Shown here one piece after another: positions 1-39,654 of a stretch of DNA of 39,654 bases (positions are counted from its first letter, which is position 1; each line of letters starts with the position of its first letter). The notes under the pieces are model-generated. The model made no database searches. It was not told the DNA's origin and was given only the letters and a program-made list of their open reading frames with translations. This DNA comes from a virus. The position numbers and the translations under genes were made by a program. Where the stretch lies: the IMG/VR virus record IMGVR_UViG_3300048919_000154, positions 1-39,654 of that record, one strand, 5' to 3'.

Positions 1-117
1 TATGCGGATGGACTCACATATGCGAGCAATAATAATCAAATGTTTTATAGGCTTCTTACTGGAACGGTAAACAATACAACAGAAGTTATGGTTAATGGCA
101 TTATTCCAAAGGCTTAA
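1..117 (+). pseudogene. Silent tail-fibre C-terminal cassette D (partial, runs off left edge)
   Basis: Frame 1 is open from the first base to a TAA at 115-117 and encodes the last 38 residues of some protein, ending in NGIIPKA. No start codon or ribosome site is visible because the 5' side lies outside the window. It stops inside the 13-bp sequence TAAATGATCATTA (115-127), as the plus-strand cassette at 2774-3112 does, and it faces a minus-strand cassette exactly as that one does. I infer that it is a stored alternative fibre C-terminus. It could instead be the end of an expressed plus-strand fibre gene to the left. Confidence 0.5.
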
Positions 118-127
118 ATGATCATTA
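115..127. repeat. Shared stop-codon palindrome, left copy
   Basis: TAAATGATCATTA contains the perfect palindrome AATGATCATT. Read on the plus strand it gives the stop codon of cassette D, and on the minus strand the stop codon of cassette C. An identical 13-mer with the same arrangement lies at 3110-3122. Confidence 0.8.
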
Positions 128-362
128 AGGAATATAAAACAGAACTTCTATATCGACTGCCTTGTTTGCATAAAGAACAGGAGTCCCTGAAATGCTTACA
201 ATTCTAATCGTATTACTTTGATAGGAAGCCAGCACACTATAATTCAAAACCGATAATATATAGGCATTACCCATTGCGCAGCTAATATGTCCATATTGAT
301 CAGTGGTACCGACCACATGCTTAATTATAAACTTGCTGTTCCACGAAGCTAAATTGCTATTT
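125..362 (-). pseudogene. Silent tail-fibre C-terminal cassette C
   Basis: The minus-strand frame is open from about 375 to a TAA at 125-127. From the repeat onward it begins Asn-Ser-Asn-Leu-Ala-Ser, matching in frame the NSNLA stretch of the expressed fibre gene (residues 208-212 of 3120-4013), and then runs 78 residues to the stop. There is no plausible start or ribosome site: a TAA in frame lies just upstream of the repeat. It therefore reads as a promoterless, startless 3' cassette. The amino-acid sequence after NSNLAS differs completely from the other cassettes, as expected for alternative receptor-binding ends. Fusion to the fibre N-terminus would give a 285-residue protein. The fold is not recognised. 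Confidence 0.6.
350..362 (-). repeat. 13-bp crossover-type repeat, copy 1
   Basis: TAAATTGCTATTT on the plus strand (AAATAGCAATTTA on the minus). It matches 3381-3393 in the same orientation and 2815-2827 in inverse orientation. With two flanking bases the match to the expressed fibre gene is 15 bp (348-362 and 3379-3393). In the minus-strand cassette it encodes NSNL in the same frame as the expressed gene. Confidence 0.75.
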
Positions 363-380
363 TCATGATAATATTACCAG

Positions 381-409
381 TTTACTTTTCGAACGTTTGT
401 TCGTATAAT
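381..409 (+). promoter_or_regulatory. Sigma-70 promoter overlapped by a LexA (SOS) box
   Basis: The -35 is TTTACT (381-386), the spacer 17 bp and the -10 a perfect TATAAT (404-409). The spacer is almost filled by CGAACGTTTGTTCG (390-403), which fits the Gram-positive LexA/DinR consensus CGAAC-N4-GTTCG on both half-sites. A bound LexA would block this promoter, so the downstream gene should be induced by DNA damage. Confidence 0.8.
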
Positions 410-428
410 TAGGTATGGAGGTGGTAAA

Positions 429-746
429 ATGCCATCGTTTGGTATAGGGATAAATCCGTACAGGCAGAACAACGGCAGCGTCCGGGGAAATACATATCCT
501 ATTGCTTGCATGGCTTGGTATGCTCCAGACCGTGCCCCTGTGCCGCTTATGCTTAAGTTTGAGGGCCACGATGGGACCATAGAGACAGTAAGCGGTATAA
601 AGGTAATAAGTACCGCCAGCAAGAACTATGACGGTTCTGGAGTCTATGAGTATGCCTGTGAGGCTGTGATAGGTGGCATAAGATATGTATTTAAGCTAAT
701 CTTTTATGTGATGAGCTGCAAGTGGGTCATGGTCTTGCAGCAATAA
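429..746 (+). CDS. Small prophage protein under SOS-type control
   Basis: A 105-residue protein of unknown function with no clear signal peptide; the C-terminal third (from about residue 80) is hydrophobic and aromatic. Its ATG is preceded by a strong GGAGGTGG ribosome site at good distance and by a promoter with a perfect LexA-type box. It runs opposite to the whole late operon and converges on the endolysin gene, sharing a hairpin terminator with it (750-779). The position next to lysis genes, with a private damage-responsive promoter, suggests a role at prophage induction or in the lysogen, but nothing in the sequence names that role. Confidence 0.8.
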   Translation: MPSFGIGINPYRQNNGSVRGNTYPIACMAWYAPDRAPVPLMLKFEGHDGTIETVSGIKVISTASKNYDGSGVYEYACEAVIGGIRYVFKLIFYVMSCKWVMVLQQ

Positions 747-779
747 AAAGGCGGGTCCAGATCATTCCGGATACCCGCC
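745..779 (-). terminator. Terminator at the end of the late operon (bidirectional hairpin)
   Basis: GGCGGGT (750-756) pairs with ACCCGCC (773-779), with a short inner CC/GG extension. On the minus strand the stem is followed by CTTTTTATT-type sequence, giving a good intrinsic terminator for the endolysin transcript. On the plus strand the tail is weaker (TGTGTTGTTT) but may also end the 429-746 transcript. Confidence 0.8.
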
Positions 780-787
780 TGTGTTGT

Positions 788-1651
788 TTATATTGCCAAA
801 CTTTTATAAATTAATGCGCCGTTCTGGTCCGGTGTAAGTGTTAAAGACTCGGTTACCATTTTGCCATCAGTGTCTACGGCGTAAACCTTTCCGGAATTCT
901 CCACAAGCTGAGACTGGCACATAGCCCCGTCTGGGCCAAGATAATACCATGCCTCATGGTACCGGTACCATGTGTTTGTAACCATAATCCCGGCACCGTT
1001 TAACCAGTACCATTTACCATCAACCTGTACCCAGTCATTACAGACCGGTAGACCGGTATCTCCGTTAAAGTACATCCAACCATCTGCAACCTGCGCCCAG
1101 CCAGATTTCTTTTCCTCTGTCAGAACAATGTTCCAATCTGGTCGACCATATCCCATAATTTTCTCATAAGATAAACTGTAAGATTTCTGGCAGACTCCGC
1201 CGCCGTTCTCGATCACGCCACTTGCTCCGGAGGTATTACCCTCTACGGTTTTAACCTTGGTGCTCGTGACCTCAATGACAATGCCTGTATGGTAAGCACG
1301 AACACCGTTAGTAAAAAACACCACGTCTCCGGGTTCTGGCTTCGAATACCAACGCCCGGCCTTTTTAAACTGATTTACGCCAGTAGGACAATAGTGGTAC
1401 AAATCACCGCCCAGAAGCTTCTTAGCGGTTTCTAAGCCAAGCATCTGTACAAATACCTCTGACACGTAAATTGCGCACCACGGCTGCCCCTGTAGGTTTT
1501 GTCCGGTATGTAATTTGTAATCTCTGGCAAAGCAAGTAAAATTATTGTTTCCGGCATTAGCTGTGAAATGGTCCAGATTTTTATTATCCTTTTTTTCCAG
1601 ATATCCAGTCCATGACTTTGCTTTTTCGATTAAGTCTTTTACAATATTCAT
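788..1651 (-). CDS. Endolysin: CHAP-type peptidoglycan hydrolase with cell-wall-binding repeats
   Basis: A 287-residue lysin. The N-terminal 150 residues fit the CHAP fold: a catalytic Cys in PWCAIYVS (Cys59), a His in YHTGIVIEV (His121) and the EGN motif (about 137-139). The C-terminal half has tryptophan/tyrosine-rich tandem repeats (GWAQVADGWMYF, DWVQVDGKWYWL, and so on) typical of choline- or glucan-binding repeats that anchor the enzyme to the wall. No signal peptide is seen, consistent with export through the holin just upstream (2137-1721). A hairpin terminator (1671-1697) separates the two, so it may be made at a lower level. The start has GGAGG about 10 bases upstream. Confidence 0.93.
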   Translation of the reverse strand: MNIVKDLIEKAKSWTGYLEKKDNKNLDHFTANAGNNNFTCFARDYKLHTGQNLQGQPWCAIYVSEVFVQMLGLETAKKLLGGDLYHYCPTGVNQFKKAGRWYSKPEPGDVVFFTNGVRAYHTGIVIEVTSTKVKTVEGNTSGASGVIENGGGVCQKSYSLSYEKIMGYGRPDWNIVLTEEKKSGWAQVADGWMYFNGDTGLPVCNDWVQVDGKWYWLNGAGIMVTNTWYRYHEAWYYLGPDGAMCQSQLVENSGKVYAVDTDGKMVTESLTLTPDQNGALIYKSLAI

Positions 1652-1670
1652 TGATATTTTCCTCCAATCA

Positions 1671-1697
1671 AAAAGGGCCTAAGATTTCCCTAGGCCC
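1671..1697 (-). terminator. Intrinsic terminator between holin and endolysin
   Basis: On the minus strand GGGCCTA pairs with TAGGCCC (1675-1681 with 1691-1697), followed by TTTTTG. It lies in the 69-bp gap before the endolysin ribosome site, so partial read-through or antitermination would set endolysin dosage. Confidence 0.75.
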
Positions 1698-1720
1698 CAA
1701 AGTTGTGACGTCGCAACAAA

Positions 1721-2137
1721 TTATTCAGTTACAGCTTTCTTTTTCAGCACATCAATAGCCTTTGTAAGAACACCAGGAAGCGGCAGCCCCATAAGCCCAG
1801 CATTTTCCACGATTGATATCAGCTCATTGGCCATAAAACCAATAATCACGGCATCCCTTATGTAATTGGTTCCGATAGCAAGATCCAGGCGGTAAGCAAT
1901 CAGGACAAAGAGTAGAGTCATGCTCTTTCTGCAAAGCCCCTTCCAGCCGGCTCTTGACTCCAGGGCTCCAGTTTCCGTCTTAGTGCTCTTCTTGAAAATC
2001 CCGGCGACTGCCAGTCCAGAAAAAAAGTCAATCCCCATAAAAAGGAGCAATGTTGCAATACCGGTATCCCAGCCTCCAAATAATGATGCTATAAAGCTCC
2101 CTACCACTCCTGCAGTTGTACATAATGCGTTTTTCAT
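1721..2137 (-). CDS. Holin (Phage_holin_4 / TcdE-like family)
   Basis: About 138 residues with three hydrophobic stretches: GVVGSFIASLFGG, ATLLLFMGIDFFSGLAVAGI and SMTLLFVLIAYRLDLAIG. An IDFFSG(L)-type motif and a basic loop after the second helix (IFKKSTKT) are typical of the phage holin 4 family. It would form the membrane lesions that release the endolysin encoded just downstream. The chosen ATG is 9 bases after GAGG; an ATG two codons upstream and a GTG overlapping the ribosome site are possible. It follows a 43-codon XkdX gene by about 20 bp. Confidence 0.9.
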   Translation of the reverse strand: MKNALCTTAGVVGSFIASLFGGWDTGIATLLLFMGIDFFSGLAVAGIFKKSTKTETGALESRAGWKGLCRKSMTLLFVLIAYRLDLAIGTNYIRDAVIIGFMANELISIVENAGLMGLPLPGVLTKAIDVLKKKAVTE

Positions 2138-2157
2138 TCTCATTTTCCTCACTCTTT

Positions 2158-2289
2158 CTATTTTTTAGTTGCCATTATATCTTTCTTCTGATCATCTGTG
2201 ATCCAACCTTTAATAACTGCATTTGCAAGCATAGTAGCCGTTAGCGGGCCTTTTCCAGCAGCATATAATCTCAATAAAGTCTCAAACAT
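2158..2289 (-). CDS. XkdX family small protein
   Basis: A 43-residue protein starting MFETLLRLYAAGKG, with ANAVIKGWITDDQKKDI in the middle. The pattern (A-x-x-V-x-x-GWIT-x-x-x-x-x-x-I) is the signature of the XkdX family found between fibre and holin genes in PBSX-like and many clostridial phages. GGAGG lies 7 bases before the ATG, overlapping the end of the preceding gene. The function of XkdX is not known. Confidence 0.85.
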   Translation of the reverse strand: MFETLLRLYAAGKGPLTATMLANAVIKGWITDDQKKDIMATKK

Positions 2290-2291
2290 AT

Positions 2292-2735
2292 TTACGCCTC
2301 CAGTCCTGCTAAAACTAACTTGTCAACGGTTGCTTTTAAGGTTGCATTCTCTGTTTCCAGGACTGATACACGTTCTGATAAGTCCGGGGCTTTAAAAAAG
2401 GCAATCATTACATCCCCTCTGATATCCTTAGTTTCATAAATTGGTTCCTTTGTTTCATTATCGGTACCGACTTTAACCTGTTCAGTACCAACCACCTGGT
2501 TGGATAGCTTTGTTAGTCTTCCAGCATACACAAGATTAGCCCGGTTCCAGTCCGTTTCTCCTGATATTCCAATCTGCATAATGCTGCCGTTAGCTTTTAG
2601 GATTGTTTCGATACTATCAAAGCTGGCAGTTCCTTTCTGGAAGGAAATACTTCCCCCTGACTCCCCAAGGTTCACCCCTGCAGCGACCAGATCGAAAGTT
2701 TGATCTCCAAATTTGATTTTTTCGATATTACTCAT
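2292..2735 (-). CDS. Phage tail-region protein of unknown function
   Basis: A 147-residue protein with a beta-rich start (IEKIKFGDQTFDLVAAGVNLGESGGSISF is polar and alternating) and a short C-terminal coiled coil (SVLETENATLKATVDKL). The ATG is well spaced from AAAGG. It sits between the fibre gene with its inversion region and XkdX, the usual place for baseplate or fibre accessory proteins. I do not recognise a specific family. Confidence 0.8.
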   Translation of the reverse strand: MSNIEKIKFGDQTFDLVAAGVNLGESGGSISFQKGTASFDSIETILKANGSIMQIGISGETDWNRANLVYAGRLTKLSNQVVGTEQVKVGTDNETKEPIYETKDIRGDVMIAFFKAPDLSERVSVLETENATLKATVDKLVLAGLEA

Positions 2736-2814
2736 AAATTAATTCCTTTCCGTCCTTTTGGACATAAAAATAAGCCCCGGTATGGGACTGGTTTACAAGT
2801 TTATTTAGTTCTGT
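2728..2814 (-). pseudogene. Possible 3' remnant of a gene abutting the invertible segment
   Basis: Just outside the 14-bp repeat at 2814-2827 the minus strand encodes about 27 residues that read like a normal protein end (AYFYVQKDGKELIYE, then TAA) and overlap the start of the next gene by a few bases, as in a translationally coupled pair. The frame continues through the cassette only as a shadow of the plus-strand fibre coding. It may be the tail of a gene cut off when the invertible unit formed. Weak call. Confidence 0.3.
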
Positions 2815-3112
2815 AAATAGCAATTTAACAGCACTAAATGCAAAGGAAATACAGTTTAAACCGACTGTCAATCCTGTTTTTGCGTCAACAGATAGCTTAG
2901 CAAGCGGTGCGGAGGTAATGTTTACGGTTACATTTGATAAGGCATTCAGTTCTATTCCAGCAGTTACTTTTACGTTACGAGCAAGCGGTGACAATTTTTT
3001 GTCACAGGTGAGCAGTATATCAACTACTGGATTTACAGGATATATACGAAATCCTTTTTCATCATCAAGGCCAGTTAGCGGAGTCAGTTTATGCTATATT
3101 GCAATGTGCTAA
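2774..3112 (+). pseudogene. Silent tail-fibre C-terminal cassette B (inverted)
   Basis: The plus strand is open from just after a TAA at 2771-2773 to a TAA at 3110-3112. The stretch VMFTVTFDKAFSSIPAVTF reads as the C-terminal beta-sandwich of tail fibres (similar to H-type lectin patterns: V-x-F-D-K-x-F-S-x-x-P-x-V). It lies opposite to all neighbouring late genes, has no ribosome site at its first ATG (2918, which is mid-domain) and no promoter. The 14-bp repeat at 2814-2827 encodes NSNL in the same frame as the expressed fibre gene. Inversion of 2814-3394 would fuse it in frame after residue 207, giving a 305-residue fibre. Confidence 0.75.
2814..2827 (+). repeat. 14-bp crossover-type repeat, copy 2 (inverted)
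   Basis: TAAATAGCAATTTA on the plus strand is the exact reverse complement of 3381-3394. The two copies bracket a 581-bp segment (2814-3394) holding two convergent fibre C-termini. The sequence has a partial internal dyad (TAAAT/ATTTA around a 4-bp centre). Confidence 0.8.
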
Positions 3113-3122
3113 ATGATCATTA
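3110..3122. repeat. Shared stop-codon palindrome, right copy
   Basis: The 13-mer TAAATGATCATTA is identical to 115-127. It gives the stop of cassette B on the plus strand (3110-3112) and the stop of the expressed fibre gene on the minus strand (3120-3122). Confidence 0.8.
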
Positions 3123-4013
3123 TTCCCAGTTAGTCCAGCTTTGGGGATTGCCAATAAATCGCCTTGATTTTACTCCTCCTTGTCCCCCAGCACCAGTTAT
3201 AATCTGGGTGTAAAATAACGCTTCGGGGAACTGGATTAATCCGGTAAATTGTGTACCTTCCGGCGCGCCCTGAAACGTATCGGGTGCTGCCATTTGATAA
3301 TATCCTGGGGTTGGAGGCGTGTTGAGGTTACCGGAATACACCCCTTTGTATATGAGTGGGTATTGACCAGTTAATCCAGCTAAATTGCTATTTAACGCAT
3401 TAACTGCTGCCGTCAAGTTTGCTCCTGCTGCCAGCTCCTCACCCATACCAATACGTTCCGTCAGCTTATGAACATAGGCTGCGGAATTTAGCTTTGTAGA
3501 GTCATTGACATCCATATTAGTGATCATTGATTTAAGTACAGCATTTTCGTTCAATCCCATAGTAACTGCTATAGACTTGGATATCTTTCCAAGTGCGGTA
3601 GCAATAGCTTCACCGGCTATGATATTGGCCATCTCTGTGGCTTGTGTGAATAGAGTGTTTACATCAATACTACCGTCTTCAGCCACCTTTATCCCAGCAC
3701 TGCCCTTTACAAGGCCCCTTGTTGCGTTTGTGGCGGTCTTTACGCTTAAAGAGCCATTACTATCCACCTTCGTTGTTTCACCGTCTGGCATGACCGTTCC
3801 CGGTGTGCTTGCCGTAGCTTTACTGGTCCCCTGGGCCGATAACTGCCAATAATTCGTATCCGTTGGTAAAGTTCCAATCGGGGGATCGGTATGTACTGTA
3901 TAGCTGCTGCCATCGTAGGATACCAAATTTAACAACTCATATTTTACATCCGGATCGTATTCCCCCATTGGCACCGTTCCTATTGTGCCATAAATTACTT
4001 CTGTTTCTTCCAT
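3120..4013 (-). CDS. Tail fibre with switchable C-terminus
   Basis: A 297-residue fibre. The N-terminus (about residues 15-65) has the aromatic pattern of a small carbohydrate-binding domain (YELLNLVSYDGSSYTV, then NYWQL). A repetitive Ala/Thr/Asn-rich shaft follows, and the C-terminal 90 residues end in a Trp-rich tip (GNPQSWTNWE) like pyocin-knob-type fibre ends. Residues 208-212 are NSNLA, encoded by the 14-bp repeat (3381-3394) that is also found inverted at 2814-2827; everything after it is likely to be exchangeable. The start ATG overlaps the stop of the preceding fibre gene (TAATG) and has AAAGGAG upstream. Confidence 0.88.
   Translation of the reverse strand: MEETEVIYGTIGTVPMGEYDPDVKYELLNLVSYDGSSYTVHTDPPIGTLPTDTNYWQLSAQGTSKATASTPGTVMPDGETTKVDSNGSLSVKTATNATRGLVKGSAGIKVAEDGSIDVNTLFTQATEMANIIAGEAIATALGKISKSIAVTMGLNENAVLKSMITNMDVNDSTKLNSAAYVHKLTERIGMGEELAAGANLTAAVNALNSNLAGLTGQYPLIYKGVYSGNLNTPPTPGYYQMAAPDTFQGAPEGTQFTGLIQFPEALFYTQIITGAGGQGGVKSRRFIGNPQSWTNWE
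3381..3394 (-). repeat. 14-bp crossover-type repeat, copy 3 (inside the expressed fibre gene)
   Basis: TAAATTGCTATTTA on the plus strand. It is an inverted partner of 2814-2827 and a direct partner (13-15 bp) of 348-362. In the fibre gene it encodes L-N-S-N-L at residues 207-211, the boundary between the constant N-terminus and the variable C-terminus. Confidence 0.8.
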
Positions 4014-5131
4014 TAAGCTATAATCTCCTTTCCAATAAACTTCCCTTTGTCGTACCGGAAGCTCATTCCCTTGGCCAAAAAGTTACTTTTTAATTGCATT
4101 GTTTTCGGATCAACCCAGAACTTGGGTATTGATATTTTAGCCACTTGGTCAATTTGCTTTTTTAGATCCTGTACTTGTTGCCAGTACCACTTTGCATTGT
4201 CTTCCGCGTCTTCTGGGACAACTCCACCATGAGTTAGGCTTTTTGCCTTTAATGCACTCTCCTGGGCTTCTGTAGCGCTCTGCTCTGCTGCCATCTTACT
4301 AGCTCCTGCCTCGGTTGCCTTATCCCTTGCCACCTGCTCACTTGCTCCTGCTGCTGTTGCTTTTTGTATAGTTATTATAACATCAGCTGCCGTTTGGTTT
4401 GCCGCCGCCGTGGCCGCTGCCGCTTTCGTGGTGGATATTCCTGCCTGCGTACTGGAAACCGCTGCACTGTCTGCCGCAAGCTGCGCATTTTTACCGGAAG
4501 CTTCTGCATCAGCTTTAACTTGATTATAGTAATACTTGGCGTTATCCGTTTCACTTCCCGGAAAATCTACATCACCCAGGACATACCGCTTTGCAAACTT
4601 TTGATACTGGAGTGCTGCATCACGGGCCGACTGTGCATCAAGCATATACTGCCTAAACTCGGTCTGTATGGCAGTATCTAATTTTTCCATTGTGACCGAT
4701 CCATTAACAATCCTGGCAGTTATAGTACGATCATTAATCTGCATTGCTATGGTCGAGGTACTATCTACTGAATATACGTAACGGGTAAGGTCAATTACTT
4801 TTTCAGTACCGTCCGCCAAGGTAAGTACTAATTGGTTTTGATCGTTGATATCAAAGTTTACAACAACCTTTTCAATATCCAAGTCGTAAGTCTTTACTGT
4901 ACCATTCTGGAGCGTGACGGAAAGTATTCCGGTATCAGTATCAACTGTCACGTCTTTAACCAAGGTATTTATAGTAGACTTATCGGCTTTGTTTGCATCA
5001 ATCTGTACTATCCGGTTATCAGCTTCTTTTATACCATTTTCTATCTTTAAAAGATTAGTACGGTTCATTGGAGTTTTCTGAGATGGCTCATTTTCCCAAT
5101 CTGTAATGTAATAATACGGTCCGTAAGCCAT
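4013..5131 (-). CDS. Tail fibre / baseplate upper-protein-like structural protein
   Basis: A 372-residue protein. The N-terminal segment (WENEPSQKTPMNRTNLLKIENGIKEADNRI) is the motif that opens many Firmicute phage fibre and baseplate proteins. The middle is beta-rich, and residues of about 200-320 form an Ala/Ser/Thr-rich coiled-coil shaft (repeated AAADSAA, TKAAAATAA, EAGASKMAAE blocks). The C-terminus is short and basic (FRYDKGKFIGKEIIA). It is probably a trimeric fibre stalk carrying or preceding the switchable fibre downstream, to which it is coupled by a 1-base stop/start overlap. Confidence 0.85.
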   Translation of the reverse strand: MAYGPYYYITDWENEPSQKTPMNRTNLLKIENGIKEADNRIVQIDANKADKSTINTLVKDVTVDTDTGILSVTLQNGTVKTYDLDIEKVVVNFDINDQNQLVLTLADGTEKVIDLTRYVYSVDSTSTIAMQINDRTITARIVNGSVTMEKLDTAIQTEFRQYMLDAQSARDAALQYQKFAKRYVLGDVDFPGSETDNAKYYYNQVKADAEASGKNAQLAADSAAVSSTQAGISTTKAAAATAAANQTAADVIITIQKATAAGASEQVARDKATEAGASKMAAEQSATEAQESALKAKSLTHGGVVPEDAEDNAKWYWQQVQDLKKQIDQVAKISIPKFWVDPKTMQLKSNFLAKGMSFRYDKGKFIGKEIIA

Positions 5132-5307
5132 TAAGCTTCACCTTCTTTCTGCTCAGGCTCTTTGATTTCTCCTGGCGTTCCGGATTCCAACACCTGCGCA
5201 ATAGCTGTCACCTGCTTCGCATTCTGAATACCGGTTATATTAATTGCATTTAGCATATACCTCATCTGCAATACCTGTTCTTCCGTAAATGTAATTACCT
5301 TGTTCAA
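5131..5307 (-). CDS. Small phage protein before the fibre genes
   Basis: A 58-residue protein starting MNKVITFTEEQVLQMRYMLNA on a TTG codon that has AAAGGAG 7 bases upstream; an upstream ATG lies in front of this ribosome site and is unlikely. The C-terminus is acidic (EIKEPEQKEGEA). It is translationally coupled to the next gene (TAATG). Short proteins of this kind are common just before fibre genes; the function is unknown. Confidence 0.7.
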   Translation of the reverse strand: MNKVITFTEEQVLQMRYMLNAINITGIQNAKQVTAIAQVLESGTPGEIKEPEQKEGEA

Positions 5308-5328
5308 TTTATCACTCCTTTCGGGATG

Positions 5329-5358
5329 CAAAAAGAGCAAGGAATCAATCCTCGCTCT
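5329..5358 (-). terminator. Terminator after the secreted moron gene
   Basis: On the minus strand AGAGCGAGGA (5349-5358) pairs with TCCTTGCTCT (5334-5343), a 10-bp stem with one G-T pair and a 5-base loop, followed by TTTTTGC. It lies directly downstream of the 5378-5947 gene. Confidence 0.85.
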
Positions 5359-5377
5359 GTGTTATAGTTTTATTTAA

Positions 5378-5947
5378 TTATTCGTGGCTTGTACATTCTG
5401 GAAGATATTGAGTTGTAAGCCATTGAGTAAACTCTGCGCTATCAGCGGTTACAAGGCCGTCAGCAGCTGTTTTTAATTCTTTATAGTAACTGTATCCTTC
5501 TTTTAGTTCGCCGTATCCATTAAAAGCATATATGACACCATTAATTTTAGTTACACCAACTGGAATAGTCTTATCGTCAAATTCAAAGGACCAGATACCG
5601 TCTGTGGACTGGGTCCACTTGCCGGTGTAGGTATCACGGGATTTTACTTCCCATGTTCCATCTTTATGAACCACCCATCTACTAGCCATACCCAAGTCAT
5701 ACCATTCTTTCAGGCGATCCTTTGTAACATATTCAGAAGATTTATACCGAATACACAAGTTATCACTAACCCAAATCCATCTTGCCCCTAATGATCTATC
5801 CTCGTATTTTTCTTCATTCATTGGAGATGGTTGTGGAGGGTCCGGTATATAAGGTGAATAATTTGTTTTGTTCATAGCAAATGTTTCAAAAGAAAACAGT
5901 AATGATAACAATACGGTAAAAGCAGAAAGTTTTTTTATAAATCTCAT
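5378..5947 (-). CDS. Secreted protein, probable prophage moron
   Basis: A 189-residue protein with a clear signal peptide: basic start MRFIKK, hydrophobic core AFTVLLSLLFSF and a likely cut after ETFA. The mature part has Pro-rich sequence (PDPPQPSP) and then Trp/Tyr-rich segments (RWIWVSDN, RWVVHKDGTWEV, GKWTQSTDGIWSF) resembling KxGxW-type wall-binding or YhzY-like repeats. The ATG is 9 bases after GGAGG; an in-frame ATG 5 codons upstream precedes that site. It has its own promoter (5970-5998) and terminator (5329-5358) in the middle of the tail genes, the hallmark of a moron expressed from the lysogen. It probably acts at the cell surface; the function is unknown. Confidence 0.85.
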   Translation of the reverse strand: MRFIKKLSAFTVLLSLLFSFETFAMNKTNYSPYIPDPPQPSPMNEEKYEDRSLGARWIWVSDNLCIRYKSSEYVTKDRLKEWYDLGMASRWVVHKDGTWEVKSRDTYTGKWTQSTDGIWSFEFDDKTIPVGVTKINGVIYAFNGYGELKEGYSYYKELKTAADGLVTADSAEFTQWLTTQYLPECTSHE

Positions 5948-5969
5948 TTTTCTAACCTCCATTTACCTT

Positions 5970-5998
5970 ATTATATCCATTATTTCTTTTAAAAGCAA
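5970..5998 (-). promoter_or_regulatory. Promoter for the secreted moron gene
   Basis: Minus-strand -35 TTGCTT (5993-5998), 17-bp spacer and a perfect -10 TATAAT (5970-5975), placed 23 bases before the ATG at 5947. It lies in the only gap between the tail receptor gene and the secreted protein gene. Confidence 0.8.
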
Positions 5999-6015
5999 CC
6001 TCCTTATTTACATAT

Positions 6016-8007
6016 TTATCCAAATACGGCCCTATGTAACGACTTAATTTCCTCTGTGAGACTCCAACCGTCCCACCAACTACCAGATAAGTAAATCTCA
6101 TCACAGTTTATTTGTCCTGTGGTGATTCCACCATAACCAACAATTGTAGTTCTACCGTTTTTACTTATTTGTAACATGGGGTTGTCTTCAATAGCACCGC
6201 TTGTTGCAAGTGTTATCTCACCATTGGTACTAAATAATACTCCATATTTTTGGCTGGAAATTCTAAAAGCTCCCAAATCGGAATAATTCTCTTTTATACT
6301 TACTCCTCCTAGATTTATCTCCCCGGCATTGATAGCGGCATTGCCACCTGAATCTACATAAAATGTACCACCACCTATGTTAATTGCACCACCTTCAAAA
6401 TAGGAACCATAAATACTAGAACCTCTAATATCTCCACTGAAGGTAGCGTTGCCGTTACCATCAAGCTTAAAATTAGTGCTATCAACTATAAGCCGATTAC
6501 TGGCTATTGTTACCTTTCCGCTTTCAACGGAAAGCTGAGAAGAAACCTCTCCTTTGCTTACTTTAAGTGATATCTGCTGCGCCGTCTGCTCAAACCTTGA
6601 ATTTGTATCATTTTTAAGGTTTGTTACTGACAGGGCTATCTGATCCGCTTTGATGTTTATTGACGCTTCTGCTTGCTGAGCCCTGGTAACTTCTGCGAGA
6701 ATCTGTTCTGCTGTGACTTTAAACTGGGCTTCGGTTTCAGCTTTTAAATCAGTCACCCGTACAGATACCTCTTCTACAGACTTTTTAATAACAGCCGTCT
6801 TTCCTTCAAGTTGTATGATCTGTGTACCGATTCCAAAGCTTTCCCTTCGTTCTCTGCTGCCACTGGCTTCGAATGTGTCCATCATAGCCTGAATGCCTTT
6901 TATAGTACGCTTTAGACAGTATGTTTCAACCACATCATCCGAAGTATAACAAATAATTCCGTCACCCGGTTCCACCCAGGGAAGGGCTTGCGTTACAATC
7001 TTACATGGTCGGTATATCTTTCGACTGATATTGTTATGTACGGTAGCTGCTATAGTAAGCAATTCCCGCGCATCTTTGCCGTAGACGAGGAAATTACCCT
7101 GTATCGTATAAGCGTTGGTCCCTGCCCCATAGGAGGCCCCTATATCTCCCTCTTCCTGGCGTATCTGCACCTTATCTATTCCATAGACCAAGAAGTCCTC
7201 ATAAGTGGTCCCTGACGGCTTATAGTGTGACAGGTTTTCTCCCTCCATCTGAGAAGGGAATAAATCATCTGCCGGGTAAAGCTCTTCGGATGGAAAAAGC
7301 CCTGACGCTCCTAAGAATACATACTTGAATTTCCCTGTTACATCAATCCGACCAAAGCATCCGTTAATTTCACAGATTGCTTTCATGGCATCACGCCCGG
7401 ATAGTTTTGATGGATCAATGGACCTCGTGATTTCCATATCGTCCAGAGGAAGGGTTATACTATTTTGACGGATACCAATAAAATTACTTAATGAATCCCG
7501 GTACTGCTTTAATGTCATTGGAAACGTAAGGCCACGATACCAGCCCGACACATCAACATCAAAGTTTAACATGCGATCATAGGCCACAATCTTCCTAAGC
7601 CTCCGGTCTGCTTGCCGTTCGAAACTATCTACTTTGTAGATTCCTAACATCATTTCATAACCGCCGACTTCCAGGGACAACATGAATTCTTTCCCTGTTA
7701 CGTCCATGGTAACATCGGCTACGGTTATTTCTACCTTAGCTGCATTGCACTCCCCGAATGTCAAGGACTCGCTGGAGCAAAGCATCTGATTGATACTTAA
7801 GGACTCATAAGCGATCTGTTCCCCTTCCACAAGCAATAGTGGAGTATCGTCGACCGGAAACAGATCATCAGCCGGCCACAATTCTTCACTTGGATAAACC
7901 AAGTTGATGGAACCATCATAGAAGCGCATTCGCACAAGCTTTACGGTCTGATCTCTTATATTACTTTGTCTGAATAAATCTTTTATATCCTCTGGTATTG
8001 AAAGCAC
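6016..8007 (-). CDS. Minor tail / baseplate protein with C-terminal fibre domain
   Basis: A 663-residue protein. The first 400 residues resemble the Tal/gp44-like tail hub of Gram-positive siphophages. Residues of about 400-500 are coiled coil (IQLEGKTAVIKKSVEEVSV, KVTAEQILAEVTRAQQ), and the last 160 are Gly/Ser/Asn-rich beta repeats (DGNGNATFSGDIRGSSIYG) typical of fibre shafts. The motif PSEEL[WY]PADDLFP occurs twice, near residues 38-52 and 238-252. The start is GTG with AGGAGGTGG upstream. Its position after the distal tail gene fits the host-attachment hub. Confidence 0.85.
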   Translation of the reverse strand: MLSIPEDIKDLFRQSNIRDQTVKLVRMRFYDGSINLVYPSEELWPADDLFPVDDTPLLLVEGEQIAYESLSINQMLCSSESLTFGECNAAKVEITVADVTMDVTGKEFMLSLEVGGYEMMLGIYKVDSFERQADRRLRKIVAYDRMLNFDVDVSGWYRGLTFPMTLKQYRDSLSNFIGIRQNSITLPLDDMEITRSIDPSKLSGRDAMKAICEINGCFGRIDVTGKFKYVFLGASGLFPSEELYPADDLFPSQMEGENLSHYKPSGTTYEDFLVYGIDKVQIRQEEGDIGASYGAGTNAYTIQGNFLVYGKDARELLTIAATVHNNISRKIYRPCKIVTQALPWVEPGDGIICYTSDDVVETYCLKRTIKGIQAMMDTFEASGSRERRESFGIGTQIIQLEGKTAVIKKSVEEVSVRVTDLKAETEAQFKVTAEQILAEVTRAQQAEASINIKADQIALSVTNLKNDTNSRFEQTAQQISLKVSKGEVSSQLSVESGKVTIASNRLIVDSTNFKLDGNGNATFSGDIRGSSIYGSYFEGGAINIGGGTFYVDSGGNAAINAGEINLGGVSIKENYSDLGAFRISSQKYGVLFSTNGEITLATSGAIEDNPMLQISKNGRTTIVGYGGITTGQINCDEIYLSGSWWDGWSLTEEIKSLHRAVFG

Positions 8008-8017
8008 ACTCCACCTC

Positions 8018-8407
8018 CTAATATTCTACCATTGCTACGCGAAAGGGCATGTAGCGAATGTCTCCCGTTACCTCATTGATATCATAAACTTTAAATTCGA
8101 ACGGCGGACTGTAAAAAGTTCCTGTCTTATATTCACCGTCCAAGTACTCTAATTGATATTCATCCCGATTTTTCATAATCTCTTTGAATAACTGCTTCTC
8201 ATTCTCGTGCATCATTTTAGTGGTGAATTCAATTTTAGTGGGCTTATGTGGTAGGACATTACGTTTCAGCTTTCCAATCTGGTCACGGTAGGAATCCAAG
8301 TCCTGACTTTGATCTGGCACAATAACTAAACTCCCATGCGATATAAAGTTATTGGGAAGCACAACTCCATCGACCTTTAAAAAATATCCTTGATAAGGCA
8401 AAGGCAT
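8018..8407 (-). CDS. Distal tail-like protein (DUF6711 type)
   Basis: A 129-residue beta-rich protein (MPLPYQGYFLKVDGVVLPN at the start, YMPFRVAMVEY at the end). Its location between the tape measure and the tail hub, its length and the aromatic end match the small distal tail/baseplate proteins of clostridial siphophages. The ATG at 8407 is chosen because AAAAGGAG lies just before it; the in-frame ATG six codons upstream overlaps that ribosome site. Confidence 0.75.
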   Translation of the reverse strand: MPLPYQGYFLKVDGVVLPNNFISHGSLVIVPDQSQDLDSYRDQIGKLKRNVLPHKPTKIEFTTKMMHENEKQLFKEIMKNRDEYQLEYLDGEYKTGTFYSPPFEFKVYDINEVTGDIRYMPFRVAMVEY

Positions 8408-8426
8408 CACACTCCTTTTATTCATG

Positions 8427-8453
8427 ATAAAAGCGCCCAGAATCCCAGGCGCT
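8427..8453 (-). terminator. Intrinsic terminator after the tape measure gene
   Basis: On the minus strand AGCGCC pairs with GGCGCT (8432-8453, stem extendable with G-T pairs), followed by TTTTATC. It sits in the gap between the tape measure stop (8458) and the distal tail gene. Confidence 0.75.
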
Positions 8454-8457
8454 CAAT

Positions 8458-11400
8458 TTAACTCTGGAAAGCACTTTTTCCAGTATTTCTAAAATATTCT
8501 TCACTCTTTTTCTGAACCAACTTGAAAATCCCTTCGGCATCTGACTCCAGGAATAAGTTCATATCTCCCTTCCCTGCAAAAGCCGGAGCCACTTCCAGCA
8601 TTGCCTCAATGACCGCATTCTTTATTCCTGCTGTGATCTGATCATTGTTAGCAACTGCTGTCCTGTTTCCAATCCGGCCAACAAGCTCCGGCCCGGATTC
8701 TCTGGCCAGGAACATTTCCCCCGTAGTTGGGTATCCACCAGAAGCATACGCTGGAATGTTTGGGATCTTAAAGAGCTGGAAGGATCCACCTTCTACAATG
8801 GTCTGACCAGCAATCTCCACGCTATCCCATTGGAATTTCATCTTTTCATTCAGCCAGTCTATAAACTTATTGAACAGGCTACGAGCTCCTGCAATCGCAT
8901 TACTAAAAGTAGTTGTAAATGCATCCGGGACCTTTGACATAATACCTTTCCATTTCTCCAGAGTAAACCAGGGGCTTACATCTTTATCCCACCAGCCAGT
9001 TATTCCTGACGTCCACTGTCCCACGGTTTCGTCCCAGGTCTTTTTAAGCGAATCCTTTATGGTACTGTATAACTCACTCCATTTCTGAACAGTAAACCAA
9101 GGCGCTATGTAATTGCTATACCACTCATTTAAAGAATTGGTCCATTCTCCAAAAGTATTTTTAAACCCTTCCACAATTCCAAGCAATATAAACGCTCCGT
9201 AAGGCTTCATTTCTGCCGCAGGGGAATGAATACCAAACACACTACATATTCCCTCCACAATCCAGTCCAAAAGGTCCCCAATCGGTTCTAGGAGAAATGC
9301 AAATGCTCCGCTGATTCCTGCGCCAATTCCAAGTACTATATCTGCACCGATTTTATACCATGCCTCATTCCCAGAAAACGCTCTGGTAAAAGCGTCCTCT
9401 GCGGTTTTAAAAAGGCTCTGCATGGTATCCCAGTTAAAGATCTTATCCCCTATGGTTTTAAGAACGCTCTTGCCATCAATCACAATGCCATTAAGCGCAC
9501 CAATAATGGCTCCAACAATCGCACCGGCCAGAGTACCAATGCCAGGAATCGCCGAACCTGCCACAGCTCCAGACACAAGCCCTGCAATCAAGTTGCCTAA
9601 GAACCTTGTCGCCCATTCTGGAAGCAGTTTATCCAGCGCATCATTTAACCACCCAAGGATCTCTACGACAAGCATTTCAAGGGCAGGGCCTCCACTTTGC
9701 ATTATGGCTGGTAGTCCATTAATTGCGGTAAGTAAACCGGAACCAATCTTACTAATAGCTCCGACAAAGGCCGATAGCTTAGGAAAATATACTGCAAAGG
9801 CTTCGCCTAGCGTTCCGGCTCCTCCACTTACAACTGCTATCATTTCTGCAAGATTTTTTACAAGCCCGGTAAGCTTTAGACCTGCAACCAATGCTCCGAT
9901 TGACTTAAGAGTTGTAAACACACTGGATACTGCCTTAAACCCTACAAAAGCAGTAGCAATAACTCCTAGAGCATACCCAATTTTTTCAGCCTGTTCCGGA
10001 TCTATGTTGTTTAAAGCCGTTGCAAGCGCATTCAGGCCTCCAGGCACTACTAAATTAATAAAGTCCGCTCCCACGTCAAGAAGATCATAAAAGAACTTTA
10101 ATAGTCCTTCTCCTACCTTTTCGGCAAACGGTTCCAACGCCTTCCAGAAGTTTTTCAGTGCCTCGTTAATTGCCGGCCAGTTTACCTTTAGAAGAAAGTT
10201 GTTTATTGCATCCGCAAACATGGGAATACCAGTTCCTAACGTCCACTTTCCAAGAGGTACTAAAAATTCATGGTAAAAATCCCTTAGTCCAGTCCATACA
10301 AAAGTCCCAAACTTTGCAAGACCTTCATTCCACAGCCGTTCCAGGGCTACCCTGGTAGGCTCTGCAGCTTCTTTGATAGAGTCAACTAAATCTTTAATCT
10401 TTTGCGCCGATGCTTCCAGGGCCGGATTGACCGTAACACCTGCAAATAGCTCGCCGTTTAGATTTCCTAAGTCCGGAGCTCCACCACCACCGGATCCACC
10501 ATCTTTTCCGCTTCCGGAGCTCAAATTATTCAGTTCGTCGAATCCTGATAACTGTTTATTCATTTCCTTGGCAGACTTAGCAGCGTTTCCAAGGTTATCC
10601 GCTACCGCTCCAGAGGATCCTGCTGCATTTGACATAGTATCAGCTACACCATTACTACTACTTCCTCCGGCATTTCCAAAGAGTGCCGATGTAAAGGCCT
10701 TAAAATAATTTGCCATGGTCTGGAGCTTAGATAATACGATATTAATTACTTGAATAACCGGAGTAAAGGCATTTATAAGTCCCTGGCCTATGGTAGCTTT
10801 TAGCGCATTGAAACGTTCTGTCAAAATACGGACCTGATTCGCCCAGCTATTTGAGGTCCGGGCGAAGTCACCATTGGCAAACCGCAGTTTGTCTTGTACG
10901 AAAGCGTATCGCAGGGCTACTTTTTCCGCCTCTGACATCTTAGCCGTTACTTTTCCGTACCCGTTTTCAAGAGCCCACGCATCAAGGGCCGCCTGGGTCA
11001 TGACCACTCCTAAATCTTTTAAGGTTTCAGTCTCACCTGTAAAGACGCTCTTTAATTTTGTAAATGCCTCTGACTGACTGGTATCATAAAAGGATGCGAC
11101 GTCCGCAGACAGTCCTGTAAGCGTCATACCCATGGTAGCGGCCGATTCCTCGGAAAACTTAAATCCCCTGGCCATGGAGGAAAATACACCGGCATATCGT
11201 TTAGCCGATATTTCCGACATTCCGAATTGCTCTATTGCCTTCTTAGCGAAAGAATCAATCCGACCTTCCATACTGGGGACGGCCTGTTGTATGACGTTAT
11301 CTACCTCTGCCAGCTGCGAACCCAAATCAATACACGACTTTCCAAAGGCTACCAAGGCGGTAATACTGAGGGCTGCTGCCACAACTGCTGCTATCTTTTT

Positions 11401-11538
11401 AAATGAGGATGCCATCTTTGTAGTCTGACGCTCCACATGAGCCGCGGTATTGGTTGTTTGCTTTTTTACTTTCTCCAGTTCATCACGATAAGGCTTTGTA
11501 TAAGCCTCAATGATTACCTGAAGCTTTTCAAGCGTCAT
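8458..11538 (-). CDS. Tail tape measure protein
   Basis: About 1026 residues, by far the longest gene, in the expected place after the tail chaperones. An N-terminal helical region (LEKLQVIIEAYTKPYRDELEKVKKQT) is followed by a TP901-like segment (SEISAKRYAGVFSSMARG, DLGVVMTQAALDAW). Several hydrophobic helices follow near residues 560-740 (GAVAGSAIPGIGTLAGAIVGAI), then Trp-rich tandem repeats (WFTVQKWSELYSTIKDSLKKTW, SPWFTLEKWKGIMSKVPDAF). It sets tail length and takes part in DNA ejection. The start is uncertain: the ATG at 11538 overlaps the end of the chaperone gene and AGGAGG is 16 bases off; in-frame starts at 11571 and 11589 exist. Confidence 0.93.
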   Translation of the reverse strand: MTLEKLQVIIEAYTKPYRDELEKVKKQTTNTAAHVERQTTKMASSFKKIAAVVAAALSITALVAFGKSCIDLGSQLAEVDNVIQQAVPSMEGRIDSFAKKAIEQFGMSEISAKRYAGVFSSMARGFKFSEESAATMGMTLTGLSADVASFYDTSQSEAFTKLKSVFTGETETLKDLGVVMTQAALDAWALENGYGKVTAKMSEAEKVALRYAFVQDKLRFANGDFARTSNSWANQVRILTERFNALKATIGQGLINAFTPVIQVINIVLSKLQTMANYFKAFTSALFGNAGGSSSNGVADTMSNAAGSSGAVADNLGNAAKSAKEMNKQLSGFDELNNLSSGSGKDGGSGGGGAPDLGNLNGELFAGVTVNPALEASAQKIKDLVDSIKEAAEPTRVALERLWNEGLAKFGTFVWTGLRDFYHEFLVPLGKWTLGTGIPMFADAINNFLLKVNWPAINEALKNFWKALEPFAEKVGEGLLKFFYDLLDVGADFINLVVPGGLNALATALNNIDPEQAEKIGYALGVIATAFVGFKAVSSVFTTLKSIGALVAGLKLTGLVKNLAEMIAVVSGGAGTLGEAFAVYFPKLSAFVGAISKIGSGLLTAINGLPAIMQSGGPALEMLVVEILGWLNDALDKLLPEWATRFLGNLIAGLVSGAVAGSAIPGIGTLAGAIVGAIIGALNGIVIDGKSVLKTIGDKIFNWDTMQSLFKTAEDAFTRAFSGNEAWYKIGADIVLGIGAGISGAFAFLLEPIGDLLDWIVEGICSVFGIHSPAAEMKPYGAFILLGIVEGFKNTFGEWTNSLNEWYSNYIAPWFTVQKWSELYSTIKDSLKKTWDETVGQWTSGITGWWDKDVSPWFTLEKWKGIMSKVPDAFTTTFSNAIAGARSLFNKFIDWLNEKMKFQWDSVEIAGQTIVEGGSFQLFKIPNIPAYASGGYPTTGEMFLARESGPELVGRIGNRTAVANNDQITAGIKNAVIEAMLEVAPAFAGKGDMNLFLESDAEGIFKLVQKKSEEYFRNTGKSAFQS

Positions 11539-12363
11539 GCCGTCCAGCTTTACCACCTCCTGCCCTGGCATGGTTATGGCGGTGCGCAAAGTCTATCATC
11601 TGGGCTTTGTACACCGCCAATTCCTGTTCCTGTTTTTTCTTTTCTGCGATTGCGCTTTCATCCTCAAATAATTCCGGAAAATAATCCCAAAGTTCTAAGG
11701 CTTTGTTTTCATTTGAACCATTAACTACAAGGCTCACATACTGAGCAATATCCTGCGCAAGGAAATGCTTTTCTATCAAGCGCAGCTTCATTTGATTGCG
11801 TTCTTTTCTCACGGAACTTTCCAAGATTTCATTTACTTCTGCCAGAGAAAGAGTCCAGAAGCGTTCCGGAGCGATTCCATGATCTAAGGCAGCCGGATAT
11901 ATTTCATTAATAAGATCCGTATATGTATTTATCTGATATCCTGGGCTTCCTCCAGCATTCGATCCACTTCCGTCTGCTGGTCCTCCGAGAAAAAACCGGA
12001 TACAGTAAAAATGGGAATTAATACGTTTGTCAAGAAAGAAAGCTGTGTTCCTCCCTCTTCGCAGTACTTGTCAAACATATTCTGCACATCGGCATACTTT
12101 ACACCGTGCTCCCAGGTTTTCATAGCTCCCTGGGTAATGGTGAGCATCATAGCCAGAGGAGGCATTCCTCCAGAGTTTTGGAGTATGTTCATCAAGTTAC
12201 ATTTAAATTTATCTTCTAACTGACAGATTACCGCAGTAGTAAGTTTTAATTTATACTCTTTTCCTCCCACTTCCCAATAAGCAAAGGGAGCACGCTTTGA
12301 CTTTGTAGCTTCCTCTTTCTTTTCTTCACTAACAACCTTCTCTTCATCTAAACCATATTCCAT
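11528..12363 (-). CDS. Tail assembly chaperone GT fusion made by -1 frameshift
   Basis: The second frame (T) has no start of its own with a ribosome site. It is open from 11989 to the stop at 11528 and overlaps the end of the G gene in the -1 frame. The slippery heptamer T-TTT-TTC at 11995-11989 is in the zero frame of G. After slipping, reading continues CTC GGA GGA CCA as LGGPADGSG and so on. The fusion has 278 residues (125 from G, 153 from T). This is the conserved G/GT arrangement that chaperones tape measure protein during tail assembly in siphophages. The T part ends in a basic His/Arg/Gly tail and overlaps the tape measure start. Confidence 0.85.
11929..12363 (-). CDS. Tail assembly chaperone G
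   Basis: A 144-residue acidic, helical protein between the tail tube and the tape measure, the fixed site of chaperone G. It has a charged N-terminus (EEKVVSEEKKEEATKSKR) and then an aromatic, conserved-looking core (FAYWEVGGKEYKLKLTTA). The zero-frame product ends shortly after the slippery site (stop at 11929); a minority of ribosomes would shift to make the GT fusion. The ribosome site GAGAGG is well placed. Confidence 0.85.
   Translation of the reverse strand: MEYGLDEEKVVSEEKKEEATKSKRAPFAYWEVGGKEYKLKLTTAVICQLEDKFKCNLMNILQNSGGMPPLAMMLTITQGAMKTWEHGVKYADVQNMFDKYCEEGGTQLSFLTNVLIPIFTVSGFFSEDQQTEVDRMLEEAQDIR
11989..11995 (-). promoter_or_regulatory. Programmed -1 ribosomal frameshift site
   Basis: The heptamer T TTT TTC, in the X-XXY-YYZ format, lies 20 codons before the G stop. 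The upstream zero-frame codons are TCC GGT TTT TTC. A shift of one base back enters the 154-codon T frame without meeting a stop. Codon phase was checked from the ATG at 12363. Confidence 0.85.
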
Positions 12364-12383
12364 TATGTATTACCTCTCTTTCT

Positions 12384-12800
12384 TTATTCTCCTGCTGCCG
12401 GGTCTGTAACTTCAAGGTCTGTCTGTAAGCCAAGTGTGAGCGTAAAATCAACCGCTGCATTGACACCGCCTCCACCAACTTTTACGCTGCACTGTGCGTC
12501 AAAATGAAATTTAGTACCGTCTGGAAATGTCTGCTCAAAAGATACGGTTTCTTTATCATCTGAAACTTTACGCAGTCTTCTATAAGAGGAATTTGGTCCA
12601 TTGTCCCATTTGAACTTATAAGTCAGATCGCCAGGTTCACCAATTCCAAGTTCTGAGTGTTTCATTTTATCCACAAGGGTGGTATTGTCCACCTTCTCCG
12701 GATCCACACCAAGTTCCGGTACCTCTTTCAGACCTGGTAAGTCTATATAGGCATTTTCTCCTTCTTTCTTCATTCCTAGTGTTGTGCCATTTGCTAACAT
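12384..12800 (-). CDS. Major tail tube protein
   Basis: A 138-residue beta-rich protein beginning MLANGTTLGMKKEG and ending in a Gly-rich C-terminal segment (KVGGGGVNAAVDFTL). Size, Ig-like strand content and location directly before the G chaperone match the phi13/TP901-type tail tube proteins of clostridial phages. Its strong AAGGAG site suits a highly expressed structural protein. Confidence 0.8.
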   Translation of the reverse strand: MLANGTTLGMKKEGENAYIDLPGLKEVPELGVDPEKVDNTTLVDKMKHSELGIGEPGDLTYKFKWDNGPNSSYRRLRKVSDDKETVSFEQTFPDGTKFHFDAQCSVKVGGGGVNAAVDFTLTLGLQTDLEVTDPAAGE

Positions 12801-12815
12801 TTATTTTTCTCCTTC

Positions 12816-13172
12816 CTAATCGTGGTAGACCTGTTTGGACTTTACATCAATTACCATTTCATACCGCATCTGTTTATGCTTAAACCCGCTTGAATCTTCA
12901 ACGTCCGTACATTGTGTGCGTTTAAGCCCCAAAGCTGCTATGGCTTTGTCTACTTCCACCGCTGTTGTTGAGGTGCTCTTTTTGGCCCAAATGTCAATAC
13001 GGTACCTGCAATAGGCCTTTTGCTCTTTCATATCCGTGTACTCCACAACCTTGTTATCTTCTTCCATATACTGGATTGCAAGATCCTGCTGCCAATCATT
13101 TGGGTAGAAGTCTGTGACATTATCAGTAACAGTACAAAGAGCTGCGTACACTTCATCTTTTACATTAATCAA
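12816..13172 (-). CDS. Tail terminator / completion protein
   Basis: 118 residues, TTG start preceded by AAAGGCGG and coupled to the previous gene (overlapping stop and start). The KAYCRYRIDIWAKKSTSTTA stretch and mixed alpha/beta pattern fit the gp17/Gp37-like tail terminator family that caps the tail tube and joins it to the head. The order connector, closure, HK97-gp10-like, terminator, tube is standard. Confidence 0.72.
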   Translation of the reverse strand: MINVKDEVYAALCTVTDNVTDFYPNDWQQDLAIQYMEEDNKVVEYTDMKEQKAYCRYRIDIWAKKSTSTTAVEVDKAIAALGLKRTQCTDVEDSSGFKHKQMRYEMVIDVKSKQVYHD

Positions 13173-13705
13173 TCCTGTACCGCCTTTCTGATCTCTCTTG
13201 CCAAATAGTTCTTTATGTTACGCGTTGCCCGTTCCTCGTTGTTTTTAAGAGCAGGATACATAAACGGTTGCGCTGCCTGGCCGGAGCTTTGATAAAAACG
13301 TCCCTCTGGCGTGTCTATGTGAAACATGTGATACTTTTCAGCCGTAGCTGCATCAATCTGGCTTTCGTGGATCCACCAGGGGGACTGAGTATAAGATGGA
13401 GAAACAGAAGGAGAGATACCAGCATGGTCTGCCTCTCCTGCCGGTCCGGTTCCAAACTCTACATAAGGACCGTGTTTTTTATTGGTGTAAACGATACCGG
13501 TCACCTTTCCATCCTGCACTTCTATTTCAGACATAATGCTCCTTCGTAATTCGCCATCATTGACCGGACATAGCAGCTTTGCTTCCCCTTGCACCATTTT
13601 GGCAGAGGCTCCTACCGCTTTTTCCATACTCTGGCCCACGACCTGTGTAGCAAGGGCGCCATACTTCTTCATTAGCTTATCAAGTCCTTTGATATTTCCT
13701 TCCAT
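13169..13705 (-). CDS. HK97 gp10-like head-tail / tail component
   Basis: A 178-residue protein with the gp10-type signature: an N-terminal helix (GLDKLMKKYGALATQVVGQSM), then CPVNDGELRRSIMSEIE, YVEFGTGPAGE and a C-terminal helix (NNEERATRNIKNYLAREI). The YVEFGTG motif is diagnostic for the family. The start ATG overlaps the stop of the closure protein gene (TGATG). Confidence 0.88.
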   Translation of the reverse strand: MEGNIKGLDKLMKKYGALATQVVGQSMEKAVGASAKMVQGEAKLLCPVNDGELRRSIMSEIEVQDGKVTGIVYTNKKHGPYVEFGTGPAGEADHAGISPSVSPSYTQSPWWIHESQIDAATAEKYHMFHIDTPEGRFYQSSGQAAQPFMYPALKNNEERATRNIKNYLAREIRKAVQD

Positions 13706-14076
13706 CACATTTTCTCCAATTCCATATAGAGGTTGCGGTACGGCCGGATTGCTATGATCTTATAATCAGGGTTTGATTCACCGGGAACATAAACACAGAT
13801 ACCATCCCCTTCCCGGACTGACTTTTCGCCCAAAAGATAACTCACTTTCCCTTTCGCATCTGTCTGCACCTTGTATGCTCCATCAATCCGGCAGTTTCGT
13901 ATGTACGAAAGCCTTTGCCCGTATAGTTCAGCCTGGAGCTTTCCTCCTGCGGGCCAGATTTCAGCAGTAACAGACTTTGCTTCTCCGTACTCTATGTAGG
14001 AATTTCCCTCGTTGTCTTTCTTTGCCTCTGCGGGCCTAAGGTGATACTGTTTCAACCGGTTCCTTTTTAGTCTCAT
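13705..14076 (-). CDS. Head-tail closure (stopper) protein
   Basis: 123 residues, beta-barrel-like. A basic N-terminus (MRLKRNRLKQYHLRP) is followed by EIWPAGGKLQAELYGQRL and a final IIAIRPYRNLYMELEKM, as in SPP1 gp16-type stoppers. It overlaps the connector gene by 41 bases; AGGAGG is 8 bases before the ATG. Confidence 0.75.
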   Translation of the reverse strand: MRLKRNRLKQYHLRPAEAKKDNEGNSYIEYGEAKSVTAEIWPAGGKLQAELYGQRLSYIRNCRIDGAYKVQTDAKGKVSYLLGEKSVREGDGICVYVPGESNPDYKIIAIRPYRNLYMELEKM

Positions 14077-14371
14077 AGGCCTTACCTCCTAAACGTACCA
14101 ACCGGTAACGGTCAAGTACGCCATAAATCTGCTTTGGGGCATCTTCAAAACTGTAGCTTTCCCCGCCTTCGCTTCGACTGGACTCGCCCTCTGTTCCCAT
14201 ACGATTTAGGGCAATTACGGCCAGATCACGGACTGTCTTCTGTAATGTCGGGGGTAACTCCGTCCGGTTTGTGTAGGAAAGGACAAATTCCTTAGCATCA
14301 TCAAGCAAAAGGGAGAGCAATTCTTGATCACTCTCCCCGGTAAGCTTTTTCAGTTTTTCAACATCTTCCAT
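14036..14371 (-). CDS. Head-tail connector (adaptor) protein
   Basis: A 111-residue helical protein (LKKLTGESDQELLSLLLDDA, VRDLAVIALNRMGTEGESS) with the QIYGVLDRYRLVRL end typical of the Phage_connect_1 / SPP1 gp15 adaptor family. The motif G-x-E-x-x-S-x-x-E-G-G-x-S-x-S-F is well preserved (GTEGESSRSEGGESYSF). It follows the capsid-associated protein with no gap. Confidence 0.88.
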   Translation of the reverse strand: MEDVEKLKKLTGESDQELLSLLLDDAKEFVLSYTNRTELPPTLQKTVRDLAVIALNRMGTEGESSRSEGGESYSFEDAPKQIYGVLDRYRLVRLGGKAYETKKEPVETVSP

Positions 14372-14665
14372 TTATTCCACTTCCTTTAGTACAGAGAGTA
14401 AATCATCCCTGTTTAGAGAAGAAAATCCGTCAATACCCTTTTCCTTTGCTAATGCCTTTAACTCAGGCACTGTCATATCCTCCAGATCCTTTTCAGTAGT
14501 TAATGGTAATTCTGGTTCTGTCATTTTATCAACAACTTCTAGTATCGGAGTCACTGGTTCCCCTTCGGTTACCACGTAATTTTCTGCATCCTTACGGCAA
14601 ACTTTAATAACATCTATATTGCTACATTCCTGGACGATTCCAGTCTTTATATTTCTAATATACAT
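14372..14665 (-). CDS. Capsid-associated protein with Rho-N/SAP-like C-terminal helix pair
   Basis: A 97-residue protein. The C-terminal 35 residues (EDMTVPELKALAKEKGIDGF, then LNRDDLLSVLKEVE) are the small helix-extended-loop-helix fold seen at the ends of many phage head proteins and in Rho N-termini, probably for nucleic-acid or protein contact. The N-terminal part is beta (MYIRNIKTGIVQECSN). It sits directly after the major capsid gene. Confidence 0.75.
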   Translation of the reverse strand: MYIRNIKTGIVQECSNIDVIKVCRKDAENYVVTEGEPVTPILEVVDKMTEPELPLTTEKDLEDMTVPELKALAKEKGIDGFSSLNRDDLLSVLKEVE

Positions 14666-14676
14666 GGAACTTCCTC

Positions 14677-15525
14677 CTATCTTTTATTTGCTGTCATAAC
14701 TGCAAGGCACTTCGGCTGAAGCACCTTACCACCGTAAACATGCAAACCTTTAACCGCATCAGAAAATCGCTTCTCTGGTCGATAAGCTTCCGTCTGTAAA
14801 ATTTGCTCGGCATAAGAACCTGCTTCATTGGTTCCAGCAATGATTTTGTACTTTGTTCCAGTTGTGTTAGGTACGTTATTAGATAGGCTCACACGTAATC
14901 CTGCTGCCACGCCTACCTCTCCACCTTCCAGGATTGCTTTGTTATAATCCGTACCATTACCTACGAAACGCTTATCTTTAAGCAAGAATCCGTGGTACCA
15001 CGCAGGAACGACCGCCCATCTACCTTCCATTGGTACATCAGCCTCAGTTAATAACGTAGCAAGGTCTACGAGTGCATCATAAGCATCGTTAGCGGTGGGT
15101 ACAATCGGCGTAGTGTCGTTTCCCAAGATATTAGCAGCAGCTACATTAATGTAAAGTAAATTAGCGGCAAAGCGGTCTGTTACATCGTTCATACCATAGG
15201 CAGCTCTCATCATAGCTTTATCCATCAATTTGGGATTTACCTGAGCTGCATCCACATCATCAATACCAAAGTTAAAGTACTTTGCCTGATCAATGGTAAG
15301 TGTAAGCTGATCTCCGCTTAACTCGTCTGGTGCATCAATATCTTTATTTTTTTCATAATCCTTGATTTCAACTTCACCAATTTGGTTAATCTTGACTGTG
15401 TCACCATAATTCTTGATTTCACCTTCATAATCACGGTTCAGCAGGTTTGCGTATACATGTTTCTTGTCTAAGTGTCTTAAGAGTCTGGCACTCCAGATAG
15501 TAGGAATAAAGTTTGTTACTGACAT
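14677..15525 (-). CDS. Major capsid protein (P22 coat / HK97-fold type)
   Basis: 282 residues starting MSVTNFIPTIWSARLLRHLD, the typical opening of the coat proteins that accompany SPP1-type portals in Firmicutes. YEGEIKNYGDTVKINQIGEVEIKDY matches the E-loop region, and KYFNFGIDDVDAAQVNPKLMD matches the spine-helix region. It lies after the scaffold gene and has a strong ribosome site. Confidence 0.92.
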   Translation of the reverse strand: MSVTNFIPTIWSARLLRHLDKKHVYANLLNRDYEGEIKNYGDTVKINQIGEVEIKDYEKNKDIDAPDELSGDQLTLTIDQAKYFNFGIDDVDAAQVNPKLMDKAMMRAAYGMNDVTDRFAANLLYINVAAANILGNDTTPIVPTANDAYDALVDLATLLTEADVPMEGRWAVVPAWYHGFLLKDKRFVGNGTDYNKAILEGGEVGVAAGLRVSLSNNVPNTTGTKYKIIAGTNEAGSYAEQILQTEAYRPEKRFSDAVKGLHVYGGKVLQPKCLAVMTANKR

Positions 15526-15551
15526 AAATAATTACCTCTCTTTCATTGTTG

Positions 15552-16244
15552 TTATTTCCATGTTTTCATGGAAGTGGATATCGCATCCCAATTCTCGTTA
15601 ATTTCCTCCGGTGACATTGCTTCCACCTGCTCTTTTGTATAGGAGCCAGTTTGAGGGGCTTTTTTAATTGGAGGAGTGCCCTTTAATCTATCTTGGATCC
15701 CAGCCTCTACAGCCTTTTGAAATGCGGTTTCTATGGCTGATATAGACTTATTGCAGGATTCTGCATCTGTGTAGTTTAAGACCTCTGCAAGCTCTACGGG
15801 AAGCTTCTTTTCTGCCAAGGCGTTCTTGGCCTCAGCCATAAGCTCCCGGCGTGTAATGGCTGACTCACGGTCCAAGAGTTCCTTTTCCTGTTTCTGCCGC
15901 ATGTATTCAGCCTTTTCTTCCTTATTCATCTTAGATAGTTTTTCAGCCTCGGAAAGTTTATCATCCATCAGGGCAGACCATTTCTCTTTAGCAGTCCCCA
16001 GGGCCTTCTGTACCCTTCGGTCAAACTCTGCCTGATAGCTACCTTCTTTCAATATTTCATCGAAAGTTTTTGTTTTTGGCGGATCCTGCTCTTTTCCACT
16101 GCCATCACCACCGGCACCTTCATCTCCTGTTCCTTCATTTCCCGGCGCTCCGGATCCGCCGCCCTCGCCACCTTCTGTGCCGGCACCGTCTCCATCATAC
16201 CCAAAGAAATGTAAATTCATTGGTATTACATTTTTCTTCTTCAT
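15552..16244 (-). CDS. Capsid scaffolding protein (DUF4355 type)
   Basis: A 230-residue protein with a conserved N-terminal tag (MNLHFFGYDGDGAG), a low-complexity Gly/Glu-rich linker, and a long helical, strongly charged region (residues about 75-190; FDRRVQKALGTAKEKWSALM, AEYMRQKQEKELLDRESAI) typical of phage scaffolds. It has no protease domain. It is needed for procapsid assembly and sits directly before the capsid gene. The upstream gap holds an intrinsic terminator. Confidence 0.88.
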   Translation of the reverse strand: MKKKNVIPMNLHFFGYDGDGAGTEGGEGGGSGAPGNEGTGDEGAGGDGSGKEQDPPKTKTFDEILKEGSYQAEFDRRVQKALGTAKEKWSALMDDKLSEAEKLSKMNKEEKAEYMRQKQEKELLDRESAITRRELMAEAKNALAEKKLPVELAEVLNYTDAESCNKSISAIETAFQKAVEAGIQDRLKGTPPIKKAPQTGSYTKEQVEAMSPEEINENWDAISTSMKTWK

Positions 16245-16294
16245 TTATCTATCCTTTCTGCCCCGTTCCGTTCTTTGCCCGGATCGTTACTTTA

Positions 16295-16329
16295 CTATAA
16301 AAATAACACCCAGGAGATTCCCGCGTGTT
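16295..16329 (-). terminator. Intrinsic terminator between MuF and scaffold genes
   Basis: On the minus strand AACAC and GTGTT close a hairpin (16305-16329) that continues, after one mismatch, with CGGGA/TCCTG-type pairs to a 3-base loop. ATTTTTATAG follows. The stop codon of a 17-codon micro-ORF lies two bases before the stem. Confidence 0.75.
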
Positions 16330-16331
16330 TG

Positions 16332-16385
16332 TCAGCTATGTTTTTCAGTAGGGAGCTTCACCCCGCCGCCCCAGAGGGAGATAAT
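16332..16385 (-). other. Candidate leader micro-ORF with extended Shine-Dalgarno
   Basis: The minus strand carries AAAGGAGGTGATCC (16387-16400), a perfect match to the 3' end of 16S rRNA over 14 bases. Seven bases after the AGGAGG core is an ATT codon opening a 17-codon frame, (M)ISLWGGGVKLPTEKHS, that stops just before the terminator hairpin at 16305-16329. There is no ATG/GTG/TTG at the proper distance; a GTG directly in the ribosome site gives an 11-codon alternative. An ATT start would be rare (known for infC). The layout resembles a leader peptide with attenuator. Confidence 0.4.
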
Positions 16386-16398
16386 CGGATCACCTCCT

Positions 16399-16527
16399 TT
16401 AATTTAGATACCTTCCTTCTTTCTGGTTTTTCATGTCCATATAAGACAGTTCCATCTTCTTAATTACCACTTTAGTGATGTTATAAAGTACAGCTATAAT
16501 AAGAGCCGTTACACAAAGCTGAGTCAT
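16399..16527 (-). CDS. Small membrane protein
   Basis: A 42-residue protein starting MTQLCVTALIIAVLYNI, with one transmembrane helix at residues 4-18 and then a basic, polar tail (KVVIKKMELSYMD). A clean AGGAGG lies 8 bases before the ATG, in the gap between the MuF gene and the scaffold gene. Its stop overlaps the extended ribosome site of the following micro-ORF. The function is unknown; small membrane proteins at this position occur in other clostridial phages. Confidence 0.7.
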   Translation of the reverse strand: MTQLCVTALIIAVLYNITKVVIKKMELSYMDMKNQKEGRYLN

Positions 16528-16558
16528 GAGAGGCCTCCTTTCTGTTGCACCGGTGCAA

Positions 16559-17596
16559 CTATGCTACAATGGATTGCGCTTTATACCATTGTTTGAATGT
16601 TATATTCGCAGGAAAGGTCCGCACCTTTCCAGTAACGGGATCCCTGGCTCTTCGTTTCATATCTACCAGATCTGTTTCCTGTATATCGCAGATTGTTGTC
16701 GACCGGCACCACGGATGCATAGGTGGGCAATTAAGCCCTGGCTGTTGCTCTGATACCTTGAAACGTTGTCCGTCCAATCTTTGACATATTGTCGAAGTCC
16801 TTAAGTCAAGAGTGGCCACAAAACGGTAATACTCAATCCCGCATTCCTCATAAGAAGCCATTTCCATTTGATTGGCAAGATTGCAACTTTCTGTCCTGAC
16901 AAGCCTCCTGGCCTGACTGGATCCTGCTGCAAACTTCTCCATTATGATTTCAGCAACTTCCCTGTCTGTACGTCCGGTAATAAGGTTCATAAGCAATTCC
17001 GCTTTTATATCCTTGGATAATTCTTTCGTATTCTTCCAAATTCTTGCGGAGTAGTTCGCCCCGGACCATTTACTATTAACAACTCGGTCTATGGCTTTCT
17101 TTGATATATGATTAAAACTAAATCCTATACCTGTTTGTGCCTGTATATCAAAGATTGATCGGTAATATGCTTCCTTTGCCAGATCCACATAATGACTGGT
17201 GCTCCGCGCCTTTTCCTGTTGGTACACTTTTTGCATGGTAGCATCTAATTGGTTTTGTAGTTGCTGGAGCCTTTCCATTCTGACACGGTAGGCCGGGCTT
17301 TCCAGTTCTGCTAGGATCTCAGCTTTTGTCTGGCTTCCGGGCTTCGCTCTTAAAGCCTCTTTTAATTCACTAAGAGAAGTCGGGTCTTTCATTGTGTTTA
17401 AAAGCTCACGAGCTTCCTCCTTTGAAAGCTTATGCTTTTTCTGATACCGTTCGAAAATATCTTCAAGTTCCATACTGATATACCGGGAACTTCTTACATA
17501 CAGTTTTGATATCTCATCGGCCACCTGTTCGGCTTTGGCCATATACTGGAACATCTCCTGCGCTTTCCTTTTCTCCCAGTAGGAAAGGTTATTCAT
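16559..17596 (-). CDS. Minor head protein (SPP1 gp7 / Mu F-like)
   Basis: A 345-residue protein with a helical N-terminus (YWEKRKAQEMFQYMAKAEQVADEI) and a C-terminal MuF domain: RLVRTESCNLANQMEM, DLRTSTICQRLDGQRF and NCPPMHPWCRSTTI. The Cys/His pattern (C-P-P-M-H-P-x-C-R-S) is diagnostic. It overlaps the portal gene by 8 bases. The family binds the portal and enters the procapsid, where it affects ejection. Confidence 0.92.
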   Translation of the reverse strand: MNNLSYWEKRKAQEMFQYMAKAEQVADEISKLYVRSSRYISMELEDIFERYQKKHKLSKEEARELLNTMKDPTSLSELKEALRAKPGSQTKAEILAELESPAYRVRMERLQQLQNQLDATMQKVYQQEKARSTSHYVDLAKEAYYRSIFDIQAQTGIGFSFNHISKKAIDRVVNSKWSGANYSARIWKNTKELSKDIKAELLMNLITGRTDREVAEIIMEKFAAGSSQARRLVRTESCNLANQMEMASYEECGIEYYRFVATLDLRTSTICQRLDGQRFKVSEQQPGLNCPPMHPWCRSTTICDIQETDLVDMKRRARDPVTGKVRTFPANITFKQWYKAQSIVA

Positions 17597-19007
17597 CTAA
17601 AGCACCAGCCTTTTTCTCTCCTGCTGCCTCTTCCTCCTCATCTTCTGGTGGAGTATTACTGCCTAAACCAAAGATTTCCTTTTGCTGCTTTACTGCCTCT
17701 TTTGCTTCCTTATCCACCGCTTTTATTTCATCTTCCAAATTGTCTATGAAAGGAATCTGGGAAAGTAATGTTTTTTTACTGACCTTCCCCCAAAGATTTG
17801 CAACAATCTGACTAATCTCCAGGAGGTTCCGGGGTAAGGCTCTCGTAAAGGTTGGTGCAATACCAGAAATATCTATATTCACAGCTTTACTCTTCTGGAG
17901 CCAACCGGAGAAGAGGCGAATTCTCTTACGCAGTCCCTTCTTGTAGTACCTGGTCTTGATTTTAGTAATGTTTTCCATACCCAGAAGCTTAAACTCCATA
18001 GCAACACCGGAGATATTTCCGCCGAAGCTTTCATCTGTCATACATGGGATATGGGAGAATTTATGTATATCCTGCTCAATGGCTTTCTTAAGGACCTCTA
18101 CTCCAGCCTCATCAAAAGTCCTGGTTAAATATTCCGCCTTTGCATCTGCCGGAAGCTCCATAAGCTTATCTTGCTTTATGCGCTCCTTGGCACTTTTCCC
18201 GTCCTCATCTTTTGCATCAGGATCCCCAAGCATTGCTCCGTATATGGCAAGGATTGAGTCTATAAACTGCTCCTTGTCGGTGATGCGGTCAGACATTAAA
18301 GCGTTGTAAGCATCAATTAGTGGAATCTGCAATTCATAGTCACCGATAGCCAGCTTATTGTTCAAATACTCAACAACGGGGATTTCCTCAAAATAGTGGG
18401 GAACCGGTTCTTCCAGTAATGCCTGTGGTCCGGTGATATCATCAATGTTCAGGACATATTTGTAATGTTCCGTCAGTACCGTAGCTACAAATATGGTTCT
18501 CTTTTTGTCAGAATCGTCCTTCCTGGCATAATAATAGACTGCGAAAAGTTCTTTCTGCTCAATGGTATCATCATATACCATGAAGGTGTTTTCTGGAGAT
18601 AGGCTCTTTATGGTAAGATCCGTTTCTCCTTCTTCTGGATAAATGTACTCATAGGTTCGCCCATATACAGAAAGATCCAGGCCATTGTCCCCATCCGCTT
18701 CATCAGCTCCCGCCTGTTCAAAAGCATCTGTCAGTATGGCTATATCCTCTTTACTTTTATAAGACACCGGGTTTCCGATAAAGTAAGAGCTGGCTGTATC
18801 TGCAATATCCTTCGCATGATTACATACCAGCTTTGTTTTACGACTTTCTGTTAGGATCTTATGCTGACCTTCATAGTATTTCATGAGCTTTTTGAGCCTG
18901 GTCGCTTCCCTACGGTGCTTTACTATCAGGGTGCGAATTGCCTCTTTATCTGGGTTCAGTTCGTCCCAGGATTCCCTTGGCATTGTGTATATGTACGTGG
19001 CTTTCAC
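17589..19007 (-). CDS. Portal protein (SPP1 gp6-like)
   Basis: A 472-residue protein with the SPP1-type portal pattern: KLMKYYEGQHKILTESRKTK and CNHAKDIADTASSYFIGNPVSY near the N-terminus, YGRTYEYIYPEEGETDL, and a C-terminal stem/crown region (GLRKRIRLFSGWL) with an acidic tail (PPEDEEEEAAGEK). Twelve copies would form the DNA gate at the capsid vertex. The start is taken as GTG at 19007; an ATG eight codons later is an alternative. It overlaps the small gene upstream. Confidence 0.93.
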   Translation of the reverse strand: MKATYIYTMPRESWDELNPDKEAIRTLIVKHRREATRLKKLMKYYEGQHKILTESRKTKLVCNHAKDIADTASSYFIGNPVSYKSKEDIAILTDAFEQAGADEADGDNGLDLSVYGRTYEYIYPEEGETDLTIKSLSPENTFMVYDDTIEQKELFAVYYYARKDDSDKKRTIFVATVLTEHYKYVLNIDDITGPQALLEEPVPHYFEEIPVVEYLNNKLAIGDYELQIPLIDAYNALMSDRITDKEQFIDSILAIYGAMLGDPDAKDEDGKSAKERIKQDKLMELPADAKAEYLTRTFDEAGVEVLKKAIEQDIHKFSHIPCMTDESFGGNISGVAMEFKLLGMENITKIKTRYYKKGLRKRIRLFSGWLQKSKAVNIDISGIAPTFTRALPRNLLEISQIVANLWGKVSKKTLLSQIPFIDNLEDEIKAVDKEAKEAVKQQKEIFGLGSNTPPEDEEEEAAGEKKAGALDE

Positions 19008-19209
19008 CTTCTTTCTGTTTATTCCTCAAAAACCATTTAAATGGAGCCATGATAGATAACTCCTCTAATAAGTTTTTCCATTCTCTTTCCAGAACATAGT
19101 TTTCAAAGTCTAAGGTTTTAATAACTTCTCTTTCATCTGGAATCGAATCATCAAAGTTCTTGTTAATGTAGTCGTTTAAATATTTTTCTTTTACATCAAT
19201 CTTTTTCAT
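18946..19209 (-). CDS. Small protein between terminase and portal
   Basis: An 87-residue charged protein starting MKKIDVKEKYLNDYINKNFD, with a helical middle (VLEREWKNLLEELSIM). A weak ribosome site (AAAGGTAG) lies before the ATG. The last 20 codons overlap the portal start in another frame. It may be an accessory packaging protein; the function is unknown. The C-terminal overlap lowers confidence in its end but not in its existence. Confidence 0.55.
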   Translation of the reverse strand: MKKIDVKEKYLNDYINKNFDDSIPDEREVIKTLDFENYVLEREWKNLLEELSIMAPFKWFLRNKQKEGESHVHIHNAKGILGRTEPR

Positions 19210-19221
19210 ACTTTACTACCT

Positions 19222-20580
19222 TTAATTGAATCCATATGCAGATTTACTCCGGATCTTTATAGTTTTATTATTGAGTATCGTATAGCAGAAATACCTGACT
19301 GCATCCATAGCATGATCATGTTGCTTTATCGGCTTATCTTCTCCCCGATCCGCAGCCTTTGCGTCCCAGATATAGGAAGCAAATTCTTTAATTGTGTTGA
19401 TGCAGGACTGGCTAAATACTATCTTTCCTGTATTTAGTAGCGTAGAAACCAGCCGGATGCCATCTTCCACGGAATTGTCTGCTTTCATGGTTTTGTATCC
19501 ACGGTTGTTCAGTTCTGTAATAAAGGAAGCTGCTGACGGATCCACAATTATGGCTTTAACTGGCGTTCCTTCCAACCAGTTCTCCAGATCATCTGCATAC
19601 TGAGAATCGGATTTCTGTTTTCCCTTATCCCGGCCAGAATAATAATATTCCCTGGTGCAGTACCACTTCTTGTCAATCCCTTTATTCCATAAGAGAAATA
19701 CCATTGCATTCTGCGTACCGTAATCAATGCTTACATATCGACCACCGTCAATCAACAGCCGGGCAAAGTCCTTAACTTTCTTAACATGCTTATCAACGTC
19801 AAACATGTCATAGATGATGCCCTCAGCCATAGCCCATAAGCCTAAGATATAGCGCTTATAGAAAACTCCACTGTACATGCTCCGGTATCTGGCCTTAATC
19901 TTCTCTGATAGGCTTAAGTTATCTTCCATGGTGAAATGAAGGACAATCAGATTCTTTTTCTTTGCTTCATCAATCCAGTTTGTTTTAAACCAGTGATATG
20001 GTCCATCAGGGTTGCAGTTGAACCAGTACTTTGATCCATCAACGGAACAACGGCCGGTTGCCTGATTAACAAAGGATTCCGGCATTAAGGCCACTTCATC
20101 GAAGAACACACCAGCCAGTGTGATACCCTGGATAAGGTCCTGGGAACGTTCGTCCTTTCCACCAAATATGTAGAAGTAGTTCGTGACCTTTCCTCTGCTG
20201 ATTTCCACCAGATTGTCAGATCTATGATCTACCACACGGTAGCCCCGGCTCTTAAGCATGAGCTTAAGCCAGAAAAGTACGTTTCTCCGGAATGATCCGA
20301 TTGTCTTACCACACATGGCGAAATTCTGACCTTTAAACCGCTGCGTGGCCCACATTATGAATGACAATGACATGCAGACCGTCTTTCCGGATCGGATCGC
20401 TCCATCTGCTATGATTCCATCTTTATCCTTGACTGGAGAAGTATCACACCACCATGTAAGGACTTTCTTTTGTTTGAGGGAGAAGGGTTGAAACTTAAAT
20501 ACCTGTAACTTGGTAGATATGTTGCGGTTCTGCTTTAACTTTTCAATCTTGGCTTTTAGGGCTTTCAGTCTTTCAATCAT
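19222..20580 (-). CDS. terL: Terminase large subunit (PBSX/Terminase_3 type)
   Basis: About 452 residues. The ATPase half has Walker A GAIRSGKT, Walker B VFFDEVAL and a coupling motif near WFNCNPDGP. The nuclease half has VSIDYGTQ, IIVDPSAASF and DHAMDAVRY, giving the RNase H-fold acidic triad. It packages DNA into the procapsid. The start is taken as the ATG at 20580, overlapping the small subunit stop; ATG 20586 is an alternative, and the longer frame from 20613 lacks a ribosome site. The order small, large, portal, MuF is as in SPP1-like packaging modules. Confidence 0.95.
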   Translation of the reverse strand: MIERLKALKAKIEKLKQNRNISTKLQVFKFQPFSLKQKKVLTWWCDTSPVKDKDGIIADGAIRSGKTVCMSLSFIMWATQRFKGQNFAMCGKTIGSFRRNVLFWLKLMLKSRGYRVVDHRSDNLVEISRGKVTNYFYIFGGKDERSQDLIQGITLAGVFFDEVALMPESFVNQATGRCSVDGSKYWFNCNPDGPYHWFKTNWIDEAKKKNLIVLHFTMEDNLSLSEKIKARYRSMYSGVFYKRYILGLWAMAEGIIYDMFDVDKHVKKVKDFARLLIDGGRYVSIDYGTQNAMVFLLWNKGIDKKWYCTREYYYSGRDKGKQKSDSQYADDLENWLEGTPVKAIIVDPSAASFITELNNRGYKTMKADNSVEDGIRLVSTLLNTGKIVFSQSCINTIKEFASYIWDAKAADRGEDKPIKQHDHAMDAVRYFCYTILNNKTIKIRSKSAYGFN

Positions 20581-21337
20581 CCGCATCACCCCAGATCTCG
20601 GCAGCCCCTTCATTCATGGCAGCCATAAAACCATCGTCCTCAATCTCCTGATCTGATGGATCCCGTTTCAGTGTTTCCAGTTCAACCTTCATGATCTCCA
20701 GTTCCAGACGGGCATCATCAAAGCCATAACGATGCAAAGAGTCAATAGCTTTCTGCTTACGGGCCTGAACACGGGTAAGAGCATCTTCCACCGCCTGGAT
20801 CTGTCCCAAGGCTCCTTGATATTCCATAGTGTGCTCTTCTGTGCCAGATTTGTACTTAACTGCTGTCATACCCAAAGTATCATCATTTTTCTGATCGTCA
20901 GCAGTTCGCTTTATATCCTCAATCCGTTTCAGCATTCGCCGTTCCCGGACTGTGAGAAGCTGGATTTCTTGAAGAAGAAGTTGCTTCTTATCAAGCTGGA
21001 TCATACTGATTAGCTGTTTTTCATCTTCCCCCAGGGCATCAAAAAAGAGAGCCTCAAACTCTCCCGTTTTTACCGCGTTTTTATTATTTTCTGGCGCTGA
21101 TCCTCCCCTGTTTCCAGCAGCGTTTTTGTTTCCCTGCTGCCCACCTCGCTTTTTTGCAGCGTTGCGTTTTCCATTCTGCAACGTTGCATTTGGTTCTCCA
21201 TCCCATTTGTAACGGTTTTTCCAGCTTCGTACCGTTCCTGCGGATACACCGAAATTCTCCGCAATCTCAATAAGTTTCTTACCAGACAGATACAACGTCT
21301 TTGCCTGTTCTGCCTGACTGTTTGGCGCTCTAGCCAA
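20573..21337 (-). CDS. terS: Terminase small subunit
   Basis: A 254-residue protein. The N-terminal 50 residues form a helix-turn-helix (AKTLYLSGKKLIEIAENFGVSAGTVRSWKNRYKWDG), followed by an Asn/Gly/Lys-rich linker and long helices (ELEIMKVELETLKRD) for oligomerisation. This is the YfbU/PBSX-type small terminase architecture. It begins with TTG after GAGGTGGTGAGG. It is the first gene of the late operon, downstream of a terminator and presumed late promoter region. Confidence 0.9.
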   Translation of the reverse strand: MARAPNSQAEQAKTLYLSGKKLIEIAENFGVSAGTVRSWKNRYKWDGEPNATLQNGKRNAAKKRGGQQGNKNAAGNRGGSAPENNKNAVKTGEFEALFFDALGEDEKQLISMIQLDKKQLLLQEIQLLTVRERRMLKRIEDIKRTADDQKNDDTLGMTAVKYKSGTEEHTMEYQGALGQIQAVEDALTRVQARKQKAIDSLHRYGFDDARLELEIMKVELETLKRDPSDQEIEDDGFMAAMNEGAAEIWGDADD

Positions 21338-21505
21338 GCCTCACCACCTCTTAATCGTGTTTGTTTTTGAGATTAATAAAATAAGCTACTGACATTTACT
21401 GTCCGCAGCTATAATATGTTATGAGTACAGAAAAAGGCCCCCGTAATTGGGAGCCTTATTATTAAACTTCTGCTAATATCATAATACAACTTTTTATGTG
21501 ACATG
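21338..21505 (-). promoter_or_regulatory. Late operon leader region
   Basis: A gap of 168 bp between the late regulator gene and terS. It holds an intrinsic terminator (21431-21455), then AT-rich sequence containing TATTAT and TTATTTTATTAATC blocks on the minus strand that could be an activator-dependent late promoter. I do not see a clear -35, consistent with dependence on the ArpU/DUF1492-type protein encoded just upstream. A cos or pac site may also lie here, but none can be read from sequence alone. Confidence 0.4.
21431..21455 (-). terminator. Terminator separating early and late transcription
   Basis: On the minus strand GGCTCCC pairs with GGGGGCC (21449-21455 with 21436-21442) across a 6-base loop, followed by TTTTTC. 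It ends transcription through the late regulator gene before the terminase operon. Confidence 0.85.
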
Positions 21506-21931
21506 TCAATTATTTTTTTTGATGCTTTCAAAAGGCATCTTTTTTAATGCTTTTCCGTGGATTCTCAATACTTGTCTATAGGATTTCCCGGTTTTACTGG
21601 CAATTATATCCCAGCTCATTAGATTTATGTATTTATATTTCAATACCCGTTTCTCATTCTTATCGTTTATCATATTTATATATTTTACAATCATTTTATG
21701 TAAACTATTTTTTTTATTTAAAAGTATTGTGATTTTACTTTCAAGCTTTTCCATTTGCACTGCATAATCTGACAGATCAGATACACCTGTTCCGTGTGGC
21801 ATTCCATCACTCATACTACTAGGCGAAATTTTATTTATTATTAACTCCTCCTTTTTCTCACGTAATGTAATAAGCTCTAATACTATTCTACGATATGAAT
21901 TCAAAAATTCTCTTTTTTCATTCTCCCTCAT
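21506..21931 (-). CDS. Late transcription regulator (ArpU / DUF1492, sigma-70 region 4-like)
   Basis: A 141-residue protein. The mid-region motif SMSDGMPHGTGVSDLSDYAVQ is the signature of the ArpU/DUF1492 phage proteins. The C-terminus has a helix-turn-helix like sigma region 4 (YKYINLMSWDIIASKTGKSY, RQVLRIHGKALKKM). Such proteins sit directly before terminase genes and are thought to switch on late transcription. GAGAGGAG precedes the ATG. It is followed by the terminator at 21431-21455, so it belongs to the early/middle transcript. Confidence 0.88.
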   Translation of the reverse strand: MRENEKREFLNSYRRIVLELITLREKKEELIINKISPSSMSDGMPHGTGVSDLSDYAVQMEKLESKITILLNKKNSLHKMIVKYINMINDKNEKRVLKYKYINLMSWDIIASKTGKSYRQVLRIHGKALKKMPFESIKKNN

Positions 21932-21942
21932 ATAACTCCTCT

Positions 21943-22953
21943 CTATGCTACATATTTATTAAATGCCGCCTGAATGTCTTCCTGACAGATAGTAAGATAG
22001 CATTGCCTTGTAGTATTAGTAGACGCATGTCCTAAAATCTCGGAAATATATTCCAAACTACAGCCGTTTCTATGAAGAGTTGTTGCCAGTGTTTTCCTAA
22101 ATAGGTGAACAGTACAATGTTTTTGTATCCCTGCTCTTTTAGCTATATTTTTCAAGATACTTTCATAACTGGTATGTCCTAGTCGATTGTATGGTTTTCT
22201 TGTTCCTACAAAGAGTGCCGGATCATTATCTACCCTACTCTCCAAATAATCTTTCAGATGTTTGGAAGCTTTGGCTGATAAATAGACAGTTCTAAATTTT
22301 CTTGCTTTGTGACCAATTATATTAACCGTACCCGTCTGAAAATTAACATCATCACGGTTAAGTGTAACCAGCTCGCCTACTCTAACCCCTGTTGATAGCA
22401 AAAAATCGACTAGCGCCAATTCTCTTGTTGTTTTACAATTATCTCTCAGTAACTCTTTCTCATGTTCAGTGAGAAACTCCTTTTTTATTGGATCTGGCTT
22501 TATTCCCTTTATTGCTCTTACTGGATTTTTTTGAATTAATCCTTCTTCTGCTGCCCAGCCATAGAATGCAGACAAAAAACGCTTTGTTCCTGCCAATGTT
22601 GTTGAACTAACCTTGTTTTGGGTTTTATATATGGCCAAATAATACTTTATATCATCTGCTGTAACATCCTTATAGTTTTTGTTAAGATATTCAAGCATTT
22701 TCCAAACTGTCCTGACATATTGTTCTATACTTCTCTCAGAAAGATTCTCTAGCTTTTTATGTGATATAAATAGTTTGATAATATATTCATTATTATCATT
22801 CTTTGTGGAAAGTTGTGTACATTCTTCATGAAACGAAATGTTACGGCTCCAAACCCGTAGATTAATTTCAAGCATTTTTAATTGATCGTTTGTAAGCTCC
22901 CTCTGCTCTGCCATTAATATATCGTTAATAAATCTCTCTTTCAAATTCTGCAT
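21943..22953 (-). CDS. Tyrosine recombinase (XerC/D-like integrase family)
   Basis: About 336 residues: an N-terminal SAM-like core-binding domain (SERSIEQYVRTVWKMLEYLNK) and a catalytic domain with Arg in TGVRVGEL, Lys in HKARKFRT, His-x-x-Arg in HLFRKTLATTL, His in LGHASTNTT and the nucleophile Tyr in RQCYLTI. All six key positions are present, so it should be active. The ATG at 22953 is chosen because AGAAGGAG lies just before it. The phage also has a serine integrase at the other end, so this enzyme is unlikely to be the integrase. Possible jobs are dimer resolution of replicating DNA, dif-like recombination or inversion of the fibre cassettes. Confidence 0.9.
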   Translation of the reverse strand: MQNLKERFINDILMAEQRELTNDQLKMLEINLRVWSRNISFHEECTQLSTKNDNNEYIIKLFISHKKLENLSERSIEQYVRTVWKMLEYLNKNYKDVTADDIKYYLAIYKTQNKVSSTTLAGTKRFLSAFYGWAAEEGLIQKNPVRAIKGIKPDPIKKEFLTEHEKELLRDNCKTTRELALVDFLLSTGVRVGELVTLNRDDVNFQTGTVNIIGHKARKFRTVYLSAKASKHLKDYLESRVDNDPALFVGTRKPYNRLGHTSYESILKNIAKRAGIQKHCTVHLFRKTLATTLHRNGCSLEYISEILGHASTNTTRQCYLTICQEDIQAAFNKYVA

Positions 22954-22970
22954 AATTTTCTCCTTCTCCA

Positions 22971-22999
22971 TTGCTTAAGGACTAATGTTATGCTATAAT
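22971..22999 (+). promoter_or_regulatory. Plus-strand promoter overlapping the 5' end of the recombinase gene
   Basis: -35 TTGCTT (22971-22976), 17-bp spacer, perfect -10 TATAAT (22994-22999). It points away from the recombinase gene into a 170-bp gap that has no plus-strand gene but ends in a hairpin with a T-rich tail. Confidence 0.7.
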
Positions 23000-23005
23000 T
23001 TCCTT

Positions 23006-23066
23006 AAGCGATATGAAGCGATACAATCTACTTGGCGGTGGGTGTATCGCTATTTTATTTTATTTT
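23006..23066 (+). ncRNA. Candidate small RNA antisense to the recombinase leader
   Basis: From the promoter at 22971-22999 a transcript would start near 23006. AGCGATACA (23017-23025) pairs perfectly with TGTATCGCT (23043-23051) around a 17-base G-rich loop (CTTGGCGGTGGG), followed by ATTTTATTTTATTTT. That is a compact promoter-hairpin-U-tract unit of about 60 bases with no ORF. It lies opposite the region upstream of the recombinase start codon, so it could pair with that leader. Confidence 0.5.
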
Positions 23067-23100
23067 ATCGAATGTATGTTCTCCATAAAGTTTTTTTATT

Positions 23101-23130
23101 GCCGAGGATAAATCCCCGGCTATTTTATTT
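23101..23130 (+). terminator. Second plus-strand terminator-like hairpin
   Basis: GCCG (23101-23104) pairs with CGGC (23117-23120), extended by GGA/TCC past one mismatch with a 4-base loop, then TATTTTATTT. It may catch read-through of the small RNA or protect the early operon. Confidence 0.5.
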
Positions 23131-23147
23131 AATCTATGTATTGGTAT

Positions 23148-23411
23148 TTATTTTCCTATCCTGCTGCCCCAACTGCCATTAGGCAGTCTATTGTTTTCAT
23201 TTATACCCCTTTTTTTATTAAGTCTTGCTTCCGCACAAGCTCGGCCTATCCTTCGCTTCGGATCCGGACATGAGCTTGTAAACAAGTATGGCGGATCTAT
23301 AGCACTACTGGTCGTAACCGGCGGTGCCTTTATAGCTGCATCCGCCTCAGCTTGTAAACGGCTGATAACACTGGCCTTATCGGCCCTACAATCTTTTGAC
23401 GATTTTCTCAA
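23148..23411 (-). CDS. Small basic phage protein, unknown
   Basis: An 87-residue protein beginning with TTG (MRKSSKDCRADKASVISR) 9 bases after AAGGAGG, the last gene of the long early operon before the recombinase. It is rich in Ala, Arg and Ser and has three Cys. The local GC content is higher than in the flanking AT-rich gaps. The plus strand is also open here, but that frame runs on across two genes and lacks a ribosome site. I do not recognise the family. Confidence 0.55.
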   Translation of the reverse strand: MRKSSKDCRADKASVISRLQAEADAAIKAPPVTTSSAIDPPYLFTSSCPDPKRRIGRACAEARLNKKRGINENNRLPNGSWGSRIGK

Positions 23412-23437
23412 TGATTACTCCTCCTTCCACAGACACA

Positions 23438-23869
23438 TTACCCATTTAATAAAAATTGCTGACTTTCAAGACGTTCATAAATTGTCTGTCCGCTTGATGT
23501 CTCAATGTACGGAAGGAAAATTTCCTCAAAACGTACCATTTCTATATCCAATAACGCCATCTGCGCCTCTACCCAATCTTTTAAGATTCTCCATGCAACA
23601 CGCTCCGCCTGTTCTCTTGTGGCCTTTATGCTGCTCCTAGGATTTTTCTTTTTCTCCTGCCTCATAATCTCCAGGCATTCACTTATCTTTACAGGCAGGC
23701 GAACCGGTATCTGCTGGCTTCCTGTGTCGATAAGAAACGAAAGGCCAGTAATGCTTTCACCCTCGTAATTCTTCATGATCGACTTTGCCTTATGTCTCAT
23801 GAGTATGTATTCTATTTCCGACACGGTCTTGAAAGCGTCAACCGTTGTCGAATAGTTCAAAATAGCCAT
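23438..23869 (-). CDS. Conserved phage protein of unknown function
   Basis: A 143-residue protein. The opening (MAILNYSTTVDAFKTVSEIEYILMRHKAKSI is a helix after a short strand) and the later ITGLSFLIDTGSQQIPVRLPVKI resemble a short family that is widespread in Firmicute phage replication regions. The C-terminal half is helical (AERVAWRILKDWVEAQMALLD) and ends in TIYERLESQQFLL. AAAGGAG precedes the ATG. The function is not established. Confidence 0.75.
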   Translation of the reverse strand: MAILNYSTTVDAFKTVSEIEYILMRHKAKSIMKNYEGESITGLSFLIDTGSQQIPVRLPVKISECLEIMRQEKKKNPRSSIKATREQAERVAWRILKDWVEAQMALLDIEMVRFEEIFLPYIETSSGQTIYERLESQQFLLNG

Positions 23870-23914
23870 ATTGCTCCTTTCTGCCGATTCTGGCTTACAC
23901 CGCCAAATCTCAGT

Positions 23915-24136
23915 TTAACGAATGATATCTACAGACAAAATTTCATATTCACTAATATCAAAATTCTTTTCGATTGTATCTGGTTCTGTTCTGGTACTAT
24001 TGTCTACACAAGTTCCTAATGATACAACTTCGATATTTCCATTAGCTTCAAACCTAATAATTGCAAATACTCCATTCTCATCAGTATCAATTACTTCACC
24101 TGTCTTTTTATTTTTGATAGTCACATTTACGAACAT
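23915..24136 (-). CDS. Small hypothetical phage protein
   Basis: A 73-residue, beta-rich, acidic protein (MFVNVTIKNKKTGEVID, ending EYEILSVDIIR). AAGGTGG precedes the ATG. It follows the zinc-ribbon gene. No domain is recognised. Confidence 0.65.
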   Translation of the reverse strand: MFVNVTIKNKKTGEVIDTDENGVFAIIRFEANGNIEVVSLGTCVDNSTRTEPDTIEKNFDISEYEILSVDIIR

Positions 24137-24173
24137 GTATATCAGCCACCTTTCTTTTTACTAAATACTAATT

Positions 24174-24431
24174 TTAGTCACAATCAAATATCGCTTCCTC
24201 CAGTTCGTTATACCACTTATCAAATTCAGAAATGATATTAACTGAACTCGAAAAATCGTAAATGAATGCACACCTTTCGCAGCTTAAAAACTCGCTTTGT
24301 CCGGTAGGTTTACCTATATATCCACCAGCTTTTTTATATAACTCGCCATTCTTTTTTATTTTTCGGCTCAATCTACCGCAAGTTGCTATGCATAACTCTA
24401 AACGGTTTCCGCAATCGGGACACTTTAACAT
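24174..24431 (-). CDS. Small zinc-ribbon protein
   Basis: 85 residues: CPDC at residues 4-7, CATC at about 13-16 and CERC at about 51-54. These can form one or two zinc ribbons around a Lys/Gly-rich loop (KKAGGYIGKPTGQSEF). The C-terminus is acidic. The ATG at 24431 is preferred because AAAGGAG is 6 bases upstream; the upstream in-frame ATG overlaps that ribosome site. It is divergent from the DUF2513 gene. Probably a nucleic-acid-binding accessory factor, by inference. Confidence 0.7.
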   Translation of the reverse strand: MLKCPDCGNRLELCIATCGRLSRKIKKNGELYKKAGGYIGKPTGQSEFLSCERCAFIYDFSSSVNIISEFDKWYNELEEAIFDCD

Positions 24432-24532
24432 ACCATGCTCCTTTCCCAAATACTAATTCGCTTAGCATATTATATATACTTTTGGAGTGCAAACATTAAT
24501 CAAAACCTTATATCACATATCCCAGCTTTTAC

Positions 24533-24561
24533 TTGATTTTAACTTTATTCAACCATATAAT
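24533..24561 (+). promoter_or_regulatory. Promoter of the DUF2513 gene
   Basis: -35 TTGATT (24533-24538), 17-bp spacer, perfect -10 TATAAT (24556-24561), 40 bases before the ATG at 24602. It gives the gene expression independent of the early operon that runs the other way. Confidence 0.8.
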
Positions 24562-24601
24562 ATAATCAAAATATAAGGTTCTTGATGAGAGGAAAAAGTA
24601 T

Positions 24602-24997
24602 ATGCGTATTAATAATGAATGTATAAGACAAATAATGATTTATGTTGAATCAGAATCCACGTACGATGAAGCATGTTACTTCACACCAGCCCCAAACTAT
24701 TCAGATGAAGAATTAAACCAATACCCTGAAGGAGTGGTTTTATATCACGTTAGAAATCTTCTAATGTCTGGCTTGTTATACACTCCTGCTCGATATGAGG
24801 ATCATAAACAATTAGGTTATTATCATGTAGACCTGACACCTAACGGACATGAATTTCTTGCCAATATACGTGAAGACTCTAATTGGAATGAAGTTAAGAA
24901 AATCTCATCAAAAATTGGTTTTGCAAGTCTAAAAATGATAGCCGCAATTTCTGAAGGTGTCGCAACTGCCGCAATTAACAAACAGCTTGGAAATTAA
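24602..24997 (+). CDS. DUF2513 family protein, probable moron
   Basis: A 131-residue protein: MRINNECIRQIMIYVESEST at the start, YHVRNLLMSGLLYTPAR in the middle, DLTPNGHEFLANIREDSNWNEV and a C-terminal helix pair. The L-T-P-x-G-H-E-F-L-x-N-I-R-x-D-x-x-W pattern is the DUF2513 signature; the fold looks like a winged helix. It is the only plus-strand gene in about 35 kb between 747 and 36234 and has its own strong promoter, so it is probably expressed in the lysogen. The role is unknown: regulation or exclusion of other phages are open possibilities. Confidence 0.85.
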   Translation: MRINNECIRQIMIYVESESTYDEACYFTPAPNYSDEELNQYPEGVVLYHVRNLLMSGLLYTPARYEDHKQLGYYHVDLTPNGHEFLANIREDSNWNEVKKISSKIGFASLKMIAAISEGVATAAINKQLGN

Positions 24998-25056
24998 CAC
25001 CAGACCTAAAAAGCCTCCACCTTTCCTGTTACTCAGTTAAATATCAGTTTAATTTA

Positions 25057-25332
25057 TCAGCTCCACGCACAAAATTCATGCACAGCCCAGAACGGTAACG
25101 TCACTACCCACAGAACGGCCATTATCACCTGCAATACGCTGCCTAAAGCTATTTCCAGTAGGCAAAGGAATAAACTAGTGTACCTAAGACTCCTTTTGTT
25201 ATGCTCCCTTCTCGCATGAAGTTCAAATTTGAGATCATTTAATGGCCTTATGAAAATCTGGTTAAACCAGCTTCCCTTTGTGACAATTTCTTTGCCACAT
25301 ATCTTGCATCTGGATGTCCTCGCTGTTATCAT
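25057..25332 (-). CDS. Small membrane protein with a zinc-finger-like N-terminus
   Basis: A 91-residue protein. CKIC at residues 9-12 and H-x5-H near 41-46 (HARREH) suggest a C2H2 zinc site. The C-terminal 40 residues are two hydrophobic helices (YTSLFLCLLEIALGSVLQVI, MAVLWVVTLPFWAVHEF). GAGGAGG precedes the ATG. No known family; a membrane-linked early phage protein. Confidence 0.65.
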   Translation of the reverse strand: MITARTSRCKICGKEIVTKGSWFNQIFIRPLNDLKFELHARREHNKRSLRYTSLFLCLLEIALGSVLQVIMAVLWVVTLPFWAVHEFCAWS

Positions 25333-25356
25333 ACTTTCCTCCTCAAAATCCTAATT

Positions 25357-25866
25357 TTACCTTGGTAAAAATTCCTTAGCCTTTCTGTTTAAATGTTGAG
25401 TACTCCTGCATTCCGTAGTCGTTTCAGGCTTATAGTTCTGCTCTTTCATGTCCGAATGATCCTGCATTTTTTGGTAATCTGTTTTTGAAAGGATTACGTT
25501 TCCAATAGGATTAATCTTGCTGAATTTCTTTATTTCGACCTTTGAAGTATAATTTAATGATCTCCGTATTTTCCAGCTACTGTCCCATGCATCAAACTCC
25601 ATAAAACCAAGTTCTTTCCCGTCCCACGCGGATTCTAACTCAACAAGATCAAATTCATAAAGCCATGCCCCGTCTACTTTTATTCCTGCGTTCCGGCAGA
25701 TGGTGTATGGGTTTATTTCAACCATACCTCGATTTTGGTCTATCAACTTAGGGGAACCATCTTCATAAAAATACCCTTTACATACGGTGCTATCATCAGT
25801 CTGCTTAACCGCTTTCACCATAAGTGTTTCAGGCATATACTCGCTTCCTGCTTCTTCTATCTTCAT
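25357..25866 (-). CDS. YopX-like phage protein
   Basis: A 169-residue protein with the YopX layout: short strands, then a G-x-x-x-D-G-x-W-L-Y-E-x-D-L-V motif (AGIKVDGAWLYEFDLVELE) corresponding to the family's G-L-x-D-x-x-G-x-x-I-x-E-G-D-I-V, followed by MEFDAWDSSWKIRR and IGNVILSK. The C-terminal 35 residues are basic and probably disordered. The ribosome site GGAGGTGG is good. The function of the family is unknown; it is common in early regions. Confidence 0.65.
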   Translation of the reverse strand: MKIEEAGSEYMPETLMVKAVKQTDDSTVCKGYFYEDGSPKLIDQNRGMVEINPYTICRNAGIKVDGAWLYEFDLVELESAWDGKELGFMEFDAWDSSWKIRRSLNYTSKVEIKKFSKINPIGNVILSKTDYQKMQDHSDMKEQNYKPETTTECRSTQHLNRKAKEFLPR

Positions 25867-25892
25867 TTATTCCACCTCCTGTAAATTCGGGT

Positions 25893-26138
25893 TTACTCGG
25901 ACAAAATTTCCGCTTTCACTGGGACTACCTCAACATCAATACGAATATGTGTAAGCATATTATCCTGTAGATTAACAGCTAAGCGGTAATTTCTATTCAA
26001 TATTTGTTGAAAATCACTATTAGTTTCTGGTACTGAAACAAGAAGATAAAGCATTCCTTCATAGATAAAAGTATGACCAATACCTAATTCATGTATTGAC
26101 TTCTTAACCCTGTTCTCCAGTTCTCTCTTTAACTTCAT
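25893..26138 (-). CDS. Small hypothetical phage protein
   Basis: An 81-residue protein: helical start (MKLKRELENRVKKSIHEL), beta middle (GHTFIYEGMLYLLVSVP) and acidic end. GGAGG precedes the ATG within a GGGCAGCAGGAGG element that recurs at several gene junctions. Unknown function. Confidence 0.65.
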   Translation of the reverse strand: MKLKRELENRVKKSIHELGIGHTFIYEGMLYLLVSVPETNSDFQQILNRNYRLAVNLQDNMLTHIRIDVEVVPVKAEILSE

Positions 26139-26165
26139 TCTTTATCCTCCTGCTGCCCTGGCAGC

Positions 26166-26531
26166 TTATTCATCAATGTCCACCAGATCACCTTCGTAAT
26201 AAGATGGGTGTACCTCAAAAACCTTGTTTATTTGTTCTTCGATCTTTTTAAAGTCAAACCCGGCATTGGTAAGTTCTGCTGTAACTTCTTCTTTCCAATC
26301 CTCATGCTGTTCTTCTCCTGCACACTCAAAAGCATAATCGAACGAAAAATCAGCTATAATGGGATTAGCTATGGTTACTTGTGGGTAATCTGGATCTTGC
26401 ACATATCCACGATCTAAATATTCAGAAGAGTTTATAAATATCTCTTTAGCCATTACAGTGAAATCACTCTTATCTCCGATCTGAACCGTAAGCATTGTAT
26501 CGCCGTCTAACTCCGATAATTTTTTCATCAT
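26166..26531 (-). CDS. Hypothetical acidic phage protein
   Basis: A 121-residue, strongly acidic protein (KLSELDGDTMLTVQIGDKSD, EEQHEDWKEEVTAELTNAGF, ending DLVDIDE). Two good ribosome sites (GGAGGAAGGAG) precede tandem ATG codons. No family is recognised; the acidity may point to DNA mimicry, but that is speculation. Confidence 0.65.
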   Translation of the reverse strand: MMKKLSELDGDTMLTVQIGDKSDFTVMAKEIFINSSEYLDRGYVQDPDYPQVTIANPIIADFSFDYAFECAGEEQHEDWKEEVTAELTNAGFDFKKIEEQINKVFEVHPSYYEGDLVDIDE

Positions 26532-26563
26532 ATTTTGTTCTCCTTCCTCCGGTAAACTTGCAT

Positions 26564-26878
26564 TTAGTTTTTTGTATCCTCAGGCATTTGATATGTTTTG
26601 GGAGCAACCACTACATGCCCCGGCTGTATTACACCATTTACAGGGTCCGACTTTTCCCCACAGATAATAAAATCTGATTGTATACTAAAAATCTGCTTTA
26701 ATACATCCGCAGCCCTTTCCTGCCTCCGATAAAAGCCAAGTGCAAAGCCTTTACCATCTGTCTTTCTTCTAAGCATTACAGCATAATCCTTTTTTCCTTC
26801 TGCGGGATCCGATACGTTAATTTCGTCCATGCCCTCAGTGCTTAAAATTCTCTTCCCATTCTGCGTTAAAATCCACAT
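26564..26878 (-). CDS. Hypothetical phage protein
   Basis: A 104-residue protein starting MWILTQNGKRILSTEGMDEI, with GFALGFYRRQERAADVLKQI in the middle. The WIL-x-Q-x-G-x-x-I opening and L-G-x-Y-x-x-x-x-x-A-x-x-V-L core recur in small proteins of Firmicute phages and mobile elements (function unknown). GGAGG precedes the ATG. Confidence 0.65.
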   Translation of the reverse strand: MWILTQNGKRILSTEGMDEINVSDPAEGKKDYAVMLRRKTDGKGFALGFYRRQERAADVLKQIFSIQSDFIICGEKSDPVNGVIQPGHVVVAPKTYQMPEDTKN

Positions 26879-26968
26879 TGTTTAATCCTCCAAAATATCT
26901 TTATATTTTCTTTGCCTTAACAGGCGTTGCTCTTTAAACTTCCTGCTACCCTCGCAGCCAACATAAAT

Positions 26969-27409
26969 TTAATTAAAGGGGAGCCCATCATCTTCCAAGC
27001 CGTCAGGAATATTCATGAATCCATCCCCTATACTATTTGATGGCTCAGGTCTTTGGGTTTGTTTATAATCACCCTCTGCCGATCCCTTGCTGTCTGCAAA
27101 TTCTTGATCCTCCACTACAATATCCGTTGTGTAGACCTTTATGCCGTCTTTATTCGTATAACTGCCCGTCTGGATTCTTCCGGATATTAGTACCCTCATA
27201 CCCTGGCGGAAGTACTTCTCAGCAAATTCTCCAGCCTTGTCAAACGCCACGCAGTTAATAAAATCCGCTGTCTGGTCACCGGTCTGGCCTTTACGTCCTC
27301 TCCGGTCGACGGCCAGACTATACCTTGTAATTACTATGGAACGCTCTCCCTGGGAGTTTCTAACGTCAGGATCACGAGTTAAGCGGCCCATTAATATTAC
27401 TTTGTTCAT
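26969..27409 (-). CDS. ssb: Single-stranded DNA-binding protein
   Basis: A 146-residue SSB: OB fold over residues 1-105 (MNKVILMGRLTRDPDVR, FINCVAFDKAGEFAEKYFRQG, VLISGRIQTGSY), then a flexible Gln/Pro/Ser linker and the acidic tip DDGLPFN, which corresponds to the conserved D-D-x-L-P-F partner-binding tail. It supports phage DNA replication together with the Rep-like protein. Its start overlaps the end of the 27372-27602 gene. Confidence 0.96.
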   Translation of the reverse strand: MNKVILMGRLTRDPDVRNSQGERSIVITRYSLAVDRRGRKGQTGDQTADFINCVAFDKAGEFAEKYFRQGMRVLISGRIQTGSYTNKDGIKVYTTDIVVEDQEFADSKGSAEGDYKQTQRPEPSNSIGDGFMNIPDGLEDDGLPFN

Positions 27410-27602
27410 TCTTTTTTCTCCCTCCTGCTGCCCGATAGCAGTTTAAAATATTGCAGATATGTTTACCCATTTCACAATCAGCGCACACCTCTTCAAGTTC
27501 TTCCTGTGTGCTTACTTCTTTTCTGAATCTACAAATATCATCGCAAACATGCTCCATCATTTTTTCTAACACTTTATCCATTTCATTAAGTTTTACCGCC
27601 AT
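27372..27602 (-). CDS. Small Cys-rich phage protein
   Basis: About 76 residues: a helical start (MAVKLNEMDKVLEKMMEHVC) and then Cys residues spaced C-x3-C ... C-x2-C-x5-C-x4-C (CDDIC, CADC, KHIC, NCYR), which could bind zinc or form a disulfide pair. The ATG at 27602 is chosen; a GTG three codons earlier is possible. The C-terminal 12 codons overlap ssb. Confidence 0.6.
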   Translation of the reverse strand: MAVKLNEMDKVLEKMMEHVCDDICRFRKEVSTQEELEEVCADCEMGKHICNILNCYRAAGGRKKNEQSNINGPLNS

Positions 27603-27615
27603 GGTATCCACCGCC

Positions 27616-28755
27616 TTAATTAGGCTTGTCCTTGCGGAGTTTTATTTCTATTCCATTAATCTCCACATGATCGTTAATAGCAATTACAATGCATTGTCTA
27701 CCATCAATCATGTGTGATTCCACCAAATGAGTTTTATCTGGTTTCACCTTAATGCTTACATCGTAAGTTTTAATTTCAAAATTCTTTTGATTAATTACAT
27801 TGGTTAGGAGAAATTCAGGCTGTTGCGCCTCAAATCCTTCGTATCTCCTTTCAAACTCTTTCAGATTTTCTTCATTGGCTCCGTTATTCTCCAGGAGTTT
27901 CTTAAGCTGATCGGGCTTAAGGGTGAGCTGTTCTGTTTCATTCTTGCTTTCTTCTAATAATTCAAGGAGGCTATCGTGGATATTCTTAACCGCCTTAAAA
28001 TCGCAATTATCCCCCATTACTTCCTCAACGATTCCCTGAAAAGTCTGAGCCTGATCCTTGGCCGACATAGGTATAACACAGCCCAACGTTTCATTGATAA
28101 GACGCTCCGGTATCTGCTCCGTGTTCTTGGCATAAAATAACAGGCTATGAATATCCGTGCTCCTATCATTAAAAGCCGGGTAGATAAATCCTGTGTCCGG
28201 TGCTTCCACTAGCCAGTCACGGTCACGATTTTCAATCTTATTCGCTTCTGAATTATAATAAAGGCCCGCCTTTGAAAGCTTCACTGGACAAATAACACAC
28301 TGGACAAATTCATATACAAAGTCAGAAGCGTCATACATTTCTATACCGTCAGATGATTTTCCCGGAATATCGTAGGCACAATGAATCAGGATTATGTAAT
28401 AGTTCTCGCCGTAGTCATAACTTGCAATTACTTTGTCATAGAATTCCTCAATGACTTCATCTTCCTTTAGTTGGCTATCCCTAAGCTTTAACAAGAAGCT
28501 CTGAGTACCCTCCTCACCTTCCTGGTGAAGAGGAAACTCCATATTAACCAAATTCTTACCCGTTATTCCTGATAATGCATTTCTAAAAATGGTGAGATAC
28601 TTAAAAGCTTCCAACTCTGGCAAAGACAAAAAGGCGCTTTTTATCTCGGTTCTCCTGTTCTTCTCTGCATCTACATAACAACCACATATCCTGCTAATTA
28701 CACAATTCGCAGGGGTAAATATTGCTTTTATCTCGTTAGCCTCTTTCTTATTCAT
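27616..28755 (-). CDS. DUF4317 domain protein
   Basis: A 379-residue protein opening MNKKEANEIKAIFTPANCVI, then SRICGCYVDAEKNRRTE and FLSLPELEAFKYLTIFRNALSG. Later it has YDYGENYYIILIHCAYDIPGK and CVICPVKLSKAGLYYNSE. This is the DUF4317 family, usually seen as a chromosomal gene of Lachnospiraceae and relatives; here it lies in a phage replication block. Its start overlaps the stop of the upstream gene, so the two are co-translated. The function is unknown. Confidence 0.85.
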   Translation of the reverse strand: MNKKEANEIKAIFTPANCVISRICGCYVDAEKNRRTEIKSAFLSLPELEAFKYLTIFRNALSGITGKNLVNMEFPLHQEGEEGTQSFLLKLRDSQLKEDEVIEEFYDKVIASYDYGENYYIILIHCAYDIPGKSSDGIEMYDASDFVYEFVQCVICPVKLSKAGLYYNSEANKIENRDRDWLVEAPDTGFIYPAFNDRSTDIHSLLFYAKNTEQIPERLINETLGCVIPMSAKDQAQTFQGIVEEVMGDNCDFKAVKNIHDSLLELLEESKNETEQLTLKPDQLKKLLENNGANEENLKEFERRYEGFEAQQPEFLLTNVINQKNFEIKTYDVSIKVKPDKTHLVESHMIDGRQCIVIAINDHVEINGIEIKLRKDKPN

Positions 28756-30034
28756 CTTCCTTCTCCTTCGTCTCTACAAAATCGTCCATTATACTCTTCA
28801 AGTAGCTGACACCCGATCTTAATTTCCGGCTTGTCTCAATATCCGGTTCTAATCTATCCACGATTTGAGAATGAAGATCTTTAATAAAACTTTGAACGTC
28901 CTTCCATTTCTGGTATGTTGCAGTCTCGTGAACCTCGATGCCATCCTCACACTTTATATATCCTTCAGGAAGATACTCAGGATAGTTCTCTATATCCATC
29001 TGAATATCTTCTTTCAGATCTGAGGAATCTACAATATCCTGAACTTCTTCATTCTCCTGCTGCCCTGCTGCCTCTTCCTGCTGAATTTCGGTAGAGGTAT
29101 TCTCTTCACTTCCAATCTCCAGAGAACCATCAGCTTCCTGGCCAGGATCCTCTTGCAGTTTATCCGGCGCTTTTGGGCTGTTTTCCGGTTGCACCGGTGC
29201 AACTTCCTGTTTTTCTTCCACACCAGCCTCTTGGAAAGGCTCATTGTATAAAGATTCCCATGATATGCTTGCACTTTCTTCATAAGAGCAAAGGATTTCT
29301 ATTGTTTTAACAAATAACAGCCACGTATAGGTTTCCTTTTCATTACTTCTGGTATTTATCAATTCAATTACATTATCCTTACCCCGAATTGATAACATCA
29401 TCTTACCTATTCCCTGGATTCGTTCCGTTATCATGGCAAAGCCTGTCGGTGCTAAAATATCAAGAATATTTTCTACGGCTGAATATGCAAAATCCTTATT
29501 TTTAACAACTTCCCAAAGTCTTATATAAGTCTGCCTATTTTCATATCCAAATTGGTGGAGGAACTTCTGTAGATTGTTTTCGAGGATCTTCTGCCCCTCA
29601 TTTTCTCCTTCCATCAACACTTCCAGGTCCGTGATTCTTTCTTCCTCTTTGATTTCCCTTTTTATATCCTGTATGGCTGCCCTGGTAGCTTCTATGGGGA
29701 TAGAGTCAATTACCACATCTGACAACGTAAGCATTTCAGCTAATTTAGAATATCCATATCCTTGAAACTTAGTTTTAAGTTTTTCTGAATATCCTCCCTC
29801 TGAATATCTGTCGTTAATGGCAATGTAACGTGATACAATATCCTTTGTAAGTCCATATTCTTTTTGAGCAAAGTCTGAAACATTTTTATAACCTGACTTT
29901 TCCAATATGTCTGTATCCCTGGCTACCTTCAGCAGGTAGCCGATTTTTACAAATCCTTCAGCCGCTTTCATGAATTCCATATCAAGAGCTTGCTTAAAAC
30001 CTCTATATTCCTTAATATCTTTTATTTCTTCCAT
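28748..30034 (-). CDS. Phage/plasmid replication-region protein with low-complexity middle
   Basis: About 428 residues. The N-terminal 120 resemble DUF3102/ParB-N-like helical proteins (MEEIKDIKEYRGFKQALDME, then SDFAQKEYGLTKDIVSRYIAI, a probable helix-turn-helix, and GYSKLAEMLTLSD). Residues of about 270-345 are Gln/Glu/Pro-rich and likely disordered; the C-terminus is helical. The ATG at 30034 overlaps the PcfJ-like stop by one base and has GAGAGGTG upstream. It may be a DNA-binding replication or segregation factor, by inference only. Confidence 0.7.
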   Translation of the reverse strand: MEEIKDIKEYRGFKQALDMEFMKAAEGFVKIGYLLKVARDTDILEKSGYKNVSDFAQKEYGLTKDIVSRYIAINDRYSEGGYSEKLKTKFQGYGYSKLAEMLTLSDVVIDSIPIEATRAAIQDIKREIKEEERITDLEVLMEGENEGQKILENNLQKFLHQFGYENRQTYIRLWEVVKNKDFAYSAVENILDILAPTGFAMITERIQGIGKMMLSIRGKDNVIELINTRSNEKETYTWLLFVKTIEILCSYEESASISWESLYNEPFQEAGVEEKQEVAPVQPENSPKAPDKLQEDPGQEADGSLEIGSEENTSTEIQQEEAAGQQENEEVQDIVDSSDLKEDIQMDIENYPEYLPEGYIKCEDGIEVHETATYQKWKDVQSFIKDLHSQIVDRLEPDIETSRKLRSGVSYLKSIMDDFVETKEKEDE

Positions 30035-32187
30035 CAACCACACCTCTCATTTCCAGAAGGAACTTCCATAAAATCCGCTTCAAGTACATCTGCTAACAAA
30101 CTACCTGCCAGGTGTCCCCTCCATATCTTGGCTTTTGTCCTTCTCAGCTCTGCAAATTCTTCAATACGTAGTCGTGCGCTTTCAGCAGATAATCTCTTAT
30201 CTTCATCAGATAATCTCTTTTGTATTTCTTTCTGCCACTTTTCAATAAACTTTTTGGCTTCCTGGAAGTCTGGATTTTGTTTGTCTCCGATTGTTCTTTT
30301 TTGCCGGACAGCTCCTCCCGGTTCAATCTCCAGAGTGTAGTAAGGTTTATCCAACTCTTCTTGCTTTCTCAAAAAAACTATGTATGATTCCCTGTTCTGA
30401 ATACGTTCAAAATAAATATCACTTCTATCCAGACAATGCCCCAGAATTTGTCCTTCCGTTATAATGTCCTCAATTTTGTATGGTGCCAAAATAGCGTATT
30501 TCTTGTCTGCATACTCATACTTTTCTTTTACAGAAATACAGATACTATCTATATCAGGAAATTTCTCTGCAATTTCCCCGGCTCTTTTTGCAATTTCCTG
30601 TCCACCACAAAGCTGCACAGCTTCATCATGACTCTTTATCAAATCCTTGGGTTTATAAACCAGTTCAATCTTTGTATCCATTTTTAACCGGTTAGCCATG
30701 CAGAGATAATCTTCCCAGGTGGACAACAATTCCTTAGGTTTACGACCACTTAGCGCATATTGCTTTCGCAGGAAATTAAAAATCTTAGTTTCGCTCATCC
30801 TGTCGGATATGAATTTTAACTTATCCGGCATAATACTTTCTTTTTCAAAATACCGTATGATTTCATCAGAAATGTTTTTCACATTCCGCTTTTCAAACTT
30901 CATCCATTCAAGAAAGAACCTGCCACCATTATTTTTCCTGAGCCTTTTTAATCTTTGTTTATCAATATTCAAAGTCTTAGCTAAATCATTGATACACTTA
31001 ATATCTAGCCTTTTATCATCAAATGCTATTTCACCTGCAAGTCTTGTCAGTCCTGCCTTTGCTAATTGTTCCAGATATGTCTTATTTCTTAAAACATATA
31101 GATATTTCTCTGGGTTGATCCTCTCTAAAGAATTTATCATTTCTGGCAAACCAGTTCTTTTTAGTTCATTTTTAGATAAAGAATATATGGTCCGTTTATA
31201 TACCCTCCCTTTCTTAGAACTGTAATAACTATATCCTTCTGATTTAATCCATCTTGATTCCAACTGTTTGTAAGTACCGTACCAGAATACTTGTGCATTC
31301 ATATCTTTATCATATATAACCCGCCTATCTTCAAAGCAGCATTGGTCAGGCTTATCGTATTTTCCTTTGTAATAGCGTCTGTGAGCAATAAACTCTCTGA
31401 CAACAAAACCATCCTCACAGCGTTGAATAAGATACACCGGCACACGTTCTGTAGTAAAGTTTCCGGCTTTCCTAATGGATTTAAACTTCACGTCATGTCC
31501 ACAACAGGAGCATTTTCCATCCGAATTATGCTTAGGTTTAGATATTGGAACTATTCTTTCACACCAGCTGCAATAACCTACCGTGGCCCCTTTTCTGGAG
31601 TATTCGTAAAAAATGTAATTCTCAGGTATTCCGCTTTTATCCACCCAATGATTCCAGTCCTTGGGAAGTTCCGGTATCTGTTCCATTGCCATATCCCACG
31701 GCTCCGTTTCTCTCCTGTATCTTTGTTTTAACTGGTCTTCTCTTACACTAAGCTGATAATCCAGAATGCCCCTGTATCCACCGTTTTGGACTCCCAAATA
31801 GTTTTTAATGCTCTTATTCCCTTCTCTGTTTATAAACTTATCAGGAGAATATATTACAGTTTCCGGCCAAGCAAGCATATCTAACTTTGCATTGCTCCAT
31901 TTTTCATGAAGAACATCCCAGGTAATGAATTCTCCTGATTCTTTGTTTATAAATAATTCGTAAAGCGGTTTGTTACTTCCAAGGCGCATATTTTCTGTTA
32001 CATAAAAAGCAACTTTTAAAATTCCATTTAAGACCTGGCACCTCATATACAGTCCATGTTTATATGTGTTGACACTGGCATTTCTCCAGCTTATAACTTT
32101 AATAGTAGGTACATCCATACCTGCTTTTTTCATCATGGTATCAGTTGCATTTAATCTCCGTAGCTTTCGCAGCTGCTCCTTATTCAT
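30034..32187 (-). CDS. PcfJ-like protein
   Basis: A 717-residue protein. A Cys4 zinc module (C-S-W-C at about 217 and C-S-C-C-G-H at about 236) lies in the N-terminal third. The C-terminal third holds the PcfJ signature (YAILAPYKIEDIITEGQILG, HCLDRSDIYFERI, YYTLEIEPGGAVRQKRTIGD, PDFQEAKKFIEKW). PcfJ is known from conjugative plasmids and is common in ICEs and clostridial phages; its biochemical role is not settled. The ATG at 32187 is chosen because AAAGGAGG lies just upstream and it makes an ATGA overlap with the preceding gene. Confidence 0.88.
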   Translation of the reverse strand: MNKEQLRKLRRLNATDTMMKKAGMDVPTIKVISWRNASVNTYKHGLYMRCQVLNGILKVAFYVTENMRLGSNKPLYELFINKESGEFITWDVLHEKWSNAKLDMLAWPETVIYSPDKFINREGNKSIKNYLGVQNGGYRGILDYQLSVREDQLKQRYRRETEPWDMAMEQIPELPKDWNHWVDKSGIPENYIFYEYSRKGATVGYCSWCERIVPISKPKHNSDGKCSCCGHDVKFKSIRKAGNFTTERVPVYLIQRCEDGFVVREFIAHRRYYKGKYDKPDQCCFEDRRVIYDKDMNAQVFWYGTYKQLESRWIKSEGYSYYSSKKGRVYKRTIYSLSKNELKRTGLPEMINSLERINPEKYLYVLRNKTYLEQLAKAGLTRLAGEIAFDDKRLDIKCINDLAKTLNIDKQRLKRLRKNNGGRFFLEWMKFEKRNVKNISDEIIRYFEKESIMPDKLKFISDRMSETKIFNFLRKQYALSGRKPKELLSTWEDYLCMANRLKMDTKIELVYKPKDLIKSHDEAVQLCGGQEIAKRAGEIAEKFPDIDSICISVKEKYEYADKKYAILAPYKIEDIITEGQILGHCLDRSDIYFERIQNRESYIVFLRKQEELDKPYYTLEIEPGGAVRQKRTIGDKQNPDFQEAKKFIEKWQKEIQKRLSDEDKRLSAESARLRIEEFAELRRTKAKIWRGHLAGSLLADVLEADFMEVPSGNERCG

Positions 32188-32750
32188 AACCCAACCTCCT
32201 TTAAATATGGAGTACCTTCTACCGTATACCAAATATCCGGAAGAAAGTTCACACCGTCAATTTTATAAACTGCTATATCACAAATTTCAAAACTATTTTT
32301 TCTCTCTCTGGCAAATCCCAAGTAAGCACCTTTTACACCTTTAGCAATAGGCTGCTTGCCCCTTACGACAACAAATTTACTACTGGCTTCTGCTTCATCC
32401 ATTCTCACATGACCATTCATCTTGCGAAGAGGGTGATTGCTGATATATATAAGACTTTCCATTATGAATTCTTCCATGGTTAGCTCTTTTAGCAGTAACA
32501 TTTCTGTACAGGATATCTTGCTGTCAGTACCATCTTCATGAATATCACCGCCAGCCTCCACTATGTAATAAACCGAATTATCCCAATCTGAATAATAACT
32601 AAGGCAATCAAGAGGATCTTCAGCACAATGAAAACCGTTTTGTCTGCAATTTGCTACTTCGGTGGTATTTACCTCTCCAAGTTTATATTGAAACCTATTT
32701 CCACCAGCAGTGCATGATAAATCTTTCTCAAATCCCTTGTAAGCAATCAA
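32184..32750 (-). CDS. DUF7666-type phage protein
   Basis: A 188-residue protein: MIAYKGFEKDLSCTAGGNRF, then YKLGEVNTTEVANCRQNGFH and CAEDPLDCLSYYSDWDNSVYY. The pattern Y-K-G-F-x-x-D-L ... F-Q-Y-x-x-G ... N-G-F-H-x-x-x-x-P-L-D marks the DUF7666 family of phages and phage-like elements. It starts on TTG after AAGGGGGG and ends in a 4-base overlap with the PcfJ-like gene. Function unknown. Confidence 0.78.
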   Translation of the reverse strand: MIAYKGFEKDLSCTAGGNRFQYKLGEVNTTEVANCRQNGFHCAEDPLDCLSYYSDWDNSVYYIVEAGGDIHEDGTDSKISCTEMLLLKELTMEEFIMESLIYISNHPLRKMNGHVRMDEAEASSKFVVVRGKQPIAKGVKGAYLGFARERKNSFEICDIAVYKIDGVNFLPDIWYTVEGTPYLKEVGL

Positions 32751-32762
32751 GTAAATCCCCCC

Positions 32763-33266
32763 TTATTCTTTGTATAGATCTGATATGGACTTCTTAAAAT
32801 CTTTTTCTGATTTCGTATAGTAGGCTCTTATGATATTGCATAATTCCCTGTCAGTCCCACAGCATATACCCATTTTATCTGCCATATGTTTACTGGCTTC
32901 TTCTTTCATAGCTTCGTAAATTGCGGTGATCCTTTTTCCCTTTTTCATTACTAAGGCGGCAAGTTCTTCTGATGTGCACATCCCTTTTAATACCGTATTA
33001 ATAACCATAAGTGGCATTTTTTCCACATGACTCTTTTTGGAATCAATATCTTCTTTTTGCAGAATGCTCAAACGTCCATAGGCCGCTGTAAAAATAGTTG
33101 ATAGCTCAGAAACACAACCATCTACATAGTCCTTTGCATCCTCACGATCAATACCATTTTCTTCTGCCAGATCTATAATACTGTCAATATTTCCAGCTTT
33201 CAAAAACTCCTCTGCTGCTGCATTTAATTCCTTGTATGAATCAAACTCACCAAATTTATCAAACAT
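32763..33266 (-). CDS. PcfK / AcrIIA9-like mobile-element protein (tentative)
   Basis: A 167-residue helical protein: MFDKFGEFDSYKELNAAAEE, then DLAEENGIDREDAKDYVDGC, a middle KKGKRITAIYEAMKEEASKH and an end CCGTDRELCNIIRAYYTKSE. From memory this layout (E-N-G-I-x-x-E-D-x-x-D-Y-x-x-G plus I-I-R-x-Y-Y) resembles Firmicute proteins annotated as PcfK-like or AcrIIA9-family Cas9 inhibitors, which often travel with PcfJ. PcfJ lies two genes downstream here. I could not verify this; it may simply be an uncharacterised mobile-element protein. GGAGG precedes the ATG. Confidence 0.55.
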   Translation of the reverse strand: MFDKFGEFDSYKELNAAAEEFLKAGNIDSIIDLAEENGIDREDAKDYVDGCVSELSTIFTAAYGRLSILQKEDIDSKKSHVEKMPLMVINTVLKGMCTSEELAALVMKKGKRITAIYEAMKEEASKHMADKMGICCGTDRELCNIIRAYYTKSEKDFKKSISDLYKE

Positions 33267-33309
33267 ATTTACCTCCGTTTTCCCCTGGTAGCCTCTTTAT
33301 TTTGAAACC

Positions 33310-33669
33310 TTATATCTTGTAAAAGCGCGCCGAATGTCTGGCTAAAAGGCTGGAAAGAGTCTTCCACTGGTCTAAATTTTTTATTTTGGAACCCTTAGCT
33401 GTTTTCCAATCGTTTTTTTGCCATGTAGCGGGCCAACCGTTACGAGCAGCCCCGATCAGGTAATCATTGTCTGTGTAGATATCCAAAAGGCAGATAACAT
33501 TTAATACTTTTACTGCATCAATGACCCCCTGCAGAGCATTACTATTAACCGTTGCCTTCTGTCCCCCCTGTAAATTTCTTTCATGGAGGTTTCCGGCCTT
33601 GTCCAAAAACTCCATTTTCCCCCAGTAATTACTGGACGTTGCGTGGATCTCAATAATGACGGTATACAT
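33310..33669 (-). CDS. RNase H-fold protein, probably catalytically altered
   Basis: A 119-residue protein with the RNase HI layout: a beta opening (MYTVIIEIHATSSNYWGKME), ALQGVIDAVKVLNVICLLDIYTDNDYLIGAA, WPATWQKNDWKTAKGSKIKN and LDQWKTLSSLLARHSARF. The Y-T-D Asp and the N-L-D-Q-W Asp are present, but the usual first Asp (D-G-S) is replaced by ATSSN and the Glu of the second helix is missing. It may bind RNA-DNA hybrids rather than cut them. The ATG overlaps the VRR-NUC stop (TAATG). Confidence 0.72.
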   Translation of the reverse strand: MYTVIIEIHATSSNYWGKMEFLDKAGNLHERNLQGGQKATVNSNALQGVIDAVKVLNVICLLDIYTDNDYLIGAARNGWPATWQKNDWKTAKGSKIKNLDQWKTLSSLLARHSARFYKI

Positions 33670-34082
33670 TACTTCAATACCACCCCATTCTCGATATGCA
33701 TTTCTTCTCCAGGTCTTAATTTTAGGTATGATTCTATGACTTCAACCGCAATATCATAGCCATAACACACACAAGCGTAATGCCCTGCTGCTGCCATTCC
33801 GGCAATCCATTCTTTCTGCGATTTCTGAATCGTACCCTTGTCATATTTCATTTCCACATAAAGACCTATGTATTTACCCTTCTGAATTGGCAGATGAAGA
33901 TCCGGAACTCCCGCTTTTACCCCCTGGGCTTTCAAGCGGATTGCCTCTAGCCTTTGCCTGCTGCCACCATTGGGACAATGATGGATCCATTTAAGATCAG
34001 GGTATAGTCTTTCATGATGAAAACACCATGAGATAACTTTTTCCTGTTCTAATGCCTCACTACTCAGTTGATATTTATTCAT
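33669..34082 (-). CDS. VRR-NUC domain nuclease
   Basis: A 137-residue PD-(D/E)XK protein: helical start (LEQEKVISWCFHHERLYPDL), then GVKAGVPDLHLPIQKGKYIG (the conserved G-x-P-D), LYVEMKYDKGTIQKSQKEWI (the E-x-K) and a C-terminal helix. VRR-NUC proteins of phages are structure-specific or Holliday-type nucleases acting in replication and recombination. The ATG at 34082 is chosen over a TTG three codons upstream. It overlaps the previous gene slightly. Confidence 0.88.
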   Translation of the reverse strand: MNKYQLSSEALEQEKVISWCFHHERLYPDLKWIHHCPNGGSRQRLEAIRLKAQGVKAGVPDLHLPIQKGKYIGLYVEMKYDKGTIQKSQKEWIAGMAAAGHYACVCYGYDIAVEVIESYLKLRPGEEMHIENGVVLK

Positions 34083-34362
34083 AAGCCGCAATCACCCCCA
34101 TTCTCTCCAGGAGAATATCTTTATATGTTATAGTTTTTAACTCTTTACTTGGCCTTCGTGGGTTGTCCACAATAACTAAGTGAGATAGTTTTTTTGTTAT
34201 TACCACGCTTTCTTTGGGTATGATTATACGGTCCTGGACTGTACACACAGTGTCAGGAGTAAAACTTAAGGAATCCCCAATTTTAAGAGATCTCTTTAGC
34301 TTTTCCACATCAATGACCCTTATTTTTATTTTTTTTGAGATTTTCTGTCTTTCCATGTCCAT
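34075..34362 (-). CDS. Hypothetical basic phage protein
   Basis: A 95-residue protein, basic at the start (MDMERQKISKKIKIRVIDVEKL), then beta-rich with a Pro-Arg-Arg-Pro segment (NPRRPSKELKTITYKD). GAGGAGG precedes the ATG. It overlaps both neighbours. No domain is recognised. Confidence 0.62.
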   Translation of the reverse strand: MDMERQKISKKIKIRVIDVEKLKRSLKIGDSLSFTPDTVCTVQDRIIIPKESVVITKKLSHLVIVDNPRRPSKELKTITYKDILLERMGVIAAYE

Positions 34363-34571
34363 TTCATCCTCCTCTTTTCTCTCTCTTTCTCTCTCATTTC
34401 TCTGCTAAAATCACTATCGTAAAAATACTCGGTACCTTTTTGATAGTAATGGAACAATTTCCCGTTTATGTTTTCCGATCCAATGTATACTCCTGAGGGA
34501 CGTCCAGCAAATGACCATACTTCTGTCATTTGCTCTTTGACTTTAGGTTCTATTTCCATATATGCAGCCAT
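34326..34571 (-). CDS. Small hypothetical phage protein
   Basis: An 81-residue protein: MAAYMEIEPKVKEQMTEVWS, then GVYIGSENINGKLFHYYQKG and a very basic C-terminus (REKEREKRRMKWTWKDRKSQ) that overlaps the next gene. AGGAGG precedes the ATG. Unknown function. Confidence 0.6.
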   Translation of the reverse strand: MAAYMEIEPKVKEQMTEVWSFAGRPSGVYIGSENINGKLFHYYQKGTEYFYDSDFSREMREKEREKRRMKWTWKDRKSQKK

Positions 34572-34580
34572 ATTTTCCTC

Positions 34581-35366
34581 CTAGTCCGATGGGAAACCAG
34601 AACACGGCTCCCAGTCTGCATCCGTTGGGTTAAGCTTAATCATTACATAACGCTGATACGGATAACCAAGCTTGTCCACGCCATTGTAAAGGGAATCCTG
34701 ATCTATGTAGTATCCCGGCCTGGGCTTAGGATCCATCTTCCACATTCCCTTTGTTTTTCTGATTCTGCTCTGCGGTTTAGGGTTAATCAGGTTACGGGAA
34801 CATGCATATCTCTGACGTACCGGGCTATCGGACTTTCTAAAAGTCTTTTCTGTCTCCTTTATGAAATAATCAGCTAAAACCTTATATTCTCCATTGTCAT
34901 ATAGAGGAACAAACTTAGGGTTGCCCTTATCCCTCCATAGCTCCCTGACATAATCAGTTGTTGTTGTTTTACCATCGTTCACGTTATTAATGATGATGTG
35001 ATGATGAATTGACTTGTTTTCATACTCTGTTACATATATGTACTTAAGATCAAACTGACTCTTCCGGTATATCTTTCTTAGTTCCTTAATAAACTTCTTT
35101 AAATACTCCTGAGCCTCTTTTTGATCGGGCCGGTTTGCCTTTCGATATGTGAGGGTAATGTGCCAGTCTCCAGGTTTAAAATTGGCGTTTATCTTTCTAG
35201 TCAATTTTCTGGCCGCCTGTCTCATATTAGCGTCGGCCATTTCCTCACGGGACTTTTTGATCTTAACCGGTCCCCTTACCTCGCCCCTTCTACATCCCCT
35301 TGGCATACACTTTATAACCTCAACAGTAATACCGGCCTTATACTCAATTTGTTTGAATCTATGCAT
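34581..35366 (-). CDS. HUH-type Rep-like replication protein
   Basis: A 261-residue protein resembling the rolling-circle Rep-associated ORF2/G2P group. After a basic N-terminus come motif I-like DWHITLTYRK (67-76), the HUH motif IHHHIIIN (His121-His123) and motif III-like ADYFIKE with a single Tyr167 and Lys170 (Y-x-x-K). These are the metal-binding histidines and nicking Tyr expected of an HUH endonuclease. It is among the first genes of the early operon. Its upstream gap contains strong hairpins and a plus-strand promoter that could be an origin and/or copy-control RNA. The ribosome site AGGAG is good. Confidence 0.82.
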   Translation of the reverse strand: MHRFKQIEYKAGITVEVIKCMPRGCRRGEVRGPVKIKKSREEMADANMRQAARKLTRKINANFKPGDWHITLTYRKANRPDQKEAQEYLKKFIKELRKIYRKSQFDLKYIYVTEYENKSIHHHIIINNVNDGKTTTTDYVRELWRDKGNPKFVPLYDNGEYKVLADYFIKETEKTFRKSDSPVRQRYACSRNLINPKPQSRIRKTKGMWKMDPKPRPGYYIDQDSLYNGVDKLGYPYQRYVMIKLNPTDADWEPCSGFPSD

Positions 35367-35443
35367 ACCGTTCTCCTGCTCTATATTGCTCTAAGTTTAA
35401 TCCTTTTATCGAGTCAAAAAACCTTGTAAAACCCTTGATTTCA

Positions 35444-35472
35444 TTGACTTTTTAGCATGCACAGACTATAAT
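35444..35472 (+). promoter_or_regulatory. Strong plus-strand promoter in the Rep leader
   Basis: -35 TTGACT (35444-35449), 17-bp spacer, perfect -10 TATAAT (35467-35472). It points away from the Rep gene; no protein gene follows on this strand. Confidence 0.8.
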
Positions 35473-35478
35473 AGAAAT

Positions 35479-35552
35479 GTAAGATTTTTACATCTGTGTT
35501 ATAAAGTTTTGCACCTGTCATTATTCCAGTAATGACAGGTGCCTTTTCTTTA
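35479..35552 (+). ncRNA. Candidate counter-transcribed small RNA opposite the Rep leader
   Basis: The promoter at 35444-35472 would start a transcript near 35479. It contains a short hairpin (TGTAA/TTACA, 35478-35492) and then a perfect 13-bp stem, GCACCTGTCATTA with TAATGACAGGTGC (35511-35542), with a 6-base loop, followed by CTTTTCTTT. Promoter, structure and terminator fit a 70-base RNA with no ORF. It is complementary to the leader that early transcripts would carry in front of the Rep gene. Confidence 0.6.
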
Positions 35553-35666
35553 CCTTTATTCATGCTAGTGGCTTCCTTTACAGTTTACATAATTTTTTAT
35601 TATCTTATCTCTATAATAAGTAAGTTTTCAAAGTACTATTTTATAGAGGAATGCTTGTCCACCTAC

Positions 35667-35682
35667 ACCGGCATCAGCCGGT
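35667..35682. repeat. Perfect GC-rich hairpin
   Basis: ACCGGC (35667-35672) and GCCGGT (35677-35682) with loop ATCA. It covers the stop codon of the 35674-35823 gene and has no T-tract on either side that would make it a clear terminator. It could be a structural element of a replication origin or an mRNA-protecting stem. Confidence 0.5.
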
Positions 35683-35823
35683 TTCTGGCTTTTCAGCCCC
35701 TTCTCTCTTTTTTAGACTCTTCAGAGTAATTTCTACTCCCTCTTTATCTCCTATAACTCTGGCCAGGGCCTGAAAGGCTCTAACAGGATCAGGCTCATTT
35801 ACTGTTTTAACTGTATCCGCCAA
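35674..35823 (-). CDS. Small early phage protein
   Basis: About 49 residues if started at the TTG at 35823, which has AAAGGGGG 8 bases upstream; a 73-residue version from an ATG at 35895 lacks a ribosome site. Sequence: ADTVKTVNEPDPVRAFQALA, then IGDKEGVEITLKSLKKREG. Mostly helical and charged. Unknown function. Confidence 0.55.
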   Translation of the reverse strand: MADTVKTVNEPDPVRAFQALARVIGDKEGVEITLKSLKKREGAEKPETG

Positions 35824-35904
35824 GTTCTCATCCCCCTTTCTGTTAGAATGTATGTAATACGGATTGTACTTGTTTACACAATCTTTCCGGTGCAAGTCCC
35901 ATAT

Positions 35905-36093
35905 CTACGCAAGCATGCGTTCATTATTATTACTATCTTTTAGCGAATCCTTTTGGCGGTCTAATTCTCTTTTTAATGCCAGTAGAGTGTCTGCATCCCT
36001 GGTTAGTAACTGTATTCCAGGAAGATCAAGCTGCTTAACCATTTTTACCATTCTTTCAATTTCCTGTTCTTTTTTTAATTCCATATCAGACAT
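35905..36093 (-). CDS. First gene of the early operon, small helical protein
   Basis: A 62-residue charged helix-rich protein (MSDMELKKEQEIERMVKMVK, DADTLLALKRELDRQKDSLK). AAGGAGGTGAG precedes the ATG, and the early promoter lies 30-60 bases upstream. It occupies the position of cro or an excisionase but has no visible helix-turn-helix. Confidence 0.65.
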   Translation of the reverse strand: MSDMELKKEQEIERMVKMVKQLDLPGIQLLTRDADTLLALKRELDRQKDSLKDSNNNERMLA

Positions 36094-36110
36094 TGGCTCA
36101 CCTCCTTTTT

Positions 36111-36171
36111 AACTTAGTTTAATAATAATGCATCTTAGTTTAAATGTCAATATATAATTTTTAACTGAGTT
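36111..36171. promoter_or_regulatory. Three phased operators of the lysogeny switch
   Basis: AACTTAGTT (36111-36119), ATCTTAGTT (36132-36140) and AACTGAGTT (36163-36171), each followed by TAA, are odd-length dyads of the form AACT-N-AGTT (the middle one has one mismatch). Start-to-start distances are 21 and 31 bp, i.e. about two and three helical turns, so the repressor would bind one face of the DNA. The middle copy lies in the spacer of the early promoter; the outer ones flank it. Confidence 0.7.
36122..36150 (-). promoter_or_regulatory. Early (PR-like) promoter
   Basis: Minus-strand -35 TTGACA (36145-36150), 17-bp spacer, -10 TATTAT (36122-36127). It drives the early/replication operon and overlaps the operators. 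Confidence 0.82.
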
Positions 36172-36181
36172 TAAAATATGT

Positions 36182-36210
36182 TTGACAATATTTTTCACTT
36201 GTTGTATCAT
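36182..36210 (+). promoter_or_regulatory. Repressor promoter
   Basis: Plus-strand -35 TTGACA (36182-36187), 17-bp spacer, -10 TATCAT (36205-36210), 24 bases before the repressor ATG. The third operator ends 10 bases upstream of the -35, where bound repressor could activate or limit its own promoter. Confidence 0.8.
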
Positions 36211-36234
36211 TCATTACAGAAAGGGGGTTTTAAA

Positions 36235-36633
36235 ATGACAACTTTTAACGAAAGAGTTAAGCAAATATTTGAACAATCAAATTTGACTCAATCTGATTTT
36301 GCAAGAAAAATCAACGTAACACCTGCATATGTTTGGAAATTATTAAATAAAGATGACAGCAAACCCAGTGATAGGCTCGTTGAAGATATATCAGAAAAGC
36401 TCGACATTAATAAAGAATGGCTTTTAACCGGCAAAGGGAATATGGCCAAAGAACTTACAGACCAGCAAAAAGTAATGAAATATACGGCAATGCTATTAAA
36501 AGATACTGATTCGATAGTTGCTGATGCAATCAAAAATTTTATAATTACATATGAGCAATTAGACGAATCCAGCAAAAGTGTACTTGAAAACATTGCACTT
36601 AAGTACATTGACAACATGAAAAAAGGCCAGTAA
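36235..36633 (+). CDS. XRE-family phage repressor (no protease domain)
   Basis: A 132-residue protein. Residues 5-65 form an XRE/HTH_3 domain (FNERVKQIFEQSNLTQSDFA, then INVTPAYVWKLLNK and WLLTGKGNM). The remaining helices (residues 75-128) probably dimerise. There is no LexA/S24-type autoprotease region and no ImmA gene nearby, so SOS induction cannot work by self-cleavage. It is divergent from the early operon over a three-operator switch. The ATG at 36235 has AAAGGGGG upstream. Confidence 0.88.
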   Translation: MTTFNERVKQIFEQSNLTQSDFARKINVTPAYVWKLLNKDDSKPSDRLVEDISEKLDINKEWLLTGKGNMAKELTDQQKVMKYTAMLLKDTDSIVADAIKNFIITYEQLDESSKSVLENIALKYIDNMKKGQ

Positions 36634-36649
36634 AAATCTGGCCATTTTT
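36621..36649. terminator. Bidirectional terminator after the repressor gene
   Basis: GGCCAG (36625-36630) and CTGGCC (36638-36643) with a 7-base loop. ATTTTTC follows on the plus strand and TTTTTTC on the minus strand. The repressor stop codon lies in the loop. It also serves the convergent 47-codon gene. Confidence 0.85.
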
Positions 36650-36652
36650 CAT

Positions 36653-36796
36653 CTATGTAATATATAGTTTAATAAATATTTCTAATTCTTCAAGTTGTGC
36701 TTGAGTAGCTGATTGTAGCATCCTCATTATATTTGATATTTTTTTATCTCTTTTTTCAACCACTTTTTTATTAGTATTGTCATCCTCTTTTAACAT
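36653..36796 (-). CDS. Small protein convergent with the repressor gene
   Basis: 47 residues: MLKEDDNTNKKVVEKRDKKI, then SNIMRMLQSATQAQLEELEI and FIKLYIT. The end resembles the short helical proteins (x-L-x-x-A-T-x-x-Q-L-x-x-L-x-x-F-I) often found beside clostridial phage repressors and integrases. A GGGGGG run 6 bases before the ATG may act as ribosome site. Unknown function; an excision factor is one possibility, given the position next to the integrase. Confidence 0.55.
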   Translation of the reverse strand: MLKEDDNTNKKVVEKRDKKISNIMRMLQSATQAQLEELEIFIKLYIT

Positions 36797-37142
36797 ATGT
36801 AACCCCCCTGTTCATATTGTTTTCTGTAATCGTAGGTACATTTTTATTTATAGTGAGATTATAATAGTTTTTTCCTGATTTTACCATGGAAAAACTTACC
36901 ATTGATTATATCTAATTATAATACCTATTTACAATTAATTAAGTTTATCAATTATCGTATTTAAGGCATAATACGACACTTAATATGTAATGCGTGCAAT
37001 GTTTTATCTGAAATATGTTACTTATTGGATAAGGGAAAGAGAACCAAATCGAACATATGTTCTGTATATTATATGACAGCATTCTCTAAAATGCAATGCC
37101 AATTTAGCTTTTATTATATACAAAAATTCAGGAGATGATAAA
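36797..37142. promoter_or_regulatory. Upstream region of the integrase gene
   Basis: 346 bp of AT-rich DNA without a recognisable gene. It contains an inverted repeat (GTTTTTTCC at 36867-36875 with GGAAAAAC at 36888-36895) and the LexA-type box at 37050-37063. Just after the box are TATATT/TATTAT -10-like sequences (37065-37072) with no good -35. Confidence 0.5.
37050..37063 (+). promoter_or_regulatory. LexA (SOS) box upstream of the integrase
   Basis: CGAACATATGTTCT contains the perfect palindrome GAACATATGTTC, matching the Gram-positive LexA consensus CGAAC-N4-GTTC. It overlaps the probable -10 region of the integrase promoter, 80 bases before the start codon. Confidence 0.75.
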
Positions 37143-38534
37143 ATGCAAAACTCCCAAGATAAGCTTTTACACGTAGCGGTATATATTCGTGTTTCTTCTG
37201 ACGAACAAGCCGAACGTGGCGATTCTATACGCGATCAAAAAGAACGCGGCATTAAATATATTAATGATCATAAAAATATGATTATTCAAGACGTATACCT
37301 TGATGATGGTGTATCCGGGCAAAAAATTGATCGTGATGATTTTACCCGTCTTATTAATAACGTAAAGGATGGCCTTGTGGATCTAATCATCTTTACTAAA
37401 CTTGATCGCTGGTTCCGTAGTTTGAGGCATTATCTTAATACCCAGGCAATCCTAGAAAAGTATAATGCCGCCTGGACCGCTATCGACCAACCTTATTTTG
37501 ATACTTCTACCCCCTACGGCCGGGCTTTTGTTGCTCAATCCATGACTTGGGCTGAATTAGAGGCACAGAACGGAGGATTGAGGGTAGCAGACGTATTCCG
37601 CTCTAAAGTAGCGCATGGTGAGGTTATAACCGGGAAAGTACCAAGGGGTTATAAGATCCAGGACAAAAAAATGGTTTTGTCAGAAGAAGCACCTGCGATT
37701 CACGATTGTATCATGCACTTTTTGCATCATCATTCATTGAATCAAACAGTTCTATATATGAAGGACAAATATGGTATTGTTATGACAATTCAAAATTTTA
37801 GGCAAGCTTTATTAAAAAACGAAAAGCTTATAGGTCGTTATCGTGGTAACACTAACTACTGTCCTCGATTAATTTCAGATGAAGACTTTCAGGAAATACA
37901 ACGTATTCTAAATTATAATAGTAATATAAAATCTAATCAGAGATACCCCTACATTTTTTCTGGGTTACTGGTTTGCAATGAATGTGGGTACAAAATGGGT
38001 GGAGGCCAGATCAATGTACTTTCCAAAAGAAACAATGGAGACTCCACACGTTATAAGTATCCTGCTTATGAGTGCAAGAAATATCGCGCTTACAAAGAAT
38101 GCGATAACGGGGGAGAGATACGAGAGATACGAATAGAAGAATATTTACTCAAACATGTACGTGATCATTTTAATTCTTATGTATCTGATTTTGAAACGAA
38201 TAGTAAAAGTATTATTGATAACAGAGCTAAGAAAAATCAAATACGCAAGAAAATTGAAAGATTAAAAGATCTATACCTCAATGAAGCAATTACTATAGAA
38301 GAGTTTAAGACTGATCGCATTAAATTTGAAGAACAATTAGCAGAATTACCGGATGTCGTACAGCCAAATCAAGATATAAAAGCACTAAAAAATATACTAG
38401 ATACAGACTTTGAAAGTATGTATTTACGGCTTGACAATGAACAAAAGCGTATTTTCTGGAGATCAATTATTAAAGAAATACGAGTTAGTAAGAGTATAAA
38501 TAGGAATCGTGAATACACAATTGAATTCATTTAA
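37143..38534 (+). CDS. int: Large serine integrase
   Basis: A 463-residue large serine recombinase. The N-terminal catalytic domain has YIRVSSDEQAERGDSI, with Ser18 as nucleophile, and LVDLIIFTKLDRWFRSLRH. A recombinase domain follows (GKVPRGYKI), then the zinc ribbon (LVCNECGYKMGGG and a second pair at YECKKYRAYKEC). A coiled-coil segment (KKNQIRKKIERLKDLYLNEA) controls integration versus excision. It ends 12 bp before the feoB fragment, so it is the terminal phage gene and evidently made the insertion. GGAGATG lies before the ATG. No excision factor is identified with certainty. Confidence 0.96.
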   Translation: MQNSQDKLLHVAVYIRVSSDEQAERGDSIRDQKERGIKYINDHKNMIIQDVYLDDGVSGQKIDRDDFTRLINNVKDGLVDLIIFTKLDRWFRSLRHYLNTQAILEKYNAAWTAIDQPYFDTSTPYGRAFVAQSMTWAELEAQNGGLRVADVFRSKVAHGEVITGKVPRGYKIQDKKMVLSEEAPAIHDCIMHFLHHHSLNQTVLYMKDKYGIVMTIQNFRQALLKNEKLIGRYRGNTNYCPRLISDEDFQEIQRILNYNSNIKSNQRYPYIFSGLLVCNECGYKMGGGQINVLSKRNNGDSTRYKYPAYECKKYRAYKECDNGGEIREIRIEEYLLKHVRDHFNSYVSDFETNSKSIIDNRAKKNQIRKKIERLKDLYLNEAITIEEFKTDRIKFEEQLAELPDVVQPNQDIKALKNILDTDFESMYLRLDNEQKRIFWRSIIKEIRVSKSINRNREYTIEFI

Positions 38535-38560
38535 TTTTTTTACCACTAACGTAAGTTACC
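38535..38560. other. Probable attR junction inside feoB
   Basis: feoB coding matches its family up to HTGN (codon 55, about 38555) and then leaves it: the expected W-P-G-K-T is replaced by L-R-stop. The phage/host boundary must lie in or just left of 38545-38560. The exact core cannot be set without attL or an empty site. Confidence 0.75.
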
Positions 38561-38719
38561 CGTGTGCTGGTTCATCCCCGTAAGCTGATTAAACACCGTA
38601 CTCTTCCCTACGTTGGGATTTCCAGCCAGTGCAATTACCTTATCACTATCCTTACGTTTCTTAATTTCAAGCCCCAGATCCACAGATTTGATACCAACAG
38701 AGTCTCTGCTTAATCCCAT
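38546..38719 (-). pseudogene. feoB: FeoB ferrous iron transporter, N-terminal fragment cut by the prophage
   Basis: 57 codons: [20 protein letters not shown], then the P-loop GNPNVGKST (33-41) and [13 protein letters not shown], after which two foreign codons lead to a stop. Intact FeoB has about 600-700 residues (G domain plus membrane permease). The ATG overlaps the feoA stop region, as in a normal feoAB operon. The remainder should lie beyond attL, left of the window. While the prophage is integrated, this copy cannot make a working transporter. Confidence 0.92.
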
Positions 38720-39024
38720 GCATCTTCCTCCTGGGTGACCGCCGCTGCCGCCACTTCTTCTTCAAAACGGCGTCTTCCCATATCCTCTTGTTCCAGGCGT
38801 ACCAGCACCCGCCCTGCGTCTTCCCTTCGCAGGGCAATCACTGCACCTCTGATTAAGAATGCTGTAGGATCGCCCAACGGACTTTTTCCAAGGCACTCCA
38901 CAACCGTGCCTTCAATCAGACCGATATCCTGCAGACGCCTTCTCATATCGTCGTAAGCAGACAGCTTAGCTATGACACCCCTTTGCCCTCTTTTTAAATC
39001 TGCCATACATGCCTTTTCCTTCAT
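38710..39024 (-). CDS. feoA: FeoA, SH3-like partner of the FeoB iron transporter
   Basis: A 104-residue protein with the FeoA fold: [60 protein letters not shown]. The L-x-D-I-G-L-x-x-G and P-L-G-D-P motifs are diagnostic. It assists FeoB in ferrous iron uptake. A charged C-terminal extension (about 25 residues) is unusual. GGAGG precedes the ATG. It is divergent from a DtxR-family regulator, a common arrangement for iron control. Confidence 0.93.
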
Positions 39025-39207
39025 CGTTTCTTACCTCCGCACTTCTTTTTTGAAACTTCCTGCAATGTTTCCATATCCTAACATATGCAAAGAAAGAAAA
39101 ACTGGTTCCAACGATTTTACCACGGTTTTTTCATGTCCCTGGATTCATACAACTGTCCCAAGGGGAATAGATATGAACTATGATTATATCCCAAAGGAGA
39201 CACCGGC

Positions 39208-39627
39208 ATGAACGGAGCTGAAAATTTCTATACGCTGAAAGGCTACTCCCTTTTAGAGCAGACAAAAATCACCTCCTCTATGGAAGATTATCTGGAAATG
39301 ATCTGCAGGCTTCATCACGACGGGCACCCGGTCCGTATCAAGGAGCTTGCCGAATGCCTTCATGTAAAGCCCTCCTCAGCTTCTAAAATGGCAGGCAACC
39401 TAAAGGAACAGGGATTAGTGGGGTTTGAAAAATACGGTGCTGTGTCCCTGACAGAGGATGGAATGCAGCTGGGCGAATATCTTCTCTTCCGCCACGAAGT
39501 TCTTCACCGTTTTTTCTGCTTTATCAACCAGAATACCGATGAACTGGAGCAGGTGGAAAAGGTGGAGCATTTCATGAATCCTCAGACTGTGTATAATATA
39601 CAAAAATGGATGAATAAATTTACATAG
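39208..39627 (+). CDS. DtxR/MntR-family metal-dependent regulator
   Basis: A 139-residue protein. The winged helix-turn-helix covers residues about 20-85 (SSMEDYLEMICRLHHDGHPV, IKELAECLHVKPSSASKMAG, GLVGFEKYGAVSLTEDGMQL). The metal-binding and dimerisation domain follows (LLFRHEVLHRFFCFI, VEKVEHFMNPQTVYNI), with the His/Glu pattern H-E-V-L-x-x-F and E-x-x-E-H. It probably represses the divergent feoAB operon when iron or manganese is sufficient. AAAGGAG precedes the ATG. No C-terminal SH3 domain, as in MntR. Confidence 0.92.
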   Translation: MNGAENFYTLKGYSLLEQTKITSSMEDYLEMICRLHHDGHPVRIKELAECLHVKPSSASKMAGNLKEQGLVGFEKYGAVSLTEDGMQLGEYLLFRHEVLHRFFCFINQNTDELEQVEKVEHFMNPQTVYNIQKWMNKFT

Positions 39628-39654
39628 CAGTCTTGTGCGAATTGAATTTATGTC

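Follow-up and report, generated by a model that had tools for sequence, protein, structure and literature searches.

The DNA analysed here, hereafter the window, comprises all 39,654 nucleotides of the IMG/VR virus record IMGVR_UViG_3300048919_000154, and the coordinates of its features are collected in Table 1. From the left end, its elements follow one another in the order segment B, an open reading frame at 429–746, an amidase-like gene, a holin-like gene, a 147-aa gene, a terminator, segment A and the tail-fibre gene. The open reading frame at 429–746 (plus strand, 105 aa) gave no family match, and among the fetched loci (which carry L numbers) its homologs occur only in the segment-bearing L087, L110 and L125, near the phage lysis end. 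At the right end of the window, a large serine recombinase is followed by host-type feoA and MntR/DtxR-like regulator genes, so that the right prophage boundary is expected between 38534 and 38710, and the serine recombinase at this chromosomal edge is expected to occupy the probable integrase position.

In segment A, two 14-bp copies of TAAATAGCAATTTA, one the exact reverse complement of the other, enclose two convergent fibre C-termini, and each copy encodes N-S-N-L when read in the frame of the fibre. Of the two C-termini, the one on the minus strand is fused to the constant part of the fibre via the right-hand copy, while the plus-strand one is silent, lacks a start codon and has a frame that extends only 14 open codons ahead of the repeat; both stop inside the central near-palindrome. 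Since the outer sites sit in coding sequence, a flip gives an in-frame fusion, and computed inversion of 2815–3393 yields an open fibre of 305 aa (MEETEV...ALNSNLTALNAKEIQ...CYIAMC), made up of 207 constant and 98 new residues. All of these points, namely the exact repeats at 2814–2827 and 3381–3394, their common NSNL frame, the two convergent C-termini, the lack of a start on the plus-strand one, the 305-residue product and the shared position of the stops, had been proposed in an earlier sequence-only reading and are borne out. That reading had treated the unit as isolated, and had missed the third site, the second segment at 1–362, the recombinase at 21943–22971 and the terminator at 2789–2773.

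Table 1. Features of the window, with positions numbered from its first nucleotide.
Feature	Position	Strand	Remarks
Segment B, other half-cassette	1–117	+	ends ...GIIPKA; truncated by contig start
Segment B, central palindrome	115–128		TAAATGATCATTAA
Segment B, silent half-cassette	125–361	-	78 aa, ends ...VLFYIP; NSNL opening at site, stop in palindrome
Third outer site	350–362	-	exact 13-bp core; right end of segment B
Amidase-like gene	788–1651		named by eye from sequence
Holin-like gene	1721–2152		named by eye from sequence
147-aa gene	2292–2735
Intrinsic-terminator-like hairpin	2773–2789	-	directly outside segment A; usable in either orientation
Outer site, distal	2814–2827	+	TAAATAGCAATTTA
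Silent half-cassette, segment A	2816–3112	+	98 aa; H-type lectin domain (Pfam PF09458)
Central near-palindrome, segment A	3110–3122		TAAATGATCATTA; stop codons of both halves; candidate inner site TAAAT-GATC-ATTTA
Expressed half-cassette, segment A	3120–3392	-	residues 208–297, ends ...SWTNWE; fibre frame continues; homologous half in L022
Outer site, proximal	3381–3394	-	TAAATAGCAATTTA in fibre sense
Constant fibre N-terminal part	3394–4013	-	residues 1–207; PHROG tail fibre matches; L003 and L022 near-identical
Fibre gene	4013–3120	-	297 aa; fused through right-hand repeat copy
Tyrosine recombinase, PsrA/XerA-like	21943–22971	-	342 aa; Pfam Phage_integrase, E 1.7e-32
Large serine recombinase	37143–38534		463 aa; zinc-ribbon domain; beside host-type feoA and metal-regulator genes
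Host-type feoA	38710–39024
MntR/DtxR-like regulator, host-type	39208 on

A repeat pair alone is no evidence of such a system, because about one is expected per window by chance: in windows simulated to match its dinucleotide composition, exact 13-bp inverted-repeat pairs 300–1500 bp apart numbered 1.05 on average and 5 at most. A third exact copy of the 13-bp site is expected 0.008 times per window, and it is solely this third copy, together with the finding that other phages repeat the anatomy, that rules out a chance repeat. Segment B (1–362, its left end lying beyond the contig) is built to the same plan as segment A, and the third site with its own pair of C-termini means that the window has at least two segments; four C-termini are thus available, in 2814–3394 and 1–362. 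The minus-strand half of segment B has only 4 open codons upstream, and its plus-strand half is homologous both to the half that is silent in L022 (91% over 126 bp, starting at the inner palindrome) and to one half of L035.

The same anatomy is shared by other phages that are not related to one another. The site consensus TAAATAGCAATTTAGC, derived from 35 sites, is invariant at 11 of its 13 core positions, and a scan of IMG/VR with it gave 49 stretches; inverted site pairs occur in about 20 of those contigs, as well as in L003, L022 and the protein-found L034 and L035. Their spacing is about 440–870 bp, a few being longer, and the common plan is a site, a half-cassette, in most cases the palindrome AAATGATCATTT or a near variant, a second half-cassette and an inverted site. 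The halves start with N-S-N-L (rarely S-S-N-L) and end at or beside the palindrome. Typically, one half extends a long upstream reading frame, while the other is preceded by 0–30 open codons, and some segments are entirely silent spares. The exact 16-mer site was found in 1 of 397 Lachnospiraceae genomes, that of L022 alone, so the shufflon is recurrent but not common. In L003, an acyltransferase-like gene, possibly a host-surface-altering cargo, lies between the outer sites of the fibre locus (8948–10033).

Comparison of these loci also indicates how the halves are distributed among phages. The alignment of fibre C-termini that the sequence-only reading had proposed as a check places the border between constant and variable parts exactly at NSNL, the fibres of L003 and L022 (the latter from a Hungatella sp. 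genome) being near-identical to that of the window through ALNSNL and unrelated thereafter. Between L104 and L107, the flanks are 100% identical (300 and 247 bp) and the segments wholly different, with homology resuming at the outer sites. Several halves that one phage expresses are silent in a second phage, such as those shared by L084 and L092 (99.8% over 410 bp), L082 and L104 (100% over 108 bp), L087 and L110 (93%), L034 and L022 (85%) and L095 and L079 (84%), and the silent lectin half of the window has an expressed homolog in L036, with 82% amino acid identity. As regards the proposed comparison of relatives for both orientations, the same half is expressed or silent in different phages, but none of the compared contigs showed one phage in both orientations, and no near-identical relative of the window was found among them. 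INPHARED held no close relatives by fibre protein, a viral-contig scan with the 78-aa half of segment B gave no relatives, and the site string had no match in the literature searched.

With regard to function, the silent half of segment A matches the H-type lectin family PF09458 above the cut-off (E 2.3e-6). Its predicted model is of low-to-medium confidence (mean pLDDT 64, core about 67–83), and the best fold match by foldseek is Helix pomatia agglutinin, at probability 1.0 but E 0.03; matches to CheY were weak (E 0.008) and were taken as chance. The AlphaFold model of the whole fibre (pLDDT 35) was unusable, and the other half-cassettes searched mostly gave no family match. Receptor binding is suggested by the position of the halves and by this one lectin domain, and flipping would probably change the receptor recognized.

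The candidate invertase is the tyrosine recombinase encoded at 21943–22971, immediately upstream of the packaging genes and 18.5 kb from segment A. Its residues R197, K222, H289, R292, H315 and Y325 are invariant, leaving the catalytic set R-K-H-R-H-Y intact. XerA/XerD-like models span residues 67–339, with no lambda-type arm domain reported; the NCBIfam XerA model scores 207 bits, slightly under its cut-off of 220, and identity to two enzymes from hsdS loci is 36%. Relatives of the enzyme were obtained by the site scan and in records of faecal phages. In L104, L110, L114 and L116 they adjoin the segments, their genes being separated from an outer site by between some tens of bp and about 290 bp, while a viral-contig scan with the window recombinase itself gave no relatives. 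A profile was built from nine such enzymes, with E <= 1e-100 taken to define a strong member. Of the 28 segment contigs, 12 had a PsrA/XerA-like member of this strength, as against none of 20 controls with a single chance site (Fisher p 5e-4), and after removal of the profile's own members the comparison still gave 7/23 against 0/20 (p 0.01); several segment contigs have no PsrA/XerA-like recombinase, many of them being fragments. In the tree, the window enzyme clusters with six other enzymes of fibre-segment phages and with that of L129 (support 100/99), whereas other fibre-type enzymes (L104/L116, L110/L092 and L114) branch elsewhere, near the hsdS enzymes. Recombinases that have diverged thus accompany one and the same AGCA site, as might be expected if cassettes have to remain exchangeable. 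The prophage L022 (Hungatella sp. UBA7603) has an intact-looking segment and no PsrA-like recombinase, only a 26%-identical integrase; its segment may be inactive, or may depend on a host enzyme. In Terrisporobacter phage TPELB_ph1 (L132), a relative of the window recombinase group, CDS0023 (17645–18640), is annotated as 'integrase' and immediately follows the final tail-block gene, and the phage has another integrase of 527 aa at 20529–22112. CDS0023 may be an invertase; sites were looked for next to it and not found.

Taken together, these features are very probably those of a tail-fibre shufflon of a temperate phage, with invertible C-terminal cassettes and a phage-encoded tyrosine recombinase. 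Segment 2814–3394 would hold two receptor-binding C-termini back to back, and recombination between its inverted outer sites would flip it and join the other C-terminus to residues 1–207, the terminator outside the segment ending transcription in either state. The second segment, at 1–362 past the lysis genes, would act as a spare. The enzyme encoded at 21943–22971 is the likely invertase, because the separate large serine recombinase at the chromosomal edge would serve as integrase, and we infer that it acts on these sites and that the segment flips in the living phage. The shufflon-like invertible C-terminus of the sequence-only reading thus stands as the best explanation, with strong comparative support, although the likely enzyme is a tyrosine recombinase and not a serine enzyme of the Gin/Cin type.

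Other explanations have to be weighed against the shufflon. The switch may once have been active and now be locked in this phage, or rely on a recombinase supplied by the host; the 18.5 kb between segment and recombinase and the lack of a close relative of the enzyme in L022 point in this direction, as does L036, which is plainly a locked relic, its 5' site being damaged, one of its halves gone and a PsrA-like enzyme absent. In the window, however, the sites are perfect, both halves are open and all six catalytic residues are kept, so that we regard a locked switch as unlikely. It is more improbable still that the cassettes never undergo programmed inversion within a phage and have only been traded between phages, in the course of evolution, by recombination at short sequences that these have in common. 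The movement of halves among unrelated fibres fits such an exchange, as does the fact that no phage was seen in two orientations, but it does not account for inverted sites around two convergent in-frame halves in about 20 phages, nor for the one specific recombinase family that accompanies the segments, and a startless silent half that is kept open requires a route to expression. Finally, the serine recombinase that the phage also encodes can hardly be a Gin/Cin-like invertase, since it is of the large type, with a zinc-ribbon domain and an integrase position by feoA and metal-regulator genes, and recombinases of its family are absent from all four other phage records searched.

Under the shufflon reading, the central palindrome deserves separate consideration. 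TAAAT-GATC-ATTTA combines the arms of the outer site with a self-complementary core, is present in 17 of 17 compared segments with at most two bases changed, and is retained even in segments where the stop codon of a half falls outside it. In six comparisons (window/L022, window/L035, L022/L035, L079/L095, L108/L113 and window/L036), the homology between half-cassettes starts or stops at most a few bases from the palindrome, and the ...IIPKA half has three different partners, in the window, L022 and L035. In L036, where the lectin half is expressed, the 5' site is short of 3 bp, and an outer site, TAAAT-TGCT-ATTTA, stands in the place of the palindrome; the flank beyond it is of the same terminator type, with a similar hairpin visible. 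This arrangement is as expected from a crossover between an inner and an outer site. We tentatively raise the possibility of a two-tier combinatorial shufflon, in which outer sites TAAAT-AGCA-ATTTA would flip segments and the palindromes would be directionless sites, allowing the same recombinase to join half-cassettes in new pairs, whether these come from different segments or from different phages. The simplest alternative, that the palindrome is nothing but a compact double stop, leaves unexplained its retention where the stops lie elsewhere. If the two-tier model is true, half-cassettes would serve as a common currency for phages with recombinases of only about 35% identity.

The recombinase also connects these segments with type I restriction loci. 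In Streptococcus pneumoniae, PsrA inverts hsdS repeats in vitro (PMC7096588). Relatives of the window enzyme are found in L126, L127 and L128 at inverted or repeated TAAAT-GATA-ATTTA sites, which encode NDNL in hsdS-like frames; in hsdS loci the related recombinases lie between the inverted copies. In L129, the gap between such a recombinase and a TAAAT-AATA-ATTTG site is 11 bp. The records of L126, L127 and L128 (MT835621, MT838471 and MT839915) contain hsdS-like type I restriction inversion loci with TAAATGATAATTTA sites and an adjacent PsrA-like recombinase; they were deposited as bacteriophage, and some may be bacterial DNA. At 1950–2514 of L129 (MT839831), a third site class, TAAATAATAATTTG (NNNL), accompanies two convergent fibre-like halves. 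The arms TAAAT/ATTTA look like the binding half-sites of the enzyme, and the core like an overlap that needs to match. The form TAAAT-N4-ATTTA is common to fibre segments and hsdS inversion loci, which looks new. Compared with the PsrA/CreX/XerA-like hsdS inversion systems (PMC7096588), the tyrosine recombinase is related, and the L126–L128 sites have the same arms and encode NDNL in frame in hsdS. These systems differ in their target, hsdS, and in the site core, GATA instead of AGCA, and the central GATC palindrome was not found in them.

Among phage systems, the nearest counterparts are the Rin shufflons, described in dnaJ2 prophages of Bifidobacterium (PMC6109161) and in clade 1 prophages of Eggerthella lenta (PMC8778435); there, rin adjoins the cassettes, and its sites have 11 bp (TTCCCTAACCC) or 8 bp (ttccgtat). 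As in Rin systems, a phage XerD-like tyrosine invertase distinct from the integrase would act on very short sites between a constant N-terminus and variable C-termini; the armless XerD-like recombinase separate from the integrase is found in the window, and H-type lectin C-termini are shared with E. lenta. The site here, in contrast, is a 14-bp dyad, TAAATAGCAATTTA, that encodes NSNL, the rix sequence was not matched, and the halves are paired convergently around a palindrome. A recombinase flanking the cassettes, as in Rin, is found in L104, L110, L114 and L116, but in the window it lies 18.5 kb away. The R64 shufflon also has segments with two convergent C-terminal frames, a tyrosine recombinase (Rci) and spare segments, and acts through 19-bp sfx sites on pilV, the conjugative pilus adhesin. 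The window is like it in frames, recombinase type and spare segments, and differs in that the target is a phage tail fibre. Inversion by Mu Gin, P1 Cin and p15B Min likewise switches a tail-fibre C-terminus; these are small serine invertases, whereas the only serine recombinase of the window is the large one of 463 aa. A constant N-terminus, alternative C-termini in inverted segments and short in-frame sites, the marks of a tail-fibre shufflon, are all present. We take the tail-fibre inversion cassette to be real and closest in logic to Rin, from which it differs by its sites, paired halves, spare segment and hsdS-type recombinase.

What looks new is the portability of cassettes between unrelated phages, and a central palindrome that resembles a second, directionless re-pairing site. 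The phase variation of tail fibres and that of hsdS specificity are tied together by a single recombinase family and a common site grammar (AAT-xxx-AAT-TTA, N-x-N-L). The signature of sites and anatomy is easily searched and could be used to find phages able to switch their receptor-binding tips, and the exchange of halves described above suggests that fibre tips circulate as standard cassettes among unrelated phages.
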